From: Jiangella sp. DSM 45060
GTDB taxonomy: Bacteria; Actinomycetota; Actinomycetes; Jiangellales; Jiangellaceae
Assembly: GCF_900105175.1 (NCBI RefSeq)
Contig: NZ_LT629771.1
Span: 5,724,622 to 5,788,621 of the forward strand
Length of the DNA stretch: 64,000 nucleotides
Direction of reading: 5' to 3'
Shown: positions 1 to 64,000 of the stretch, in pieces
How the letters are laid out: each line of letters begins with the position of its first letter
How positions within the stretch are numbered: the stretch's first letter is position 1
Made by a program: the position numbers and the translations under genes
Notes under the pieces: model-generated
Databases searched by the model: none
What the model was told of the DNA's origin: nothing
What the model saw: only the letters and a program-made list of their open reading frames with translations

Positions 1-2322
1 GCGCTGCCGGACCGGCTGGACTACCGGTCCGGCCAGACCTACCGGCGCGTCGCGGACACCGGCGACAACGCCGCCGACTTCGCCGTCACGGCCCCCGGCC
101 CGGAGCAGAACCGGGCCGCCGGCATCCGCGTCAGCGAGTTCTCGCACGACCCCGCCGCGCCGTTCGTCGAGCTGGTCAACGACGGCGACCGGCCCGCCGA
201 CCTCACCGGCTGGACCGTCGACCGCTGCCTCGCGAACGGGCGCCGGGCGCTGGAGCCGGTGACGGTCCTCGACGGCGTCGCCATCGCGCCGGGTGCCACG
301 CACGTCGTCCCGCTCACCGGCACGCCGCCGGACGAGGACGGCTACGGGTTCTCCGTGCACGACGCCGACGGCCGGCTGGTCGACCGCGCCGGCGCATACT
401 TCGCGCTCTACAGCCCATGCACCGACGGCGTCTCGCTGGTGCCGTTCCTCGACATCGCGTCCGGCGAGACGCACCAGCGGTTCCAGGACACCGGCGACAA
501 CGTCGCCGACTTCGTCCGGGCGCCGGCCTCGCCCGGCGCGATCCCCGCCGGCCTGCACGACCCGGCGGACATCCCGGCCGAGGAACTGGAGCCCGCCGAC
601 GTGGCCCCCTCGCCGCGGCCGCTGCCGCCGACGCCGCTGACGCCGTCCGACGGGGCGGACGACGTGGCCGGCGACGCCGTCCTGTCGGCGCGGGCCGCGC
701 ACACCACCGGAGAGCCCGCCGACGTCACGTTCCGCGGCGGTCCGCGGCTGCCGGTGGTCGAGAACGTCGCCGCCGTGTTCACCGGCGTCAGCCCGACGGC
801 GCCGCCGTCCGAGCTGACGCTGCCCGGCGAGGAGCGGCACCGCGCCGCCGGCCTCGTCCGTGGAGAGGACACCGAGCCACTGGTCACCGAGGCGACCGAG
901 GGCTTCCCGTACCAGCGGTTCGAGCTGACCGTCGCCGACGACGCGCCCGCCACGTTCGACGTCGTCTGGACCGGCCGGTCGACCGGCGCCAGCGAGCTGC
1001 AGCTCTACGTCTGGAACCACCGGTCGGGCGCTTGGCAGCTGCTGGACGCCGGCACCGGATCGGTCACCCTGACCGGCACGGTCGACGCCGCGACGGCGGT
1101 CCGCGGCCGCCGCGTCAGCGTCCTCGTCCAGGACGGCCCGGCGACGCGACCCGCGTTCACCGGCGCCGCCGACCGCTCCTTCGAGGACCCGGCCGACTAC
1201 GACTTCGCGATCGGCGTGCTCCCGGACCCGCAACAGCTCACCGAGCAGTTCCGCGACGTCCACGCCGACCAGGTGTCGTGGCTGGTGCGCAATGCGGAAG
1301 CGCGCAAGATCGAGTACACCGCGCACGTCGGCGACATCGTGCAGAACTGGATGTGGGGCACGCACCTGGAGCGCCGAGCCCGCGACGAGTGGGGGTTCGC
1401 GTCGGACCTCATGGGCGTGCTGGAGGATGCCGGCATGCCGTACGGCATCCTGCCGGGCAACCACGACAACAAGTGGGGCCGCGACTCCGGCCTGTTCAAC
1501 GAGTACTTCCCGCCGGAGCGGTTCGACACCAGCCCCTGGTACGGCGGCTCCTGGCGGCCCGGCGACAACATCAGCCACTACGACACACTGGAGATCGACG
1601 GCGCGCCGTTCCTCGTGCTGAACATCGGCTTCGTGGCGTACCCGGACCGCGACGAGACGCTGGACTGGGCCGCGTCCGTCGTCGCCGCGCACCCGGAGCA
1701 CAACGTGATCGTCACGACGCATGAGTACCTCAACCGCGATGCCGTGCCGACCACGCCGGAGAACGACCGCTGGACGTCGTTGGGCGAGCGGATCTGGCGG
1801 CAGGTCGTCCACCCGTACGACAACGTGTTCCTCGTGCTCAGCGGCCACGTCAACGGCGTGGCCCAGGCCGTCAGGCACGAGGACGACGGCCGCGTCGTGA
1901 CCGAGCTGCTGGCCAACTACCAGGGCTACCAGGCCGACGGTCTGCAGGACACCGGCTTCCTGCGGCTGCTGCAGTTCGACCTCGACAGCAAGACGATGTC
2001 GGTCAACACGTACTCGCCGTCGCGCGACGAGCACAATGCCGGCGAGTACTACGTGGCCGGCCCCTACGGCGACGAGGCGGACGAGTTCGTCGTCCCGGCC
2101 GATATCGGCGACGTCTACGACAAGCGGGTCGAGACCACCGGGTTCGCGCTGGCCTCGCTGGACGGGCTGGGGACGGCGTCCGCCGACGACGGCGCAACGG
2201 CCGAGCTGGCCTGGACCGACCTGGCCACCGGGCGCCGGTACGTGTGGTTCGCCGAGGCGGCCGACTCCGCCGGCCGGTCCGCGCGGTCGCCGCTGTCGAG
2301 CTTCGCGACGGCCGGCCGATGA
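1..2322 (+). CDS. Metallophosphoesterase with lamin-tail domains (5' end outside window)
   Basis: The frame is open from the first base, so the start lies upstream of the window; 773 codons are visible. The N-terminal part holds the end of one lamin-tail-like domain (VADTGDNAADF, residues about 18-28) and a complete second one (about 40-165, starting IRVSEF and ending RFQDTGDNVADF). After a linker and a beta-rich segment comes a calcineurin-type phosphoesterase from about residue 400. Its metal-binding motifs are GDIVQN (about 444), GNHDN (about 486), THEY (about 573) and GHVNG (about 615). Lamin-tail domains are typical of exported enzymes, so this is probably a secreted phosphodiesterase or phosphatase; the substrate is unknown. 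Its stop codon overlaps the start of the sulfatase (ATGA), which implies translational coupling. Confidence 0.85.
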   Translation, partial: ALPDRLDYRSGQTYRRVADTGDNAADFAVTAPGPEQNRAAGIRVSEFSHDPAAPFVELVNDGDRPADLTGWTVDRCLANGRRALEPVTVLDGVAIAPGATHVVPLTGTPPDEDGYGFSVHDADGRLVDRAGAYFALYSPCTDGVSLVPFLDIASGETHQRFQDTGDNVADFVRAPASPGAIPAGLHDPADIPAEELEPADVAPSPRPLPPTPLTPSDGADDVAGDAVLSARAAHTTGEPADVTFRGGPRLPVVENVAAVFTGVSPTAPPSELTLPGEERHRAAGLVRGEDTEPLVTEATEGFPYQRFELTVADDAPATFDVVWTGRSTGASELQLYVWNHRSGAWQLLDAGTGSVTLTGTVDAATAVRGRRVSVLVQDGPATRPAFTGAADRSFEDPADYDFAIGVLPDPQQLTEQFRDVHADQVSWLVRNAEARKIEYTAHVGDIVQNWMWGTHLERRARDEWGFASDLMGVLEDAGMPYGILPGNHDNKWGRDSGLFNEYFPPERFDTSPWYGGSWRPGDNISHYDTLEIDGAPFLVLNIGFVAYPDRDETLDWAASVVAAHPEHNVIVTTHEYLNRDAVPTTPENDRWTSLGERIWRQVVHPYDNVFLVLSGHVNGVAQAVRHEDDGRVVTELLANYQGYQADGLQDTGFLRLLQFDLDSKTMSVNTYSPSRDEHNAGEYYVAGPYGDEADEFVVPADIGDVYDKRVETTGFALASLDGLGTASADDGATAELAWTDLATGRRYVWFAEAADSAGRSARSPLSSFATAGR

Positions 2323-3812
2323 GCGGGGACCGGCCGAACATCGTCGTCGTCACGGCCGACGACCTGGCGATCTGGGCCGTGGGGTGTTACGGCAACGCCG
2401 AGATCCGCACGCCGCACGTCGACGCGCTCGCTCGCGGCGGCACCCGGTTCACCGAGTTCTACTGCACCTCGCCGGTCTGTTCGCCGTCCCGCGCGTCGAT
2501 GCTGACCGGCCGCATCCCGTCGGCGCACGGCGTGCACGACTGGATCCGCGGCGGCAACGGCCACGACGAGCCGGGCATCGGCTACCTCGACGGGCTGACC
2601 AGCTATCCGCGGCTGCTCGCCGACGCCGGGTACACGTGCGGCATCAGCGGCAAGTGGCACCTGGGCGACAGCCCCGTCCCGCAGCAGGGCTATCAGCACT
2701 GGTTCGTCCACCCCAGCGGCGGCGGCCGCTACCACGACGCCGTCATGTACCGCGACGGCCGCAAGGTCAGCACGGAGGGCTACCTCACCGACGTCATCAC
2801 CGACGACGCCACCGGCTTCCTCCGCGCGCGGGCCGGCGACGGGTCGCCGTTCCTGCTCAACGTGAACTACACCGCGCCGCACAGCCCGTGGGTCGACCAG
2901 CACCCGCCCGACCTCGTCGACTCCTACGCCGGGTGCGCCTTCGAGAGCTGCCCGCAGGAGACCCGGCACCCGTGGATCGAGCAGCACCCGATCGAGCTGG
3001 ACAACACCGAGCAGAACGCCGACCCCGCGCGCGGCCCCGTCACGATCCGTGACCACCTGCAGGGCTACTTCGCCGCCGTCACGGCCCTCGACCGCGGCGT
3101 CGGCCGGATCGTCGCCGAGTTGCGCGCACTGGGCCTGGAGGAGCGCACGCTGCTGCTCGTCACCAGCGACAACGGCTTCAACTGCGGCCACCACGGCATC
3201 TGGGGGAAGGGCAACGCGACATTCCCGCAGAACATGTACGACTCGTCGGTCAAGGTGCCGATGATCGCGTCGATGCCCGGCCGCGTCCCGGTGGCCGAGG
3301 TCGACGCCATGCTCAGCGGGTACGACCTGCTGCCGACGCTGCTGGAGGTCGCCGGGCTGGCCGAGCTGACCCCGGCCGGGCTCCCGGGGCAGAGCTTCGC
3401 CGCCGAGCTGGCCGGCCGGCCCGCGGGAGCCGACCGGCCGGTCGTCGTGTACGACGAGTTCGGCCCGACCCGGATGATCCGCACCCGCGACACCAAGTAC
3501 GTCCACCGCTACCCGTACGGACCGCACGAGCTGTACGACCTCGTGCGCGACCCGGGCGAGCGGATCAACCTGCTGGCCGACGAGCGGGTGCTGGACCGCG
3601 ACGAGCCGGACCGCCAAGCGCGCGCCGCCGAGCTGCGGACACTGCTCGAGCGGTGGTTCGACCGCTACGCCGACCCACGCCGCGACGGCCGGGTGCAGGC
3701 GGTGACCGGACGGGGCCAGGTACGGCCGGTCGGCGAGCCCGGCGCCGAGGCGTTCCACCCGTTCGAGGCGCGCAAGCAGCTGGACGCCGCCTACCGCGAC
3801 CCGTCGCCCTGA
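2319..3812 (+). CDS. Type I sulfatase (arylsulfatase family)
   Basis: The 497-residue product is a formylglycine-dependent sulfatase that hydrolyses sulfate esters. The N-terminus shows the metal-binding TADD (residues 12-15). The modification motif CSPSR begins at Cys54, which a formylglycine-generating enzyme would convert. The late metal-site motif is TSDNG, followed by HHGIWGKG. Length fits the family (about 450-550). I chose the ATG at 2319 because it overlaps the upstream stop by four bases and leads directly into the conserved first strand RPNIVVVTADD; an upstream in-frame start would add unrelated residues. There is no signal peptide, so it may act inside the cell or depend on the preceding gene product. 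The 3' end overlaps the convergent TetR gene by 22 bp. The substrate is unknown, and no anaerobic maturase gene is nearby. Confidence 0.92.
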   Translation: MSGDRPNIVVVTADDLAIWAVGCYGNAEIRTPHVDALARGGTRFTEFYCTSPVCSPSRASMLTGRIPSAHGVHDWIRGGNGHDEPGIGYLDGLTSYPRLLADAGYTCGISGKWHLGDSPVPQQGYQHWFVHPSGGGRYHDAVMYRDGRKVSTEGYLTDVITDDATGFLRARAGDGSPFLLNVNYTAPHSPWVDQHPPDLVDSYAGCAFESCPQETRHPWIEQHPIELDNTEQNADPARGPVTIRDHLQGYFAAVTALDRGVGRIVAELRALGLEERTLLLVTSDNGFNCGHHGIWGKGNATFPQNMYDSSVKVPMIASMPGRVPVAEVDAMLSGYDLLPTLLEVAGLAELTPAGLPGQSFAAELAGRPAGADRPVVVYDEFGPTRMIRTRDTKYVHRYPYGPHELYDLVRDPGERINLLADERVLDRDEPDRQARAAELRTLLERWFDRYADPRRDGRVQAVTGRGQVRPVGEPGAEAFHPFEARKQLDAAYRDPSP

Positions 3813-4432
3813 CGCAGGCTCTCGAAGCCCGCGATCAAGGTGGTCAGGGTGAAGTCGAGGCGCGACTCCATCGTGACGGGGCCGTCGGCGAGCGCGGCGG
3901 CGAGGACGGGGTGGTCGGCGCCGACGGCGGAGGCGTCGACGGCCGGTTGCGCCTGCTCGCCGGCGTAGGCGAGGTGCTGGCCGACGACGGCGCCGGCGAC
4001 CGCGTAGATCAGGTGCAGCGCCGTCCGCGGAGCGAACCCGGCGTCGCGGAGTACGCCTAGCGACTGCTCGAGGATCGCCAGCGTCCGCGGCGTGACCGCG
4101 GTCCGCGTCGCGAACAGCAGTACGGCGCCGGGATGCTCGGTGAGGCCGCGGTGCAGGTCGGCGGCGTGTCCGGCGACGACGTCCTGCCAGCCGGCCGACT
4201 CGAGCGGCGGGCGCAGCGACTCGGCCAGCACGTACTCGACGATGGCGTCCTCGAGGCCCTGCTTGTTCCGGACGTGGTGGTAGAGCGTCATCGCCTCGAC
4301 GTCGAGCTCGCGGGCCAGCCTGCGCATGGACAGCGCCTCGACGCCGTCGCGGTCGGCCAGCCGGACGGCGGCGCGGAGCACCTGGTCCCTGGTCAGGCCC
4401 GCGTGCTTGCCCTGCACTCGCGATCGGCCCAC
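3791..4432 (-). CDS. TetR-family repressor (TetR_C type)
   Basis: The 213-residue regulator has an N-terminal helix-turn-helix (about residues 14-60; recognition-helix region ELDVEAMTLYHHV) and a ligand domain resembling the TetR_C group. That group ends its DNA-binding domain in LYHHVRNK and has a conserved aspartate-rich region. It starts at a GTG with a strong AAGGAGG site seven bases upstream. It is transcribed divergently from a small membrane-protein gene. Two copies of a TAC-N3-GTA palindrome between them fit autorepression plus control of that neighbour. The ligand is unknown. Confidence 0.9.
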   Translation of the reverse strand: MGRSRVQGKHAGLTRDQVLRAAVRLADRDGVEALSMRRLARELDVEAMTLYHHVRNKQGLEDAIVEYVLAESLRPPLESAGWQDVVAGHAADLHRGLTEHPGAVLLFATRTAVTPRTLAILEQSLGVLRDAGFAPRTALHLIYAVAGAVVGQHLAYAGEQAQPAVDASAVGADHPVLAAALADGPVTMESRLDFTLTTLIAGFESLRQGDGSR

Positions 4433-4450
4433 GGTTGCCTCCTTGCATCA

Positions 4451-4495
4451 CTTACGGCGTAAGACTAGCATCGTCAGCGAGTCATACACCGTAAG
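4451..4495. promoter_or_regulatory. Tandem TetR operators
   Basis: Two short palindromes lie in the divergent gap: CTTAC-GGC-GTAAG at 4451-4463 and TAC-ACC-GTA at 4485-4493 with a right-hand extension to GTAAG. They share the form TAC-N3-GTA(A). Their position between the TetR start and the membrane-protein start makes them the likely binding sites of that TetR. Seen directly; the binding is inferred. Confidence 0.65.
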
Positions 4496-4512
4496 AGATA
4501 GGAGGGATCGCC

Positions 4513-4980
4513 ATGGCAGTCCGGAACGAAGTGCGCACGAGCCGCTGGCAGAACACGGCGCGCGCGCTGTGGATCGGGACCGGCCTGCAGGTGGTGTGCC
4601 TGCTGCTGCCGCTGCTGGACCTGTGGGTCTTCGGCTCGGTGGAGAACCACGTCGAGGCCGCCTACCCCGGCTGGGACGCGAGCGAGGTCGCCAAGGACCG
4701 CGACGCGATCGTCGTCGCCGTGCTGATCATCGGCGTGCTGGGGCTGGTGGGCTGGCTGCTCGCGCTGTGGGCGGTGCGGCGCGACCGTGCTGTGCGGGCC
4801 ACCGTCACCACGCTGTTCGCGCTGGGCCTCACCACGCTGGCCACCATCGCCGGCGCCGGCGGCGACCCCTACGACCAGTACGTCCCGCTCTGGCTGGGAA
4901 GCACGATCCTGGTGTTGCTCGCCGTGCCGGGCGGCGCCGCGGTGCTGGCCGCGTGGTTCCGCGATCGTGACGTTCGCTAA
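4513..4980 (+). CDS. Small integral membrane protein
   Basis: The 155-residue product has about four hydrophobic segments (residues about 18-37, 73-95, 99-123 and 130-150) joined by short charged loops, among them RRDRA around 95. I do not recognise a family. A strong AGGAGGG site lies 8 bases before the ATG. It is divergent from the TetR gene, with the paired palindromes between them, so it is the probable regulated target. An efflux accessory or an uncharacterised membrane protein are both possible. Confidence 0.75.
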   Translation: MAVRNEVRTSRWQNTARALWIGTGLQVVCLLLPLLDLWVFGSVENHVEAAYPGWDASEVAKDRDAIVVAVLIIGVLGLVGWLLALWAVRRDRAVRATVTTLFALGLTTLATIAGAGGDPYDQYVPLWLGSTILVLLAVPGGAAVLAAWFRDRDVR

Positions 4981-4991
4981 CGTCACGGGTC

Positions 4992-5945
4992 GTGACGCTG
5001 CCCTATGACGACTGGTTCGGTCCGGACGCCTTCGACGCCACCTACGGCTACGACCTCGATGCCCTGCTGGCGGTGGACGCTCCGGCCGAGCCGGCCGGGT
5101 TCGCCGAGTTCTGGACGTCGCTGTACGCGCGTGCGCTGGTGGTCGACACCGCACCGGTCGTCCGACCGGCCGCCCAGCCCGGCTGGCACGACGTGGAGTT
5201 CACCTCGCTGGACGGCGTCCGGTTGGGCGGCTGGCTGTGGCTGCCGCCCGGCGACGTGGAGCGCGCCGTCGTCGTCGGGCACGGGTACGGCGGCCGCGCG
5301 CAGCCCGACGAGGGCCTCGACCTCCCCGGCACCGCCGTCCTGTTCGCCGCGTCGCGCGGGCTGCCGGAGCGTGGTCTGGTCCCGGGCATCCCGTCGGTCA
5401 GCGGCGAGCACGTGCTGCACGGCATCGAGTCGGCCGCGACCTACGTGCACGGCGGCTGCGTCGCCGACGTCTGGTGCGCGGCGTCGGCGCTGCTCGCGCT
5501 GCTGCCGTCGCCGCCGTCGCGGGTCGCGTACGCCGGGGGCAGCTTCGGCGGCGGCATCGGCGCGCTGGCGCTGCCGTGGGACGAGCGGTTCGACCGCGGC
5601 GCGCTGACGGTGCCCAGCTTCGGCCAGCACGACCTGCGGCTCACCATGCCGTGCACCGGCAGCGGCGAGGCCGTCCGGCTGCACGTCGCCCGGCATCCGG
5701 AGGCGCGCGAGGTGCTGCGGTTCTTCGACGCGGCGACGGCGGCGCGGCGGCTGCGCATCCCGATGCTGGTCGCACCGGCGTTGTGGGACCCGTCCGTCCC
5801 GCCGCCCGGCCAGTTCGCCGTCCACAACGCGATCCCGGGCGAGAAGGAGCTCGTCGTGCTGCCCGCCGGGCACGCCGAGTACCCCGGCCAGGACGCCGAG
5901 GACGAGCGCCGCGGCGCCGCGCTGCGGGCGTTCCTGCTCAGCTGA
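4992..5945 (+). CDS. Acetylxylan esterase / cephalosporin deacetylase-like alpha/beta hydrolase
   Basis: The 317-residue protein matches the AXE1 family in layout. A helical N-terminus contains YGYD and FAEFW. It is followed by the entry strand with DGVRLGGWLWLP, the oxyanion loop GHGYGGR, the nucleophile elbow AGGSFGGG, an acid in LWDPSVPP and the catalytic histidine in PAGHAEY. These enzymes remove acetyl groups from xylan or related carbohydrates in the cytoplasm. The start is a GTG 11 bases after the stop of the membrane protein; no strong ribosome site is visible. The 3' end overlaps yaaA by 8 bp on the opposite strand. Confidence 0.85.
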   Translation: MTLPYDDWFGPDAFDATYGYDLDALLAVDAPAEPAGFAEFWTSLYARALVVDTAPVVRPAAQPGWHDVEFTSLDGVRLGGWLWLPPGDVERAVVVGHGYGGRAQPDEGLDLPGTAVLFAASRGLPERGLVPGIPSVSGEHVLHGIESAATYVHGGCVADVWCAASALLALLPSPPSRVAYAGGSFGGGIGALALPWDERFDRGALTVPSFGQHDLRLTMPCTGSGEAVRLHVARHPEAREVLRFFDAATAARRLRIPMLVAPALWDPSVPPPGQFAVHNAIPGEKELVVLPAGHAEYPGQDAEDERRGAALRAFLLS

Positions 5946-6687
5946 CCTCGAGCACCCAGGGCCGGTGGTCGCGGTCGGGCGGGCGCAGGTCCACATCGAA
6001 TTCCGCGCCGACGACGTCCGCCAGCGCCGCGACGTCGCGGGGTTCGGCGGGCTCGGCGCAGAGCAGCCGCGCGACCCGGCCGCGGGTCGCCTTCGCGCCG
6101 TGCGGCGACGAGGGCACCCGCAGCACCACCCAGCGACCGGCCAGCTCCGGGCCGGGCCGCCACAGCGGCGCGTAACTGCTCGACCGCAGGTCGACGACCA
6201 CACCGGCGCCCGCCGCGGCCGTCAGCACCGGGCCGAGCCGGGCCCGCCAGTACGCCTCCAACCCCGGCGCCTCCTCCAGGCCGTCGAGGTTCGCGCAGAT
6301 CGGCAGCCGGTGTGCGGGCACGCGGTCGCCCAGCCGCACCGCGCCCAGCAGCGACGACACGATGACCACCCGGCGCCGGGCGCGGCGCAGCGCCGCCCCC
6401 TCCAACGTCGCCGGATCGAACGCGTCGTAGAGCACGCCCTGGTAGAGCCGCGCCGCCGCCACCGTCGGCGCCGTCCGCACCTCCACGTTGCGGGCCACCT
6501 CGGCCGCCGCTCCGGCCGGCGCCTCCAGCCGCCGCAGAGCGTCGGGCCGCGCGCTCGTCGCCACCATGCCGTCGAGCACGCGGGCGCGGGCCTCGGTCAG
6601 CTCGGGGAACGAGAGCCGCGTGAGGTCGAGGCCGCGGCCCCGGGCCGGCCGGGCCTGCGTCTCCGACGGAGGCAGCACGATCAGCAC
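5938..6687 (-). CDS. yaaA: YaaA family peroxide-stress protein
   Basis: The 249-residue protein begins LIVLPPSETQ, the hallmark N-terminus of the YaaA/DUF328 family. It also carries YQGVLYDAFDP, VSSLLGAVRLGD, the central YWR and the late segment SSPHGAKATRGRVARLL. In Escherichia coli, YaaA lowers intracellular iron during peroxide stress and binds DNA. I placed the start at the GTG at 6687, because the family begins M-L-I-V-L-P-P-S-E; the longer open frame adds residues not seen in the family. The gene converges on the esterase and diverges from the phytase. Confidence 0.85.
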   Translation of the reverse strand: MLIVLPPSETQARPARGRGLDLTRLSFPELTEARARVLDGMVATSARPDALRRLEAPAGAAAEVARNVEVRTAPTVAAARLYQGVLYDAFDPATLEGAALRRARRRVVIVSSLLGAVRLGDRVPAHRLPICANLDGLEEAPGLEAYWRARLGPVLTAAAGAGVVVDLRSSSYAPLWRPGPELAGRWVVLRVPSSPHGAKATRGRVARLLCAEPAEPRDVAALADVVGAEFDVDLRPPDRDHRPWVLEVS

Positions 6688-6773
6688 CGCTTCAGCGTAG
6701 GCCCGGCAGCGTTCGCCGAGCGTTCGCCCGCCGGCCACGCGGGCGGCAAGGTTGCGGGAGCAGGCTCCCGGTC

Positions 6774-8087
6774 ATGCGCCGATCCGCCGTCCTCGCCGCC
6801 GTCCCGCTCGCCCTCGTGCTCGCGCTGCCGGCCGCCGGCGCTGCGCCCGAGACCGTGACCACCGACAACGAGACTCCGGTGCTGTACGACGACGAGCAGG
6901 GCGGGAACGCGTCGGGCGACGACCCGGCGATCTGGGTGCACCCGGGCGACTCCCGCCGTTCGATCGTCGTCGTGACGGCGAAGGAGGGCGGGCTGCGGGT
7001 GTACGACCTGGCGTCGCGCGAGCTGCAGTCGCTGCCGGCGACACCCGCACCGCGCGCCGACAGCGTCGACGGGCGGTACAACAACGTCGACATCGCCTAC
7101 GGGGTCCGCCTCGGCGGTCGCACGGCCGACGTCGCGGTGGTGTCGGACCGGTACAACGACCAGCTGCGCTTCTTCACCGTCGACCCGGCCGGATCGGGCG
7201 CCGCGACACCGTTGCGGGAGGTCACCGCGCCGGAGCAGGCGTTCCTGTTCAACCCGGACCGCGCGGCGGTCGGCGAGGAGCAGACGGCGTACGGCGTCGC
7301 GGTCTGGCAGCCCGGCACCGGCGAGACCTACGCCGTCGTGACGCAGGAGGGCACGACGACCATCGCGACAGTGCGCCTGACCCCGCGCCGCGACGGCACC
7401 GTCGGCTACACCGACGTCGAGCACCTGGACCTTCCGGACCGGTTCCCGCTCCCCGGCGGCGGCACCTGGGTCCCGTGCGAGGAGCCCGGCGTCGCGCCGC
7501 AACTGGAGGGCGTCGCCGTCGACCAGCGCACCGGCGTGCTGTACGCGACGCAGGAGGACGTCGGGCTGTGGCGGGTCCCGCTGCCGCTGGGCTCCGGCGG
7601 GCCGCGGCTCATCGACACGGTCGCCGACTTCGGCATCGACGACGTGTACGACGAGCAGACCGAGGAGTGCGTGCCGGCCGACCCGGAGCAGCCCGGTCTC
7701 GGCGGGCCGAACCTGGTCGCCGACGCCGAGGGCGTGGACGTGTACTACGCACGCGGCCGGGTCGGCTACGTCATCGTCTCCAGCCAGGGCGACGACCGGT
7801 TCGCCGTCTACTCGACGCAGGGCCGCAACCGCTCGCTCGGCACCTTCCGGATCGCGGGCGACGGCGTCGACGACGTCAACGGCTCGGACGGGCTGGCCGT
7901 CACCAACCGCGTCGTCGGCGACTACCGCGAGGGCCTGCTGGTCACCCACGACGAGCCCGAGACCGGCCCGGACGTCGACCCGGAGCGCGACGCCACGAAC
8001 TTCTCCTACGTCGACTGGGGCCGGATCGCCGACGCGCTCGGCCTGCTGGTCAGCACCGACGCCGGAAACGACCCGCGGCTGCGCTGA
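6774..8087 (+). CDS. Secreted beta-propeller phytase
   Basis: The 437-residue product has a Sec signal (MRRSAVLAAVPLALVLALPAAGA, cleavage near residue 24). A six-bladed beta-propeller phytase domain fills the rest. Recognisable family segments are DDPAIWVHP, YNNVDIAYG, SDRYNDQLRFF, the acidic calcium-site stretches, VSSQGDDRFAVY and NGSDGLAVTN. The enzyme releases phosphate from phytate with calcium outside the cell. With the phosphoesterase at the window start and the EEP enzyme at 46 kb it suggests extracellular phosphate scavenging. It is divergent from yaaA. The 3' end is followed by a damage-motif repeat rather than an overlapping gene. Confidence 0.92.
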   Translation: MRRSAVLAAVPLALVLALPAAGAAPETVTTDNETPVLYDDEQGGNASGDDPAIWVHPGDSRRSIVVVTAKEGGLRVYDLASRELQSLPATPAPRADSVDGRYNNVDIAYGVRLGGRTADVAVVSDRYNDQLRFFTVDPAGSGAATPLREVTAPEQAFLFNPDRAAVGEEQTAYGVAVWQPGTGETYAVVTQEGTTTIATVRLTPRRDGTVGYTDVEHLDLPDRFPLPGGGTWVPCEEPGVAPQLEGVAVDQRTGVLYATQEDVGLWRVPLPLGSGGPRLIDTVADFGIDDVYDEQTEECVPADPEQPGLGGPNLVADAEGVDVYYARGRVGYVIVSSQGDDRFAVYSTQGRNRSLGTFRIAGDGVDDVNGSDGLAVTNRVVGDYREGLLVTHDEPETGPDVDPERDATNFSYVDWGRIADALGLLVSTDAGNDPRLR

Positions 8088-8154
8088 CGGGCGGCCGGCG
8101 CGCCGCGCGAACGCCGACGCGCCGCACGCAAGCCCGCGGGTCGCGCGCGCCGAC

Positions 8155-8201
8155 GTTGTCGGTGCCCGCCCATAGGGTGGGTGCCCTCCCAGCCGGGCGG
8201 G
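8155..8201 (+). promoter_or_regulatory. Copy A of a repeat carrying a PafBC-type (RecA-independent damage) motif
   Basis: TTGTCGGTG (8156-8164), an eight-base spacer beginning CCCGC, then TAGGGT (8173-8178). This fits the mycobacterial RecA-NDp promoter consensus tTGTCRgtg-N8-TAnnnT exactly. It is followed by G/C-rich sequence ending near 8201. It lies between the convergent phytase and NUDIX genes and would fire rightward, antisense to the NUDIX gene. The match is seen; promoter activity is inferred. Confidence 0.6.
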
Positions 8202-8220
8202 CCATCGAACCCGGCGGGCG

Positions 8221-8742
8221 TCACATGGGGCGGCCGAACTCGGCGTACACCGTCTCGCCGGTCTCCGACGCCACCAGTGCGGCGGCCAGCCGGCGGGCGA
8301 TCGACGGGCGGAGGCGAGGGGTCGCAGCGGCCAGGGTCAGGAACTCGACGCCGGCCACCTCGACGGGGTCGGGCACCAACCGGGCGACGGTCGCGGCGTC
8401 CAGCACGCCGCCGTCGAACACGAACGCGAGTTGGTCCGGCCACGGCCCGTGCACCGGGATCCAGTCGACGACCAGCGCGCGGCCGATCGGCAGCTCGAGT
8501 CCCAGTTCCTCCTGGACCTCGCGCCGGCACGCGGCCAGCGGCGACTCGTCGGTCTCGGCCACGCCGCCGGGGATCTCCAGCGTCGGCTTGTAGGTCGGCC
8601 GCAGGAACAGCACCAGCCCGTCCGCGTCGCGCACCAGCGCGCCGCCGGAGACCGACTTGCGCGGCAGCCGCGCGGCGATCCCGGCGTGGAACTCGCGCTC
8701 CGGCTCGCCCTCGGCGCGTACGTCATCGTCGAAGCCCGTCAC
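8221..8742 (-). CDS. NUDIX hydrolase
   Basis: The 173-residue protein carries a perfect Nudix box (GX5EX7REUXEEXGU) at about residues 59-81, containing REVQEELGL. Nudix enzymes hydrolyse nucleoside diphosphates linked to another group, with Mg2+ bound by the box glutamates. The substrate cannot be read from the sequence. The preceding segment KSVSGGALVRDADG and the PGGVAE entry are typical of house-cleaning or sugar-nucleotide members. It is divergent from the downstream transporter gene and convergent with the phytase. Confidence 0.92.
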   Translation of the reverse strand: MTGFDDDVRAEGEPEREFHAGIAARLPRKSVSGGALVRDADGLVLFLRPTYKPTLEIPGGVAETDESPLAACRREVQEELGLELPIGRALVVDWIPVHGPWPDQLAFVFDGGVLDAATVARLVPDPVEVAGVEFLTLAAATPRLRPSIARRLAAALVASETGETVYAEFGRPM

Positions 8743-8788
8743 GGGACCAGCATCCCAGTGACACGCGCTAGATTGCTAGCATGCTCGC

Positions 8789-10138
8789 ATGGATGGACGC
8801 ACGAGCGAGCGGCGGACCGGCGATCTCCGGCTCGCCGCGGGCATCGTCGCGCTGGAGTTCGCGGCCGCCGTCAGCACGTTCGTCGCGTCGACGCTGCTGC
8901 CGATCGTCGCCGCGGAGCTCGGCGCCCGGGACCGGCTCGGGCTGCTGATCGCCGGCGGCACGCTCGGCCTGTTCGTCGCGATGCCGCTGGCCGGGACGGT
9001 GCTGCGGCGACTGGGCGCGGGGCGGACGCTGGCGCTCGGGACCGCCTTCTACGCCGGCGGCCTGGTGGTCGCGGCGACGGCGCAGCAGGCCTGGGCGTTC
9101 GCGCTCGGCCAGTTCGCCAGCGGGGTGGCGAGCGGGCTGCTGGCGGTGTTCGGGATCAGCGCGGCGATCCGGCGGCTGGACGAGCGACTGCGGCTGAAGG
9201 TGGTCGCGGCGTCGTCGGCGATGTGGATCCTGCCCGCGATGGTCGGCCCGGCCGCGACGCTCGCGCTGGAGCACGCGGCCGGCTGGCGATGGACGCTCGT
9301 GGCGCCGGTGCCGGTCGTGCTGGCCGGGCGGTTCCTGGTGGTGCGCGCGGTCCGCGGCGAGACGTCGCCGGACGACGGGCAGCGGCTGCGGCCGGCCGGG
9401 CTGCTCGTGCCGGCGGGCGCCGCCGCCGTCGTGCTGGCGGACGGGGTCTGGCCGGTCGCCGTGGCGGGCGCGTTGGCCGCCGTCGCCGGAGCGGTCGCGC
9501 TGCTGCCGGCGGGCACGGCCTGGCTGCGCCGCGGCGCACCGTCGGCGCTGGCCGCGATGGTGCTGTTCGGCGCCGGGTACGTCGGCGCCGACAGCCTGAT
9601 CACCGTCCTGCTGACGGACGACTACGGCGTGGGCCTCGCGCGGGCGGCGATCGTACTCGGGGCCGCACCGCTCATGTGGGGCCTGACCAGCCTGGTGGTC
9701 GCGCGGGTCGGGCCGGAGCGGCAGGTCCCGGCGGCCGGGCTGGCGCTGACGGCGGCAGCGGCGGCCGTCCTCGCCGCCGGGCCGCGCGAGTTCGCCGTCG
9801 CGCTGATCGCGTGGGCCGCCGGCGGGGCCGGGGTCGGCCTGGCGTACCCCGGCCTCTACCTCCGCGCGACGACGGCCGCGGCAACGCCGGGCCGGGCCCT
9901 GCCCGCCGCCGAGCTGGCCACCGCCGTGATCACCGGCGAGGCCGTCGGCGGACTGCTCGGCCGGGCCGGCGGCGGCGCGCTGGCCAGCAGCAGCACCAGT
10001 GCCGCCTACGGCGCGTTCGCCGTCCTGCTGGCGGCCGCCGCCCTGGCCGCGACCCGCAGCCGCGCGCCCGGGCCCGCACCCCGGCCGGGGCCCGGGCCCG
10101 GGCCCGGGCCCACACTCACACCGGGCGCAGCGCCGTGA
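8789..10138 (+). CDS. MFS transporter
   Basis: The 449-residue protein has about 12-14 hydrophobic segments and a motif-A-like loop (AGTVLRRLGAGRTLALG, about residues 70-86) after the second helix. This fits a major-facilitator drug or metabolite exporter. A positively charged break lies near residue 190 (RAVRGETSPDDGQRLR). The C-terminus ends in a Pro-Gly tail encoded by a GGGCCC tandem run. The last 23 bp overlap the convergent, frameshifted TetR gene. The substrate is unknown. Confidence 0.85.
   Translation: MDGRTSERRTGDLRLAAGIVALEFAAAVSTFVASTLLPIVAAELGARDRLGLLIAGGTLGLFVAMPLAGTVLRRLGAGRTLALGTAFYAGGLVVAATAQQAWAFALGQFASGVASGLLAVFGISAAIRRLDERLRLKVVAASSAMWILPAMVGPAATLALEHAAGWRWTLVAPVPVVLAGRFLVVRAVRGETSPDDGQRLRPAGLLVPAGAAAVVLADGVWPVAVAGALAAVAGAVALLPAGTAWLRRGAPSALAAMVLFGAGYVGADSLITVLLTDDYGVGLARAAIVLGAAPLMWGLTSLVVARVGPERQVPAAGLALTAAAAAVLAAGPREFAVALIAWAAGGAGVGLAYPGLYLRATTAAATPGRALPAAELATAVITGEAVGGLLGRAGGGALASSSTSAAYGAFAVLLAAAALAATRSRAPGPAPRPGPGPGPGPTLTPGAAP
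10088..10111. repeat. GGGCCC simple repeat, four units
   Basis: Four perfect tandem copies of the palindromic hexamer GGGCCC in the 3' end of the MFS gene, encoding alternating Pro-Gly. Slippage here would lengthen or shorten the tail by two residues per unit, because six bases keep the frame. Confidence 0.9.
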
Positions 10139-10720
10139 TGAACTGGCGCGCGACGTGCACCATCTCGGCCCGGGCGACGGCGGGATCGGCCGCGGCCGCC
10201 ACGTACATGGCCGCCTCGTCCGCGACCGCGATCAGCGCGTGCGACAGCGGGACGATCGGCTGCCGCCGCACCTCGCCCGTGGCCATGCCCTGCTCGAGGG
10301 CGGTCTGGATGAACCCCAGGACGTGTCGCTGGCAGATCTCGCGCCACCGCGCCCAGCCCACCACCGACGGGCCGTCGACGAGAAGGATGCGCTGGATGTC
10401 CGGCCGGTCGCAGAGCTCCAGCCACGCCTCGACCGCGCTCATCATGACGGCGACGAAGCCCGCCTCCGCGGCAGCGCCCGCAGCCTCGGCGAGCTGCCGG
10501 GAGACGTCGGCCTCGACATCGTCCAGCACGGCGGCGAACAGCTCGGTCTTGTCGGCGAACTGGTGGTAGAGCGCCCCCGGCTGACCGATGCCTCGCGGAC
10601 GATCGCCTCGGTACCGACGCCGGCGAAGCCCTGAGCAGCGAAAAGACGCCGTGCCGCGACGACCAGCGCGCTGCGCGTGGTGGCGGACCGTTCCGCTTGA
10701 GTACGACTCTTAACATTCAT
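10116..10720 (-). pseudogene. TetR-family regulator broken by a one-base frameshift
   Basis: Two overlapping frames together make one TetR protein. The N-terminal frame (start ATG at 10720) reads through the helix-turn-helix as far as EAIVREASVSRG. The family sequence then continues in the other frame as ALYHQFADKTELF and the ligand domain, ending at 10116. The switch lies at a run of five C (five G on the coding strand, about 10574-10578), where one further G would restore SRGALYHQF. Either the gene is a recent pseudogene or the assembly dropped a base. It is divergent from the alpha/beta-hydrolase gene with an operator between them, so loss would derepress that gene. Confidence 0.8.
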
Positions 10721-10734
10721 ACTGCCTGTATGTT
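10712..10734. promoter_or_regulatory. TetR operator between regulator and hydrolase
   Basis: The inverted repeat CATAC-TGCCT-GTATG (10718-10732), with further outer dyad bases AACAT/ATGTT, overlaps the start codon of the TetR gene. It sits 50 bases before the hydrolase ATG. Position and symmetry fit a TetR operator that controls both directions. Confidence 0.6.
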
Positions 10735-10783
10735 ACCTTCCATGCAGCCTGTTTGTTTGTGTGTCGAGTCTAGGAGGTCTCTC

Positions 10784-11671
10784 ATGGCCACGATCGAACT
10801 CTCCGGCGGCACCGTGCACTACAGCGTCGCGGGGCCCGAGGAGTCCGCCGCTCCGCCCGTCGTGTTCGTCCACGCGTTCCTCACCGACGGGGCGCTCTGG
10901 ACCCGCGTGGCCGATCGGCTCGCGGAGCGCGGGATCCGGTCGTACGCACCCACCTGGCCGCTCGGCGCCCACCCGGTCGCCATGAACCCCGGAGCCGACC
11001 TGTCGCCCCGCGGCATCGCGCGGCTGATCGTCGAATTCCTCGACGCCCTGGACCTGGACGCCGTGACGCTGGTCGGCAACGACACCGGCGGCGCGCTGTG
11101 CCAGTTCGCGATCGACGAGGACGCCCGGCGCATCGGGCGAGTCGTCCTCACCAACTGCGACGGCGCCGACGTCTTCCCGCCGGCCGCCTTCAAGCCGCTC
11201 TTCGCGCTGCTCCGCAACGAACGCCGCGCCCGCTTCCTGGCCGGGCAGATGCGCGTCCGCCCGCTGCGTCAGTCGTGGCTCGGGTTCGGCCTGCTGGCCC
11301 ACGACCTCCCGGCCGACCTGACCCGCGCGTGGATCGAGCCGGCCCTGCACGACGACGGCGTCGTCCGCGACCTGGTGCGGTTCCTGCGCGCCGTCGACCC
11401 GAAGGAGCTGCTCGACGTCGCCTCCAGGCTGCACCGCTTCCAGGGCCCCGTCACGCTGGTCTGGGGCACCGGCGACCCCGCCTTCTCGGTGAAGCTGGGC
11501 CGGCGGATCCAGGAATGGTTCAGCGACGCCGGCTTCGTGCCGGTGCCGAAGTCGCGGACGTTCGTCCCGCTCGACGCGCCGCAGCAGCTCACCGACGAGA
11601 TCGTCGCGATCGCCGCGGGTCAGGAGGTCGCGTCGGTGAGTGCGCGCAGCCTGCGCAGCGGCGACAGGTAG
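10784..11671 (+). CDS. Alpha/beta-fold hydrolase with Asp at the nucleophile position
   Basis: The 295-residue protein has the alpha/beta-hydrolase order: oxyanion region VFVHAFL (about 27-33), elbow LVGNDTGGALCQ and late strand LVWGTGDPAF. The elbow places Asp100, not Ser, at the nucleophile position, as in haloalkane dehalogenases. The C-terminal segment where the catalytic histidine usually lies reads SRTFVPLDAP, and I see no Gly-His there. The ATG at 10784 was chosen over an upstream in-frame start because AGGAGG lies five bases before it. The gene is divergent from the broken TetR. It overlaps the convergent MFS gene by 52 bp. Confidence 0.85.
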   Translation: MATIELSGGTVHYSVAGPEESAAPPVVFVHAFLTDGALWTRVADRLAERGIRSYAPTWPLGAHPVAMNPGADLSPRGIARLIVEFLDALDLDAVTLVGNDTGGALCQFAIDEDARRIGRVVLTNCDGADVFPPAAFKPLFALLRNERRARFLAGQMRVRPLRQSWLGFGLLAHDLPADLTRAWIEPALHDDGVVRDLVRFLRAVDPKELLDVASRLHRFQGPVTLVWGTGDPAFSVKLGRRIQEWFSDAGFVPVPKSRTFVPLDAPQQLTDEIVAIAAGQEVASVSARSLRSGDR

Positions 11672-12864
11672 AGCGGCACCCACACGACGGCCAGCACGCC
11701 CGCACCGGCCCACAACGCCGCGCGCGGGCCGGCCATCGCGCCGATCACGCCGGACAGCGCGGCGCCGATCGCCACCGCCCCGATCAGCAGGAACCGCATG
11801 GTCGCGTTCTGCCGCCCGAGCAGGTGGTCCGGCGTGACCTGCTGCCGGAAGCTGATCAGCACGACGTTGTCGACGGAGATCTTGTAGGCCAGCACCACCC
11901 AGCCGAGCCCGGCCACCCACAACCACCCGCCCGTCCCGATCAGCGGGACCAGCAGCCCGGCCGGGGCGACCAGCAGGCCGAGCAGCCACAGCGCCCGGCC
12001 GGCGCCCAGCCGGCCGACGACCCGGCTCGCGGTCGCCGCGCCGGCCAGGCCGCTGACCCCGCCGGCGGCGAAGAACAGGCCGAGCACGCCGGGCGACAGC
12101 TCCAGCCGCTGCACCACCAGCACCGGCAGCATGACCAGCACGAGCTGCATGCCGAGGTTGGTCATCGCTCCGGCGACGGCGACCGCGCGCAGGATCGGGT
12201 GCCCGGCGACGAACCGGACCCCGGCCGCGATCGACCGGACCAGCGGCTCGCGCGGCCCACTGGACGCCGCGACGGCCGGCTCGCGTCGCCGGATCCGCAG
12301 CAGGAACCCGCCGGACAGCACGTAGCCGACCGCCGTCGCGGCCATCGTCACCGGCGCCGACACCAACTGCACGAGGAACCCGGCGGCGCTCTGCCCGCCG
12401 ATGTGCACGACCGAGTCGATGCTGCCCAGCACCGAGTTCGCCGACATCAGGCGGTCCCGCCCGGCGACGTGCGGCAGGTAGCTCAGCGCGGAGATGTCGA
12501 AGAACACCGTCGCCACGCCGGCCAGCAGCGCCGTCACGTAGAGCTGCTCGATCGTCAGCAGGTCCAGCCACCACGCGATCGGGATCGACGCGTAGAGGAG
12601 CGCGCGGGCGGCGTCGGCGGCGATCATCACGCCGCGGCGGCGCGACCGGTCCACCCAGACACCGGCGGGCAAGCCGATGAGCAGGAACGCCGCCGTCGTC
12701 AGCGTCGCCAGCAGGCCGACCTCGCCCGGCGAGGCGTCCAGCGCGAGGACGGCGACCAGCGGCAGGGCGAAGGAACCGACCTCCATCCCGAGCTTGCTCG
12801 CGGCGGCACCGGCGAACAGGAGGTGGAGATCGTGCCGCGGCCGCGGCGGGGCGATGGCGGTCAT
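11620..12864 (-). CDS. MFS transporter (MdfA/enterobactin-exporter-like)
   Basis: The 414-residue protein has about 12 hydrophobic helices and the loop motif GVWVDRSRRRGVMI after helix 2, as in MFS exporters of the DUF/EntS-like group. The second half contains the usual VSGLAGAATASRVVGRLG repeat of that loop. I start at ATG 12864 (MTAIAPP), because the first hydrophobic helix follows directly and the longer frame adds a non-conserved leader. It is divergent from an ArsR-type regulator with an 8-bp inverted repeat in the gap. That fits regulated drug or siderophore export. Confidence 0.85.
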   Translation of the reverse strand: MTAIAPPRPRHDLHLLFAGAAASKLGMEVGSFALPLVAVLALDASPGEVGLLATLTTAAFLLIGLPAGVWVDRSRRRGVMIAADAARALLYASIPIAWWLDLLTIEQLYVTALLAGVATVFFDISALSYLPHVAGRDRLMSANSVLGSIDSVVHIGGQSAAGFLVQLVSAPVTMAATAVGYVLSGGFLLRIRRREPAVAASSGPREPLVRSIAAGVRFVAGHPILRAVAVAGAMTNLGMQLVLVMLPVLVVQRLELSPGVLGLFFAAGGVSGLAGAATASRVVGRLGAGRALWLLGLLVAPAGLLVPLIGTGGWLWVAGLGWVVLAYKISVDNVVLISFRQQVTPDHLLGRQNATMRFLLIGAVAIGAALSGVIGAMAGPRAALWAGAGVLAVVWVPLYLSPLRRLRALTDATS

Positions 12865-12874
12865 GGCGGCCACC

Positions 12875-12918
12875 CTCGTGGCTGGCGGCCGTCGCCACGA
12901 GAGATTTAGTCTGAGCTG
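12875..12918. promoter_or_regulatory. Inverted repeats between MFS and ArsR-type gene
   Basis: CTCGTGGC (12875-12882) and GCCACGAG (12894-12901) form a perfect 8-bp dyad with an 11-base spacer. A second, imperfect dyad (ATTTAG/CTGAAT) follows just before the regulator start. Both are candidate operators for the divergent ArsR-type protein. Confidence 0.55.
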
Positions 12919-12919
12919 A

Positions 12920-13834
12920 ATGCTCCAGCTCACCTTCACCGCACAGGACCTCTCGCTCACGCGGTTCGCGTTCTCGCCGCTGTGGGAGGTCGTCGCGAGC
13001 GTCCGGGTGCTGCGCGAGCCGGCCGCGCACGCGCTGCACCTGCCGTGGGTCAAGGCGACGCGGGACCGGCTGGCCGGGTCCGGGCTGGACCTGCGGCCGC
13101 TGACGTCACAGGTGCCGGCGGCGGGCCGGACGCTGCCCGGCTACCTCGCGCCCACCCCCGTCACGCCGACGCCCGAGCTGTCCGACGAACTGGCGCTGCT
13201 CGGCGCGACCGACCCGGCGATCGTCGACGGCGGACGGGCGGCGCTGGACGCGCTGGTCGAGACGGTCGCCGCCTACTGGGAGCTGGCGCTGGCGCCGTCG
13301 TGGCCGCGGCTGCGCGATCTGCTCGAGGGCGACGTCCTGTACCGGGCCCGGCGGCTGGCCGCCGGTGGCGCGCCCGAGCTGTTCGCCGACCTCGACCCGG
13401 CGATCGCGTGGTCCGGCGACACCCTCGCCGTGCGGCACGTGTACCTCGACGAGACCCGGCGGCTGAGCGGCCGTGGCCTGGTGCTGGTGCCGTCAGCGTT
13501 CCTGTGGCCGCACGTCGCGTCGAAGACGGAGCAGCCGTGGCAGCCGGTGCTGCGCTACCCGGCCCGCGGCGTCGCGACGCTGTGGGAGCGCGGCCGGCCG
13601 GCGGCGCCGGACACGCTGGCCGGAGTGGTCGGCCGGTCCCGGGCGGTGCTGCTGGCCGAGCTGGACTCCCCCGCCGCGACCGGCGAGCTGGCCCGTCGCA
13701 CCGGTCTCACCGCCGGCGGAGTGTCGCAGCACCTGAGCGCGCTGCGGGCGGCCGGCCTGGTGACGTCGCACCGCACCGGCCGGGTCGTCCTCTACGCCCG
13801 GACGGCGCTCGGCGACGCGCTGCTGGGCGGCTGA
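12920..13834 (+). CDS. ArsR-type transcriptional regulator with C-terminal winged helix
   Basis: The 304-residue protein has a large N-terminal domain starting with a beta strand (MLQLTFTAQDLSLTRFAFSP) and a helix-turn-helix near residues 235-295. The helix-turn-helix includes SPAATGELARRTGL, GGVSQHLSALRAAGLV and HRTGRVVLYART, the ArsR/SmtB fold. This is the DUF5937-plus-HTH architecture common in actinobacteria. No metal-binding cysteines are present, so the signal is probably not a metal. It is divergent from the MFS exporter, its likely target. A GC-rich hairpin follows the stop. Confidence 0.87.
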   Translation: MLQLTFTAQDLSLTRFAFSPLWEVVASVRVLREPAAHALHLPWVKATRDRLAGSGLDLRPLTSQVPAAGRTLPGYLAPTPVTPTPELSDELALLGATDPAIVDGGRAALDALVETVAAYWELALAPSWPRLRDLLEGDVLYRARRLAAGGAPELFADLDPAIAWSGDTLAVRHVYLDETRRLSGRGLVLVPSAFLWPHVASKTEQPWQPVLRYPARGVATLWERGRPAAPDTLAGVVGRSRAVLLAELDSPAATGELARRTGLTAGGVSQHLSALRAAGLVTSHRTGRVVLYARTALGDALLGG

Positions 13835-13835
13835 G

Positions 13836-13871
13836 CCGGGGCCGGCCCGCGCACGTTCCGGCCGGCCCCGG
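13836..13871. terminator. Bidirectional hairpin between convergent genes
   Basis: Arms CCGGGGCCGGC (13836-13846) and GCCGGCCCCGG (13861-13871) pair perfectly over 11 bases around a 14-base loop. It lies between the regulator stop and the convergent carboxypeptidase stop. No T-run follows, as is usual in high-GC actinobacteria. Confidence 0.65.
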
Positions 13872-13880
13872 TGACTGGTG

Positions 13881-14912
13881 TCAGAACCGGCCGCACTGCT
13901 CCTGACTCGCGAACGGCAGGTCCTCGTAGCCCGACACGTCCTGCGTGCCGAGCGACCCGTCGGCCGCGGCCCGCAGCACCGCCATCGTCGGGATGCGGAA
14001 CAGGTTCTCCAGCTGCCCGTTGCTCTTCTGCCCCACCGAGCGGACCTCGTAGAAGATCGCGCCCTTGGTCGGGCTCTGCAGCACCGGCTGCTCACCGGCC
14101 GGCGCGGTGCCGCCCATGAGCATGCGGCTGAGCCCGGCGTTGGTGATGTCGATCAGCGGATAGTGCGCGACGTTCGCCAGCCCGTACTGCGCGAGCGCGT
14201 CGACGCTGGCCATCGCCATCTGCCGGTTGGTCAGCCACTGTTCGGCCGTCATCCGGCTCGGATCGATGGAGCGGGCGCCGATCTGGAACTGGTTGAGGTC
14301 GTTGGTGCCCTCGACGATCGGCGCCTCGCCCATGTGGTGCAGGTCCAGCGCCAGCTCCGGTGCGGTGTCGCGCCAGAGCTTCCAGAACGCGACGGTCTCG
14401 GGCTGGGCGAAGTTCTCCCAGTCGCGATTGAGGTCGATGCGAGTCGGCGTGGTGCTCTGCCGGATGTTCGCCTCGGCGCCGTCGGGGTTGTACATCGGGA
14501 TGACGACGACGGTGAGGTTCTCGCGGATCAGCCGGGCGTCCGGCGAGCCGCTGGCGAGGTGGTCGAGGATCTGCAGGACCGCCTCGGTGCTGTGCAGCTC
14601 GTTGCCGTGGATGCGTGCCTGCAGCCAGAACGTCGTCGGGCCGGTGCCGACGGTGGCGTAGTACAGCTCGCGCCCCTCGCCGGACGTGCCGGCCGACTGC
14701 ACGCTGACGAGGCCCTGACTGGTCCGCTCGATCCGGTCCAGCGCCTGCACGACGTCGTCGTAGCCGGCGACGCTGGACAGGCTGACGTTCTGGTCCTCCT
14801 GCAGGCACGGGCCGCCGGGCAGGTGCGGCGGTTCCGAGGCCGCCGTCCCGGCGCCGGTCAGCACGGTGGCGAGCACGCCGAGGCCGGCGAGGCCGGTGAG
14901 CAGTCTGCGCAT
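13881..14912 (-). CDS. Secreted M14 zinc carboxypeptidase
   Basis: The 343-residue product starts with a Sec signal (MRRLLTGLAGLGVLATVLTGAGTAAS). The M14 domain follows. The zinc ligands lie in ARIHGNELH (His and Glu). Arg/Asn substrate-binding residues are in LNRDW, and the third-ligand region is DLHHMGE. The late segment YEVRSVGQKSNGQ holds the region of the catalytic Glu. It removes C-terminal residues from peptides, or acts on cell-wall peptides, outside the cell. GAGGAGG precedes the ATG. It lies 10 bases downstream of a paralogous M14 gene on the same strand, so the two form an operon. Confidence 0.88.
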   Translation of the reverse strand: MRRLLTGLAGLGVLATVLTGAGTAASEPPHLPGGPCLQEDQNVSLSSVAGYDDVVQALDRIERTSQGLVSVQSAGTSGEGRELYYATVGTGPTTFWLQARIHGNELHSTEAVLQILDHLASGSPDARLIRENLTVVVIPMYNPDGAEANIRQSTTPTRIDLNRDWENFAQPETVAFWKLWRDTAPELALDLHHMGEAPIVEGTNDLNQFQIGARSIDPSRMTAEQWLTNRQMAMASVDALAQYGLANVAHYPLIDITNAGLSRMLMGGTAPAGEQPVLQSPTKGAIFYEVRSVGQKSNGQLENLFRIPTMAVLRAAADGSLGTQDVSGYEDLPFASQEQCGRF

Positions 14913-14922
14913 GGTGCCTCCT

Positions 14923-16125
14923 CTACAGGTCGTCGCGGGGGTTGCCGATGGACGGGCCGGCCGGCGGGATGTCGAAGTACCGGGCCGGGTCGACGGCGTC
15001 GATGCTGCCGGCGGCCAGCGCCTCGATCGTCGCGCCCATGCCGGCCAGCGACTGCTGGATCAGCATGCCCATCGACTTCTGGGCGACCGAACGGGTCTCG
15101 TAGAGCATGATCCCGGCGCCGTTCAGGGCGTACGAGCCGAGCGCGGTGCCCGGCAGCTCGACGTCGGGGTAGCGGGTGATGCCGCCGAACGGTGACTGCC
15201 CGAGCGAGCGCAGCGTGTCCCAGACCAGCACGTTGATCCGGAAGCTCAGGTCGCGCACCGCCGGGTCCAGCGGGAACTCCGGCGTGCCCTCGGTGACCAG
15301 GCCGATCACCTGCAGCGTCGTGAGCGTGTTGTCCGTCTCGGACTCGACGTTGCTGCCGCGGTGGTGGTGGTCGATGAAGACCTGCGGGCGCAGCCGCTGG
15401 AACACCGCCGCCGACGTCCTGGCCTCGGGCGTCACGAAGAACCCGGGCAGCTCCGACGCGCCCGGCAGCAGCGCCTCGTCGCCCGGCGCCAGGCGGAACG
15501 TGAGGTCGGGATGGAAGTCGCGGTTGATGTCGTAGCCGGAGACGCGGCCCGGCTGCAGCAGCGACCGCGGCAGGTACCACGGCGGCGGCACGGCGGCGTC
15601 GAGCCCCCACTCCTGCGGCGTCCACAGCTGTGTGTTCTGCCGCCGCTGGACGAGGTGCCCGGTGGCGTCGCGGAAGTCGGCGCCGTCCATGTTGAGCCGC
15701 GGGATGAACCAGATGGTCAGTCGCTCCAGGACGTCCCGGACGGCCGGGTGCGAGCTGGTCGCGAGCGTCTGCATGAGGTGCAGGACGACCTCGGTGCCGA
15801 GCGGCTCGCCGCCGTGGATCTGGGTCTGGATCAGCACCGGCAGCTTGCCCGCCGTGGGCTCGCCGAACCGGGCCAGGTGGATCGGCCAGCCGCTGGCCGA
15901 GTGCCCGGCGACCTCGACGGCCATGCGGCCCTTCGACCGGGCCGCGATGGAGGCCAGCTTCGGACCGAGGTCGCTGTTCGCGGTGAGGGCCGCCTTCTGA
16001 ACGGTCTGGTCCGGCTGCAGCCACGGCCCGTTGGGCTTCGACTGCGGGTCCGCGTGGGCGCTCGGTGCCAGCGCGGCGCCTACTCCCAGTCCGGCGACTC
16101 CAGCGAGGAACGTGCGTCGGCGCAT
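14923..16125 (-). CDS. Tat-exported M14 zinc carboxypeptidase
   Basis: The 400-residue product opens with a twin-arginine signal (RRRTFLAGVAG, then a hydrophobic stretch to about residue 28). M14 motifs are TQIHGGEPLG (zinc ligands His and Glu), DINRDFHPD and FIDHHHRG, with YETRSVAQKSMG near the end. It is similar in order to the gene that follows it but uses the Tat instead of the Sec route, which suggests it folds with zinc before export. The ATG at 16125 has AGGAG seven bases upstream and starts exactly at the signal. A perfect CRP-type site lies 33 bases upstream. Confidence 0.9.
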   Translation of the reverse strand: MRRRTFLAGVAGLGVGAALAPSAHADPQSKPNGPWLQPDQTVQKAALTANSDLGPKLASIAARSKGRMAVEVAGHSASGWPIHLARFGEPTAGKLPVLIQTQIHGGEPLGTEVVLHLMQTLATSSHPAVRDVLERLTIWFIPRLNMDGADFRDATGHLVQRRQNTQLWTPQEWGLDAAVPPPWYLPRSLLQPGRVSGYDINRDFHPDLTFRLAPGDEALLPGASELPGFFVTPEARTSAAVFQRLRPQVFIDHHHRGSNVESETDNTLTTLQVIGLVTEGTPEFPLDPAVRDLSFRINVLVWDTLRSLGQSPFGGITRYPDVELPGTALGSYALNGAGIMLYETRSVAQKSMGMLIQQSLAGMGATIEALAAGSIDAVDPARYFDIPPAGPSIGNPRDDL

Positions 16126-16157
16126 GGCGACTCCTGTAGTCGGTGACATAACACCCC

Positions 16158-16173
16158 TGTGATCGCCGTCACA
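16158..16173. promoter_or_regulatory. CRP/GlxR-type binding site
   Basis: TGTGA-TCGCCG-TCACA is a perfect match to the CRP consensus TGTGA-N6-TCACA. It lies 33 bases before the Tat carboxypeptidase start and 73 bases before the methyltransferase start, so it could serve either. The match is seen; binding by a cAMP-receptor-type regulator is inferred from the family consensus. Confidence 0.6.
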
Positions 16174-16245
16174 CCGCAAAAGGGCACGGGCTCCCGCGCG
16201 GCAAATTCGATTGACCGTGGCGGAGGGGCCGTCGAGGCTGTCGCC

Positions 16246-16974
16246 ATGTACACCGACGACGACGTGGCGGCGCTCTACGAGGTGCTCAACCCGTGGGGTC
16301 CGGGCGACGACTTCTACCTCGAGCGGGTCATGGCCGCGAGCTCCGTCCTCGACGTCGGGTGCGGGCCGGGCGGGCTGCTGCGCCGCGCCCGCGACGAGGG
16401 CCATGCGGGCCGCTTGTGCGGCCTCGACCCCGACCCCGCCGCGCTGGCCCGCGCGCGCCGTCGCACCGACGTCGAGTGGGTCGAGGGCCGGGCGTCCGAT
16501 CTTCCCGCCGCCGGCGGCGAGTTCGAGCTGGCGGTCATGGCCGGCAACGCGTTCCAGGATCTGCGCGGCGACGACGAGCTGACGGCGTCGCTGGCAGCCA
16601 TCCGCGGCGCCCTCGCCGGCGGCGGCCGGTTCGCCTTCGAGACACGCAACCCCGGCGCCCGCGAGTGGGAGACGTGGCGGCCGGAGAACGGCATGGACGT
16701 GGTCGACGACGCCGGCCGAGAGCTGCGCGTCTGGCACGACGTCGAGGCGGTCGACGGCGGGCTGGTCACGCTGACCGAGACCACCGGGACCCGCGACGGC
16801 GCGGCCCTGCGGGTCGACCGTGCCACGCTCCGGTTCACCGACGCCGCCACGCTCGACGCGCTGCTCGCGGCCGCCGGGTTCGCCGTCGAGGAACGATACG
16901 GCTGGTGGGACCGCCGGCCGTTCGCGCCGGACAGCCGCCTGATCATCACCGTCGCGCGAGCCGTCGATGGCTGA
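16246..16974 (+). CDS. Class I SAM-dependent methyltransferase
   Basis: The 242-residue protein has motif I as SVLDVGCGPGGLL (about residues 30-42), an acidic motif II end at GLDPDP, and the motif after DLPAAGGEFELAVMAGNAFQ, which resembles the Methyltransf_25 group. The substrate is unknown. The start is the ATG at 16246 (MYTDDD); the upstream frame adds a non-conserved leader. The stop lies inside the next gene (8-bp overlap), so it is probably co-transcribed with the phosphoesterase. Confidence 0.87.
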   Translation: MYTDDDVAALYEVLNPWGPGDDFYLERVMAASSVLDVGCGPGGLLRRARDEGHAGRLCGLDPDPAALARARRRTDVEWVEGRASDLPAAGGEFELAVMAGNAFQDLRGDDELTASLAAIRGALAGGGRFAFETRNPGAREWETWRPENGMDVVDDAGRELRVWHDVEAVDGGLVTLTETTGTRDGAALRVDRATLRFTDAATLDALLAAAGFAVEERYGWWDRRPFAPDSRLIITVARAVDG

Positions 16975-17479
16975 CGTCACGCGGGTGGCGGTGCTGTCCG
17001 ACACGCACGCGCCGCGGTTCTGGAAGACGTGCCCGCCGGCGGTGGCGCGGCACCTCGGCGACGCCGACCTCATCCTGCACGCGGGCGACGTGTGCGTGCC
17101 GTCGGTGCTGGACGAGCTGGCGGCGTTCGCGCCGGTGCACGCGGTGCTCGGCAACAACGACGGCGCCGACGTCGCGGCGTGGGGCGCGGGCGTCCCGGAG
17201 GAGCTGCTGATCACCGTCGCCGGCGTGCGCGTCGCGATGCTGCACGACAGCGGTCCGGCCTCCGGGCGGTTGCCGCGGCTGCGGGCCCGCTTTCCCGACG
17301 CCGACCTCGTGGTGTTCGGCCACTCGCACATCCCGTGGAACGAGGAGTCCGGCGGCTTCCGCGTCTTCAACCCCGGCTCGCCGACGGACAAGCGCCGTCA
17401 GCCGCACGGCACCATCGGCCTGCTCTCGTTGAGCAGCGGCCGGGTCGTCTCGGCCGAGATCGTCCCCGTCATGCCCTAG
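16967..17479 (+). CDS. YfcE/MJ0936-type metallophosphoesterase
   Basis: The 170-residue protein is a compact calcineurin-like phosphodiesterase. Its motifs are VLSDTHAPRF (Asp, His), HAGDV (Asp), LGNNDG (Asn, the NxD variant of GNHD), LHDSG and FGHSHIPW (two His). All metal ligands are present. The family cleaves phosphodiesters with Mn2+ or similar metals; the natural substrate is unknown. It overlaps the methyltransferase gene by 8 bp and is followed after 9 bases by a membrane-protein gene, so a three-gene operon is likely. Confidence 0.9.
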   Translation: MADVTRVAVLSDTHAPRFWKTCPPAVARHLGDADLILHAGDVCVPSVLDELAAFAPVHAVLGNNDGADVAAWGAGVPEELLITVAGVRVAMLHDSGPASGRLPRLRARFPDADLVVFGHSHIPWNEESGGFRVFNPGSPTDKRRQPHGTIGLLSLSSGRVVSAEIVPVMP

Positions 17480-17488
17480 CCTGCTCGC

Positions 17489-18124
17489 GTGTTCGCTCCC
17501 GCGCCGCGGCGCCCGCTCGTCGTCCTGTCCGCCGTCGCCGCCGCGGGGTTGGCGCTCGGGGTGCTGACGGCGTACGCGCAGGGCTGGCTGCCCGACGAGA
17601 TCGGGTCGCTGGCGAACTCGAGCGGCGCGTGGACGGTGCTCGCGTTCGGCCTGGCGTGGTGGGCCGCCGCGGCCGGCCGGTCCGCGACGGCGGCGGCCGC
17701 CGGGGTGCTGGCGCTGCTCACCCTGCTGGCCGGGTACGTGATCGGCGCCGACCTGCGCGGCTTCCCGTCGTCGACGGCGCTGATGGTGTTCTGGGGCGCC
17801 GCCGCTGTCGTCGTCGGGCCGGTGATCGGTCTCGCGGCGGCGTGGGTGCGGTCCGGCCCGCCGGTGCGGGCGGCGCTCGGCGCGGGCGCCGTCGCCGGGG
17901 TTCTCGTCGGCGAGGGCGCCTACGGTTTGCGCTCCATCGCCGACACGACGTACCCGCCGTACTGGTGGGGCTCGATCGTCGCGGGCCTGGTGCTGCTCGT
18001 CGCCGTGATCGCGCGGCGGCGGCTGCCCGTCCGCGCCGCCGCCCTCACCGTCGTCGTCACCGCGGTGGTCGCCGCCGCCTTCGTCGTCATCTACAGCACC
18101 GACCTCATCTCCGTGCTGCCCTGA
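17489..18124 (+). CDS. DUF6518-type membrane protein
   Basis: The 211-residue product has about six transmembrane helices: near residues 10-30, 45-60, 64-88, 96-120, 125-145 and 160-205. It has short loops and a conserved-looking AYGLRSIADTTYPPYWWGSI segment before the last helices. This resembles the small actinobacterial DUF6518 family. No function is known. It starts with GTG nine bases after the phosphoesterase stop and is followed by a very long hairpin. Confidence 0.7.
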   Translation: MFAPAPRRPLVVLSAVAAAGLALGVLTAYAQGWLPDEIGSLANSSGAWTVLAFGLAWWAAAAGRSATAAAAGVLALLTLLAGYVIGADLRGFPSSTALMVFWGAAAVVVGPVIGLAAAWVRSGPPVRAALGAGAVAGVLVGEGAYGLRSIADTTYPPYWWGSIVAGLVLLVAVIARRRLPVRAAALTVVVTAVVAAAFVVIYSTDLISVLP

Positions 18125-18130
18125 GGTCGC

Positions 18131-18196
18131 CTTTGCAATGAGCACCTCTACGCATCACGGCCGAACGGGTGATGCGTGGAGGTGCTCATTGCAAAG
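18131..18196. terminator. 27-bp-stem hairpin
   Basis: Positions 18131-18157 and 18170-18196 are complementary over 27 bases with one mismatch, around a 12-base loop. The stem starts CTTTGCAATGAG, much less GC-rich than its surroundings. It lies between the membrane-protein stop and a remnant sigma gene on the opposite strand. It could end transcription from both sides. A stem this long is unusual for a simple terminator, so a transcribed structured RNA or the end of a small mobile element is an alternative. Confidence 0.6.
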
Positions 18197-18430
18197 CGAG
18201 GCCGAACAGCCCGAACACCCGCGGGTCCTGGAACACGACGGTGTGCGCGTAACGGTCGACGACGGCGCGAGCGTGCGGGTCGTCCGGGGTGGCCGCGACA
18301 GCCGACGCCGTCGGACCGGCCGCCGCCACACCGGCCCGGGCCCGCTGCATCGCGCTGTTGACCGACGCGACCGTGGTGTCCAGCATCGCCGCGACCAGCG
18401 CGAGCCGCAACCCCGTCCGCGCCTCGACGG
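18186..18430 (-). pseudogene. Remnant of an ECF sigma-factor gene (region 4 only)
   Basis: The frame encodes ADTVEARTGLRLALVAAMLDTTVASVNSAMQRARA in two blocks, the helix-turn-helix of sigma region 4 in SigJ/RpoE-like factors. It then continues to a C-terminus FQDPRVFGLFGL, as at the end of some such proteins. Region 2 and the start are absent; upstream lies the end of an MFS gene. The stop codon is inside the long hairpin. A truncated, probably non-functional remnant. Confidence 0.5.
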
Positions 18431-18473
18431 TGTCAGCCGGGTCTGCTCGCGGCGGGCCTCGGTGAGTGTGCTG

Positions 18474-19913
18474 TCACCGGGGTGTACCGGCGAGCGGCCG
18501 CGAACTCATCGGCGCTTCCGCCGCCGACTCCACGGATCGCCCGGTGCGGCCGTGCGGCAGCGCGAGAGCGGCCAGCGCGCCCAGGCCCACGACACCCGCG
18601 CCGACCAGCACCGCGACGACCGCGGCGTCCACGTACCCCGTCGGCGTGAGCTGCCCGCCGGCGCCGGTGAAGACCGCCGTCAGCACCGCGATGCCGAGCG
18701 CGACGCCGATCTCGCGCAGCGCCGAGTTGGTGCCGGACGCCTTGGCGTTGTCGTCGTCGCGGATGGTGGCGAGGACGGCGGTGGCGCTCGGCGCGATGAC
18801 CAGGCCCATGCCGACGCCGGCCAGCACGAACGCCCCGACGAGCCGGCCGTAGCCGACGGTCTCGGTCATGACCAGCGCGATCCAGGCCAGCGCCACGGAC
18901 ACGAAGACCAGGCCGGTGACGATCGGCAGCCGGGTGCCCAGGCGCGGCACCGCGAGCCCGGCCAGCGGCGCGACGACCATCGGCGCCATGGTCCACGGCA
19001 TCGTCAGCACGCCGGCCTCCAGCGGGCTGTACCCCTGCACGACCTGCAGGAACTGGATGAGGATGAAGATCGCCCCGAACACCCCGAAGCTGAACAGCAC
19101 GCCGACCACGTTGGCCGCGGAGAAGCCGCGGTCGCGGAACAGCCCGAGCGACAGCAGCGGGTCCCTCGTCCGCCGCTCCCACGCCACGAACAGCGCGAGC
19201 AGCACCACGCCGGAGGTGAGCGTCGCCACGATCTGCGCGCTCCCCCAGCCGACCGACTCGGCCCGGACGATGCCGTAGACCAGCGCGAGCAGCCCGGCGC
19301 TGGCCAGGCCGACGCCCACGAGGTCGATGCGGACCCGGCGGCCGAACGACTCGGGCAGCACCGCCAGCACCAACGGCAGCGACAGCACCCCGATCGGCAC
19401 GTTCAGCCAGAAGATCGCGTGCCAGCTCAGGCCCTCGACGACGGCACCGCCGACCAGCGGGCCGAGCGCGACGCCGAGACCCGTCACGCCGCCCCAGACG
19501 CCGATCGCCATCGGCCGCAGCCGCTGCGGCACCGATGTCGACAACAATGTCAGCGACAACGGCATCAGCGCCGCGGCGGCCGCGCCCTGCACCGCGCGGG
19601 CGGCGATCAGCTGCCACGGCTCGACGCTCACCGCGCACAGCGCCGACGCCACAGTGAACAGCGCCAGCCCGAGCGCGAACATCCGCCGCCGGCCGAACCG
19701 GTCACCGAGCGCGACGGCGACGAGGATCAGTCCCGCGAAGGCCAGCGTGTAAGCGTTGACGAACCACTGCAGTTCCTCGATGGACGCGTCGAACTCGCGC
19801 CGCAGGACGGGCAACGCGCTGGTCACGACCAGGTTGTCGAGCGCTGCCATGAACATCGGGACCGACGCCGCCAGGATGAGCAGCCAGGTCGGCCGGGCTC
19901 GCACGCCGTTCAT
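18474..19913 (-). CDS. MFS transporter, DHA2 (EmrB/QacA) type
   Basis: The 479-residue protein has 14 hydrophobic helices. The DHA2 features are the N-terminal MAALDNLVVTSALPVLRREF in helix 1, motif A in GDRFGRRRMFALG and the antiporter motif C region GGVTGLGVALGPLVGG. Such proteins export drugs in exchange for protons. It is divergent from a TetR gene, with two GTAATC-N4-GATNAC operators between them. That is the classic QacR-like arrangement, in which the pump is derepressed by its substrates. Confidence 0.92.
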   Translation of the reverse strand: MNGVRARPTWLLILAASVPMFMAALDNLVVTSALPVLRREFDASIEELQWFVNAYTLAFAGLILVAVALGDRFGRRRMFALGLALFTVASALCAVSVEPWQLIAARAVQGAAAAALMPLSLTLLSTSVPQRLRPMAIGVWGGVTGLGVALGPLVGGAVVEGLSWHAIFWLNVPIGVLSLPLVLAVLPESFGRRVRIDLVGVGLASAGLLALVYGIVRAESVGWGSAQIVATLTSGVVLLALFVAWERRTRDPLLSLGLFRDRGFSAANVVGVLFSFGVFGAIFILIQFLQVVQGYSPLEAGVLTMPWTMAPMVVAPLAGLAVPRLGTRLPIVTGLVFVSVALAWIALVMTETVGYGRLVGAFVLAGVGMGLVIAPSATAVLATIRDDDNAKASGTNSALREIGVALGIAVLTAVFTGAGGQLTPTGYVDAAVVAVLVGAGVVGLGALAALALPHGRTGRSVESAAEAPMSSRPLAGTPR

Positions 19914-19936
19914 CGCCGCACCTCTCGATCAGGGTT

Positions 19937-19978
19937 GTAATCCGTTGATTACTTGGACAGTAGTAATCGACTGATAAC
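19937..19978. promoter_or_regulatory. Two TetR operators
   Basis: GTAATC-CGTT-GATTAC at 19937-19952 is a perfect dyad. GTAATC-GACT-GATAAC at 19963-19978 repeats it with one mismatch, 26 bases further on. They lie between the divergent MFS and TetR starts; the second abuts the TetR ATG. Binding by the neighbouring TetR is inferred. Confidence 0.7.
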
Positions 19979-20566
19979 ATGTCAACCATGGAGACGAGGC
20001 AACGGCTCCCGGCGGCCGAACGGCGCGAGTCGATCCTGGCCGCGGCCAGCGCCGTGTTCGGCGAACGCGGCTACGCGGGCGCCACCACCGACCAGATCGC
20101 CACCGCCGCCGGCATCAGCCAGGCGTACGTCGTGCGCACGTTCGGCAGCAAGGAGACACTGTTCGTCGAGGTCGCCCGGCGGGCGGTCGACCGCATCGAG
20201 GCCGCGTTCCGGGCGGCCATCGCCGATGACGACGGCCGCCCGGTCCCCCAGCGACTCGGCCAGGCCTATATCGACCTCGTCGCCGACCGCGGCATCCTGC
20301 TGTCGCTGCTGCACATCTTCAGCCTCGGCAGCGACCCCGCCATCGGCCCGGCCGGGCGCGACGGATTCATGCAGATCTACCGACTGGTCCGCGACGAGGC
20401 CGGGCTCGCACCCGAAGAGGCGACCGACTTCCTCGCTCACGGCATGCTGATCAACACCGTGCTGGCGTTGCAGCTGCACGGCTCGGACGACCCCGACGCC
20501 GTCGAGCTGGTCACCCAGGTCTGCGGCGGGGACCTCGTCCACTTCCGCGCGCTCGCCGGCAACTGA
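19979..20566 (+). CDS. TetR-family repressor of the adjacent efflux pump
   Basis: The 195-residue protein has a typical N-terminal DNA-binding domain (residues about 14-60) with AAGISQAYVVRTFGSKETLF as the recognition region. The C-terminal ligand domain is TetR-like. The ATG at 19979 directly follows the second operator. A second in-frame ATG lies at 19988, and neither has a strong ribosome site, so a leaderless mRNA is possible. It is divergent from the DHA2 transporter, its probable target. The 3' side faces a damage-motif repeat. Confidence 0.9.
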   Translation: MSTMETRQRLPAAERRESILAAASAVFGERGYAGATTDQIATAAGISQAYVVRTFGSKETLFVEVARRAVDRIEAAFRAAIADDDGRPVPQRLGQAYIDLVADRGILLSLLHIFSLGSDPAIGPAGRDGFMQIYRLVRDEAGLAPEEATDFLAHGMLINTVLALQLHGSDDPDAVELVTQVCGGDLVHFRALAGN

Positions 20567-20649
20567 CCGCGTCGCCGGCTGCCCTGCGCCGCCGGCCGGC
20601 CGGCGCGGGCTGGCGGCGCGCCGCTTGCCGCTCCGATGGGCTACGTAGA

Positions 20650-20697
20650 CCCCTCCCGGCCCGGGTGGGGCCCACCCTACGGGCGGGCACCGACAAC
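20650..20697 (-). promoter_or_regulatory. Copy B of the repeat with a PafBC-type motif
   Basis: On the minus strand: TTGTCGGTG, an eight-base spacer starting CCCGC, then TAGGGT (20696 down to 20674). Next comes a GGGTGG/CCACCC hairpin and more G/C-rich sequence. It lies between the convergent TetR and LLM genes and points leftward, antisense to the TetR 3' end. Confidence 0.6.
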
Positions 20698-20769
20698 CTC
20701 GCGGCTGTCGACAACGTCGTCGCGCCGACAGCCAACGTCGTCGCGGCTATCGACAAGCGTCGCCGTGGG

Positions 20770-21642
20770 TCAGAGCTTCTCGACCTGCGGGATGACGTCG
20801 GCGCCGATGCGCTCGAGCGGGTCCAGCCGCGGCAGGGTCGGCACCGACCCGACGGCGACGTCGAAGCCGTGGTCGGCCAGCTGCCCGAGCTCGTCGATGA
20901 GCTGCTGGGTCCGCTCGCCGTTCTCGCCGACGTCGAGCACGTGGTAGACGGTCTTGGTGATGTCGTCGTAGTCGCGGCCGACGTCGTCGCAGTGGCGGCG
21001 GAGCACGTCGAGCTTGTGCAGGAGCTGCGGGCCCTGGAACAGGTTGCAGGAGTCGGCGTACTGCGCGACCAGCCGCAGCGTCTTCTTCTCGCCACCGCCT
21101 CCGATCATGATCGGCGGACGCGGACGGCTCAGGGCCTGCGGCGAGTTCAGCAGCCGCTCGGCCTGCGTGAACCGGCCCGCGAACGGCCCGTCGTCGTCGG
21201 ACCACATCTGCAGCAGGTAGTGCAGCGCCTCCTCGAGCCGCTCGAACCGCTCGGAGGTGGACGGGAACGGGAAGCCGAGGCCGCGGGACTCCTCCTCGTT
21301 CCAGCCGGCCCCGATGCCCAGGATCGCCCGCCCGCCGGACAGCACGTCCAGCGTGGTGACGGCCTTGGCGAGCAGGCCTGGCTCGCGGTAGTGGATGCCG
21401 GTGATGAGGGTGAGCAGCTTGGCCCGCTCGGTGTGTGCGGCCAGGAAGCCCAGCGTGGTGTAGGCCTCGAGCATGTCGTTCTCGGACGGGCCGACGCCGC
21501 GGATCTGGAAGAAGTGGTCCATGACGGCGACGTACTCGAACCCGGCCCGATCGGCGGTGCTGGCGACGGCCGCCAGCTCGCTGCCTAGTGCGGCGGGGCC
21601 GTTCGGCCAGGTGAAGTTGGGAATCTGCAGACCGACCTTCAT
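20770..21642 (-). CDS. LLM-class (F420-dependent type) oxidoreductase
   Basis: The 290-residue protein has the luciferase-like TIM-barrel features: an N-terminal strand VGLQIPNF, AGFEYVAVMDHFFQ, TLDVLSGGRAILGIGAGWNEEE and PPIMIGGGGEKKTLRLVAQYAD. This is the F420-dependent TIGR03560/LLM group. It presumably moves hydride from reduced F420 to an organic substrate that I cannot name. It is divergent from a TetR gene, with a perfect 10-bp inverted repeat between them, so it is probably repressed by that TetR. Confidence 0.9.
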   Translation of the reverse strand: MKVGLQIPNFTWPNGPAALGSELAAVASTADRAGFEYVAVMDHFFQIRGVGPSENDMLEAYTTLGFLAAHTERAKLLTLITGIHYREPGLLAKAVTTLDVLSGGRAILGIGAGWNEEESRGLGFPFPSTSERFERLEEALHYLLQMWSDDDGPFAGRFTQAERLLNSPQALSRPRPPIMIGGGGEKKTLRLVAQYADSCNLFQGPQLLHKLDVLRRHCDDVGRDYDDITKTVYHVLDVGENGERTQQLIDELGQLADHGFDVAVGSVPTLPRLDPLERIGADVIPQVEKL

Positions 21643-21687
21643 GGCGTGATGGTGTCCTTCGGAAGCGGTCGACTAAGGTGGAGGGGC

Positions 21688-21711
21688 CCCTCCGTATCAC
21701 CATACGGAGGG
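21688..21711. promoter_or_regulatory. TetR operator (10-bp perfect dyad)
   Basis: CCCTCCGTAT (21688-21697) and ATACGGAGGG (21702-21711) pair perfectly around a four-base centre. The site sits 38 bases before the TetR ATG and 45 before the LLM ATG. It is the most symmetrical operator candidate in the window. Confidence 0.75.
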
Positions 21712-21749
21712 TTGCCTCCGTTTGCAAGGCGCTCGAGTGAGGTGACGGC

Positions 21750-22343
21750 ATGACGAACGCGGACGGCGCGGCCCCCAATGGGCCGATCGACGTCTTCGCG
21801 CGGCGGCCGAAGCGCGCCGACGCCCGCCGCAACTACGAGAAGCTGCTCGCCGCCGCGCGCGAGGCGTACGCCGAGGCCGGCGTGTCCGCGTCGCTGGAAG
21901 ACATCGCCCGTCGGGCCGGCGTCGGCATCGGCACCCTCTACCGCCACTTCCCCACCCGGCAGGACCTCTTCGAGAGCGTCTACGTCGACGAGGTCGAGGC
22001 GCTGTGCCGCGCCGCCGACGAGCTCGCCGGCCTGCCGCCGTGGGCCGCGCTGGCCGGGTGGCTGCGCCGGTTCGTCAGCTACGCCGCCACGAAACGGGCC
22101 ATCGCCGAGGCGCTCAACCACGACTCCCCGGTCTTCGCGACCTGCCGCAAGGCCATCGGCGACGCCGGCCGGCCGCTGCTGCGCCGGGCCCAGGACTCCG
22201 GCGACGCCCGGCCCGACGCCTCCTTCGACGACGTGCTGCGCCTGGTCGGCGGCGTCACGATGTACCCGTTCGCCGATCCGGCCCAGCTGGAACGCGTCCT
22301 GACCATGGCGCTCGACGGCATCCGAGTGCGGCCGCCCGGCTGA
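21750..22343 (+). CDS. TetR-family repressor
   Basis: The 197-residue protein has the DNA-binding domain at residues about 25-72, with EDIARRAGVGIGTLYRHFPTR, a recognition region of the AcrR-like group, and a SbtR-type C-terminal ligand domain. The N-terminus carries a basic arm (RRPKRADARRN). It is divergent from the LLM oxidoreductase gene, with the 10-bp dyad between them. Start ATG at 21750; GAGGTGA upstream serves as ribosome site. Confidence 0.9.
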   Translation: MTNADGAAPNGPIDVFARRPKRADARRNYEKLLAAAREAYAEAGVSASLEDIARRAGVGIGTLYRHFPTRQDLFESVYVDEVEALCRAADELAGLPPWAALAGWLRRFVSYAATKRAIAEALNHDSPVFATCRKAIGDAGRPLLRRAQDSGDARPDASFDDVLRLVGGVTMYPFADPAQLERVLTMALDGIRVRPPG

Positions 22344-22374
22344 TCACCGCGCGACGCGGCCGGACCGCGCGCCG

Positions 22375-22767
22375 TCAGCGGGTGTCGTCGAGGAAGGCCC
22401 GGGCGACCTTCTTCGGCGCACGGTCCAGCCACGCCTCGACCACCAGCTCGGCCAGCTCGGGCTCGTCGATGCGCTCGAGCCGCACCAGGACCATGGGGTA
22501 TCCGTCGAAGTGCGGCGTGGTGAAGAAGACCTCCGGGTCGTCGGCGAGGATCGCCTCCTTGGCCCCGAGGTCGGGCACCCAGGCGCCGAGGATCGGCCCG
22601 TCCGGCGCGGCGTCGCCGAGCGCCTGGATGTCGGCCTTGCGCAACGGCCGCTCCCAGACGAAGGTCTTGTCGCGCACCCGCCAGCTGCGCAGGCCGTCGC
22701 GCCCGGCCTGCTCGCTCGCCTCGGGCAACGCCGTCGCGATGCGGGTGACGTCGTCCCAGTCGCACAT
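22375..22767 (-). CDS. MmcQ/YjbR family protein
   Basis: The 130-residue protein matches the MmcQ/YjbR (CyaY-like fold) family: an N-terminal helix with ATALPEASE, the strand WRVRDKTFVWE, PDLGAKEAIL, FFTTPHFDGYPMVLVRL and the C-terminal helix VEAWLDRAPKKVARAF. The family is thought to bind DNA or small ligands, but its role is unsettled. I start at ATG 22767 (MCDWDDV). The longer frame adds unrelated residues. A second family member lies at 41.9 kb. Confidence 0.85.
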   Translation of the reverse strand: MCDWDDVTRIATALPEASEQAGRDGLRSWRVRDKTFVWERPLRKADIQALGDAAPDGPILGAWVPDLGAKEAILADDPEVFFTTPHFDGYPMVLVRLERIDEPELAELVVEAWLDRAPKKVARAFLDDTR

Positions 22768-22814
22768 GTGATCAACGGTAGACCCGCGAGACCGGCGTTG
22801 GACAGGGCCGGCGG

Positions 22815-22997
22815 TCACTCGGACGCGACCTCACCGGGCGGTTGCCACGGCGGAAGCGCCCACGTCCAGGACGGCCTCGGCTCGGGCGGTCCGGGCCGGA
22901 CTCCCGGCGACAGCAGCACGGCCATCCGGCTGCCCCACTCGACGTCGCCGGTGAACGCCGCCCGGAACTCCGGATCGGCAGGCACGCGGCGCGGCAC
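22815..22997 (-). pseudogene. C-terminal remnant of a group II truncated globin
   Basis: A 60-codon frame encodes DPEFRAAFTGDVEWGSRMAV and ends PSWTWALPPWQPPGE. This resembles the last helices and Trp-rich tail of actinobacterial group II truncated-globin-like proteins. No haem-binding part remains, because the stop of the next gene on the same strand lies only about 10 bases upstream. It is probably a decayed fragment. Alternatively it is an unrelated small protein; I base the call on remembered family sequence. Confidence 0.45.
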
Positions 22998-23007
22998 GGC
23001 ATCGCGA

Positions 23008-23892
23008 TCACGCCGGCCGGGTGACCGCCGGCCGGATGCTCTCGATGATCCGGTCGAACGCCTCCTTCCCGTGCCCTTCCGCCTGCTGCCGGGCGAGCAG
23101 CTCCTGGATGGGCGCGACGAGGTCCGGCGCGATGCCCTGGTCGACGCTGGCCCGCACGATCACGTCCAGCGCGGCCTTGTTGAAGTCGACGCTCTGCACC
23201 TCGGTCGTGTAGTCGCCGCTGTCGATGAACGCGGCTGCGTACGGCAACGAGCCACTCACGGCGCGCAGCCAGTCCCCGGCCGACTCCGCGAACTCGGCGG
23301 CACTCACGCCCGCCGTCGCGACCATCGCCGCGCCGTGCAGGAAGCCGCCGAACATCGTGTACATGCCGGCCAGCAGCGCGAGGTCGTACAGCGACGCCAG
23401 CCCGGCGTCGGCGCCGAACCAGCGGCTGGCGCCGAGCAGGTCCAGCGCCGGCCGGTACCGCTGGAACGCGGCCTCGCCGCCGCTGTACAGGAACACCGAC
23501 GTCTCGGTGCCGATCATCGGCGGGGTGGCCATCATGCCGCTGTCGACGTAGTCGATGTGGTGCTCGGCGGCCCAGACGGCGAGCTCACGGGCTTGCCGCG
23601 GCGTGCCGGTGGTGAGCTGGACGACGGTGCGCCCGGCCAGGTCCGCGGCGATCGGCTCCAGCAGGTCGCGGGTGGCGGCGTAGTCGAGCACGCAGACCAA
23701 CACGAGCGGGCTGCTCGTGACGGCGTCCGCGACGGTGTCCGCGCGGGTCGCGCCCCGGGCGACGAGGTCGTCGGCGCGCGACGGGGTTCGGTTCCACACC
23801 GTGACGGGGTGGCCGGCCTCCAGCAGCACGCGGGCGATCTCCTGGCCCATCGCGCCGAGGCCGACGACGGTGACGGGGTGACGGTCGGTCAT
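23008..23892 (-). CDS. NAD(P)-dependent reductase of the 6PGDH / imine reductase type
   Basis: The 294-residue protein has an N-terminal Rossmann domain with VVGLGAMGQEIARVLLEAGH and the NADPH-type VWNRTPSRADDL. After about residue 165 comes a helical domain like those of beta-hydroxyacid dehydrogenases. The substrate motif is GMMATPPMIGTE rather than the DAPVSGG of hydroxyisobutyrate dehydrogenases, which places it near the imine reductases. The family reduces cyclic imines or oxidises hydroxyacids; the substrate is unknown. It is divergent from the SARP-type regulator. Confidence 0.87.
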   Translation of the reverse strand: MTDRHPVTVVGLGAMGQEIARVLLEAGHPVTVWNRTPSRADDLVARGATRADTVADAVTSSPLVLVCVLDYAATRDLLEPIAADLAGRTVVQLTTGTPRQARELAVWAAEHHIDYVDSGMMATPPMIGTETSVFLYSGGEAAFQRYRPALDLLGASRWFGADAGLASLYDLALLAGMYTMFGGFLHGAAMVATAGVSAAEFAESAGDWLRAVSGSLPYAAAFIDSGDYTTEVQSVDFNKAALDVIVRASVDQGIAPDLVAPIQELLARQQAEGHGKEAFDRIIESIRPAVTRPA

Positions 23893-23977
23893 GGTCGTCC
23901 TTTCGTGGTTCGGTTGCGACGAGCCTGCGCGGGGCCGCTTTCGAAACGCTCACGGCCGGCTCGGCTAGCGTGAGGAC

Positions 23978-26900
23978 GTGCGTTTCGGGGTGCTCGGCCC
24001 GCTGGAGGTCACCACGGCCGACGGCGTCACGGTGCGGGTCCCCGAGGCGAAGGTGCGGCTGCTGCTCGCCGTCCTGCTCGCGCACCGTGGCCGCCCGGTG
24101 TCCGCCGACCGCCTCGTCGACGCGCTCTGGAGCGACGCGCCGCCGGCCCGTCCGCTCGGCGCCCTGCAGACCAAGGTGTCGCTGCTGCGACGTGTGGTCG
24201 GTGCCGACCTGGTGACGTACCAGCCGGCCGGCTACCAGCTGCGCGTCCCCGCCGACGACGTCGACGCGGGCCGGTTCGCCGCGCTCGCCGGGCAGGCGCG
24301 GGCGCACGACGATCCGGGCGCGCGGGCGGCACTGCTGGGTACTGCGCTGGAACTGTGGCGCGGGCCGGCGTTCGCGGACGTGGCCGACGCGGGAGCGCTG
24401 GCGCCGGCGATCCGCCAGCTGGAGGAGCAGCGGCTGGTCACGGTCGAGGAGTGGGCCGAGGCCCAGCTGGAGGTGGCCGCCGGCGACGTGGCCGCCCACG
24501 GTGCGCTGGCCGGCGAGCTGGCGCGGTGGGTGAGCGCCGAGCCGCTGCGCGAACGGCTCCGCGCCGCGCATGTCCGCGCCCTCTACGGCGCCGGCCGGCA
24601 GGGCGACGCGCTGGCGAGTCTGGCCGAGCTGCGCCGTCAGCTGGCCGACGAGCTCGGCGTCGACCCGTCGCCGGAGCTGCGGCGCCTGCAGGACGCCGTC
24701 CTCGCGCAGGACCTCGCGCCCACCGGCACGCGGGCTCGCCACGAGCCCGGGTCCGTGGGCCGGTTGCCCGCACCGCTCACGCCCCTGATCGGCCGCGCGA
24801 CGACCACCGCTGCCGCGGCGCGGCAGCTGGGCGCGCACCGGCTGGTCACGCTGACCGGCCCCGGCGGCGTCGGCAAGACCCGGCTGGGCGTCGAGGTCGC
24901 CGGGGAGACGTCGCCGCGTGACGGAGCCTGGCTGGTCGAGCTGGCCGGCCTGCGCCCGGGCAGCACGGCCGACGCGGTCGCCGAGTCGATCGCGGGCGTC
25001 CTCCAGCTGCGCGCCGACGCCGGGCCGGACCCCGTCACCCGCCTGGCGACGGCGCTGCGCACCCGCGAGTCACTGCTGGTCCTGGACAACTGCGAGCACC
25101 TCGTCGACGCCGCGGCGGAGGTCGCCGGACGGGTGCTGCGGGCCGCGCCCGCCGTCCGGATCCTCGCCACCAGCCAGCTCCCCCTCGGGCTGCCCGGCGA
25201 GGTCGTCGTCCCCGTCCCGCCGCTCGACCCCGCCACCGACGCCGTCGAGCTGTTCCTCGCCCGGGCCGCGGGCGCCGCGCCCGGCCGCGAGCTGGACCGC
25301 GACGCCGTCGCGGAGATCTGCCGGCGGCTGGACGGGCTGCCGCTGGCGCTGGAGCTGGCCGCCACCCGGGTGCGCGCGCTCGGCGAGCGTGACCTGCTGG
25401 CCCGGCTGGAACACCGGTTCGAGCTGCTCGCCGAGCTGCTCGCCGGGCAGCACGGCGGTCCGGAGCGACAGCGGACGCTGCGGGCGGTGATCGACTGGAG
25501 CTGGGAGCTGCTCACCGAGCCGGAGCGGACGGTGCTGCGGCGCCTCGCCGTCCCGGCCGACGGCTGCGACCTCGTCGGCGCCGAGGCGATCGCCGGTGGT
25601 CCCGAGGTCGCCGGGCTGCTGGCGCGGCTGGTGGACCGGTCGCTCGTGGTCGTCGTGCCGTCGGCGGCCGGGCCGCGGTACCGGCTGCTGGAGTCCGTGG
25701 CGGCCTACGCGGGCGAGCGGCTGCGCGCGGCGGGCGAGCTGGACGCCGTCCGGCTGCGGCACCGCGACCACCTGCTGGCGCTCGCCGTCCGCGCCGACGC
25801 GGGGCTGCGCGGCCCGGATCAGCGGCACTGGCTCGACGTGCTGGACGCGGAGTCGGCGAACCTGCGGGCCGTGCTCGACGACGCCGTGCGGGAGGGCGCC
25901 GCGGAGCCGGCGTTGCGGCTGGTCGACGCACTGGGGTGGTACTGGTTCCTGCGCGGACGGCTGAGTGAGGGACGGCGGTCGGCGGCGGCCGCGCTCGCCG
26001 TCGGCGGCGCCGGACCGCGGGCCCGGGTGGCGGTCTGGGCCGCCGGTTTCGCCGTCCAGCTCGGCGACGACCCGGACGTCGCCGCACGGGCCGATGCCCT
26101 CCTCGCGGAGTTCGACGGCGACGAGGCCGGGCTGGCGTGGGCGCGCTGGTTCCTCAGCCTCGGCCTGGCCGGCATCGGCGAGCGGTCGGTGTTCCTCCGG
26201 CGGCTCGCGGCGGCGCTCACGACGTTCCGGCGGCGCGGCGACCGCTGGGGGACGGCGGCCGCGCTCAGCCTGGATCCGCGGCCGCGCCCGGCCGAGGAGG
26301 CGGCCGCGCTCTTCGCCGAGCTGGGCGACCAGTGGGGCCGGCTCCGGGTCATCGACACGCTCGCCGGCCACGCCGAGATCCGCGGCGACTACGACCGCGC
26401 CGCCGCGCTGCACGACGAAGGCGTGCGCATCGCCACCGAGCTCGGGCTGGCGACGGAGCTGTCGGCGAAGCTGGCCGGGCTCGGCCGGGTCGCGCTGCTG
26501 CGCGGCGACCTCGCCGCCGCCGACGACCTGCACGAACGCGCCCGTGTGCTCGCGGCCCGGCACGCGCACCGGCGCGGCGAGCAGTTCGCCGAGGTCGGGC
26601 TGGCGTTGTCGGCGCGGCGGCAGGGACGGCTCGACGACGCCGAGCGGCACCTGCTCGCCTGGCTGGACTGGTGCCTCGACGCCGACGGCGCGATGGGAGC
26701 GGCGCTCATCCTGGCCGAGCTGGGCTTCGTCGCCGAGCTGCGCGGCGACGCCGACGCCGCGCGGTCGCTGCACCTGGAGGGCCTCGCGGCGGCCCGGTCC
26801 GCCGACGACCCGCGCGCCGTCGCCCTGGCCCTGGAAGGCCTGGCCGGTGTGCACGCACTGACCGGCGACGGTGCCGGCGCGGCCCACCTGCTGGGCGCGG

Positions 26901-27088
26901 CGGCGGCCGCCCGGGACGGCGCCGGCGCACCACTGCCGCCTGCCGAGCGCGGCGACGTCGACCGTATCGGCGCCGCGGCCGTGGCCCTGCTGGGCCGGGA
27001 CCGGTTCGACGCCGCGTTCGCCGCGGGCGTGGCGACGCCGCTCGACCGTGTCAGGCCAGCCGCCGCCAGAGGTCCGGATAGTCGGTGA
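23978..27088 (+). CDS. SARP/AfsR-like regulator: OmpR-type HTH, BTAD, NTPase, TPR
   Basis: The 1036-residue protein opens with FGVLGPLEV and an OmpR-type winged helix (about 1-90). A BTAD domain follows (about 95-245; ELWRGPAFADV and the signature ADELGVDPSPELRRL). Next is an AAA/NB-ARC-like NTPase (about 265-560) with Walker A GPGGVGKTRLG near residue 293 and LLVLDNCEHLVDAAA as Walker B region. TPR-like helices fill the rest. Such proteins activate secondary-metabolite or metabolic genes, with the NTPase-TPR part as sensor. No biosynthetic cluster adjoins it. It starts at a GTG and is divergent from the reductase. The last 38 bp overlap the convergent gene. Confidence 0.92.
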   Translation: MRFGVLGPLEVTTADGVTVRVPEAKVRLLLAVLLAHRGRPVSADRLVDALWSDAPPARPLGALQTKVSLLRRVVGADLVTYQPAGYQLRVPADDVDAGRFAALAGQARAHDDPGARAALLGTALELWRGPAFADVADAGALAPAIRQLEEQRLVTVEEWAEAQLEVAAGDVAAHGALAGELARWVSAEPLRERLRAAHVRALYGAGRQGDALASLAELRRQLADELGVDPSPELRRLQDAVLAQDLAPTGTRARHEPGSVGRLPAPLTPLIGRATTTAAAARQLGAHRLVTLTGPGGVGKTRLGVEVAGETSPRDGAWLVELAGLRPGSTADAVAESIAGVLQLRADAGPDPVTRLATALRTRESLLVLDNCEHLVDAAAEVAGRVLRAAPAVRILATSQLPLGLPGEVVVPVPPLDPATDAVELFLARAAGAAPGRELDRDAVAEICRRLDGLPLALELAATRVRALGERDLLARLEHRFELLAELLAGQHGGPERQRTLRAVIDWSWELLTEPERTVLRRLAVPADGCDLVGAEAIAGGPEVAGLLARLVDRSLVVVVPSAAGPRYRLLESVAAYAGERLRAAGELDAVRLRHRDHLLALAVRADAGLRGPDQRHWLDVLDAESANLRAVLDDAVREGAAEPALRLVDALGWYWFLRGRLSEGRRSAAAALAVGGAGPRARVAVWAAGFAVQLGDDPDVAARADALLAEFDGDEAGLAWARWFLSLGLAGIGERSVFLRRLAAALTTFRRRGDRWGTAAALSLDPRPRPAEEAAALFAELGDQWGRLRVIDTLAGHAEIRGDYDRAAALHDEGVRIATELGLATELSAKLAGLGRVALLRGDLAAADDLHERARVLAARHAHRRGEQFAEVGLALSARRQGRLDDAERHLLAWLDWCLDADGAMGAALILAELGFVAELRGDADAARSLHLEGLAAARSADDPRAVALALEGLAGVHALTGDGAGAAHLLGAAAAARDGAGAPLPPAERGDVDRIGAAAVALLGRDRFDAAFAAGVATPLDRVRPAAARGPDSR

Positions 27089-27593
27089 CCAACCCGTCGT
27101 CGTCCACGGTGAGGTCGGCGGTGAAGGCGCCGGACGAGTACCGGTAGATGTCCTGGCCGAGCCGCTCGTAGCGCTGGTCCGCCGCGTCCGCCGTCAGCCC
27201 CTGGTCGACCGGCACGTAGACGACCCGCACGCCGGCCGACGCGCCCACCGCCAGCCCCAGCCGGCGGATCGGCAGCGTGTTGGTGAACGGCGTCAGCGCG
27301 ATGTCGACGTCGACGCAGCCGGCGAGGTCGGGCCGCTCCGTGCCGGCGCCGTCGAACCAGCGGCCGTCGCCGCGACGCGTCAGGTCCAGGCCGGGCTCGC
27401 CGTACGGGGCCACCGTCAGCCGGCGGACGGTCCAGTCGGGCCCGGCCTCGATCGTGTACGCCAGCCGCGTCGGCCGCCCGTCCAGCGCGACGATCGCCCC
27501 GTCGGCCCGCACGCCGTCGCCGTCGGCCCTGAGCACCAGGTGCTCTGTCGCCGGCCAGGCCAGCGCCGACCACATCAGCTCCCGCTCCGTCAT
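27051..27593 (-). CDS. Putative glycolipid-binding domain protein
   Basis: The 180-residue protein matches the glycolipid-binding/DUF1089 family. It has the N-terminal WSALAWPATEHLVLRA, the beta segment LAYTIEAGPDWTVRRL, DGRWFDGAGTERPDLAGCVDVDI, TPFTNTLPIRRL and the late YRYSSGAFTADLTVDDDGLV. No enzymatic residues are known. The fold suggests binding of a lipid-like ligand in the cytoplasm. The gene overlaps the SARP-type gene by 38 bp tail to tail. Confidence 0.85.
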   Translation of the reverse strand: MTERELMWSALAWPATEHLVLRADGDGVRADGAIVALDGRPTRLAYTIEAGPDWTVRRLTVAPYGEPGLDLTRRGDGRWFDGAGTERPDLAGCVDVDIALTPFTNTLPIRRLGLAVGASAGVRVVYVPVDQGLTADAADQRYERLGQDIYRYSSGAFTADLTVDDDGLVTDYPDLWRRLA

Positions 27594-27645
27594 GGCGTTC
27601 AGTCAACCGTGCTCCGCGCCACGGCGCAACCGGTAAACTGATTTG

Positions 27646-28170
27646 ATGGTTAACGCCAGCCAGGAGGCGCCCGGCCCGCTCGAGACCGTCCGCGAGCTGC
27701 TGAACAGCTGGCTGATCCCCAACGACACGCGGCGCCCCGACGACCGCTTCGACCGCTGGGCCGCCGCCCACGCCGTCCCGCCCGCCGACCACGCCGGCGT
27801 CCGGTGGCTGCGCGACGACCTCCGCGCGGTCGTCGAGGGGACGGCCGGCGCCGACGCCGTCGTCAACGCGTGGATCGAGCGAACCGGCGTCCGCCCGCGA
27901 GTCGGTGGCGGCGCACTGGAGTTCCGGCACGACGGCGGCACCGCCGGCGACCTGCTGGTCACCGTCGTGGCCGCGATCGGCGACGGGACGTGGCGGCGGC
28001 TCAAGACCTGCCCGGACTGCCGCTGGGCCTTCTACGACCACACCCGCAACGGCAGCAAGCGCTGGTGCCTCATGACGGCCGGCGGCCCGGACGGCCGGTC
28101 CTGCGGCAGCATCGCCAAGGTCCGCGCGTACCGCGCCCGTCAGGCCTCGGCGCCGGACGCGGCCGGGTAG
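27646..28170 (+). CDS. CGNR zinc-finger (ABATE-domain) protein
   Basis: The 174-residue protein has an N-terminal ABATE-like helical domain (TVRELLNSWLIPNDTRRPDD) and a C-terminal zinc finger. The zinc finger has CPDCRWAFYDHTRNGSKRWC followed by the third cysteine pair in SCGSIAKVRAYR. The name-giving CGNR reads CGSI here, but all four cysteines are present. These proteins are thought to bind nucleic acid and to act as stress-related regulators. The ATG at 27646 is preferred over the TTG just before it. The 3' end overlaps the convergent SRPBCC gene by 31 bp. Confidence 0.88.
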   Translation: MVNASQEAPGPLETVRELLNSWLIPNDTRRPDDRFDRWAAAHAVPPADHAGVRWLRDDLRAVVEGTAGADAVVNAWIERTGVRPRVGGGALEFRHDGGTAGDLLVTVVAAIGDGTWRRLKTCPDCRWAFYDHTRNGSKRWCLMTAGGPDGRSCGSIAKVRAYRARQASAPDAAG

Positions 28171-28865
28171 CGCTCGCCCCACCACGCCGCCCACCGGTCG
28201 TTCAGCTCGGCGTACGCGGCGTCGTCGATGCCGAACGTGCTGAGCACGGCCATCGCGGAACCGTCGGGCTTCTCCGCGCCCGGCGGGACGAACGCGACGA
28301 CGAGCAGCCCTTCGCCCCATCCGTCGACGGTGAGCCCGAGTTGGTGCGCCGACCGGAACCACACGGCGCCGCCGACGTCCTGGCCGGCCAGCGTCGCGCG
28401 GTAGGCCGAGCCGGGCGGCGCCCCGGCGACGGCGTCGAGGCCGAGCTCACCGAACAGCTCCGGCGCGCCCGCCGTCGTCCCGGCGAAGAACGCCGTGCGC
28501 CGCGACCCGCCGGGCTGCCGCTCGAGGTAGAAGCGCAGCTGCTGCAGGAACGTCGTCCAGCCCTCGGTGATGTCGTCGTAGTAGGCGTCCCACTCGGGGC
28601 TGACCCCGCGGGGCGCCCTGGTCAGCGTGATGCGGGTGCCGTCGCCGTCGGGCTCGACGACGATCTGGTCGCCCTCCTGGACGCCGAGCGTCCGCGCCCC
28701 CGCGTCCTCGGTGAAGCTCTGGAAGTAGATGAGGTCGATCTCGTCGTCCAGGCCCGGCGAGTCCCAGCCGTGCCAGTGCCTGATGCGGTCCTTCTCGCGC
28801 AGCGCGCGCCACACCTCGTCGACGGGCGCGGCGATGGTCACCTGAATGCGCGGGGTCTCGGTCAT
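28140..28865 (-). CDS. SRPBCC (AHSA1/START-like) domain protein
   Basis: The 241-residue protein begins with the typical AHSA1 strand IQVTIAAPVDEVWRALRE, then RIRHWHGWD and the closing helix region WTTFLQQLRFYLE. A second part (about residues 150-240) looks like another helix-grip half. SRPBCC proteins hold hydrophobic ligands in a deep pocket. Paired with an ArsR-type repressor they usually respond to small molecules. The ATG at 28865 has GGAG upstream and overlaps the stop of the ArsR-type gene by four bases, so the two are translationally coupled. Confidence 0.85.
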   Translation of the reverse strand: MTETPRIQVTIAAPVDEVWRALREKDRIRHWHGWDSPGLDDEIDLIYFQSFTEDAGARTLGVQEGDQIVVEPDGDGTRITLTRAPRGVSPEWDAYYDDITEGWTTFLQQLRFYLERQPGGSRRTAFFAGTTAGAPELFGELGLDAVAGAPPGSAYRATLAGQDVGGAVWFRSAHQLGLTVDGWGEGLLVVAFVPPGAEKPDGSAMAVLSTFGIDDAAYAELNDRWAAWWGERYPAASGAEA

Positions 28866-29434
28866 GATCGGTCTCCTCGTGGGGCCGGGTAGCCGCCGGC
28901 GACCAGCCGGTACGGGCGGCCGTCGTCGGCGTCGAAGCGCGCGACCACCTGCCGCACCGCCTCCGTCAGCTCGTCGGTGAACTCGTGGACGTCGCCGGGT
29001 TCGGCGAACCGGACCTCGGCCTCGATGGTGAACGTGAGCAGCCGCCGGCCCGACTCGTCGGCCCGCGCCTGCATGCGCGCGACGTCGCGGACGGTGTCGG
29101 CGGCGACGCCGACCAGGTGCTCGGCGGCGAACTGGTCGCCCATCTGGGTGAGCTCGGCGGACATGACGGCGGGATCGACGACGACGGCGCCCGGCGTGGC
29201 CCGCAGGATGCGCTCGACACACCCGCGTCGCCGGCGCTCCTCGACCAGCTCGACCAGCCCGGCCGCCTCGAGCACCCGCAGGTGGTAGTTGACCCGCTGC
29301 CGCGGCAGGCCGAGCGCGGCGGCCAGTTGCGTGGCCGACGCCGGCTCGCGCAACCGGGCCAGCAGCTCGCGCCGCGGCGGGGCGAGCGCGGCCCGCACCT
29401 CGCCGGGCTCATCGAGGTAGGTGATCGCGGCCAT
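28862..29434 (-). CDS. ArsR-type winged-helix regulator
   Basis: The 190-residue protein has an ArsR winged helix at residues about 8-80: PRRELLARLREPASATQLAA, LPRQRVNYHLRVLEAAGLVE. A C-terminal helical and beta segment (about 100-190) may sense a ligand. It starts at ATG 29434 and ends in the start of the SRPBCC gene (ATGA). That pair, ArsR plus AHSA1, is a recurrent actinobacterial operon. A perfect 8-bp dyad 15 bases upstream is the likely autoregulatory operator. Confidence 0.88.
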   Translation of the reverse strand: MAAITYLDEPGEVRAALAPPRRELLARLREPASATQLAAALGLPRQRVNYHLRVLEAAGLVELVEERRRRGCVERILRATPGAVVVDPAVMSAELTQMGDQFAAEHLVGVAADTVRDVARMQARADESGRRLLTFTIEAEVRFAEPGDVHEFTDELTEAVRQVVARFDADDGRPYRLVAGGYPAPRGDRS

Positions 29435-29448
29435 GACGCCATCGTCGA

Positions 29449-29470
29449 ATTGACAATTGAATTTGTCAAT
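29449..29470. promoter_or_regulatory. ArsR-type operator
   Basis: ATTGACAA (29449-29456) and TTGTCAAT (29463-29470) form a perfect 8-bp dyad with a 6-base spacer, 15 bases before the ArsR-type ATG. The AT-rich composition stands out from the surroundings, as expected for a promoter-operator. Confidence 0.7.
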
Positions 29471-29573
29471 ACGTGACCGTACACAACCTGGCAACGACAG
29501 CCCTCCTCTCGATCCGGCTCACCACGATGAGGCCGGATTCCCGCGAGAGCAGGGCTTGACGTACCTGCCGCGA

Positions 29574-30113
29574 TCAGCCCTGGAGAACGGCGCGGTCGGG
29601 GACGACGCGGCCGAGGCCGCGCAGCCACTCGTCCGGCGGGTCCGGCCACCAGCGGCCGGACCGCAGAGCACCGATGGTGTCGCGGACGGTGGCGACGTCG
29701 GCCGCGGCCGGCACGACGCGGTTCGGCGAGACGCCCGCGAGCACGCCGAACCACCAGTGCCGCCGGGTCTCCGGCAGCGCGTCGGGATCGAGGACGACGT
29801 AGTAGTCGGGCAGCGCGGCGGCCTCGGTGCGCAGCGACCGCAGCGCCGCCTCGACGGCGACCTCCAGCGTGCCGGCCGGCGCCGTCCGGTCGAAGAACCC
29901 GGCCCAGGCGGCGCCGACGTCGCCGAGCGGGTCGACGTCGTGCACGACATAGGCGGCGTGCGACTGGGCGACGGCCGCGCGGACCCGCTGCTCGGCGGCG
30001 TCGCCGGCCGGCCGTGGAACGGCGCGGACGTTGGCCAGCCCGTCCAGCCCGGCCACCACCCGGGCGGACTCGTCGCCGGCGATGACCACCACGGTGCTGT
30101 TCGGCCGCGCCAC
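29574..30113 (-). CDS. Hypothetical protein
   Basis: The 179-residue product has an N-terminal strand-rich part (STVVVIAGDESARVVAGLDGL) that could be the start of a Rossmann-like fold. It also has YVVHDVDPLGD and the aromatic stretch RRHWWFGVLAGVSPNR. I recognise no family. No signal peptide or membrane segment is present. The start is placed at the GTG at 30113, just before ARPNSTVVV; no ribosome site is obvious. The gene is divergent from the YCII gene. Third-position GC fits a real gene. Confidence 0.6.
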   Translation of the reverse strand: MARPNSTVVVIAGDESARVVAGLDGLANVRAVPRPAGDAAEQRVRAAVAQSHAAYVVHDVDPLGDVGAAWAGFFDRTAPAGTLEVAVEAALRSLRTEAAALPDYYVVLDPDALPETRRHWWFGVLAGVSPNRVVPAAADVATVRDTIGALRSGRWWPDPPDEWLRGLGRVVPDRAVLQG

Positions 30114-30146
30114 ACCAAAAACCCTATGCTGCGGGAGGTGAAGTAC

Positions 30147-30497
30147 ATGATGCTCATCTACGGAACCGACGAGACCTGGCAGCGGGTCTACGACGGCGAC
30201 CACGTCGGCGACGACCTCATGCGCCGGCACCGCGAGCTGACCGAGCGGCTGGTCGCCTCCGGCGAGTACGTCGCGTCGTCCGGGCTCACCGTCGAGGCGG
30301 CGCGCACGGTGCGGGTGCGCGACGGCGTGCCGGCGGTCACCGACGGACCGTTCACCGAGGCCAAAGAGGTGCTGGCCGGCTACTACCTCGTCGACTGCGC
30401 GAGCGTGGAGCGAGCGACGGAGATCGCGGCGCAGATCCCGGAGGCCGCGTACGACCTCGTCGAGGTGCGCCGGGTGATGGACCCCGCCGACATGTGA
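30147..30497 (+). CDS. YCII-related (DGPF) protein
   Basis: The 116-residue protein has the YCII fold markers: the first strand MMLIYGTDETW, TVRVRDGVPAVTDGPFTEAKEVLAGYYLVD and a closing strand DLVEVRRVM. DGPF proteins are dimeric ferredoxin-like proteins often encoded beside ECF42 sigma factors. Here no sigma gene adjoins it, unlike the second copy at 61.2 kb. GGGAGG at 30133-30138 favours the ATG at 30147; the family N-terminus (MKYM) would favour the GTG at 30138. The gap to the convergent SDR gene is four bases. Confidence 0.85.
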   Translation: MMLIYGTDETWQRVYDGDHVGDDLMRRHRELTERLVASGEYVASSGLTVEAARTVRVRDGVPAVTDGPFTEAKEVLAGYYLVDCASVERATEIAAQIPEAAYDLVEVRRVMDPADM

Positions 30498-30501
30498 CGG
30501 C

Positions 30502-31278
30502 CTAGGCCGGCGCCTCGGGGTCGAGGCCGAGCGCCGCCCGCCCGCCGTCGACCGGCACCGTGGCGCCGGTGACGAACGAGGCGTCGTCGGAGAGCAGGTG
30601 CGCCACGACCGCGGCGACCTCGTCCGTCCGCCCGACCCGCCCGGCCGGATGCAGCTGCCGCAACTGCGCCTCGACCTCGGCGGCCGCCGCCGGCGAGAGC
30701 CCCGCGAGATAGGCGTCGTAGCGCTCGGTGGCGATGGACCCCAGCGCGACGGCGTTGACGCGGATGCCGCGCCCGCCATACTCGACCGCGAGCGCCCTGG
30801 TGAGACCCTCGACCGCCGCCTTCGCCGTGGCGTACGGCAGCGAACCGGGCACCGCGCGCTGCGCCTGGTGCGACGACACGTTGACGATGGCGCCGCCCTG
30901 ACCGTGGGCGAGGAAGCGGCGCACGGCCGTAGTGCAGCCGACGACGACGGGGTCGAGGTTGAGCGCGATGAGCCGCGACGTCTCGGCCGCGTCCGTCGTG
31001 TGCACCGACGCGTCGCGGAACACCGCCGCGTTGTTCACCCACCCGGCCAGTGGCGCCGCCGACTCGGCGAGGTCGGCGGCATGCCAGGCGACGCCGTCGT
31101 CGGACGCGCTGCCGGCGACCGCCAGCGCCCGGGTGCCGGCCGGGTGGTCGCGCAGCCAGCCCAGCGCCGTCGGGTCGAGATCGAGCGCCACGACAGTGCC
31201 GCCGGCGTCGAGCAGCCGTTCCACGACGGCCCGGCCTACGCCGCGGCCGCCGCCGGTCACCACGTACGAGCGGTCCAT
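30502..31278 (-). CDS. Short-chain dehydrogenase/reductase
   Basis: The 258-residue classical SDR has the cofactor motif TGGGRGVGRAV (about residues 9-19), Asp at the end of strand 2 (VALDLD, suggesting NAD), NNAA, catalytic Ser in NVSSHQAQR, and YATAK with Tyr and Lys. The C-terminal PVDGG is typical. The substrate is unknown. The ATG at 31278 with GGAAGG upstream was chosen over a GTG nine bases earlier. Confidence 0.9.
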   Translation of the reverse strand: MDRSYVVTGGGRGVGRAVVERLLDAGGTVVALDLDPTALGWLRDHPAGTRALAVAGSASDDGVAWHAADLAESAAPLAGWVNNAAVFRDASVHTTDAAETSRLIALNLDPVVVGCTTAVRRFLAHGQGGAIVNVSSHQAQRAVPGSLPYATAKAAVEGLTRALAVEYGGRGIRVNAVALGSIATERYDAYLAGLSPAAAAEVEAQLRQLHPAGRVGRTDEVAAVVAHLLSDDASFVTGATVPVDGGRAALGLDPEAPA

Positions 31279-31347
31279 GCCTTCCACCCTGCCACGAGGG
31301 TCCGACGAACTCCGGTCACTCGCCGCACAGAGCCGGGCGGCCCGAAT

Positions 31348-31926
31348 TCACCGCCAGCCGGCCAGCACCGCGTTCACGTCGGCGTCCAACCGGTCGATCA
31401 GCGACCCGTCCGGCCGCATCGCCCAGTCGACCTGAGCGCCGTGCACCAGCGCGGCCAGCACCCGGGCGACCACTTCGGCCGACGGCGCGCCGGGCAGCCC
31501 TCCCGCGGCCACGGCGTCCGCCGCCAGCTGCGCGAGCACGCCATGCACCAGGTCGCGCTGCTCGGCGACGCCGGCCCGCAGCGCCGGGTCGGCGAGATCG
31601 GCGCCGAACTGGGCCAGGTGGTTGGCCGCGGTCGCGGGGTCGGCGATCTGCTCCGTGCCGACGAGGGCCGCCGTGCGCAGCGCCTCGACCGGCCCCTCCG
31701 CGTGCGCCACCGCTGCCCACATCCGGTCGGCCAGGCCGGCGTTCTCCGCCGTCAGCATGGCCTCGAGCAGCCGCTGCTTGGACCCGAACCGCTCGGCGAC
31801 AGTGGCCGTGGCGACCCCCGCCTCCTGCGCGACCTGCGCGAGCGTGAACCGTGAGCCGTGTCGCCCGATCGCCCGGCCACAAGCGGCCATCAGCTGCTCG
31901 TCGGTGACTTTGCGCGGCCGTCCCAC
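31348..31926 (-). CDS. TetR-family repressor
   Basis: The 192-residue protein starts MGRPRKVTDEQL at a GTG. The DNA-binding domain has AQEAGVATATVAERFGSKQRLLEAML, and a helical ligand domain follows. It is divergent from an MFS transporter gene. The dyad TCCGAAT-ATGG-ATTCGGA lies across the transporter start codon, so the TetR probably blocks transporter expression. Confidence 0.9.
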   Translation of the reverse strand: MGRPRKVTDEQLMAACGRAIGRHGSRFTLAQVAQEAGVATATVAERFGSKQRLLEAMLTAENAGLADRMWAAVAHAEGPVEALRTAALVGTEQIADPATAANHLAQFGADLADPALRAGVAEQRDLVHGVLAQLAADAVAAGGLPGAPSAEVVARVLAALVHGAQVDWAMRPDGSLIDRLDADVNAVLAGWR

Positions 31927-31961
31927 GTTGTTATTGAACCACAGTTCGGAAACGGGTAATA

Positions 31962-31979
31962 TCCGAATATGGATTCGGA
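31962..31979. promoter_or_regulatory. TetR operator spanning the MFS start codon
   Basis: TCCGAAT (31962-31968) and ATTCGGA (31973-31979) are perfect arms around ATGG. The MFS start codon is the ATG at 31969-31971, so bound repressor would sit on the initiation region. GTTCGGAAAC upstream (31944-31953) resembles a half-site. Confidence 0.65.
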
Positions 31980-33393
31980 AACAAGACGGAGAGCCACCCT
32001 GCTCGCCGTGCTCTGCGCGGCGCAGTTCGTGCTGATCATCGACGTCGTGATCGTCAACGTCGCGGTCCCGGCCATCCAGGCCGACCTCGGCATCGCCCCG
32101 AGGTCCCTGCAGCTGACCGGTGTCGCGTACACCGTGACGTTCGGCAGCCTGCTGATCCTGGCCGGCCGCCTCGGCGACCTGTACGGACGGCGCCCGCTGC
32201 TGGTCGCCGGGCTGGTTCTCTTCATGGCCGCGTCGCTGGGCTGCGCGCTCGCGGCGACCGGCTGGCAGCTGTTCGCGGCGCGAGCCGCGCAGGGCGTGGG
32301 CGCCGCGCTGGTGTCGCCGAACGCGCTGGCCCTCCTGGTCGGCAGCTATCGCGACGACCGCGAGCGCAACCGGGCGTTGGGCGTCTGGGCGGCAGTCGCC
32401 TCGGCCGGTGCGGTCGCCGGGCAGCTGCTCGGCGGAGTGCTCACCGAGACGGTCGGCTGGCGCGGGATCTTCCTGGTCAACCTGCCCATCGGGGTCGTGG
32501 CGATCGCCCTGCTGCTGCGGGTGGTGCCGGCGGCGTCGGGCCCGACTCCGGACGGAGTCCGGAGCGGCCGTCTCGACGTCGCCGGCGCGGCGCTGCTGAC
32601 GGTACTGCTCGGCGGGGTGAGCCTGCTGCTCGCCGACCCCGTCGAACTGCCAGCGGTGGGCCTGATGGCCATCGCCGTCGGGCTCGCGGTCGTCGCCGTC
32701 AGGTTGGTCCACACCGAGCGACGCCACCCTGACCCCGTCGTTCCCGGGTTCCTGCTGCGCACCCGGCCGGTGCTGGTGGCCAACGCGTCGCTGCTCCTGA
32801 GCGCCGGCGCGCTGGGTGCCACTCTGTACGTCGCGACGCTGGTGATGCAGACGTCGATGGGTTACGGGCCGCTGCAGACCGGGCTCGGGTTCGCGCCGAT
32901 CACCGTGATCGTGCTGCTGGTCTCACCGCGGGCCGGTGCGCTGATCGAGCGGTTCGGGGCGCCGCGGCTGCTGGTGGCCGGCGCGGCGCTCGGGGTTGCC
33001 GGGACGGCGCTGCTGGCGGCGACCGCAGGCGTGGCTGACGACTACTGGACCGGGGTGTTCCCCGGGCTGGCGTTGCTGGCCATCGGCAGCGGGCTGTCGT
33101 ACGCGCCCACGTTCGCGCTGGCCACGACCGTGCCGGCGGAGCAGCAGGGGCGGGCGTCCGGCATGGTCAACACCGCACAGGAGATCGGGGCGGCGGCCGG
33201 CCTGGCGACGCTCGGCGCGCTGGCGGCGGCCACGGCCACCGGCGCAGCGCTGGTCGACCCCGTCGTCGGGTACGGCGCCGCCGCGGCCGTGCTGGCGGTG
33301 GCCGGTCTGCTCGCGCTGACTCTGCTCAGCTGTCAGGGCGTGGGCGGCTCCAGGAACACGACCGGGATGACGCGGTCGGTGTTGGACTCGTAG
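31969..33393 (+). CDS. MFS transporter, DHA2 type
   Basis: The 474-residue protein has 14 hydrophobic helices: helix 1 ends IDVVIVNVAVPAIQ, motif A is GRLGDLYGRRPLLVAG, and motif C is AGAVAGQLLGGVLT, all typical of the EmrB/QacA family. It probably exports a toxic compound in exchange for protons. It is divergent from its TetR, with the operator over its start. It is probably leaderless or nearly so, because no ribosome site fits between operator and ATG. The 3' end overlaps the convergent DUF385 gene by 61 bp, the longest such overlap here. Confidence 0.92.
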   Translation: MDSETRRRATLLAVLCAAQFVLIIDVVIVNVAVPAIQADLGIAPRSLQLTGVAYTVTFGSLLILAGRLGDLYGRRPLLVAGLVLFMAASLGCALAATGWQLFAARAAQGVGAALVSPNALALLVGSYRDDRERNRALGVWAAVASAGAVAGQLLGGVLTETVGWRGIFLVNLPIGVVAIALLLRVVPAASGPTPDGVRSGRLDVAGAALLTVLLGGVSLLLADPVELPAVGLMAIAVGLAVVAVRLVHTERRHPDPVVPGFLLRTRPVLVANASLLLSAGALGATLYVATLVMQTSMGYGPLQTGLGFAPITVIVLLVSPRAGALIERFGAPRLLVAGAALGVAGTALLAATAGVADDYWTGVFPGLALLAIGSGLSYAPTFALATTVPAEQQGRASGMVNTAQEIGAAAGLATLGALAAATATGAALVDPVVGYGAAAAVLAVAGLLALTLLSCQGVGGSRNTTGMTRSVLDS

Positions 33394-33758
33394 AGGCGGT
33401 AGCCCTTGTACGCGGCGAGCACGCGTGGCCACCACACCGCCCGCTCCTCCGGCGTCGCCGTCCGGGCCCGGGCACGCCAACGGCGACCACGCACCTGCAC
33501 GGTGACGTCCGGATGCGCGACGAGGTTCGTGTACCACTGCGGGTGCCGCGGCCGGCCGCCCCACGAGGCGATGACCACCAGGTGATCGTCGTCGTGCAGG
33601 CAGAGCAGCGGCACGGTGTGCCGGCGCCCGGTCCGCGAGCCCGTCGTGGTGAGCAGCAGCATGTCGTTGCGTACGAGCCGCCGGCCCACCACTCCGCGCG
33701 TCGCCCGGTAGAGCGCGATGTGCAGGCGGGACAGCCGTCGGGCGGTGGCGTCGCGCAC
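33333..33758 (-). CDS. Deazaflavin (F420)-dependent nitroreductase family protein
   Basis: The 141-residue protein matches the DUF385/Ddn split-barrel family: LLLTTTGSRTGRRHTVPLLCLHDDDHLVVIASWGG, the signature PQWYTNLVAHPDVTVQV, and late GYRLYESNTDRVIPVVFLEP. These enzymes use reduced F420 to reduce nitro compounds or quinones. It starts at a GTG 8 bases after the stop of the upstream flavoprotein gene, so the two may be one operon. Confidence 0.9.
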   Translation of the reverse strand: MRDATARRLSRLHIALYRATRGVVGRRLVRNDMLLLTTTGSRTGRRHTVPLLCLHDDDHLVVIASWGGRPRHPQWYTNLVAHPDVTVQVRGRRWRARARTATPEERAVWWPRVLAAYKGYRLYESNTDRVIPVVFLEPPTP

Positions 33759-33766
33759 GGCCCCGC

Positions 33767-34999
33767 TCAGCCCCCCGCGATCTCCTCGAGCGGCACGCCG
33801 GTGTCGGTGAGCCGCGCGACGTCGACCTGCTCGCCGGAGCGGATCAGCGCCTTGATCGGCCCGTCGACGTCCCAGACGTTGACGTTCATGCCGGCGACGA
33901 CCTTGCCCTCGCGCAGCCAGAATGCGACGAACTCGCGCGCCGCGACGTCGCCGCGGTACACGACGTCGTCGTAGTTGTCCGGCGTGACCAGGCCGTGGAA
34001 CTCCATGCCGAGGTCGTACTGGTCGGTGTAGAAGTACGGCAGCTCGTCGTACACGGAGTCGCCGCCGAGCATCGTCGACGCCGCCACCGCCGGCTGGTTG
34101 AGTGCGTTGGCCCAGTGCTCGACCCTGATGCCCGGCCCGAGCAGCGGGTGGTCGGCCTCGGCGATGTCGCCGGCCACCACGATGTCGGGGTCGCTGCTCT
34201 GCAGCCTCGCGTCGACCACGACGCCCGAGTGCACGCGCAACCCGGCTGCGGCGGCCAACTGCAGGTTCGGCGCCGCGCCCACCCCGACGACCACCGCGTC
34301 GGCCTCGATGCGGCTGCCGTCGGCCAGCACCGCGCCGCTCACGCGGTCGCCGTCGACCGTGAACCGCTCGATGCCGACGCCGGTGCGCAGCGTGACCCCG
34401 TGCTCGACGTGGAGGTCGGCGAAGACGCGGGCCAGCTCCGGGCCCAGCGGGCCGAGCAGCGGCAGCTCCTGCGCCTCGACGATGGTGACCTCGACGCCGG
34501 CGGCGCGGGCGGCTGCGGTGACCTCGAGGCCGATCCAGCCGCCGCCCACGACCAGCAGCCGGCGCACCGACGCGAGCGTCGACTTGATGGCGTCGGAGTC
34601 GGGCAGCCGGCGCAGGTAGTGCACGCCCGCGGCGTCGGCACCGGGGATGCTCAGACGGCGCGGGCTGGAGCCGGTGGCCAGCAGCAGCTTCGCGTAACGG
34701 ACCGTGCCGCCGTCGTCCTGCACGACGGTGCGCGTCCGGGGGTCGATCTCGACCACCGTCGTGCCCAGCCGCAGGTCGACGTCGTGTTCGGCATACCAGC
34801 CGGCGTCGTGGACGAACGCGCTGTCGCGTTCGTCGTTGCCGAGGAGATAGCCCTTGGACAGCGGCGGGCGCTCGTACGGGCGGTCGGGCTCGTCGCCGAT
34901 GAGCACCAACGGGCCGTCGTACCCCTGGTCGCGGAGCGCCTCGGCGCCCTTGGCTCCGGCGAGTCCGCCGCCGACGATGACGAATGGCTGCTCGGTCAC
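33767..34999 (-). CDS. FAD-dependent ferredoxin reductase-like oxidoreductase
   Basis: The 410-residue flavoprotein has the FAD motif VIVGGGLAGAKGAEALR (about 6-22), RPPLSKGYL typical of rhodocoxin/putidaredoxin reductases, the ATG motif LLATGSSPR, the NAD motif VVGGGWIGLEVTAAARAAG and the second FAD motif VAGDIAE. It should transfer electrons from NAD(P)H to a ferredoxin or similar partner; no ferredoxin or P450 is adjacent. The GTG at 34999 gives the usual N-terminus. It is probably co-transcribed with the downstream DUF385 gene. Confidence 0.9.
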   Translation of the reverse strand: MTEQPFVIVGGGLAGAKGAEALRDQGYDGPLVLIGDEPDRPYERPPLSKGYLLGNDERDSAFVHDAGWYAEHDVDLRLGTTVVEIDPRTRTVVQDDGGTVRYAKLLLATGSSPRRLSIPGADAAGVHYLRRLPDSDAIKSTLASVRRLLVVGGGWIGLEVTAAARAAGVEVTIVEAQELPLLGPLGPELARVFADLHVEHGVTLRTGVGIERFTVDGDRVSGAVLADGSRIEADAVVVGVGAAPNLQLAAAAGLRVHSGVVVDARLQSSDPDIVVAGDIAEADHPLLGPGIRVEHWANALNQPAVAASTMLGGDSVYDELPYFYTDQYDLGMEFHGLVTPDNYDDVVYRGDVAAREFVAFWLREGKVVAGMNVNVWDVDGPIKALIRSGEQVDVARLTDTGVPLEEIAGG

Positions 35000-35453
35000 C
35001 CTCGCCACGCTACCGCTCGGCCGCACCGCCGCGACGGCAGTGTCCGGAGTCTGTCATCCGTCCGGCCGGCCGCGGCTTCAGCCGCACCTTCCTCCGCCCC
35101 GCCGGTGACATCGTCCGTCCAACTGCGGCTTCGCCTCCGGCTACGGCCCGGCCTCGGCCTGCGGGGGCGGAAGCCGGCACGCGCAACATGCCGACGCGCT
35201 CCCACTCGATCGACTCAAGAGACACGAGCGCGGGTCTCGCGCAGTCGCCGCCCGGCCAGCACGTCGTTGGAGCGCGCCCGATGACCGGATCTCTGTACCG
35301 GCGCAGGGATACCGCGATCTCAACAGCCTGACCTCTCAGCAAAGACACCAGACCATTTCTTGTTCGGGCAAATACCTTTTAGTGGACTTGACGGACACAG
35401 CCCTGTCAGGAACGCTAGGCGGCCGACGACCACAAATGGAGAGGTTGTTAGTC
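35000..35453. other. 454-bp intergenic region with a candidate promoter
   Basis: I see no convincing gene. A small perfect dyad, GCGGCT-TC-AGCCGC, lies at 35072-35085. Composition becomes AT-richer from about 35320. TTGACG (35388-35393) followed after 17 bases by AACGCT (35411-35416) is a plausible weak sigma-70-type promoter for the acidic secreted protein. The region is shared by divergent genes, so the flavoprotein promoter must also lie here. Confidence 0.4.
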
Positions 35454-36110
35454 ATGCAAATAGTTCGGAATGTCGCGGCGGCTATACCCGTGGCTGTCGT
35501 TGCTCTGGCACTCGCAACGCCCGCGTTCGCAGCCGAGGACACGTCGACGTCGCTGAGCACCGATCTGAGGGCTCAGCTCGAGGCGGACATCGAGGCCACC
35601 ATCGAGGCGCGCGTCGAGGCCGATGTGCAGGTGGACCTCGAAGCCGACGTCGTCGTTTCGCTGGCCGGCGCCATCGCCGTCGACGTTCGCCTCGACGGCG
35701 AGGTCCGCGCCGACGTCGACGCCGCAGTCGAGAGTGCCCTCGAGGCGGACCTCGAAGCCGCGATCGAGGCCGAGCTCCAGGCCGCGGTCGGAGTCACGGG
35801 CGTGGTCGATGCCGGTGTCGATGCCGAGGTCAAGGCCGACGTCGACGTCACGCTCGAGACCGGCGCCGACGTCGAAATCGCGGTCGGTGCCGAACTCGTC
35901 GCAGCCGGCGCCCCAGCCGGCCTCGACGCCGCTGCCGACGCGGAGGTCGACGCCAACGCGGAGGCCACGGCCGACCCCGAGACTGCGCCCGACGCCGGCG
36001 TCGACACCTCGGTCGACGCTGACGCCCACGCAGGGGCAGATACGACCGTAGCCGGCGAGGCCACAGCCGAGACCGGTGTCGCCGTGGGCAAGCTCACACG
36101 CCAGCTCTGA
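35454..36110 (+). CDS. Secreted acidic Asp/Ala/Val-rich repeat protein
   Basis: The 218-residue product has a Sec signal (MQIVRNVAAAIPVAVVALALATPAFAAED, cleavage near residue 28). The mature part is highly acidic, almost free of lysine and without cysteine. It is built from degenerate four-residue steps of the form hydrophobic-x-Ala/Val-Asp/Glu (IEAR VEAD VQVD LEAD). The last third is Ala/Asp/Glu/Thr-rich. I recognise no family. Regular spacing suggests one extended helix or a beta structure with an acidic face, perhaps calcium-binding or a surface layer component. GGAGAGG lies about ten bases before the ATG. It stands alone between hairpins. Confidence 0.75.
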   Translation: MQIVRNVAAAIPVAVVALALATPAFAAEDTSTSLSTDLRAQLEADIEATIEARVEADVQVDLEADVVVSLAGAIAVDVRLDGEVRADVDAAVESALEADLEAAIEAELQAAVGVTGVVDAGVDAEVKADVDVTLETGADVEIAVGAELVAAGAPAGLDAAADAEVDANAEATADPETAPDAGVDTSVDADAHAGADTTVAGEATAETGVAVGKLTRQL

Positions 36111-36142
36111 GCCTCGGGCCGCCTCACGGCCATACGGAAGTC

Positions 36143-36186
36143 GTTGTGGCGCTGTTCATCCACTGACAGTTGAACAGCGCCACAAC
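36143..36186. terminator. 16-bp perfect hairpin after the acidic protein
   Basis: Positions 36143-36158 and 36171-36186 are perfectly complementary around a 12-base loop; the stem includes GTTGTGGCGCTG. It begins 32 bases after the stop codon. It is probably the terminator of the acidic-protein gene, though no U-run follows. Confidence 0.7.
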
Positions 36187-36755
36187 AATGTCCGTTCAAT
36201 TCCTCGATTTATCGAGTCGCATGCGGAAGGGCGGGCCGTGGCGTCGTCGAGAACGCCTGGACGGATGTCATCCCGTGCCCGAATGGCGTGACCAAAGGCT
36301 TGGCCGTGTCGTCGGTGGGTGAAACGGCGGTTTGCCGATCGCGCCATGGGCGCCGTTCAGGGACGGGGGTCCCGCCGCGCCGGGCGAGCTTCACCGGTAC
36401 TGCCGCTCGCGGCAGCGGCCACGCCCAGCTGCGGTGACCCTTGCGTCCCTCACCGGCCGTCGCGGTAGCGCCTTCCGGCTAGCGCCCAGGACGCGTGGAT
36501 GTCGCCTTGGCGGCCGATCTCACTCCCGCCACACACGAGTCCGCTCCGTCCACGTCATGGCGATCTTCCCGGTGGCTGGCACGCTCCGACGTGGCGCGTG
36601 CCAGCTCCAAACCGGCCGCAGGACAAGGGTGGTCGATCATGTCGGACAGGTACGCGCCGTGCGTCGGCGCCCGGCCGAGCGGCGGCAAGCCCGCCTACGG
36701 ATCGTCGGAGACGAAGCCGCCGGACCTTGTCGGACCCGGCTGGTTGACTTCCCTC
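36187..36755. other. 569-bp region without a recognisable gene
   Basis: Short open frames exist in several phases, but none has a credible start, ribosome site or family. GC is visibly lower than in the neighbouring genes. Only a small dyad is clear: CTCGAT-TT-ATCGAG at 36203-36216. It may be decayed coding sequence or long regulatory DNA before the lyase gene. Confidence 0.5.
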
Positions 36756-37583
36756 ATGACGACTCTTCGCGACACCGCCGAGCGGTTCGGTGCGCTGCAT
36801 CGGCCTGGCTCCCCGTTGCTGCTGCCGAACGCCTGGGATCCTCTGAGCGCCCGGCTGGTCGAGGCCGCCGGCGCCGCGGCGGTGGCCACCACCAGCGCCG
36901 GAGTGGCGTGGGCGCTCGGCACGGCCGACGGCGACCACATCGACCGCGACAGCGTGCTGACCCTCACCAGTCGCGTCGTGTCGGCGGTCGGCGTCCCCGT
37001 CACGGCCGACGTCGAGAGCGGGTTCGGCGCCACGCCCGCCGAGGTCGGCGTCACCATCGAGGGCGTGCTCGCCACGGGCGCGGTCGGGGCCAACATCGAG
37101 GACGTCCACCCCGACGATCCCAGCGCGCTGCGCGACGCCGCCGAGCAGGCCGAGCGCCTGGCCGCGGCCCGGTCCGCCGCCGACGCCGCGGGCGTGCCGT
37201 TCTTCCTCAACGCCCGGGTCGACACCTACCTCCGCGGCGTCGGCGACCCCGCCACCCGTCTCGCCGACACCGTGTCCCGGGCGCGCGCCTACCTCGCCGC
37301 CGGTGCATCCGGCATCTTCGTCCCCGGTGTCGTCGACGTGCCCACGGTCACCCGCCTGACCGCCGAGATCGACGGGCCGGTCAACGCCCTCGCCGGCCCG
37401 TCCGCCCCGCCGGTGCGCGAGCTCGCCGCGGCCGGAGCCGCCCGCATCAGCCTCGGCTCGTCCGTCGCCGCGGCCGCCTACGCGGTGGCCCAGCGGGCGG
37501 CGCGCGAGCTGCTCGACGACGGCACGTACACCGCGCTGGAGGGAGGGCTCGCCTACGGAGAGCTGAACACGCTGATGTCTTGA
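36756..37583 (+). CDS. Isocitrate lyase / PEP-mutase family enzyme
   Basis: The 275-residue TIM-barrel protein matches the ICL/PEPM superfamily: LLLPNAWDPLSARLVEAAGA, AVATTSAGVAWALG, VTADVESGFG (metal-binding Asp and Glu), GANIEDVHPDD and FFLNARVDTYL. The family breaks or forms C-C or C-P bonds next to a carboxylate, as in 2-methylisocitrate lyase or carboxyphosphonoenolpyruvate enzymes. This short, cysteine-poor type (no KKCGH) is often annotated as a phosphonomutase-like protein. The ATG at 36756 fits the family N-terminus (TLRDTAERFGALH). Exact reaction unknown. Confidence 0.88.
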   Translation: MTTLRDTAERFGALHRPGSPLLLPNAWDPLSARLVEAAGAAAVATTSAGVAWALGTADGDHIDRDSVLTLTSRVVSAVGVPVTADVESGFGATPAEVGVTIEGVLATGAVGANIEDVHPDDPSALRDAAEQAERLAAARSAADAAGVPFFLNARVDTYLRGVGDPATRLADTVSRARAYLAAGASGIFVPGVVDVPTVTRLTAEIDGPVNALAGPSAPPVRELAAAGAARISLGSSVAAAAYAVAQRAARELLDDGTYTALEGGLAYGELNTLMS

Positions 37584-37686
37584 GTCCGCGCCGCCGCGAT
37601 CCCGATCCCCAGCACAGCGGCGCGGTGCCGTGTGATGGACGCCGCCACCCACGTCGGCCCGGCCACGCGTACCCGGGCCCGTCGTC

Positions 37687-38206
37687 CGAGGTCGCGCCAT
37701 GCACACGGGTTACGCCGCAAGCGCTCGAGGTCGCCCCGCGACGGTCGTGCGCCGGGAACGTGGGCGTCGGTGCCCGAGGCTGCGCCGCGACGGTCACGCC
37801 CCGGAACGCCGCCGCCGACCCGAGGCCGACCGACGATGGCCAGTCCCGGAACACCGCTGCGGAGGACCGAGGTCGCGCCAGCCGCACCGGTCACCCGGAC
37901 CGGCGTCCGAAGTCGACCGGCGACGGTCACCCGGAACGTCGCCGCCGGTGCCCGAGGTCGCGCCAGCCGCACCGGTCACCCGGACCGGCGTCCGAAGTCG
38001 ACCGGCGACAGTCGCCCGGAACGTCGCCGCCGGTGCCCGAGGTCGCGCCAGGCGCACCGGTCACCCGGACCGGCGTCCGAAGTCGCCCCGCGACGGTCAC
38101 CCGGAACGTCACCGGCGGTGCCCGAGGTCGCGCCAGCCGCACCGGTCACCCGGACCGGCGTCCGAAGTCGACCGGCGACGGTCACACTGCGAACGTCGCC
38201 GCCGGC
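37687..38206. repeat. Tandem array of 85-bp units
   Basis: Four near-identical 85-bp units begin at 37867, 37952, 38037 and 38122, each opening CCGAGGTCGCGCCA. Each contains the small dyad CCGGTC-ACCCG-GACCGG. Upstream are degenerate copies: one of about 87 bp (37687-37773) and two shortened ones of about 47 bp (37774-37866). Because 85 is not a multiple of three, any reading frame shifts at each unit, so the array is non-coding. The rest of the 37584-38432 gap shows no gene. Confidence 0.9.
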
Positions 38207-38432
38207 GGCGTCGGGGGCGGCGGGGTGTCCGCGCGCCGCGGACCGTAGCTCCCCGGACGGGGCGTACGCGGTCGGCATGACCGGGTCGAACACGCGCGCC
38301 CGGCCAAGCGAACCCCGCTCCGCCAACGCGAGCAGCCGGCCGGGTCCTGGCGTGCGTGCGGGCGCGCCCGCCGGTCCGCCACCTCGGCGAGACCGGCGAG
38401 CACGCCCACCTGAACCGCGACTGACCGTGCCC

Positions 38433-39245
38433 TCAGCGCCGGTAGAGCACCGGGTTCATCGGGCTGGCCGCCACCTCGCCCGGCTTGACGCCCGGGATGG
38501 AGGCGGCGAGGTCGCCGACCTGGTGCTCGTTGACCGGCTCGGCCACGACCATGTCCGCGTCGATGTAGATGACGGTCATGACGCGGCGAGGGTCGGTGCC
38601 GACGTTGGGGCCGGCGTGGTGGAAGGTCCAGCCGAGGTGGTAGCTGGCATCACCGAGGGCGAACGGCTCGTTGACGACGGGCAGGTTCTGCTCGGCGAGC
38701 GCGGCCTGCAGCGCGACCTCGGACTCGTCGCTGATGGGCAGGTCGCGGCCGTGCTCGAACCGGTGGCTGCCGGCGGCGAACGACAGCGGACCCATCTCCA
38801 GCGGCGTCTCCTGCAGCGGCAGCCAGATGGTGCAGCTGCGGTCGCTCGAGAACGGCCAGTAGTACTGGTCGGCGTGCCACGGGGTGATGCCGCCGGCGGG
38901 CTCCTTGTACAGCGCCTGGTCGTGGTAGAGCCGCACACCCTCGACGCCGAGGAGGTCGGCGGCGATCTTGGCCAGCCGCTGCGAGAACACCAGCTCCTTC
39001 ACCAGCTCGCTGTGCTGCCACAGGTTGCCGACCTGCAGGAACGCCTTGTTGTAGGTCGAGCGCTCCTCCATCGGCAGATGCATGGTGTTCAGCTCGATCA
39101 CCTTCTCGGTGATCTCCGGCTCGTAGTGCCGGACGACGTCCGGGTCGAGTACGCCGGACAGGTGGACGAAGCCGTCCCGGTCGAACGCGGCGATCTGGTC
39201 CGCCGCGAGGTCGTAAGGCGTGTCGAGAGCGGTCGACGTGGTCAT
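38433..39245 (-). CDS. Phytanoyl-CoA dioxygenase (PhyH) family protein
   Basis: The 270-residue Fe(II)/2-oxoglutarate oxygenase has DGFVHLSGVL near the N-terminus, the iron-binding HxD in TPWHADQYYW, the distal His in GWTFHHAGPN and the oxoglutarate-binding Arg in DPRRVMTVIY. It hydroxylates an unknown substrate. GGAGG lies before the ATG. It is divergent from an AraC-type regulator, a common actinobacterial pairing in which a sugar- or metabolite-sensing AraC controls a PhyH enzyme. Confidence 0.9.
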   Translation of the reverse strand: MTTSTALDTPYDLAADQIAAFDRDGFVHLSGVLDPDVVRHYEPEITEKVIELNTMHLPMEERSTYNKAFLQVGNLWQHSELVKELVFSQRLAKIAADLLGVEGVRLYHDQALYKEPAGGITPWHADQYYWPFSSDRSCTIWLPLQETPLEMGPLSFAAGSHRFEHGRDLPISDESEVALQAALAEQNLPVVNEPFALGDASYHLGWTFHHAGPNVGTDPRRVMTVIYIDADMVVAEPVNEHQVGDLAASIPGVKPGEVAASPMNPVLYRR

Positions 39246-39405
39246 CGGTCCTCCAGGAAGGAAGGGGTCTCGGGTAAGGCGCCGAGGTCAATGCTCCTGG
39301 GCCGGCACACCTCGGCACCACGCCGACGATGACGGTTTCCGATACTCTCGCAGCCGTTTCGGGCGGCACCTCGGGCATATGGCGCGCGCACCGTATCGTC
39401 GAGGC

Positions 39406-40242
39406 ATGCGACCCGCCCTCGAACACATCGGCACCACGGGCGGCCTGTCGTGGAAGCGCTACCTGTACCGCAGCGCCGAGTTCGCGTTCAGCTGGCACTT
39501 CCACCCGGAGATCGAGCTGACGCTGATCACGTCGGGCACCGGCACGCGGTACGCGGGCGACAGCATCGAGCCGTACGACCCGGGTCAGCTGACGCTGCTC
39601 GGCGCGGGCGTGCCGCATGCGTTCGTGTCGGCGGCGCAGGGCGACAACGAGGCGGTCGTCATCCACTTCCGGGCGGACTTCCTCGGCCCCGGCCTGTTCG
39701 ACGTGCCGGAGTTCGCGGTGGTGGGGGCGCTGCTGGACGCAGCCGGGCGGGGCCTGGAACTGACCGCGCCGGACGACCTCGTGCGGCGGATCGTCACGCT
39801 GACGGAGCAGAACGGCGCCGATGGCACGCTCGGCCTGCTGGACGTCCTGGTCCGGCTGGGCGACGGCGCGCCCGGGCGGCCGCTGGCCAGCACCGGCTAC
39901 CGCTCACCGGACCGCCCCGACAGCCGCCGCCGGATGGACGACGTCTTCGGCTACCTGCACGAACGGTACGGCGAGCCGATCGCCCTCGACGACGTCGCCG
40001 CCGTGGCGCACCTGTCGCCGGCCGCGTTCAGCCGGTTCTTCCGCCGCGCGACCGGCCGCACGTTCACCGCCTACCTGACGGAGCTGCGCGTCGGCGCCGC
40101 GTGCCGGCTGCTGTCCGAGAGCGACCGCGCAATCGCCGACATCGCCGCGTCCTGCGGGTTCGGCAACCTCTCGAATTTCAACCGGCGCTTCCGCGAGCTC
40201 AAGGCGATGACCCCCCGCGAGTACCGCGCCGCCTTCACCTGA
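39406..40242 (+). CDS. AraC-family regulator with cupin domain
   Basis: The 278-residue protein has an N-terminal cupin-like sensor (SAEFAFSWHFHPEIELTLI, PGQLTLLGAGVPHAF). A C-terminal double helix-turn-helix runs from about residue 185: IALDDVAAVAHLSPAAFSRFFRRATGRTF and ADIAASCGFGNLSNFNRRFRE. That is the classic AraC/XylS layout for a carbohydrate or small-molecule activator. The ATG at 39406 gives the expected N-terminus. It is divergent from PhyH, its likely target. Confidence 0.92.
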   Translation: MRPALEHIGTTGGLSWKRYLYRSAEFAFSWHFHPEIELTLITSGTGTRYAGDSIEPYDPGQLTLLGAGVPHAFVSAAQGDNEAVVIHFRADFLGPGLFDVPEFAVVGALLDAAGRGLELTAPDDLVRRIVTLTEQNGADGTLGLLDVLVRLGDGAPGRPLASTGYRSPDRPDSRRRMDDVFGYLHERYGEPIALDDVAAVAHLSPAAFSRFFRRATGRTFTAYLTELRVGAACRLLSESDRAIADIAASCGFGNLSNFNRRFRELKAMTPREYRAAFT

Positions 40243-40283
40243 CGACGCGCATGGCTGTCGGTGCCGAGTGGCACAGTGAAGGC

Positions 40284-41411
40284 ATGTACAGCGAGCGACC
40301 GTCCACCATCGCGCACGCGGTGGTCTGGTCGTCGAGGGTCACGACGGACGAGGAGCACCGGGTGCTGCCCGACGGCTGCCTCGACCTGCTGTGGTCCGGC
40401 GGCCGTCTGATGGTGGCCGGTCCCGACACCATCGCGCACCTCGCGTCCTGGCGGGCCGGCACGCCGTTCGTCGGGCTGCGGCTCGGCGCCGGGGTCGGGC
40501 CGCGGGTGCTTGGCCTGCCGGCGCACGAACTGCGCGATCAGCGGGTCCCTCTCGACGCGCTCTGGCCCGGCGCCGAGGTGCGCCGGCTGGCCGAGCGACT
40601 GGCCGAAGTCGCCGAGGCAGCGGAGCCGGCAGCAGCGGACGGGATGGGCGGAGCAGCGGACGGGACAGCCGAAGCGGCCGACCCCGGTGCGCTGCTGGAT
40701 GCCGGGCGTAGATCCGGCAACGCGCCGCCGCCCGACCCAGGCGCGCTGACGGACGCCGCCGTCCGGTTCACCGACCGGAGCCCGGCCGGTCCCGGCAGGC
40801 GACCGGAAACCGGACGCAGACCCGGCAAGGCATCACCGCCCGACCCCGACGCACTGCTGGCAGCCGGCGCCCGGCTGGGCGCGGCGGCACCAGCCAACCC
40901 GGGAGCACCGCTGGCAGCCGGCGCCCGGCCGGGCCCGGCGGCACCAGCCAACCCGGGAGCACCGCCGGCAGCCGGCGCCCGGCTAGGCCCGGCGGCACCA
41001 GCCAACCCGGGAGCACCGCTGGCAGCCGACGCCCGGCTGGGCCCGGCGGCACCGGCCAACCCGGGAGCACTGCTGGAAGCCGTCGCCGTGGCCAGGCTGC
41101 GCGAGGCGGCGCCGGCCGATCCCGTCGTCGAGCGGGTGGCGTGCCTGCTGGGGCACGGTGCCAACGTGGGCGACGTCGCGCGGGAGGTCGGCCTGAGCGC
41201 CCGCCAGTTGCACCGGCGCAGCCTCGACGCGTTCGGGTACGGGCCGAAGACGCTGTCGCGCATCCTGCGGCTGCACCGTGCGCTCGAGCTCGGCCGGTCC
41301 GGCGCCCCGGCCGCCGACGCCGCCTATGCGGCCGGGTACGCCGACCAGGCGCACCTGTCCCGCGAGGCGCGCTCGCTGGCCGGCGTCACGCTCACGACCC
41401 TGGTGGCGTAG
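40284..41411 (+). CDS. AraC-type regulator with an 18-residue tandem repeat inserted
   Basis: The 375-residue protein joins a DUF6597-like N-terminal domain (residues about 1-110; HRVLPDGCLDLLWSGGRLMVAGPDT) to a C-terminal AraC HTH domain (about 280-375; VGDVAREVGLSARQLHRRSLDAFGYGPK, AYAAGYADQAHLSREARSLAG). About 170 Ala/Pro/Gly-rich residues separate them, including four copies of an 18-residue unit. Typical relatives are about 250-270 residues with no such insert. ATG at 40284 was chosen for the family N-terminus. The only ribosome-site-like sequence is AAGG, so a leaderless start is possible. It overlaps the convergent VOC gene by 20 bp. Confidence 0.85.
   Translation: MYSERPSTIAHAVVWSSRVTTDEEHRVLPDGCLDLLWSGGRLMVAGPDTIAHLASWRAGTPFVGLRLGAGVGPRVLGLPAHELRDQRVPLDALWPGAEVRRLAERLAEVAEAAEPAAADGMGGAADGTAEAADPGALLDAGRRSGNAPPPDPGALTDAAVRFTDRSPAGPGRRPETGRRPGKASPPDPDALLAAGARLGAAAPANPGAPLAAGARPGPAAPANPGAPPAAGARLGPAAPANPGAPLAADARLGPAAPANPGALLEAVAVARLREAAPADPVVERVACLLGHGANVGDVAREVGLSARQLHRRSLDAFGYGPKTLSRILRLHRALELGRSGAPAADAAYAAGYADQAHLSREARSLAGVTLTTLVA
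40857..41072. repeat. 54-bp coding minisatellite, four units
   Basis: Units start at 40857, 40911, 40965 and 41019. Each encodes a variant of (L/P)AAGARLGPAAPANPGAP. Units differ at a few bases only, so the array looks recent. 54 is a multiple of three, so copy-number change would alter linker length without breaking the frame. More diverged copies precede it. Confidence 0.95.
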
Positions 41412-41820
41412 CGCCCGGCGGCGTAGCACCCGGCAGCGCGGCATAGAAGTCGACGCCGTTGCCGTCCGGGTCGTGCACGACGGCGTAGCGCTGGCCCCAG
41501 AACGCGTCCCACGGCGCGAGGTGACCAGTGGCGCCGGCGGCGATCATCCGCTCGTACGCCGCGTCGACGCCGGCCGGGTCGCCGCAGTCGAAGGCGAGGC
41601 TGCCGGCGCCGCCCGCCGACGGCGTGAAGCCCGGATCGAACCCGGCGATCGTCGCGTGGGTGTCGAGCAGCAGCCGCACGCCCGGCGCGAGCGGGATCTC
41701 GGCGTGCGGCGCGTCGTCCGCGCCGTCGGGGACGTCGAGGCCGAGCGCGCGGTAGAACTCCAGCGAGCGGCCCATGTCGGCGACCGCGAAGCCGATGGCG
41801 TTGAAACGTGGCTGTGTCAT
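41392..41820 (-). CDS. VOC family (glyoxalase-like) protein
   Basis: The 142-residue protein has the two beta-alpha-beta-beta-beta modules of the vicinal oxygen chelate fold: FNAIGFAVADMGRSLEFYRALGLDVP, then SLAFDCGDPAGVDAAYERMIAAGATG and closing YAVVHDPDGNGVDFYAALPG. Metal ligands are not all evident, so it may be a binding protein rather than an enzyme. The last residues (GATPPGATPPGS) are a small tandem repeat. It is divergent from a YjbR gene. Confidence 0.87.
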   Translation of the reverse strand: MTQPRFNAIGFAVADMGRSLEFYRALGLDVPDGADDAPHAEIPLAPGVRLLLDTHATIAGFDPGFTPSAGGAGSLAFDCGDPAGVDAAYERMIAAGATGHLAPWDAFWGQRYAVVHDPDGNGVDFYAALPGATPPGATPPGS

Positions 41821-41887
41821 GCCGACGACGCTACGGCCCCGCCCGCGAGTGCGTCTTGAAGGAATCGGACGCCGCTACGCTGACCAG

Positions 41888-42265
41888 GTGGCGCACCTAC
41901 GGATGTACACCGACGACGACCCGTACCTCGCCGAGCTGCGCGCCATCTGCCTGCGCTTCCCCGAGTCGGCCGAGGTGGAGGCGTGGGGCCGGCCGACGTT
42001 CCGGGCGGGGAAGAAGATGTTCGCGGTCTTCGAGGGCAACGACGACCACCCGTTCGCGGTGATCTTCAAGCCCGACGCCGCCGACCGCCCGGCGCTGCTG
42101 CAGGACCCGCGCTTCTACGTGCCCGCCTACTACGGCCCCAGCGGCTGGCTCGCCCTCGACTTCACCGCCGCCGACGTCGACTGGACGGAGGTCGGCGAGC
42201 TGCTGGACGGCTCGTACCGGCAGGTCGCGCTGCAGCGCATGCTCAAGGCGCTGGACGCCCGCTGA
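41888..42265 (+). CDS. MmcQ/YjbR family protein
   Basis: The 125-residue protein shows the family features LRAICLRFPESAEVEAWGRPTFRAGKKMFAVFEG, the strand PFAVIFKPDAADRPALL, FYVPAYYGPSGWLALDF and the C-terminal WTEVGELLDGSYRQVALQRM. It starts at the GTG at 41888 (MAHLRMYTDDD); the upstream frame has no conserved residues. It is distinct from the copy at 22.4 kb. Function unknown. Confidence 0.85.
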   Translation: MAHLRMYTDDDPYLAELRAICLRFPESAEVEAWGRPTFRAGKKMFAVFEGNDDHPFAVIFKPDAADRPALLQDPRFYVPAYYGPSGWLALDFTAADVDWTEVGELLDGSYRQVALQRMLKALDAR

Positions 42266-42298
42266 GCCGCCGCCGCGCCCGGAGGTAATGTCGAGGGC

Positions 42299-42793
42299 GT
42301 GGCGGTGCGCATCGAACAGGTCGACCTGCCGGGAATCGGGGTGCGACACGACGTGCTCACCGAGTCCGGGCGCCGGGTCAGCGTCCTGACGCAACGTTCC
42401 GGCGAGCGCACGCTCGCCGTCTTCGACGTCGACGACCCCGACTCCTGCCGCGACCCCATCACGCTCACCGACGACGAAGCCGAGACGCTGGCCGGGCTGC
42501 TCGGCGCGTCCGTCGTGCTCGGCCAGCTCGCCGCGCTGCGCGACCACGCCGCCGGGCTGTACACCGAGCAGATCGCCGTCACCGCCGGGTCGCCGTTCGC
42601 CGGTCGCGCGCTCGGCGACACCCGGGCCCGCACCCGCACCGGCGCGTCCATCGTCGCGCTGCTCCGCGACGGCGACGTCCAGCCGTCGCCGGGACCGGAC
42701 GCGCCGCTGCGCGCCGGCGACCTCCTGGTCGCGGTCGGCACCCGTGAGGGCCTCGACGCGCTGACCCGCCTCGTCGCCGACGGCGCGAACTGA
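42299..42793 (+). CDS. K+/H+ antiporter regulatory subunit (KhtT-like, RCK_C)
   Basis: The 164-residue cytoplasmic protein has an N-terminal KhtT-type domain (VDLPGIGVRHDVLTESGRRVSVL, the usual opening) and a C-terminal RCK/TrkA_C domain (AVTAGSPFAGRALGDTRARTRTGASIVALLRDGD, then LRAGDLLVAVGT). It gates the membrane subunit encoded 12 bases downstream, probably in response to a nucleotide and pH. GTG start; a GGAGG lies 13 bases before it and GAGGG nearer. Confidence 0.9.
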   Translation: MAVRIEQVDLPGIGVRHDVLTESGRRVSVLTQRSGERTLAVFDVDDPDSCRDPITLTDDEAETLAGLLGASVVLGQLAALRDHAAGLYTEQIAVTAGSPFAGRALGDTRARTRTGASIVALLRDGDVQPSPGPDAPLRAGDLLVAVGTREGLDALTRLVADGAN

Positions 42794-42805
42794 TCCGCTG
42801 CCCCG

Positions 42806-44008
42806 ATGGCGGAGACCACCACCCTCCTGATCGAGATCGGTGCGCTCCTGCTGGGGATGGGGCTGCTGGGCCGGTTGGCCGGCCGCGCCGGGGTGTCGCC
42901 GATCCCGTTCTACCTGCTGGCCGGGCTGGCGTTCGGGCAGGGCGGGCTGCTGCCGCTGTCGGCCAGCGAGGAGTTCTTCGAGGTCGGCTCCGAGGTCGGA
43001 GTCATCCTGCTGCTGCTCATGCTGGGGCTGGAGTACTCGGCCGGCGAACTGGTCGCGAACATCCGCCGCTCGGCGCTGTCCGGCCTCTACGACGCGCTGC
43101 TCAACGCGCTGCCGGGCGCGGCGTTCGCGCTGCTGATGGGCTGGGGCCCGGTGGCGGCCGTCGCGCTGGCGGGCGTGACCTGGGTGTCGTCGTCAGGCGT
43201 CATCGCGAAGGTGCTGCGCGATCTCGGCCGGCTGAACAACCGCGAGACCCCGGTGGTGCTGTCGGTCCTGGTCATCGAGGACCTGGTGATGGCGTTCTAC
43301 CTGCCGGTGCTGTCGACGCTGGTGATCGGCGCCGGTCTGGCCGAAGGTGCGCGGACGCTGGCGATCGCCGTCACCGCGGCCGTGGTGATCCTGTACCTGG
43401 CGCTGCGGCACGGCAACGCGATCTCGACGCTGTTCTCGCCCCGGCAACGGGAGGCGCTGCTGCTGGGCGTGCTGGGGCTGACGATGGTGGTGGCCGGCGT
43501 CGCCGAGCAGGTGAACGTATCGGCCGCCGTCGGGGCGTTCCTGGTCGGCATCGCGATCTCCGGCCCGGTCGCCGAGCACGCGTCGGAGCTGCTGACGCCG
43601 TTGCGCGATGTGTTCGCGGCGGTGTTCTTCATCTTCTTCGGGCTGACGACCGATCCCGCCGACATCGGGCCGGTGCTGCTGCCGGCGCTGGCGCTGACCG
43701 TCGTCACGGCGGCGACGAAGGTGCTCACCGGCTGGCTGGCGGCCCGGCGCGCAGGCATCGCCGAGCCGGGACGGTGGCGGGCCGGGCTGGCGCTGGTGCC
43801 GCGGGGCGAGTTCTCCGTCGTGATCGCCGGGCTGGCCGTCGGCGCCGGCATCGAGCCGACGCTGGCGCCGCTGGTGACGACGTATGTGCTGCTGACGGTG
43901 GCGCTCGGGCCGCTGCTGGCGCGGCTGCCGGACACGCCGTGGTTCCGTGACCTGGTGCGGCGGCGGGTGCTCAACCGAGGTCGGGGACGAGTACAGCGGC
44001 ACCGCTGA
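42806..44008 (+). CDS. CPA2 cation:proton antiporter membrane subunit (KhtU-like)
   Basis: The 400-residue membrane protein has about 12 helices and the CPA2 features: helix 2-3 region [32 protein letters not shown], the ion-binding region [19 protein letters not shown] and [20 protein letters not shown]. It exchanges K+ (or Na+) for H+. With the preceding RCK_C subunit it forms a KhtTU-like efflux system for pH or osmotic stress. The 3' end overlaps the convergent alcohol dehydrogenase gene by 38 bp. Confidence 0.92.
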
Positions 44009-44975
44009 CGGCGTCGGCGGCGAGGTCGCCGAGTGCGGTGTCGGCGCGGCCGAGCGGATACGGCGTCGTGGTGACGCGCAGCCGGTGCTCGGCGGCGAAG
44101 CGCAGGAACGCCCGGGCGTCGTCGCGGGTGTTGGCGGTGACGCTGCGCAGCTGCCGCTCCTGGAACAGGTGCCGCTGATAGTTCAGCGGCGGCACGTCGG
44201 TGAGGTGGATGCCGGCGACGGCGAGCGTGCCGCCGCGGTCGAGCGCGGCCAGCGCCGGCGGGACGAGGTCGCCGACCGGCGCGAACAGGATGGCGGCGTC
44301 GAGCGGCTCGGGCGGCGGGTCGGCCGCGGCGCCGGCGGAGGCCGCGCCGAGGTCGAGGGCCAGCTCGCGTGCGGCCGGGCTGCGGGTCAGCACGTGGACG
44401 GTGGCCCCTTGCGCCAGCGCGACCTGGGCCGCGAGGTGGGCGCTGGCGCCGAACCCGTACACCCCGAGCCGGCCGCCGGGAGGGAGCTCGGCGCGGAGCA
44501 GCGCGCGGTAGCCGATGATGCCGGCGCACAGCAGCGGCGCCAGGTCGACGTCGTCGTAGCCGGACGGCAACGCCAGCGCGTAGGCGGCCGGGACGGTGGC
44601 GTACTCGGCGTACCCGCCGTCGGCGTCCCAGCCGGTGTAGACCGAGGCCGGGCACAGGTTCTCGGCGCCGCGGCGGCAGTAGGCGCAGGTCCCGTCGGTG
44701 CCGCGCAGCCACGCGATGCCGACGCGGTCGCCCGGCGCGAACCCGCCGGCGCCGTCGGCCGTCACGACCTCGGCGACAACCTCGTGGCCGGGCACGACGT
44801 GCGGGCGGTGCACGGGGAGGTCGCCCTCGGCGACGTGCAGGTCGGTGCGGCAGACGCCGCAGGCCAGGACCCGGACCAGCAGCTCGCCGGGGCCGGGCCG
44901 GGGCACCGTGTCGTCGACGAGCGTCAGCGGCCGGCTCGCCATCGGGCCGGGCGTCGTGACCCGCCAGGCGCGCAT
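43971..44975 (-). CDS. Zinc-dependent alcohol dehydrogenase
   Basis: The 334-residue MDR-type enzyme has catalytic zinc ligands in [14 protein letters not shown] and GHEVVAEV. The structural zinc lobe is [16 protein letters not shown] and the Rossmann region is [20 protein letters not shown]. The first structural-lobe Cys is Asp here, a variant I believe is common in this actinobacterial subgroup. It oxidises a primary alcohol or reduces an aldehyde. It starts 5 bases after the Uma2 stop on the same strand, so the two are probably co-transcribed. Confidence 0.9.
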
Positions 44976-44980
44976 CGCCG

Positions 44981-45547
44981 TCAGTCGAGCGTCAGCAGCT
45001 CGTCGACGTCGATGGACACCGGGAACGGCCGCTCCAGCGAGACGACGCCGGAGCCGCGGGCGACCTCCTTGTACGCGCCACCGACCAGCTCGTACGCCAC
45101 AAACCGGCTGTCGTCGACCGCCGCCGGGTCGATGATCCAGTACGCGGGAATCCCGACGTCCTGGTATTCGGACAGCTTGGCGACCCGGTCGGTGCGCCGC
45201 GATCCCGGCGAGACGACCTCGACGACCAGTTTGGCGTCGGCGCTACCGACCCGCTGGGCACCCGAATCGATCGGCCCGCTGACGACGACGTCGGGCACCC
45301 GGATGGTAGGCCAGGGGCCGAGGTCGATCGCCAGCTCGGGCTCGGGCAGGACCCGGTGCCCGGGCGGACGTTGCTTGCGAAGCGCGGCGACCAAGGTGCC
45401 GATGACGTCCTGATGGTCCAACGCCGGCCGCGGGCTCAAGACCACATTCCCGTCGACCAGTTCGTACCGCATGCGCGGGTTGACGTCCTCGAGCGCATCC
45501 CACTCCTCGACGGTCACGAGGTGGTCGGGCACAGCGATGGTCATCAT
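44981..45547 (-). CDS. Uma2 family (PD-(D/E)XK fold) protein
   Basis: The 188-residue protein matches the Uma2/DUF820 family: [28 protein letters not shown], the active-site Asp in RVPDVVV, the E-x-V of [10 protein letters not shown] and [18 protein letters not shown]. The nuclease-fold residues (PD, ExV, K) are present. The family is common in cyanobacteria and actinobacteria and has no settled role. The ATG at 45547 has GGAGG five bases upstream. It lies directly before the alcohol dehydrogenase gene. Confidence 0.9.
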
Positions 45548-45688
45548 CTCAGCCTCCACCGATCGATGTTCTGACCGTCGATTCATACAGCCACGATACG
45601 CGGATCGACACCCTCACGCGTTTGCCCGAATCCGCCGGCCCGGTTGCCCGAACCGGCGGATCGGCGGCTCAGCGATTAGCCCGGAATC

Positions 45689-46540
45689 TCAACTGCCCAG
45701 GCCAACGTGGGAACCGGGCAGCAGGACCTCCGCCTTGGCCGGCAGGTGGTCCGACGCGTCGGTCGAGACCACCGCGGCGGTGCGGACGATGACGTCGCCG
45801 GACGTGAGGACGTAGTCGATGCGGGCGTTCGGGTCCTCGGCCGGGTAGGTGTTGCCGTCGCCGACGCCGGCGGCCTCCCAGGTGTCGACGAGGTCGTCGA
45901 CGAGTTCGCGGATCTCCGGTGACGACGGGACGGCGTTGAGGTCGCCGAGCAGCACGACCGACTCGTCCGGCTCGCCCATCAGCGCCTCGATGGCCGCGAC
46001 CTGCTCGAGTCGCTCGTTGGCGTCGTTGTGCTGCAGGTGGGTGTTGTAGACGCTCACCCAGACGCCGCGCACGTTGATGCGGGCGCGCAGCAGGCCGCGC
46101 TGTTCGTGCCCCTCGTAGCGGGGCAGGTAGGTGTTGTCCCAGTCGCGGATCGGCCGCTCGCTGAGGATCGCGGTGCCGTACTGACGGCGCGGCTCGCCCG
46201 GCTGCGCGGGGTCGAGGTCGAGGTTGGCGCCGTACACGACGTGCATGTCGAGCTCGTCGGCGAGCCAGGCGGCCTGGTCGACGAAGTCGCTGCGCTCACC
46301 CCAGTGGCGGTCGACCTCCTGCAGGCCGACGACGTCGACGCCCTCGGTCTTGATGACGTCGGCGACCCGCTGCAGGTTCAGCAGGCCGTCGACGCCGACG
46401 CCGTGGTGGATGTTGAAGCTCATGACGGTGAGCGGCCGGTCGCGGGGCGACGGATCGGCCGACGAAGCGGGCTGAACGGTCCCGGCCATCAGTCCCAAGA
46501 CTGCCAGAACCGCGGGGACGGCGGTGCGGAGGAGGCGCAT
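45689..46540 (-). CDS. Secreted endonuclease/exonuclease/phosphatase (EEP) family enzyme
   Basis: The 283-residue product has a Sec signal (about residues 1-28, ending PASSAD). The EEP domain follows: VMSFNIHHGVG, VVGLQEVD (Mg-binding Glu), VYNTHLQHND, LLGDLNAVPSSPEI (Asp, Asn) and SDHLPAKAEV (Asp-His). All catalytic positions are present. It may be a secreted phosphodiesterase, sphingomyelinase-like enzyme or nuclease. It stands alone downstream of the caspase-helicase gene, with an 87-base gap. Confidence 0.9.
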   Translation of the reverse strand: MRLLRTAVPAVLAVLGLMAGTVQPASSADPSPRDRPLTVMSFNIHHGVGVDGLLNLQRVADVIKTEGVDVVGLQEVDRHWGERSDFVDQAAWLADELDMHVVYGANLDLDPAQPGEPRRQYGTAILSERPIRDWDNTYLPRYEGHEQRGLLRARINVRGVWVSVYNTHLQHNDANERLEQVAAIEALMGEPDESVVLLGDLNAVPSSPEIRELVDDLVDTWEAAGVGDGNTYPAEDPNARIDYVLTSGDVIVRTAAVVSTDASDHLPAKAEVLLPGSHVGLGS

Positions 46541-46627
46541 GGTGGTGGGGTCCTTTCGACGTCACGGCGCACGTGTCGTCGAGCCTTCCCACTTCGGATG
46601 ACTTGTAGACAAACCTCCCGCAAACGG

Positions 46628-49600
46628 TCAGTCGAGAAGACCGTCGATCGGCTCGCCGGAGCGCACCTGCCACGTCGGCACGCGCAGGACCCGCGTCACC
46701 GGCGGCAGCCCCGACTCAGGCACCAGCCCGGTCAGCAGCCGGCGCCGGCGCAGCAGCAGCCGCAGGTGGCGCGCGGCGTCCTCGCCCGGCCAGCCGCGGT
46801 CGAGCAGGACGGCGGTGCTGCCGGACGGCGTGCGCACCAGCAGGTCGACCCGGTAGCCGTCGACGACGGCGTTCGGCTCGACGTCGACGGCGCCGGCCGC
46901 CTCGAGCCGCGCGCACAGCGCCTCGACCAGCGGGTCGGTGAAGACGGCCGACTCCATCGGCGCCGGCGGGTTGGGCCGGACGTGGAACGAGCGGACGGAC
47001 GACATGCGGGCCAGCAGCGCCGGCAGCCCGGCCTGCCGCGACCAGAACCCATGCTGCCCGACGGTGACGACGTGCGCCCGCGCCCGGGCCAGCGAACCGC
47101 TCCACAGCGCCGTCTGCCCCTGCGCCCAGCGCAGCGTCTGCTCGGGCATGCCGTCGCCGGCGACCAGCGACAGCACGACGGCGTCGCAGTCGACCGCGTC
47201 GCCGTCGGCCACGCAGGCCACCGGCACCGGTGCGAACCGGAACAGCGACCGCAGCTCCTCGGCCTGGGCCCGGAACGGGGTGGCGACGGCGACGGTGGCG
47301 TCGGCGGGCAGTTGCTCGCGCAGTTCCTTGACCGCCCACACGACGCGGTCGATCTCGGCCTGGTTGCGCCACGACCCGCCGTTGGCGCCGCGCTCGGGCG
47401 TGCCGGTGACGTCCTCCCAGAGCAGCAGCGTCGCGTCGCCGGTCTCGGCGTCGTGCGCCCGGGGCAGCGCGCCGACGTCGGTGACGACGGTCAGCCGGCC
47501 CCCGTAGAAGTGCTCGTCGACGATGCGGGCGATGCCCGGGTGCGCGCCGTCGTGCTCGTCGAGCAGCAGCGCCTCCTCGACGTTGGGCAGCGCGGCGTCG
47601 TAGACGGAGTCGCCGCGGAAGGACAGCCGCCGCTCGGCCAGGAAGCCGGCGCTCAGGCCGGCGGCGCGGCGGGCGCGGCGCAGCCGGTGGTCGCTGAGGC
47701 CGGGCGCGCGCAGCCGCTGCCGCGGGTCGCCGACGACGAGGGCGCGGCGGGCGCGGAACAGCAGCGGCAGCGCGGCGGACACCGGGCAGTGGTGCGCGTC
47801 GTCGATGACGACGAGGTCGAACATGCCGGGTTCCAGCGCCAGCTGGCCGGCGTCGCGCGGCGTGACCGCCCACCCGCCGAGGTGGCTGAGCAGCTCGCGG
47901 TGGCTGATCTGGCGGTTCCGGCCGCCCGGCTCCAGTGCGATGCGGCGCGCCTCGAGCCGCTCGCGAGCGGTGCCGGCCTGCTCCGTCACGACGACGGTGA
48001 GCAGCTCGGCGGAGAGCTCGGCCACCCGCGCCGACAGCTCGCGGCCCTCGAGGTCGAGCGCGTCGTCGCTGACGGCGAGCGCCTCGCGCCGGTCCTCGCG
48101 CAGCCGGTCCTCGGCCCGCGCGAACAGCAGCAGCGAGTCGAACGCGGCGGGGTCGAGCAACAGCTCGCGCGCCGCGCCGGGGTCGGCGCCGGCGTCGGTG
48201 ATGGCGCGGACGAACGCGAGCACCAGGTTGCGACGGCGCAGCCCGCCCATGAGGTGTGTCTCGGTGAGCAGGCGCGCGCGGTCGACCCAGTCGGACAGCC
48301 CGGCGTCGTCGCCGCGCCACGCGGCGGCCAGCAGCTCGGCCGGCACACCCAGCCGCTCGGCCGCGGCGGACCGCGCGGCGGTGGTCTTGCGCAGCAGCGT
48401 CTCGAGGTCGTTCCGCTCGGCCAGGCGGTCGCGCCAGGCCTTGACCTGCAGCTGGGCGGCGGCCAGCTCGGCGGCGACGGAGCCCCGGCTGCGTCCGCCC
48501 GCCGCGTCCTTGGTGGAGCGCAGCAGTTCGCGGACGACCTGCTTCTCCTCGGCCCGGGCCTGGGCGTCGCCGGTCTTGATCAGCAGGCCGGTGACGAGCG
48601 TGCCGCACCGGTCGGCCAGCCGCTGCAGCGCTGCGTCGTCGGAGGAGGCGACCAGCACCTTCTGCCCGGCGGCGACCGCCGTGGCGACGACGTCGACGAC
48701 CAGTTCGTCCTTGCCGGTGCCGGGCGGCGCGGAGACGACGGTGAGCGGCCGCGACATGGCCGCCGTCAGCACCGCCTGCTGGCTCTCGTTCAGCTCGGCC
48801 GGCAGCACCGGCGCGACGGCGGCGCGGGTGGTGGTGCGCAGCCCGACCGGCTTGCCCAGGAACTCCAGCGCGGTGCCGGGCACGTCGGCCAGCCGCTCCC
48901 CCAGCTCGGCCAGCTCGGCGGCGACGGCCTGCTGGGCGGCCCGCTCGGACTCGACGTACAGCACGCCGGCGGTGTTGTGGACGCCGGTGCGGTTGGCGGT
49001 CTTCTGGTCGACGGCGCCCAGCGCGGCGGGGTCGAGACGGCTCAGCTCGTCGAGGCCGAGCCGCTTCAGCAGCTGCCGGATCGCCACCAGCAGCTGGTCG
49101 CGGTCGCCCGGCTTCCAGCTCTGCCGCCAGGCCGCCAGCACGCTGGCCGCCTCCTGGTCGTCGAGGCAGGCCTGCAGGATTCCGGCGTGCGGCAGCACCG
49201 GTCCGACCGGGCGCAGGGCGGCGGCGCCGCGGGCGTCGACGGTGACCTCGGCGCGGCGGACCAGCAACGGCGCGACGGTCGACGGGGCCAGCGGGTCGCC
49301 CGAGTGGCGGCGCCCGGCACCGGCCAGCGTGACCAGCGGATACCCGTACCAGACGTCGCGTTCCTTCCAGTCGAAGGTGTCGACGCCGGCCGGTGCGAGC
49401 GTCGTCGGCTCGGCACCGCTGAGCAGCACCTCGGCGCCGTCGGCCATCGGGAACCAGTCGGCCGCCTCGGCGCCGCGCACCGGCAGCGCCTCGGGCGAGG
49501 GCGCCTCGGCCAGGCAGGAGCGGTAGTAGTCGATGACCTCGCGCCAGCCCGGGTCGGCGACCTGGTCGCCGTGCTCGCCGCCGGCCGCTCCCGCGCCACC

Positions 49601-50626
49601 GGCGGCGCCGGCGGTCCCGTCGGCCGGGACGGCGACGGCGCCACCGGCCCCGGCGGACGTGCCGCGGACGTCACGCCCGCCGTTGCCGTCGAGCAGGCTG
49701 AGCGCGCGCACGGCCGACCGCGCGATGACGTGGTTGCCGGTGACGGCGAGCGTCGACGTGGCCGGCAGCTGCTCGGCCGGCACGCCCTGCGCGACGAGCT
49801 TGGTGGTGAGGTACCGGGCGAGGTCCTCGGCGGTGACCCAGGGTCCCAGGCCGTCCTTGACGCGGCCGGTGCGCAGCCCCTCGACGATCTCGCCGGTGAA
49901 CCGCGACGTGCCCAGCTGTGGCACCGGCTCGGCCATGACGGACGCCGGCTGCGGGGCCGGCGACGCCGAGATGACGTAGACGCCGGCCGGCTCGAGCATG
50001 ACCTGGCGGCGCTGGACGGCGAACCGGTCGGTCTCCGCGCCGGGCAGGCAGGCGTCGAGCAGCACGACCTTGCTCGCCGCCCGGCACTCCTGCAGCTGGT
50101 CGCGGAGGAAGTCGGCCGGGACGGCGGTGCGCTCGAGGTCGGCGGGGTCGGTGTCGGCGCCGGCGAGGTAGAGCCGTCCGTCGGCGCCGGACACCTGCGC
50201 GTAGCCGGTGAGGTACACCAGCACGGTGTCGGCGAGCGCCCGCTCGTCGAGGAACGCCTCGACCGCCCGCATGATCTCGCCGCGGCTGCCGTCGGCGACC
50301 ACCTGGCAGGTGTCGACCATGCCGACGTCGGCGCGCTCCAGGACCTGGCGCAGCTGGCGCAGCCCGGCCGCCGCGACCGGCAGCAGCGGGTACCCGGCGT
50401 GGTCGTGGACGGCCGTGCCGACGAGCAGCGCGGCGCGGTCGCCGGCGGGCAGCCGGCGGGCGTCGGGGACGGCCGGAACGGCGGCGGATTCCACGGCGGA
50501 CGGGAATCGCAGCGACGCCTCGGGCGTACGCCGCGGCGGCGCCGGAAGGGTGACCGTGGCCGGACGGACGGCCACGAACCGGTCCCGGACGGGTTCGGTC
50601 CGCACATGCATCGACGGCTCGTTCAT
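46628..50626 (-). CDS. Caspase-like / SF1 helicase / nuclease-fold fusion protein
   Basis: The 1332-residue protein has four parts. A caspase-like (EACC1/metacaspase-type) domain spans about 60-310, with Cys193 in LLDAC, but Tyr142 in LTGYA where the catalytic His of the usual SGHG would be. A Gly/Ala-rich linker covers 318-352. An SF1, DNA2/NAM7-type helicase follows from about 360 to 1200, opening VIDYYRSCLAEA. Its motifs are Walker A APPGTGKD (633-640), Walker B VVIDDAH, GDPRQ (966-970), VATPFRAQ and the late SLARARAHVV. The C-terminal segment (about 1225-1332) resembles the PD-(D/E)XK-like end of such helicases, with GYRVDLLV and AVLLDRG. The architecture suggests a defence or cell-death effector triggered by nucleic acid. 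It is single-gene, flanked by unrelated secreted hydrolases. Confidence 0.85.
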   Translation of the reverse strand: MNEPSMHVRTEPVRDRFVAVRPATVTLPAPPRRTPEASLRFPSAVESAAVPAVPDARRLPAGDRAALLVGTAVHDHAGYPLLPVAAAGLRQLRQVLERADVGMVDTCQVVADGSRGEIMRAVEAFLDERALADTVLVYLTGYAQVSGADGRLYLAGADTDPADLERTAVPADFLRDQLQECRAASKVVLLDACLPGAETDRFAVQRRQVMLEPAGVYVISASPAPQPASVMAEPVPQLGTSRFTGEIVEGLRTGRVKDGLGPWVTAEDLARYLTTKLVAQGVPAEQLPATSTLAVTGNHVIARSAVRALSLLDGNGGRDVRGTSAGAGGAVAVPADGTAGAAGGAGAAGGEHGDQVADPGWREVIDYYRSCLAEAPSPEALPVRGAEAADWFPMADGAEVLLSGAEPTTLAPAGVDTFDWKERDVWYGYPLVTLAGAGRRHSGDPLAPSTVAPLLVRRAEVTVDARGAAALRPVGPVLPHAGILQACLDDQEAASVLAAWRQSWKPGDRDQLLVAIRQLLKRLGLDELSRLDPAALGAVDQKTANRTGVHNTAGVLYVESERAAQQAVAAELAELGERLADVPGTALEFLGKPVGLRTTTRAAVAPVLPAELNESQQAVLTAAMSRPLTVVSAPPGTGKDELVVDVVATAVAAGQKVLVASSDDAALQRLADRCGTLVTGLLIKTGDAQARAEEKQVVRELLRSTKDAAGGRSRGSVAAELAAAQLQVKAWRDRLAERNDLETLLRKTTAARSAAAERLGVPAELLAAAWRGDDAGLSDWVDRARLLTETHLMGGLRRRNLVLAFVRAITDAGADPGAARELLLDPAAFDSLLLFARAEDRLREDRREALAVSDDALDLEGRELSARVAELSAELLTVVVTEQAGTARERLEARRIALEPGGRNRQISHRELLSHLGGWAVTPRDAGQLALEPGMFDLVVIDDAHHCPVSAALPLLFRARRALVVGDPRQRLRAPGLSDHRLRRARRAAGLSAGFLAERRLSFRGDSVYDAALPNVEEALLLDEHDGAHPGIARIVDEHFYGGRLTVVTDVGALPRAHDAETGDATLLLWEDVTGTPERGANGGSWRNQAEIDRVVWAVKELREQLPADATVAVATPFRAQAEELRSLFRFAPVPVACVADGDAVDCDAVVLSLVAGDGMPEQTLRWAQGQTALWSGSLARARAHVVTVGQHGFWSRQAGLPALLARMSSVRSFHVRPNPPAPMESAVFTDPLVEALCARLEAAGAVDVEPNAVVDGYRVDLLVRTPSGSTAVLLDRGWPGEDAARHLRLLLRRRRLLTGLVPESGLPPVTRVLRVPTWQVRSGEPIDGLLD

Positions 50627-50654
50627 CAGGCTCCCTCGCGTCTGGCCTGCCGCC

Positions 50655-50673
50655 GGTGAACACCCCGTTCACC
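50655..50673. promoter_or_regulatory. Inverted repeat upstream of the caspase-helicase gene
   Basis: GGTGAAC (50655-50661) and GTTCACC (50667-50673) pair perfectly around a five-base centre, 29 bases before the ATG at 50626. It could be an operator or a leader hairpin that limits expression. No dedicated regulator is adjacent. Confidence 0.45.
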
Positions 50674-50948
50674 TGCGGTTCTCTCGCAGACTAGGTACGC
50701 ATCGCGACGTATGTCGGATCTTGGAGCAATATGGTCCGAACACCCGATGGAGTACTCGGACGAGAGGATCGTGGTGATCTAGAAAACAATCACGTATAAG
50801 CCGGCGCACTCATTCGATCATGGGAATTCCGTATTCCCGGCGATGGCGAGATCGTGTCATGGCGGGCATTCGCCACTCCCAGACCCTGGCGCCGTCATCG
50901 CATCGGCTCGAACACTGATGGGCACCCCCAGTGAAGGAGCCCGCGGTG
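50674..50948. other. Divergent promoter region, AT-richer
   Basis: The 322-bp gap between the caspase-helicase and subtilase genes is AT-richer than average, especially 50780-50815. GGGAAT-TCCGT-ATTCCC (50822-50838) is a small perfect dyad. I see no gene; promoters of both neighbours must lie here, but I cannot assign boxes with confidence. Confidence 0.5.
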
Positions 50949-53900
50949 ATGAGCGGTCGGTCGGACAGGTCCAGGCGTCTCCTCGCGATCCTCGTCGGCG
51001 GGTCACTGCTCGCCACCCTCGGCGCGGCGCCGGGGCAAGCCGGCGAAGCGACCCCTGCGGGCGACGCGGTGACGGCGTTCGGCGAGCAGCCGGAGACCAC
51101 GACCGTCACCCTCGTCACCGGCGACCGCGTGCACGTCCAGCGCGGCGCCGACGGGTACGAGGGCATCTCCGTCGACCCCGCGCCGCGGCCCGGCGGCGTC
51201 GTCCCGCAGTTCCACGCGAGTTCCCGCGACGGCGTCACGCGGGTGGTGCCGTCCGACGTCGCCGCGCTGGTGCCGGACCGCCTCGACCCCGCCCTGTTCG
51301 ACGTGACGGCGCTGGCCGCGCAGGACACCGGCGCGACGCTGCCGCTGATCCTCGACTACGCCGACGACGCCGTGCGGCCGCTGGACGCCGCACCGGTGCC
51401 CGGAACCACCGCCACCCTGCAGCTGACCAGCGTCAACGCTGTTGCGGTGGACGCCGACCCGGACGAGTTCGGCGCGACGGTGCTGGCCCTGGCCGCGGCG
51501 CGGCCCCTGGCCGGCGACCCACTGCGCGCGGTCGAGAAGGTCTGGCTGGACGCCCGGACGCAGGCCCGGCTGGACCGCAGTACCGGCCAGATCTCCGCGC
51601 CGGCCGCGTGGGACGCGGGCGTCGACGGCGACGGCGTCACAGTCGCGGTGCTCGACTCCGGCATCGACGACACCCACCCGGACCTCGCCGGACGGGTCGA
51701 CGCCGCGGTCAACTTCACCGACGAGCCGGACACCAGCGACGGTGCCGGGCACGGCACGCATGTCGCCTCGATCCTCGCCGGGACGGGCGCGGCGTCGGAC
51801 GGGGCGCGCCGCGGCGTCGCGCCGGGCGCCCGGCTGCTCAGCGGCAAGGTGCTCGACGGTCAGGCCGGCGGCTACGTCTCCTGGGCCATCGCCGGCATGG
51901 AATGGGCCGCGGCGCAGGGCGCGCAGATCGTCAACATGAGCCTCGGCCTGGGCCCGGGCGACTTCGAGGCGCCGCTGCTGACCGGCGCGGTCGAGCGGCT
52001 CAGTGCCGAGCACGGCACGCTGTTCGTCGTCGCCGCGGGCAACAACGGCTGCGACGCGTGCGTCGGCAGCCCGGCCGACGCCCCGGCGGCGCTCACCGTC
52101 GGCGCCGTCGACCGCGACGACCGGCTGGCCGACTTCTCCAGCCGCGGCCCGGCCTACGGCGGCTACCAGCTCAAGCCCGAGGTGACAGCGCCGGGGGTGG
52201 AGATCTGGGCCGCGAGGGCAGGCGGCGGCGACCCGTACGTCGCCAACTCCGGCACGTCCATGGCCGCGCCGCACGTCGCCGGAGCGGCCGCGCTGCTGGC
52301 GCAGGCCCGGCCGCACCTCACCGGGCCGGAACTGCGGGCCGCGCTGACCTCGACCGCCGTGCCCGCCGACGGTGTCGCCGTCACCGCGCAGGGCAGCGGC
52401 CGGATCGACGTCGGCCGGGTGCTGGCCAGCCCGGTGCTGGCGTCGGGCGGCGACCTGAGCTTCGGCCTGGTGCCGTTCCCCGGCGACGTCCCCGCGCCGC
52501 CACTGCGGCGCACCGTCGAGTACCGCAACACGACCGCCGCGCCGGTGACCATCGACCTCGCCGTGGAGGTGCCCGGCGCCGCCGCCGGGGACCTGACGGT
52601 GACGCCGTCCACCCTGACGCTCGCGCCCGGCGCCACCGGCAGCGCCGAGGTGGTGCTCGACGCGGCGGGTGGGCGGCCGGGCGACTACGCCGGCTACCTG
52701 CTGGCGACTGCCGCCGGCGAGGCGGACCCGCTGCGGCTGCCGCTCGGGTACACCGTCGAGCCGGAGTACTTCGACCTCACCATGACGGCGGTCGCCGCGG
52801 ACGGCCGGCCGGCCGAGCCGCAGCTCAGCGGCTACGTCGCCTCCCCCGTCGTCGACGTGCGCACCGGCGAGCCGGTCCTGCGGGGGACGTGCGCGGACGC
52901 GTCGGACCAGCTGACCTGGTGCGCGCGGGTGCCGGCCGGGACGTACTCCGTCATGACGTGGCTCGTGACCAAGCCCGCCTGGGCCGACAGCGACGGCGAC
53001 CCCTACACGGCGACGCCGCTGTACTCCTCGCTGGTCGGTGACCCGGAGGTGACGATCACCGGCGACACCGCGCTGGTCCTGGACGCGCGCGACGCGGTCG
53101 AGGTCGAGATCGCGACGCCGGACCACGAGACCCGGGCGAACGTCGGCGGCGCGATCGGGTTCGGCTGGGCGCGGACGCCCGAGAACGGCCCGGCGACCGT
53201 GGACTTCGTGGTGAACCCGCCCGGGTCGCAGCTGGAGGAGCGGGTGTTCCTGCAGCCCACGGACGAGGTGACGATCGGCTCGTTCAACGCCTCGTCGCGG
53301 TTCCGGCTGGCCGCGCCGGACATCACCCTCGACGTCGACGGCGTCGAGCTGGCGCCGTCGTACTACGCGGCGATGGACTTCAGCGACGTCCTCTCGCAGT
53401 TCCCCAGGCTCGACGGAGAGCTGACGCTGCCCGTCGTCGACGCCGGTGACGGCACCGCCGCGGACGTCGACGCCGCGGACCTGGACGGCGCGCTGGCGCT
53501 GGTGCGCCGCTCCGACGCGGTCCCGGTCGCGGTACAGGCGAACCGGGCCGCCGCGGCCGGCGCCGCGCTGGTCGCCGTCTACAACGACGTGCCCGGGTCG
53601 AACGACGCGGTCGGCGCGGAGGTCGTCCCGCTCGAGGTGCCCACCATGCGGCTGTCGCACGAGGAGGGCCGGGCCCTGCTGGACCGGCTGGCCGGCGGCG
53701 CCGTCACCGCGACCGCGACCGGGACGCCGTCCAGCCCGTACGTCTACGACCTCGTGCATCTCGAACGTGGCCGGATCCCGGCGGAGCTGCGCTATGTCGA
53801 CCGCACCGCGGACCTCGCCGCCGTCCGGCACGACCTCGGCGTCCAGCTGAGCGGGTCGCTGACGGAGGTGGCCTACCCCTTCGCCGCCGAGCACGACTTC

Positions 53901-54809
53901 TCCGCGTCACTGCCGATACCGGTGCCGGAGGCGCCGATGAGCCGCACCGCCTACTACGTCGACGACCCGAGCATGCTCTGGCAGCACGTCGTGCAGACCC
54001 CGCAGGAGCCGTACAACGGGCTGTGGCCTCGCCCGGCCGTCACCGAGCTCAGGCTTCAGGGCCCGATCCTGCCGGTGGCCGACGGTGAGCACTCGTGGCT
54101 GCGGCAGCCGCTCGTTCCCGGCTTCGACGACCAGCGGCCGATGACCCGCCGCGGCGACCAGCTGATCATCCCCACCGCCGGGTTCGTCGACGCGGCCGGC
54201 AACTTCGGCGAGGCGTGGGCGGGCGGCACGGACGGCGCCGGCTACCGCCAGCTGTTCCAGGTCTGGCACGGCGACGAGCTCCTCGGCGAGGCGAGCGGCA
54301 TCGTGCGGCCCGCCGGCACCATAGCGCTGCCGCCCGGCGAGGAGACGTACCGCATCGACTACTCGCTGGAGAACCGGACGTCATGGGCGGCGCTCTCGAC
54401 CCGCACCCGCACGTCGTGGACGTTCGTCTCCGACACGACCCCGGCCGGCGGCGACCCCGCCGTGGTGCCGCTGCTCACCCTCGACCACGACCTCGGCGCC
54501 GACCTCACCAACCGGCTCCCGGCGCCGCGGGACCGGCGCGGGCCGAACGAGATCTCCGTCGAGGTCGGCCAGCTGGCCGGTGCGGACCCGCGGGTCACCG
54601 CCCTCACCGTCGAGGCCTCTTACGACGACGGCGCCAGCTGGCGGCCGCTGCGGGTGCGGCGCTCCGGCGACACGTTCTCGGCGCACCTGCCGAACCGTCC
54701 GCCGCGCGGCCACACCGGGTTCGTGTCACTCCGCTTCAGCGCGGCCGACGCCGCGGGCAACCGGATCGAGCAGGAGGTCATCCGGGCGGCGGCGCTGCCG
54801 CCGGACTGA
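50949..54809 (+). CDS. Large secreted S8 subtilisin-like serine protease
   Basis: The 1286-residue preproprotein has a Sec signal (about 1-31) and a propeptide. The S8 domain has its catalytic triad at Asp236 (VLDSGID), His271 (GHGTHVA) and Ser437 (GTSMAAPHVAG). Beyond about residue 500 come several beta-sandwich domains and a PA-like segment (AALVAVYND, about 877). The end is a fibronectin-like region (SVEVGQLAGADPRVTALTVEASYDDG). It degrades proteins outside the cell. The ATG at 50949 has AAGGAG nine bases upstream. Length exceeds plain subtilisins (about 380) and fits actinobacterial multidomain subtilases. Confidence 0.93.
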   Translation: MSGRSDRSRRLLAILVGGSLLATLGAAPGQAGEATPAGDAVTAFGEQPETTTVTLVTGDRVHVQRGADGYEGISVDPAPRPGGVVPQFHASSRDGVTRVVPSDVAALVPDRLDPALFDVTALAAQDTGATLPLILDYADDAVRPLDAAPVPGTTATLQLTSVNAVAVDADPDEFGATVLALAAARPLAGDPLRAVEKVWLDARTQARLDRSTGQISAPAAWDAGVDGDGVTVAVLDSGIDDTHPDLAGRVDAAVNFTDEPDTSDGAGHGTHVASILAGTGAASDGARRGVAPGARLLSGKVLDGQAGGYVSWAIAGMEWAAAQGAQIVNMSLGLGPGDFEAPLLTGAVERLSAEHGTLFVVAAGNNGCDACVGSPADAPAALTVGAVDRDDRLADFSSRGPAYGGYQLKPEVTAPGVEIWAARAGGGDPYVANSGTSMAAPHVAGAAALLAQARPHLTGPELRAALTSTAVPADGVAVTAQGSGRIDVGRVLASPVLASGGDLSFGLVPFPGDVPAPPLRRTVEYRNTTAAPVTIDLAVEVPGAAAGDLTVTPSTLTLAPGATGSAEVVLDAAGGRPGDYAGYLLATAAGEADPLRLPLGYTVEPEYFDLTMTAVAADGRPAEPQLSGYVASPVVDVRTGEPVLRGTCADASDQLTWCARVPAGTYSVMTWLVTKPAWADSDGDPYTATPLYSSLVGDPEVTITGDTALVLDARDAVEVEIATPDHETRANVGGAIGFGWARTPENGPATVDFVVNPPGSQLEERVFLQPTDEVTIGSFNASSRFRLAAPDITLDVDGVELAPSYYAAMDFSDVLSQFPRLDGELTLPVVDAGDGTAADVDAADLDGALALVRRSDAVPVAVQANRAAAAGAALVAVYNDVPGSNDAVGAEVVPLEVPTMRLSHEEGRALLDRLAGGAVTATATGTPSSPYVYDLVHLERGRIPAELRYVDRTADLAAVRHDLGVQLSGSLTEVAYPFAAEHDFSASLPIPVPEAPMSRTAYYVDDPSMLWQHVVQTPQEPYNGLWPRPAVTELRLQGPILPVADGEHSWLRQPLVPGFDDQRPMTRRGDQLIIPTAGFVDAAGNFGEAWAGGTDGAGYRQLFQVWHGDELLGEASGIVRPAGTIALPPGEETYRIDYSLENRTSWAALSTRTRTSWTFVSDTTPAGGDPAVVPLLTLDHDLGADLTNRLPAPRDRRGPNEISVEVGQLAGADPRVTALTVEASYDDGASWRPLRVRRSGDTFSAHLPNRPPRGHTGFVSLRFSAADAAGNRIEQEVIRAAALPPD

Positions 54810-54812
54810 CGC

Positions 54813-54854
54813 GGGCCGGGCTCAGCGGGCCGGGCTCAGCGGGCCGGGCTCAGC
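54813..54854. repeat. 14-bp tandem repeat, three units
   Basis: GGGCCGGGCTCAGC occurs three times in a row (54813-54826, 54827-54840, 54841-54854). The last copy contains the stop codon of the convergent glycosidase gene. Each unit carries TCA, i.e. TGA on the minus strand, so copy-number change here would not alter that stop. Confidence 0.9.
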
Positions 54855-56169
54855 GGGCCAGCCAGTCCAGCGCCACCGCGGCGGTCCAGGACTGGTGCAG
54901 GCTGCCCAGCGGCTCGCCGGTGAACGGCTCGTAGTACTCGCCGAAGTCGCCGCCGGCCAGCTGCCGCAGCGACGCCGCACGCAGCCGCCGCGCGCCGTCG
55001 TCGTCGCCCTGACGCTCGAAGGCCCAGCTGAACAGCCACGACACGATCGGCCAGACCGGGCCGCGCCAGTACGTGCGCGGCCGCAGGCCGGGGTCGGCCG
55101 GCGAGACCGACGGCGGCAGCGGGTGCGCCAGCGCGGGGTGGCCGCACCAGCGCTCGCCCCAGAACAGCGCCCGCTGCGAGCCGTCGTCGACGCCGCAGAA
55201 CAGCGGCGCGAAGCCGGCGACCGTCTCGGTCTCGATCCAGCGGCCGGACCGGCGGTCGAGGTCGCGGGCCAGGCCCGTCGTCGGCGACACCGTCGACCGG
55301 ACCCCGGCGCGGAACCGGCCGGCCAGCTCGCGCAGCTCGGCCGCGTCGTCGTCGAAGCCCAGCTCGTCGCCGATGCCGGCCAGCTCGTCGCTGGCGACGG
55401 CGAGGATCGCGGACATGAACACGTCGGCCACCCGGAACCCCACGACCTCGCGGGCCGCGGCGTCGTCGTAGCGGACCCGGCGCAACTGCTCGACGATCCA
55501 CAGGTACCGGCCGTACTCGGCGTCGGTGGGGCGTTCGCGCAGGTCACCGACATGGTCGACGTCGGTGCGGACGAAACCGGGCAGGTCGTCGCCCGGGACG
55601 ACCGCGGCGTAGGGCTGGTCCCAGCGCGGCGAGTTGTCCATGCCGCTCTCCCAGCCGTGGTGGATCTCGACCAGCCCACGGCGGTCCGGGTCGCGCGCGG
55701 TGGCCAGCCAGCGGTGCCAGGCCAGCCAGGCGCCGAAGGTGTCGCGGACGAACGCCTCGGCCTCCGCGCGGTCGGCCCCGCCCGCCGCGCGCCCGGCGTC
55801 GAGGATGCGGCGGACCGCGAGCGCGTGCACGGGAGGCTGGCAGATGCCGGACGTGCGGACGGCCGTCGGAGCGGCCGCCGCCGACTCCGTCCCCCACCGC
55901 TGCGGGCCCGGGAAGTAGCCGTCGCCCTCGGAGAACACGATGTGCGGGATCATCCCGGTCGCCCACTGGGCGCGCAGCAGCGTGCGCAGTTCGGTGATGG
56001 CGCGCGGCACCGACAGCCGGGCCAGCCCGACCGCGATCAGCCCGGAGTCCCAGCTCCACATGTGCGGGTAGAGCCGCGGCGCCGCCGCCGTCATGGAGCC
56101 GAGGTCGTTGCCGCGCAGGACGTCGGCCGCGCGGTCGCCGAGCCCCACGTCGCTGACAGGGACCCGCAC
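54850..56169 (-). CDS. MGH1-type (GH63-like) glycoside hydrolase
   Basis: The 439-residue protein is an (alpha/alpha)6-barrel enzyme: YPHMWSWDSGLIAVGLARL, GMIPHIVF, EIHHGWESGMDNSPRWD (usual acid region), TYWRGPVWPIVSWL and GEYYEPFTGEPLGSLHQSWTAA. This is the mannosylglycerate-hydrolase/GH63 group, which cleaves glucosyl or mannosyl linkages. No signal peptide, so it acts on imported sugars. It starts at a GTG with GGAGGAGG before it. It is divergent from a ROK regulator that probably controls it. Confidence 0.88.
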   Translation of the reverse strand: MRVPVSDVGLGDRAADVLRGNDLGSMTAAAPRLYPHMWSWDSGLIAVGLARLSVPRAITELRTLLRAQWATGMIPHIVFSEGDGYFPGPQRWGTESAAAAPTAVRTSGICQPPVHALAVRRILDAGRAAGGADRAEAEAFVRDTFGAWLAWHRWLATARDPDRRGLVEIHHGWESGMDNSPRWDQPYAAVVPGDDLPGFVRTDVDHVGDLRERPTDAEYGRYLWIVEQLRRVRYDDAAAREVVGFRVADVFMSAILAVASDELAGIGDELGFDDDAAELRELAGRFRAGVRSTVSPTTGLARDLDRRSGRWIETETVAGFAPLFCGVDDGSQRALFWGERWCGHPALAHPLPPSVSPADPGLRPRTYWRGPVWPIVSWLFSWAFERQGDDDGARRLRAASLRQLAGGDFGEYYEPFTGEPLGSLHQSWTAAVALDWLAR

Positions 56170-56207
56170 CGCGCCTCCTCCGATGTCGCCATGATGTCGC
56201 CCCAGCG

Positions 56208-56231
56208 ACCAGGTTTCGGTATCGTCCTGGT
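56208..56231. promoter_or_regulatory. Possible ROK operator
   Basis: ACCAGG (56208-56213) and CCTGGT (56226-56231) form a perfect 6-bp dyad with a 12-base spacer between the divergent glycosidase and ROK genes. Position fits an operator; the arms are short, so this is tentative. Confidence 0.35.
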
Positions 56232-56256
56232 TTTGTCAAATCACTGGACGTAAGGG

Positions 56257-57387
56257 GTGACCGTGGCCGGGACCTCGCCCGGATGGCTGCTGCAGCTGAT
56301 CCGGTCGCGCGAGGACTGGACCCGCCGGCAACTGCTGGCCGAGACCGGGCTGTCGCGGATGACGCTGTTCGAGCGGCTGGACGCGCTGTTCCGAGCCGGT
56401 CTCGTGTACGAGGCGGGGGCGGCCGGGCCGACCGGCGGGCGCCCGGCGGCGCTGATCCGCTTCGCCGGTCAGGGCCGGGTCGTGCTGGTGCTCGACGTCG
56501 ACCACCACACCGGACGGATCGCCGTCACCGACCTCGCCGGCCGCAGCCTGCGCGAACGCGAGCTCCCGCTGGACGTCGCCGGCCCGCCGGACGCGGTGCT
56601 GGCGACGGTGTGCGACGTCGGCGCGTCGCTGCTGGCATCCGGCGCCGGCGAGACGCTGGTCGGGGTCGGGGTCGCACTGCCCGGCCCGGTGTCGCCGGTG
56701 ACCGGCCTGCTGCGCCCCGCGACCGTGATGCCCGGCTGGGACGGTTTCCCGATCGCCGCGTTCGTCGGTTCCCGGTGGCCGGTGCCGGTGCTGCTGGAGA
56801 ACGACGCCCGCGCGCACGCGCTCGGCGAGGCGGCCGAGCGGCCCGGCACGACGCCGCTGCTGGCGGTGAAGTACGCGCACGGGATCGGCGCCGGACTGGT
56901 GCTCGACGGCGCGCTGCTGAGCGGGTTCGACGGCGCGGCCGGCGACATCGGGCACATCCGGGTCTCCGGCGATGCCGATGCGCCGGTCTGCCGGTGCGGG
57001 CGGACCGGCTGCCTGGCGGCGTTCGCGTCGGGCTACGCGCTGCTGCGCCGCCGCGGCGTCACCCCGTCGTCGTCGGATGACCTTGCGGAGCGGCTGGCCA
57101 CGTCGCCTGAGCTGAGGGAGGCCGCGCGACTGCTCGGCCGGACGCTGGCCGGGCTGGTCGCGCTGGTGAACCCGCAGACCATCGTGCTCGGCGGTGCCCT
57201 GGGCCGTCTCCCCGCCGTCGTCGACGAGGTGCGCACCGCCGTGCGGGCCGACGCGCTGGACCGGCTGACCAGCGAGCTGGAGATCGTCCCGAGCACCGCC
57301 CACCACCCGGCCGCCGCCGGCATGGCCGCGCTCGTCACCGGCCACGTCTACGCCCCCGCCGCCGTCGACGCGGTCGTCGCGACCTGA
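56257..57387 (+). CDS. ROK-family transcriptional regulator
   Basis: The 376-residue protein has an N-terminal winged helix (about 8-62; WTRRQLLAETGLSRMTLFERLDAL) and a ROK sugar-kinase-like domain. The kinase-like domain shows LDVDHHTGRIAVTDL, LLENDARAHALGE, GAAGDIGHIRV and the zinc motif CRCGRTGC. The usual GCLE reads GCLA, one sign that it is a repressor rather than a kinase. It should sense a sugar and control the divergent glycosidase. GTG at 56257; a GTG at 56263 is also possible, since AAGGGG precedes it. Confidence 0.9.
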   Translation: MTVAGTSPGWLLQLIRSREDWTRRQLLAETGLSRMTLFERLDALFRAGLVYEAGAAGPTGGRPAALIRFAGQGRVVLVLDVDHHTGRIAVTDLAGRSLRERELPLDVAGPPDAVLATVCDVGASLLASGAGETLVGVGVALPGPVSPVTGLLRPATVMPGWDGFPIAAFVGSRWPVPVLLENDARAHALGEAAERPGTTPLLAVKYAHGIGAGLVLDGALLSGFDGAAGDIGHIRVSGDADAPVCRCGRTGCLAAFASGYALLRRRGVTPSSSDDLAERLATSPELREAARLLGRTLAGLVALVNPQTIVLGGALGRLPAVVDEVRTAVRADALDRLTSELEIVPSTAHHPAAAGMAALVTGHVYAPAAVDAVVAT

Positions 57388-57422
57388 CGCCCCATCCCGC
57401 CGGCCGTCGTCCGGTCGCGCGA

Positions 57423-57690
57423 CTCGTCGAGTGCGCCAGCTCGTCCCGTGCGGCGCCCCGCTCGTCGAGCGCGCCCTTTCGTCCGGTGCGGCCGACCCGC
57501 TCGTCGAGCGCGCCCTCTCGTCCGGTGCGGCCGACCCGCTCGTCGAGCGCGCCAACTCGTCCCGTCCGGCGCCCCGCTCGTCCGCCGCGCCGGTTCGTCG
57601 AATGCGGCAGCCCGCTCGTCGGGAGCTTCGGCTCGTCCCGTGTCGCTGCCCGCTCGTCCGGTGCGCTGATCTGTCTCGTGCACCGAATCG
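57423..57690. repeat. Tandem array of 38-39-bp units
   Basis: Seven degenerate units start CTCGTCGAGCGCG or a variant at 57423, 57461, 57500, 57539, 57577, 57615 and 57653. Spacings are 38, 39, 39, 38, 38 and 38. Mixed 38/39 spacing breaks any reading frame, so it is non-coding. It follows the ROK stop by about 35 bases. The CTCGTCGAG core is itself near-palindromic. Confidence 0.85.
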
Positions 57691-57703
57691 CACCGAGGTG
57701 ACA

Positions 57704-57751
57704 CCCCGCCCGGCCGGGTGGGAGGCCCACCCTACGGGCGGGCACCGACAA
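57704..57751 (-). promoter_or_regulatory. Copy C of the repeat with a PafBC-type motif
   Basis: On the minus strand: TTGTCGGTG, an eight-base spacer CCCGCCCG, TAGGGT (57751 down to 57729). The perfect hairpin GGGTGGG-CCT-CCCACCC follows, then GGCCGGGCGGGG. It sits between two tandem arrays in the gap between the convergent ROK and HTH genes and points toward the ROK 3' end. Confidence 0.65.
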
Positions 57752-57767
57752 CGTCGCCGCGAACGTG

Positions 57768-57912
57768 GGCCAGCGCGCCGAGCTACCGCGGCTCGGCCGC
57801 CGCCGCAAACGAGGGCCAGCGCACCGGGCCGCCGTGGCTCGGCCGACGCCCGCAGGCGAGGGCCAGCGCACCGAGCGACCGCGGCCGGCCGACGCCCGCA
57901 GGCGAGGGTCAG
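57768..57912. repeat. Tandem array of 46-47-bp units
   Basis: Units beginning GGCCAGCGC start at 57768, 57814 and 57861, with a truncated fourth at 57907 (GGTCAGTGC). The truncated unit contains the stop codon of the HTH gene on the minus strand. A third type of repeat in this one intergenic gap. Confidence 0.85.
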
Positions 57913-58481
57913 TGCACCGGTCGCCGGCGACGGGTCTGGCGGGCGGCCCAGTGGTCGATGACGGGCCGGGTCCAGAGCGGCACCCGCTGGTTCAGCGTCG
58001 CGACGGGCGGCGGCATCTGCTGCCGTGCGTGGTAGGCGTTGACCGTGCTTCTGGTCACACCGAGCAGCCGGGCGATCGCCGACGCCGTCAGGAGGGCCGC
58101 CGGATCGAGTTCGGGCGCCCACAGGCCGACCACGACCGCGGACCGCGCCACGACCTCGTCAACGGGCACCTCGACGGTCGCCGACGGGCCGCCGAGCGTG
58201 GCCAGCGGGATGCACCACCGCAGCTCAGGACGTGCGTCGGGGCCTTCCAGCCAGTCGCGGTCGAGAAGGACGACCTCGCCGTCGTCGCGGCTGGCGCGAG
58301 GGGCGCCGGAGTAGCGGCGGCCGAAGGTGACGTCCTCGGCGCCGGGGACGGGCTGGCGCGTGGCCGTGTAGACCCAGGTTCCGCCCATCCGCAGATAGTT
58401 GCCGCCACCAACCACCAGCTCGGCATCGGGCCAGGTCAGAGGGCGCAAAGCGGCCTCCAACTCGGCTCCGGCGTCGAGCAC
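57909..58481 (-). CDS. Helix-turn-helix DNA-binding protein
   Basis: The 190-residue protein has an N-terminal region of unknown fold (LDAGAELEAALRPLTWPDAE, GTWVYTATRQPVPGAEDVTFG). A C-terminal helix-turn-helix follows, with LTASAIARLLGVTRSTVNAYHARQQMPPPVATL and a MerR/excisionase-like VPLWTRPVIDHWAARQ. The latter resembles the recognition part of transposon or plasmid HTH proteins. The GTG at 58481 has AGGAGG five bases before it. It is divergent from the M23 peptidase gene. Role unknown. Confidence 0.75.
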   Translation of the reverse strand: MLDAGAELEAALRPLTWPDAELVVGGGNYLRMGGTWVYTATRQPVPGAEDVTFGRRYSGAPRASRDDGEVVLLDRDWLEGPDARPELRWCIPLATLGGPSATVEVPVDEVVARSAVVVGLWAPELDPAALLTASAIARLLGVTRSTVNAYHARQQMPPPVATLNQRVPLWTRPVIDHWAARQTRRRRPVH

Positions 58482-58572
58482 GGTCGCCTCCTGGGAGTAC
58501 AGCCATTGGTTGTATATCGGGCAAAGCCCGCTTACAGTAGCCGCCGATGACCGCAGACAGGAAGGGCCCCGA

Positions 58573-59742
58573 GTGAGGAGACGATCTCTGGGGCCGATCA
58601 TGGCCGCAGCTGTCACCGCCGGGTGCCTCACCTGGGGAATGACGTCCTCGACGGCAGCGCCTGATCCCCGTGCAGCGTCCACCGCGCCCTCGGTCGAGGA
58701 GGCGCAGGCCGACCTCGAGTCCGCCCAGGCGGCGTTCACCACCGCCCAGCAGACCGAGCAGGCCGCCCAGCAGCGCGCCGAGCAGGCCAGCCAGGCAGCC
58801 GCCGACGCACGAACGGCCGCCGACCAGGCGACCGCCCGGGCCGAGCGGGCCCGCGGCGAGAGCACCGACGCCGCCGCGGCGGCCGACACCGCTCGCGAGA
58901 CGCTGGGCCGGCTGGCCGCGCACGCCTACATGACGAACTCCGAGCTCAGCGGACTCATGCAGCTCGGCATCGCCGACCCCGAGGAGTTCCAGGCCCGGTC
59001 CACCGGCGTCTCGGAGCTGATGCGGGTCCAGGACAGCGTCCTCGCCGAGGCCGCGGAGTCGCGCGCCAACGCGACCGACGCCGCCGCCCGGGCCGACGGC
59101 CACGCGGCCGCCGCCCTGGAGTCCGCAGCCGCCGCCGAGGAGCTGTCCACGCAGGCGACCGCCGCCCTCGAAGAGGCGTCGGCGGCCTCCGCCGCCGCCA
59201 GCGAGCAGCTGCAGAAGATGCGCGAGATCCACGCCGCCGCGGAGCAGGCCGCTCGCGATCGCGAGGAGGCCGAGAACCAGCCCGACCGCGGCGATCGCGA
59301 TGACGGCGACAACGGCACCACCGACACGCCCCCGCCCAGCGGCGACGGCGTCTTCCAGCGCCCGTCCAGCGGCAGCATCACGTCGCCGTACGGCATGCGC
59401 GTGCACCCGCTGACCGGCGTCTACAAGCTGCACAGCGGCACCGACTTCGGCGCGGCCTGCGGCACGCCGGTCTACGCGGCCTACCCGGGCACCGTCGACT
59501 CCGCGAGCTACGCGGGCGCCTACGGCAACCGCATCGAGATCTCGCACGGCGACGTCAACGGCGTGGACGTCACCACGACGTACAACCACCTGTCGGCGTT
59601 CAGCTCGAGCCGAGGCCAGTCCGTGGCGGCCGGCGACCTCATCGGCCGGGTCGGCACCACCGGGTCGTCGACGGGGTGCCACCTGCACTTCGAGGTGCTG
59701 GTGAACGGCAACTTCACCGACCCGATGGGCTGGCTGCAGTAA
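58573..59742 (+). CDS. Secreted M23 peptidase with coiled coil
   Basis: The 389-residue product has a signal peptide (about 1-32), then a long Ala/Gln/Glu-rich coiled coil (about 38-235; EEAQADLESAQAAFTTAQQ). An acidic linker precedes the M23 LytM domain (about 260-389) with HSGTDFG and HLHFEV as zinc-site motifs. It should cleave peptidoglycan cross-bridges or, in the NlpD/EnvC manner, regulate amidases. The start is a GTG with AGGAAGG upstream. It is divergent from the HTH gene. Confidence 0.9.
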   Translation: MRRRSLGPIMAAAVTAGCLTWGMTSSTAAPDPRAASTAPSVEEAQADLESAQAAFTTAQQTEQAAQQRAEQASQAAADARTAADQATARAERARGESTDAAAAADTARETLGRLAAHAYMTNSELSGLMQLGIADPEEFQARSTGVSELMRVQDSVLAEAAESRANATDAAARADGHAAAALESAAAAEELSTQATAALEEASAASAAASEQLQKMREIHAAAEQAARDREEAENQPDRGDRDDGDNGTTDTPPPSGDGVFQRPSSGSITSPYGMRVHPLTGVYKLHSGTDFGAACGTPVYAAYPGTVDSASYAGAYGNRIEISHGDVNGVDVTTTYNHLSAFSSSRGQSVAAGDLIGRVGTTGSSTGCHLHFEVLVNGNFTDPMGWLQ

Positions 59743-59746
59743 CGCG

Positions 59747-61111
59747 TCAGCTCAGGTCGAGCTCGCGCAGCGCGTCCTGGATGCCGCGGTGGATGGTCGG
59801 GTAGGCGTAGATCATGTGCCGCAGTTGCTCGACCGGCACCCGGCCGTGCACCGCGACCGACAGCGCGCCGAGCACCTCGCCGCCGGTCGGGCCGGCCGAC
59901 GTGGCGCCGACCAGCACGCCCTGACCGGCGTCGGCGACCAGCTTGATGAAGCCGTCGTTGCCAGCCTTGTGGATCCAGCCGCGCGATGTCGACGGCACCT
60001 GCGTGCTGCCGGTGCGGACGTCCAGCCCCTGCTCGCGCGCCTGCGCCTCGGTGAGGCCGACGGCGCCGATCTCGGGGTCCATGAACGTCACCCGGGGCAG
60101 CGCGCGGTAGTCGGCCGGCGGGCCGTCCTGGCCGAGGATGGCGCGGGTGACGATGTCGGCCTGGTAGGTGGCCATGTGGGTGAACGCGCCGTGCCCCGTG
60201 ACGTCGCCGACGCCCCAGAGCCGCTCGCCGGCCCGCAGGTGGTCGTCGACCTCGAGGAACCGGGCGGAGGGGTCGAGGCCGACAGTGTCGACGCCGATGG
60301 CCGCGAGGTCGGTGCGCCGGCCGACGGACACCAGCAGCTTCTCGGCGCTCAGCTCGGAGCCGTCGCCGAGCGTGAGGGTGAACGACTCGCCGTCGTGGCG
60401 GACGGCCTCGGCGCCGGCGCCGACGCGCACCTCGACGCCCTCGGCCGTCAGCACGCGCGCGGCCAGCTCGGACGACTCGGGCTCTTCGACGCCGAGCAGG
60501 CGGTCGGCGGCCTCGACGACGGTGATCCGCACGCCGAACCGGCCCAGCGCCTGCGCCAGCTCCAGCCCGATGGCGCCGCCGCCGAGCACCAGCAGCGACG
60601 CCGGCAGCTCCTTGGCCCGGACGGCGTCCTGGTTGGTCCAGTACGGGGTGCCGGCCAGACCGTCGATCGGCGGCACGAACGGCGCCGTCCCGGTGCCGAC
60701 GACCACCGCGCGGCTGGCCTCGTACGTCGTCCCGCCGGCCTCGACCCGGCCCGGACCGTCCAGGCGGCCCCAGCCGCGGACGAACCGCACGCCCTTGCCG
60801 ACGAGGCGGTCGACGGCGACCTGGTCGTTCCAGTCGTCGGTGGCTTCGTCGCGAATCCGTGCGGCGACCGGCGCCCAGTCGGGCGTGACGTCCGCGTGGC
60901 CGGCCATGCCGTCGACGCGGCGCCCCTCGGCCAGCAGATCGGCCGCCCGGATGATCATCTTGGTCGGGATGCAGCCGTAGTAGGGGCATTCGCCGCCGAC
61001 CAGCCGGCCCTCGATGCCGACCACGTTCAGACCCGCCTCGGCCAGCGATCCGGCGACCTGCTCGCCACCGACACCGAGCCCCAGCACGACCACATCGACC
61101 TGCTCGCTCAT
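59747..61111 (-). CDS. Flavoprotein disulphide reductase (mercuric reductase / Lpd-like)
   Basis: The 454-residue protein is a pyridine nucleotide-disulphide reductase: FAD motif VVVLGLGVGGEQVAGSLAEAG, redox-active CPYYGC, NAD(P) motif VLGGGAIGLELAQALGRFG, second FAD motif WGVGDVTGHGAFTH and the C-terminal dimerisation domain with IYAYPTIHRGI. The base dyad His-Glu of true dihydrolipoyl dehydrogenases reads AYPTIHRGIQD here, so the substrate may differ. The ATG at 61111 has GGGAGG. It converges on the M23 gene with a four-base gap. Confidence 0.9.
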   Translation of the reverse strand: MSEQVDVVVLGLGVGGEQVAGSLAEAGLNVVGIEGRLVGGECPYYGCIPTKMIIRAADLLAEGRRVDGMAGHADVTPDWAPVAARIRDEATDDWNDQVAVDRLVGKGVRFVRGWGRLDGPGRVEAGGTTYEASRAVVVGTGTAPFVPPIDGLAGTPYWTNQDAVRAKELPASLLVLGGGAIGLELAQALGRFGVRITVVEAADRLLGVEEPESSELAARVLTAEGVEVRVGAGAEAVRHDGESFTLTLGDGSELSAEKLLVSVGRRTDLAAIGVDTVGLDPSARFLEVDDHLRAGERLWGVGDVTGHGAFTHMATYQADIVTRAILGQDGPPADYRALPRVTFMDPEIGAVGLTEAQAREQGLDVRTGSTQVPSTSRGWIHKAGNDGFIKLVADAGQGVLVGATSAGPTGGEVLGALSVAVHGRVPVEQLRHMIYAYPTIHRGIQDALRELDLS

Positions 61112-61206
61112 CGCACCTCCCATGTTGCCGCCGAGCCTATGTCGATTCCGTTACGGCTCGTTCGTCAACGGTGATAGACAGCCACCGAGACGGAAGGACG
61201 AGCGTC

Positions 61207-61560
61207 ATGAAGTACATGCTCATGCTGTTCGAGCGGGACACCGACTGGGACGCGGTGCCGGAGGCCGAGCGTGCGGCGGCGCTGGACGAGCACGGGGCGT
61301 TCATCACCTACCTGCGCGAGCGCGGCATCGAGTTCTCCGGCGAGGCGCTGCGGCCGTCCACGACCGCGACCACGCTGCGCCCGGCCGGGCCGGACCAGGA
61401 GCTGCTGGTGACGGACGGGCCGTACGTCGAACTGAAGGAGAATCTCGCCGGCTTCTACATCGTCGAGGCCGCCGATCTCGACGACGCCGTCGAGATCGCC
61501 CGGCACTGCCCGACCGGCACCGGGACGGAGATCCGGCCGCTGTGGGACACCGGGATGTGA
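61207..61560 (+). CDS. YCII-related (DGPF) protein
   Basis: The 117-residue protein starts MKYMLMLFERD and has LLVTDGPYVELKENLAGFYIVEAADLDDAVEIA, the YCII/DGPF core. It is the partner of the ECF sigma factor immediately downstream; start and stop overlap by four bases (GTGA). In the ECF42 group such DGPF proteins are conserved but their biochemical role is unsettled. Ribosome site GGAAGG lies upstream. Confidence 0.9.
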   Translation: MKYMLMLFERDTDWDAVPEAERAAALDEHGAFITYLRERGIEFSGEALRPSTTATTLRPAGPDQELLVTDGPYVELKENLAGFYIVEAADLDDAVEIARHCPTGTGTEIRPLWDTGM

Positions 61561-62801
61561 CCGACGCCGTCGCCGACGCGCACCGCCGGGGCTGGGCCCG
61601 GGTCCTGGCCACGGTGGTGCGGGTCACCCGCGACCTCGACGCCGCCGAGGACGCCGTCCAGGACGCGTTCGCGGCGGCCGTCGAGCGGTGGCCGGTTGAA
61701 GGCGTGCCGGACGACACGACGGCCTGGCTGACCACCGTCGCCCGGAACCGGGCGCTGGACGCGCTGCGGCGGGAGCGGACGCTGGCCCGCAAGCTGCCGC
61801 TGCTCATCGTCCCCGGCGACGACGCACCGGCCGGCCGCGAGGCGATCGAGGACGAGCGGCTGCGGCTGGTGTTCACGTGCTGCCATCCGGCGCTGTCGCT
61901 GCCCAGCCGGGTCGCGCTGACGCTGCGCCTGGTCTGCGGCGTCCCCACGCCGGACGTCGCGCGGCTGTTCCTCGTCTCGCAACCGACCATGGCGGCGCGG
62001 CTGACGCGGGCGAAGAAGAAGATCCAGGCCGCCGGGATCCCGTACAAGGTGCCGGCGGAGCACGAGCTGCCCGACCGGCTGCCCGCCGCGCTGGCGGTGG
62101 TGACGCTGCTGCTCACCGAGGGCCACACGGCGTCGCGAGGTGCCGGGCTGGGCCGGCCCGAACTCGTCCGGACGGCGACCGAGCTGGCTGAGGTCCTCGC
62201 CGAGCTGATGCCGGACGAGGCCGAGGTGCTGGGCCTGCTGGCGACCGTGCGGCTGGCCACGGCCCGGCGGCCGGCCCGCCTCGACGACGACGGCGGGCTC
62301 GTGCTGCTGTCGTCGCAGGACCGGTCGCGCTGGGACCGTTCGCTGATCGCCGACGGGTGCGCGCTGGCGGCCCGGGCGATGCGGCGGGCGGTGCCGGGGC
62401 GGGCCGGGCCGTACGCGCTGCAGGCGGCGATCGCGGCTGTGCACTCGGAGGCGGCGACCTACGAGGCGACCGACTGGCCCCAGATCGTCGCGCTGTACGA
62501 CCTGCTGCTGACCGTGGCCCCGTCGCCGGTGACCCGGCTGGCCCGGGTGGCGGCGTGGTCGTATGTGGCCGGGCCGGAGTTGGCGCTCTCCGAGGTGGCC
62601 TCGCTGGCCGCCGATGCGCGGCTGAGCGGGTACTACGGCGTGCCGGCCGTCCGCGCCGACCTGCTGCGGCGGCTGGGCCGGACGACGGAAGCGGCGGCCT
62701 CCTACGAGGAAGCCGCCGCCTTGACCGCCAACGAGGTGGAACGGTCGTACCTGCTCGCTCAGGCCGCCGCCGTCCGCAGGACGGGACGGCGGCCCGAGTA
62801 G
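61557..62801 (+). CDS. ECF42-type sigma factor
   Basis: The 414-residue sigma factor has region 2 (VTRDLDAAEDAVQDAFAAAVERWP), region 4 (LTLRLVCGVPTPDVARLFLVSQPTMAARLTRAKKKI) and a C-terminal TPR-like extension of about 230 residues (AATYEATDWPQIVALYDLLL, ALTANEVERSYLLAQAAAV). That layout and the preceding DGPF gene define ECF42, which has no classical anti-sigma and is controlled through its extension. GTG start overlaps the YCII stop. The target is probably the YCII promoter itself. Confidence 0.92.
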   Translation: MTDAVADAHRRGWARVLATVVRVTRDLDAAEDAVQDAFAAAVERWPVEGVPDDTTAWLTTVARNRALDALRRERTLARKLPLLIVPGDDAPAGREAIEDERLRLVFTCCHPALSLPSRVALTLRLVCGVPTPDVARLFLVSQPTMAARLTRAKKKIQAAGIPYKVPAEHELPDRLPAALAVVTLLLTEGHTASRGAGLGRPELVRTATELAEVLAELMPDEAEVLGLLATVRLATARRPARLDDDGGLVLLSSQDRSRWDRSLIADGCALAARAMRRAVPGRAGPYALQAAIAAVHSEAATYEATDWPQIVALYDLLLTVAPSPVTRLARVAAWSYVAGPELALSEVASLAADARLSGYYGVPAVRADLLRRLGRTTEAAASYEEAAALTANEVERSYLLAQAAAVRRTGRRPE

Positions 62802-62858
62802 GCGCGGGCGTCCGGACACGAGCTCGGCGAACCGCCGATGGGTGCGGCACTCGTCTGC

Positions 62859-62967
62859 CGCGAGTCTGTCGGTGCCCGCGCGTAGGTTGGACCCACCCGG
62901 TCCGGGGCGGGGCGTGCCCACCCCGCGCGCGGCGCAAACCCCACTGTGGCCGGCCGCCTCACCGGCG
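62859..62967 (+). repeat. Copy D: long repeat with PafBC-type motif
   Basis: CTGTCGGTG (62866-62874), spacer CCCGCGCG, TAGGTT (62883-62888), then G/C-rich sequence to about 62967. The whole 109-bp stretch recurs as copy E 191 bases further on with a few differences. It lies between the convergent sigma and bL31B genes and points toward the latter. Confidence 0.7.
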
Positions 62968-63049
62968 TCCATTCACGCGCCCCGAACCGGGTGGCGACGG
63001 CGATCTGCGCCACTGGCGCCGAAGGCACACCCGGCGGCGCTGGTGCGGA

Positions 63050-63158
63050 CGCGAGTCTGTCGGTGCCCGCGCGTAGGTTGGACCCACCCGGTCCAGGGCG
63101 GGGCGTGCCCACCCCGCGCACGGCGCAACCACACTGCGGCCGGCCGCCCTCGCCGGCG
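63050..63158 (+). repeat. Copy E: long repeat with PafBC-type motif
   Basis: CTGTCGGTG (63057-63065), spacer CCCGCGCG, TAGGTT (63074-63079) and the same G/C-rich tail as copy D. It ends 26 bases before the bL31B stop. The two copies are a recent direct duplication, with unique sequence of about 80 bases between. Confidence 0.7.
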
Positions 63159-63183
63159 CCCGCTCAGTCCGATAAGGCGCCGC

Positions 63184-63429
63184 TCAGCGAGCGCTGTAGC
63201 GCCGCCGGAACTTCTCGACCTGGCCCGCGGAGTCCAGGATCCGCGTCCGCCCCGTGTAGAACGGGTGGCTCGCGGCCGAGATCTCGACGTCGACGACGGG
63301 GTAGGTGTTGCCGTCGTCCCACAGGAGGGTCTGGTCGGTGCGGGCGGTCGAGCGAGTGAGGAACGCCAGGCCGGCGTCGGCGTCGCGGTAGACGACCGGA
63401 CGGTAGTCGGGGTGGATGTGCTTCTTCAC
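63184..63429 (-). CDS. rpmE2: Ribosomal protein bL31, type B (zinc-independent)
   Basis: The 81-residue protein begins [20 protein letters not shown] and ends [23 protein letters not shown], the type B bL31 pattern. It lacks the CxxC zinc ligands of type A. Bacteria make it in place of the zinc-binding form when zinc is scarce, which frees zinc from ribosomes. The GTG start has AAGGAGG upstream. A Zur-type dyad lies 14-28 bases before the start, which fits that role. Confidence 0.95.
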
Positions 63430-63442
63430 GACAGCCTCCTTC

Positions 63443-63457
63443 TGATTGTCGTTCTCA
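63443..63457. promoter_or_regulatory. Candidate Zur box
   Basis: On the minus strand TGAGAAC-GACAATCA resembles the actinobacterial Zur consensus (TGAnAANNNNTTnTCA-like palindrome), with outer TGA/TCA intact. It is placed between the bL31B start and its upstream region. It also lies 60 bases before the FmdB gene on the plus strand. An imperfect match, supported by the known Zur control of type B bL31. Confidence 0.5.
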
Positions 63458-63517
63458 ACAACACGACCCGGCCGCCGGACATTCCCGCGAGCGCCCCGGC
63501 CCGGTATCCTCGACGAC

Positions 63518-63727
63518 GTGCCGACCTACGAGTTCCGCTGCCGCTCCTGCGGCTCGACCTTCGACGTCGTGCGGCCCATGGCCGACGCGAGCGCCGCGGC
63601 CCTCTGCCCGGCCGGCCATGACGACACCGTGAAGCTGCTGACCACCGTGGGCCTGGCCGGGCGAACCGGCGGCGACTCCGCACCTGCGGGCGGCGGCTGC
63701 TGCGGCGGTGCCTGCGGCTGCGGCTGA
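63518..63727 (+). CDS. FmdB family zinc-ribbon protein
   Basis: The 69-residue protein starts [18 protein letters not shown] at a GTG and ends in a Cys/Gly-rich tail (GGGCCGGACGCG). FmdB-type proteins bind zinc through CxxC pairs; here the second pair near the middle is reduced to one Cys (ALCPAGH). Often linked to regulation of amidase or formamidase genes, but function is unsettled. It lies next to the bL31B gene and shares the putative Zur region. Confidence 0.85.
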
Positions 63728-63777
63728 CCGTACGACAGGTCCAGGCCGGCAACGGAGCCGGCCGAGGGGGGACCGCC

Positions 63778-64000
63778 ATGAACGTCCACCACCACGCCAT
63801 CGTCATCAACTGGGCCGACGAGGCCGAGCGGTTGTGCGCCGCCGTCACCGACGACGCCGACTGGTACACGTCCGTCGCCCGCGAGCTGGCCCGGCCCGGC
63901 GACCGGCTGGCCGTCGACATCGGCTGCGGCGGCGCCGGCATGGCGGTCGCGCTGGGCGCCGCGCTGCCGCCGTCCGCGTTCGTGGTCGGGGTCGACGGCG
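63778..64000 (+). CDS. SAM-dependent methyltransferase (3' end outside window)
   Basis: 74 codons are visible. After an N-terminal helix (INWADEAERLCAAVTDDADWYTSVARELA) comes motif I as AVDIGCGGAGMAVALGAALP and the next strand VVGVDG, typical of class I methyltransferases. GAGGGGGG precedes the ATG at 63778. The rest lies beyond the window, so the substrate cannot be judged. Confidence 0.8.
   Translation, partial: MNVHHHAIVINWADEAERLCAAVTDDADWYTSVARELARPGDRLAVDIGCGGAGMAVALGAALPPSAFVVGVDG

What the first reader, a model, noticed from the sequence alone, without database searches (positions are those of the whole stretch)
62859..63158. Duplicated 109-bp element, each copy with an exact PafBC-type damage motif
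Copies D and E, 191 bases apart, each hold CTGTCGGTG-N8-TAGGTT. The motif tTGTCRgtg-N8-TAnnnT is established for RecA-independent DNA-damage promoters in mycobacteria, activated by PafBC. With copies A, B and C this gives five matches, all in gaps between convergent genes, none upstream of a gene. That is opposite to a normal promoter. They may be damage-inducible small RNAs, antisense promoters, or a repeat family that spreads by carrying this promoter.
Basis: partly seen in the sequence, partly recalled or inferred. Interest (0 to 1): 0.7.

Follow-up and report, generated by a model that had tools for sequence, protein, structure and literature searches.

The report
Scattered damage-type promoter repeats in Jiangella
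A genus of soil bacteria carries many scattered copies of a 65-letter DNA element that looks like a complete DNA-damage promoter, mostly placed between genes that face each other rather than in front of a gene, and evolution has kept the element nearly unchanged while its surroundings drifted.

Summary
D and E are a 94-97% identical tandem pair, start-to-start 191 bp. They belong to a dispersed family whose core was found only in Jiangella. The genome has 165 matches to TGTCGGTG-N8-TANNNT against 0 for the reversed pattern. In a contiguous 1.264 Mb, 48 of 52 exact TGTCRGTG sites are in repeats.

The unit is about 65 bp: PafBC-type box, 8-bp spacer, -10, imperfect inverted repeat. Between two species it changed at 33 of 821 positions against 290 of 1303 in flanks (p=9e-35), core motif at 2 of 133, so it is under selection. 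The same motif precedes uvrC, radA and uvrB here, and PafB-PafC are present. A G000 subfamily replaces the box by 11-bp direct repeats 8 bp from the same -10, the stated SARP spacing. Both support a real, activator-dependent promoter.

The excess in convergent gaps is real (24 of 35 intergenic sites, p=1.5e-10) but not exclusive. No RNA structure, Y1 transposase or clear insertion event was found. Transcription was not testable, so product and purpose are inferred.

The parts
62857..62922 (+). element copy D (conserved unit, about -10 to +55 around TGTC)
   Evidence: extent from divergence profile
62867..62874 (+). copy D: PafBC-type -26 box TGTCGGTG
62883..62888 (+). copy D: -10 hexamer TAGGTT
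62892..62912 (+). copy D: imperfect inverted repeat CCCACCC-GGTCC-GGGGCGGGG at the expected start site
   Evidence: family pattern
63048..63113 (+). element copy E
63058..63065 (+). copy E: PafBC-type -26 box TGTCGGTG
63074..63079 (+). copy E: -10 hexamer TAGGTT
63083..63103 (+). copy E: imperfect inverted repeat
62802..63183 (.). convergent gap holding D and E, between a sigma-70-type (DUF6596) gene (61557-62801 +) and the ribosomal protein L31 gene (63184-63429 -)
8147..8212 (+). element copy A (box 8157-8164, -10 8173-8178, inverted repeat 8184-8201), between phytase-like (+) and NUDIX (-) genes
20640..20705 (-). element copy B (box 20688-20695, -10 20674-20679, inverted repeat 20651-20669); about 190 bp of gap with it are absent from G004 and G005
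57695..57760 (-). element copy C (box 57743-57750, -10 57729-57734, inverted repeat 57705-57722); the orthologous G004 element is nearly identical inside diverged flanks

Best explanation
A genus-restricted family of dispersed, roughly 65-bp elements, each a complete activator-dependent promoter: PafBC box TGTCRGTG, fixed 8-bp spacer, -10 TAnnnT, followed by an imperfect CCCNCCC/GGGNGGG inverted repeat where transcription should start. When DNA is damaged, ssDNA-activated PafBC would engage RNA polymerase at these sites as at uvrC or radA, and start short non-coding transcripts. In the commonest setting, a gap between convergent genes, these run antisense into the 3' end of the facing gene. 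Shown here: the repeats, their anatomy, selection on motif and inverted repeat, the excess in convergent gaps, matching native promoters, PafBC, and a subfamily in which the PafBC box is replaced by SARP-spaced direct repeats before the same -10. Inferred: that they fire on damage, the direction and length of the RNA, and any benefit from it.
For:: 165 exact genome hits, reversed control 0; core motif 2/133 changed, R position 2/15 (both G/A), seventh base 3/15, -10 middle 0/45, inverted repeat 7/285, flanks 290/1303; among 145 distinct elements the R position is only G (125) or A (20); same motif before uvrC and radA (start codon 7 nt after the -10) and upstream of uvrB; PafB-PafC-TatA-TatC cluster; box-swapped subfamily, two 11-bp direct repeats, 8 bp to TAGGGT; SARP rule from a passage of PMC10936776; 24 of 35 intergenic sites convergent, p=1.5e-10. 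Other Jiangella, duplicates and own loci removed: 14 of 29, p=2.8e-4.
Against: No transcript data. The constraint ends at about +55, so little of any transcript is conserved. RNA folding is no better than shuffles. The genes flanking the window copies share no obvious function. The sites are dispensable: several species lack the D/E and B elements. 9 of 57 elements in the contiguous stretch no longer match the motif exactly. The one box-swapped form I searched for was absent from the other 11 genomes. Elements were found with a profile seeded by motif-bearing copies.
Confidence: 0.55

Rival explanations
1. A DNA-level site at gene ends: the element is bound by a chromosome-organising, insulating or termination protein through the CCCNCCC/GGGNGGG repeat, and the upstream box is part of that site rather than a promoter.
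For: Enriched between convergent genes, often close after a stop codon; inverted repeat as constrained as the motif; middle bases of the two arms non-complementary in 120 of 121 fitting elements, unlike an RNA hairpin selected for pairing; no RNA structure signal.
Against: Constraint inside the box follows the PafBC degeneracy; the box can be exchanged for SARP-spaced repeats at the right distance from the same -10, which a structural site would not need; strands balanced over the genome, 86 and 79 (replichores not tested, origin not located).
Confidence: 0.2
2. A selfish repeat family: the elements multiplied by local duplication and an unknown transposition route, settle in convergent gaps because that does least harm, and the promoter is incidental or serves only their own copying.
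Against: Locus-specific variants are kept at orthologous sites while flanks decay; 17 of 22 sites shared with the nearest relative, one of them disrupted, and 2 of the 5 missing ones are remnants; no Y1 transposase; exact core absent from viral contigs, copy C without match in plasmids and phages.
Confidence: 0.15
3. Decoys: the copies outnumber native PafBC promoters and titrate activated PafBC-RNA polymerase, damping the damage response.
For: 48 of 52 exact motif sites in the contiguous stretch are in repeats; complete promoter geometry conserved.
Against: A decoy needs neither a conserved inverted repeat nor convergent placement; a SARP-type box would titrate something else.
Confidence: 0.06
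4. Damage-induced structured small RNAs with a common hairpin.
For: An inverted repeat follows the -10 in 121 of 133 distinct elements.
Against: RNAalifold finds no consensus fold, mean folding z -0.19, -0.11 and +0.31 for three segments of 54 distinct elements, no Rfam match near gathering score for the D/E gap, no conserved sequence beyond about +55.
Confidence: 0.04

Closest known systems
PafBC-dependent (RecA-NDp) promoters of mycobacteria and other actinobacteria
   Same: Box, 8-bp spacer, -10, substitution pattern, and PafBC with native repair-gene sites in the same genome
   Different: Those promoters precede protein genes; these are repeated, mostly in convergent gaps, and joined to an inverted repeat
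SARP (AfsR-type) promoters
   Same: One subfamily has two 11-bp direct repeats with 8 bp to the -10, the stated SARP rule (PMC10936776, passage)
   Different: The activator is unknown; PhoP boxes are also 11-nt repeats (PMC7866108, passage); seen in G000 only
REP/BIME and REPIN elements
   Same: Short, palindromic, intergenic, near 3' gene ends, in tandem clusters, and targets of insertion sequences
   Different: No RAYT (Y1) transposase in the genome; contain a complete promoter; clustered copies in one orientation
Putative mobile promoters ('promoter propagation', recalled; only papers using the term seen in a listing)
   Same: A promoter sequence repeated over a genome
   Different: Those, as I recall, were defined upstream of genes; these mainly are not

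Membership tests
PafBC-type promoter | TGTCRGTG, 8-bp spacer, TAnnnT | tested here: met
   48 of 57 elements in the contiguous stretch exact
PafBC-type promoter | PafB and PafC encoded and motif used by repair genes in this genome | tested here: met
   HTH_PafC 2.4e-37, adjacent WYL protein, TatA, TatC; uvrC, radA, uvrB
PafBC-type promoter | Drives a downstream gene | tested here: not met
   24 of 35 intergenic sites convergent; 3 divergent and 5 tandem in gene direction could serve a gene
PafBC-type promoter | Damage-induced, PafBC-dependent transcription | not testable with these tools
   No expression data
REP/REPIN | RAYT (Y1 transposase) in the genome | tested here: not met
   PF01797: 0 matches; 5 of 14 control genomes positive
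MITE | Terminal inverted repeats and target-site duplications at filled versus empty sites | tested here: inconclusive
   Copy B is flanked by an 8-bp direct repeat and absent in G004 and G005, no terminal repeats seen there; other absent sites are remnants, diverged or unalignable
SARP promoter (subfamily only) | 11-bp direct repeats, 3' repeat 8 bp from -10 | tested here: met
   13 distinct copies at five places in G000; where the 11-mer begins is my choice, one base later gives 7 bp; rule from PMC10936776 passage
13E12/DUF222 elements | DUF222 gene beside the motif | tested here: not met
   7 matches at 4 places; nearest exact hit about 4 kb away (1136368 and 1140543) among hits seen
Rfam RNA family | Covariance-model match at gathering score | tested here: not met
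   Four matches for window 62700-63300, all far below gathering; other copies not scanned

The most novel reading that the evidence does not exclude
Jiangella has built a genome-wide layer of portable, activator-dependent promoters that read out of gene ends, not into genes. A constant -10/start-site module is fitted with interchangeable sigma-adaptor boxes (PafBC for DNA damage; SARP- or PhoP-type in a newer subfamily), so that a stress signal switches on antisense transcription at many convergent gene pairs at once, and retained sites are kept by selection.
Probability: 0.3. Interest if true: 0.82.

Novelty: new variant of a known kind. Interest (0 to 1): 0.6.

Why it matters
Dispersed bacterial repeats are usually read as palindromes or transposon debris. 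Here a repeat is a complete stress promoter, conserved site by site, sitting where a promoter has no gene to serve, and in one species its activator box has been exchanged without disturbing the rest. One damage-treated RNA-seq experiment would tell whether a stress response can be wired to many gene ends at once. The copy number within the genus, from none detected to about 150, gives a natural comparison.

Tried and rejected
RAYT/REP: rejected as a membership, no Y1 transposase. DUF222/13E12 origin: rejected, no such gene beside a hit. Conserved RNA hairpin: not supported. Strand signal: overall strands are balanced (86 and 79); a hand-typed strand count of the first 70 hits tests nothing about replichores and is not used. 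Phage or plasmid carriage: none found with the exact core in viral contigs or with copy C in plasmids and phages. An 8-bp target duplication at copy B looked attractive, but G010 holds another element type at the same place and two other 'empty' sites in G004 are remnants, so deletion explains them as well. A terminator role was considered; no run of T follows in the copies I read, so it is kept only under the DNA-site rival. GTTCACN5GTTCAC as a proven PHO box: not established; the native hit I looked at precedes a protein with a Tat-like signal that I did not identify.

Rows dropped before counts: two of 17 orthologous pairs, one split by an insertion and one of different subfamily (one search keeps all 17); aligned cells with a gap; copies in the contig-end duplicate; elements without a full 5' half (133 distinct kept of 163 hits); for other Jiangella, three G000 loci and seven loci held twice, and 12 sites inside ORFs or at locus edges after that. 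An earlier count of mine, 19 of 36 with p=4.5e-6, contained those duplicates and is withdrawn; loci L291-L295 were not examined.

Limits: genes were called by my own script, not by an annotation. The element profile was seeded with motif-bearing copies, though it did recover copies lacking the box. The genus count scored at most 150 candidates per genome.

Full report
Observation. The window holds five exact matches to TGTCRGTG-N8-TANNNT, none expected by chance. D and E (62867 and 63058) are in a tandem duplication: 79 nt at 97% without gaps, then 22 nt shifted by one base, start-to-start 191. By my gene calls the five copies lie in four convergent gaps. The neighbouring genes are unrelated: a sigma-70-type (DUF6596) protein and ribosomal protein L31 at D/E, phytase-like and NUDIX at A, TetR and a luciferase-like monooxygenase at B, a ROK protein and an ORF without a Pfam match at C.

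Family. The window lies in a 7,485,957-bp contig with 165 matches (86 forward, 79 reverse) against 0 for the reversed pattern (the first 100 places are listed). Among 60 relatives the eleven of the same genus have 28 to 103 matches, the other ten family members 3 to 20, more distant ones 0 to 24. The 27-base core occurs only in Jiangella (23 stretches, five named species) in the collection of 84,980 species genomes. A sequence model of the unit finds, with at most 150 candidates scored per genome: G000 150, G004 145, G010 74, G008 72, G011 43, G002 35, G001 26, G005 26, G009 7, G007 5, G003 0, G006 0.

Anatomy. A profile search found 163 elements in the sequence then held. Across 37 divergent members, chosen among those with a full 5' half, the invariant letters include GTC-G-G of the box, TA and T of the -10, and GGG-GG of the inverted repeat. 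Conservation ends at about +55. The arms CCCXCCC and GGGYGGG are kept, but X and Y are non-complementary in 120 of 121 fitting elements; 12 of 133 did not fit. The 14 multi-copy sites among 39 in the contiguous stretch each keep one orientation.

Selection. I compared G000 with its nearest relative G004 over 0.8 Mb. Of 22 element clusters, all with orthologous flanks, 17 have an element in G004, one of them split by an insertion. Two of the five missing are remnants that lost the box end by deletion. Two G004 elements had no G000 partner. In all 17 pairs the mismatch rate is 3.5 to 10.7% over positions 0 to 54, 7% at -10 to -6, and 11 to 30% elsewhere. In the 15 clean pairs: core motif 2/133, R position 2/15 (both G/A), seventh base 3/15, spacer 6/120, middle of the -10 0/45, inverted repeat 7/285, flanks 290/1303; element against flank p=9e-35. 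Locus-specific variants are preserved, which argues against gene conversion to one consensus.

Is the motif a real promoter here? The same motif stands 7 nt before the start codons of uvrC (2154813) and radA (8771), and upstream of uvrB (2134015; the UvrB model matched my ORF from position 62, so the true start is nearer the motif). A WYL pair, the second with an HTH_PafC domain, followed by TatA and TatC, lies near 2.736 Mb. In mycobacteria PafBC activates through the RecA-NDp motif (PMC6789036, passages), sits between the promoter and sigma-A domain 4, contacts a -26 motif and is activated by ssDNA (PMC11804915, passages). In the contiguous stretch 48 of 52 exact sites are in repeats.

Box swap. 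Copies at five places in G000 (about 0.77, 2.05, 2.09, 2.97 and 4.42 Mb) have, instead of TGTCGGTG, a direct repeat of the type GGTTCACGCCT-GGTTCACGCGG, then the same CCCGCCCG-TAGGGT and inverted repeat. SARP promoters have direct repeats of 11-bp period with the 3' repeat 8 bp from the -10, and AfsR works by a mechanism resembling sigma adaptation (PMC10936776, passages). PhoP boxes are also 11-nt repeats (PMC7866108, passages), so the activator is open. The one form searched in the genus was absent from the other 11 genomes; that pattern also misses some of G000's own copies. Replacement of one activator box by another at the right distance from a constant -10 is, to me, the best sequence evidence that these are promoters.

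Placement. In the contiguous 1.264 Mb there are 57 copies at 39 sites. Of 35 intergenic sites, 24 are convergent (19% of 1136 neighbouring gene pairs are; p=1.5e-10), 5 tandem in gene direction, 3 tandem against, 3 divergent; 4 sites lie inside called ORFs. In other Jiangella, after removing G000's own loci and loci held twice, 14 of 29 intergenic sites are convergent (p=2.8e-4; named records alone 9 of 18, p=0.0026).

History of the window copies. At D/E, G004 has one copy with a damaged -10, G010 one and a fragment, G002 one of another subfamily; G007 and G008 have a gap without it; in G001, G005, G009 and G011 none was found (G003 and G006 unresolved). At B about 190 bp are absent in G004 and G005, and G010 holds a different subfamily. 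So copies come, go and duplicate, while retained ones are constrained.

Insertions. Two G000 elements (5577346 and 5964630) are split at an internal CTAG by a roughly 1.1-kb insertion with inverted ends and CTAG on both sides; in the first the ORF carries an IS481-type domain. The split G004 element shows CTAG on both sides too. This recalls REP elements as insertion-sequence targets (PMC1525189, title and start of abstract in a listing).

Mechanism and judgement. Shown: repeat family, promoter anatomy, selection, placement, native sites, box swap. Inferred: PafBC-dependent firing after damage and short non-coding, often antisense, transcripts. Against: no transcript data, nothing conserved after about +55, and no RNA fold. 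A DNA-binding site is the strongest rival.

Print. Searches for RecA-NDp, Jiangella with repeats, promoter propagation, PafBC with small RNA, REP with convergent genes, and Jiangella with PafBC (listings only) showed nothing on such a family. The library holds open-licence papers only.

Noticed in passing
G000 contig ends: about 3.9-8.8 kb and 7,476.6-7,481.5 kb: Element copies and the radA promoter recur at both ends of the contig with a constant shift of 7,472,689, so roughly 13 kb is duplicated, not perfectly identical: a terminal repeat or an unclosed circular assembly.
   Followed up: partly
G000:C1:5577346 and 5964630; G004:C4 2297972-2298998: Insertions inside elements at an internal CTAG; the first carries an IS481-type transposase domain.
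   Followed up: partly
window 62978-62994: A 17-nt inverted copy (94%) of the copy D arm lies between D and E.
   Followed up: no
window 20696-20755 (minus strand, upstream of copy B): Two or three imperfect reiterations of the element's first bases (GACGACGTTG-like) precede copy B.
   Followed up: no
G000:C1:6049195 and 6049732: Two copies of the same PafBC-type promoter with the beginning of a gene that looks like a methyltransferase (recognised by eye); the second looks like a truncated duplicate.
   Followed up: no
G013:C1:166560, C7:25737, C7:52250: Three identical 22-bp motif sites in another genus of the family, perhaps a separate small repeat.
   Followed up: no
G000:C1:5077664-5078059: A DUF222 match with an in-frame TGA.
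   Followed up: no
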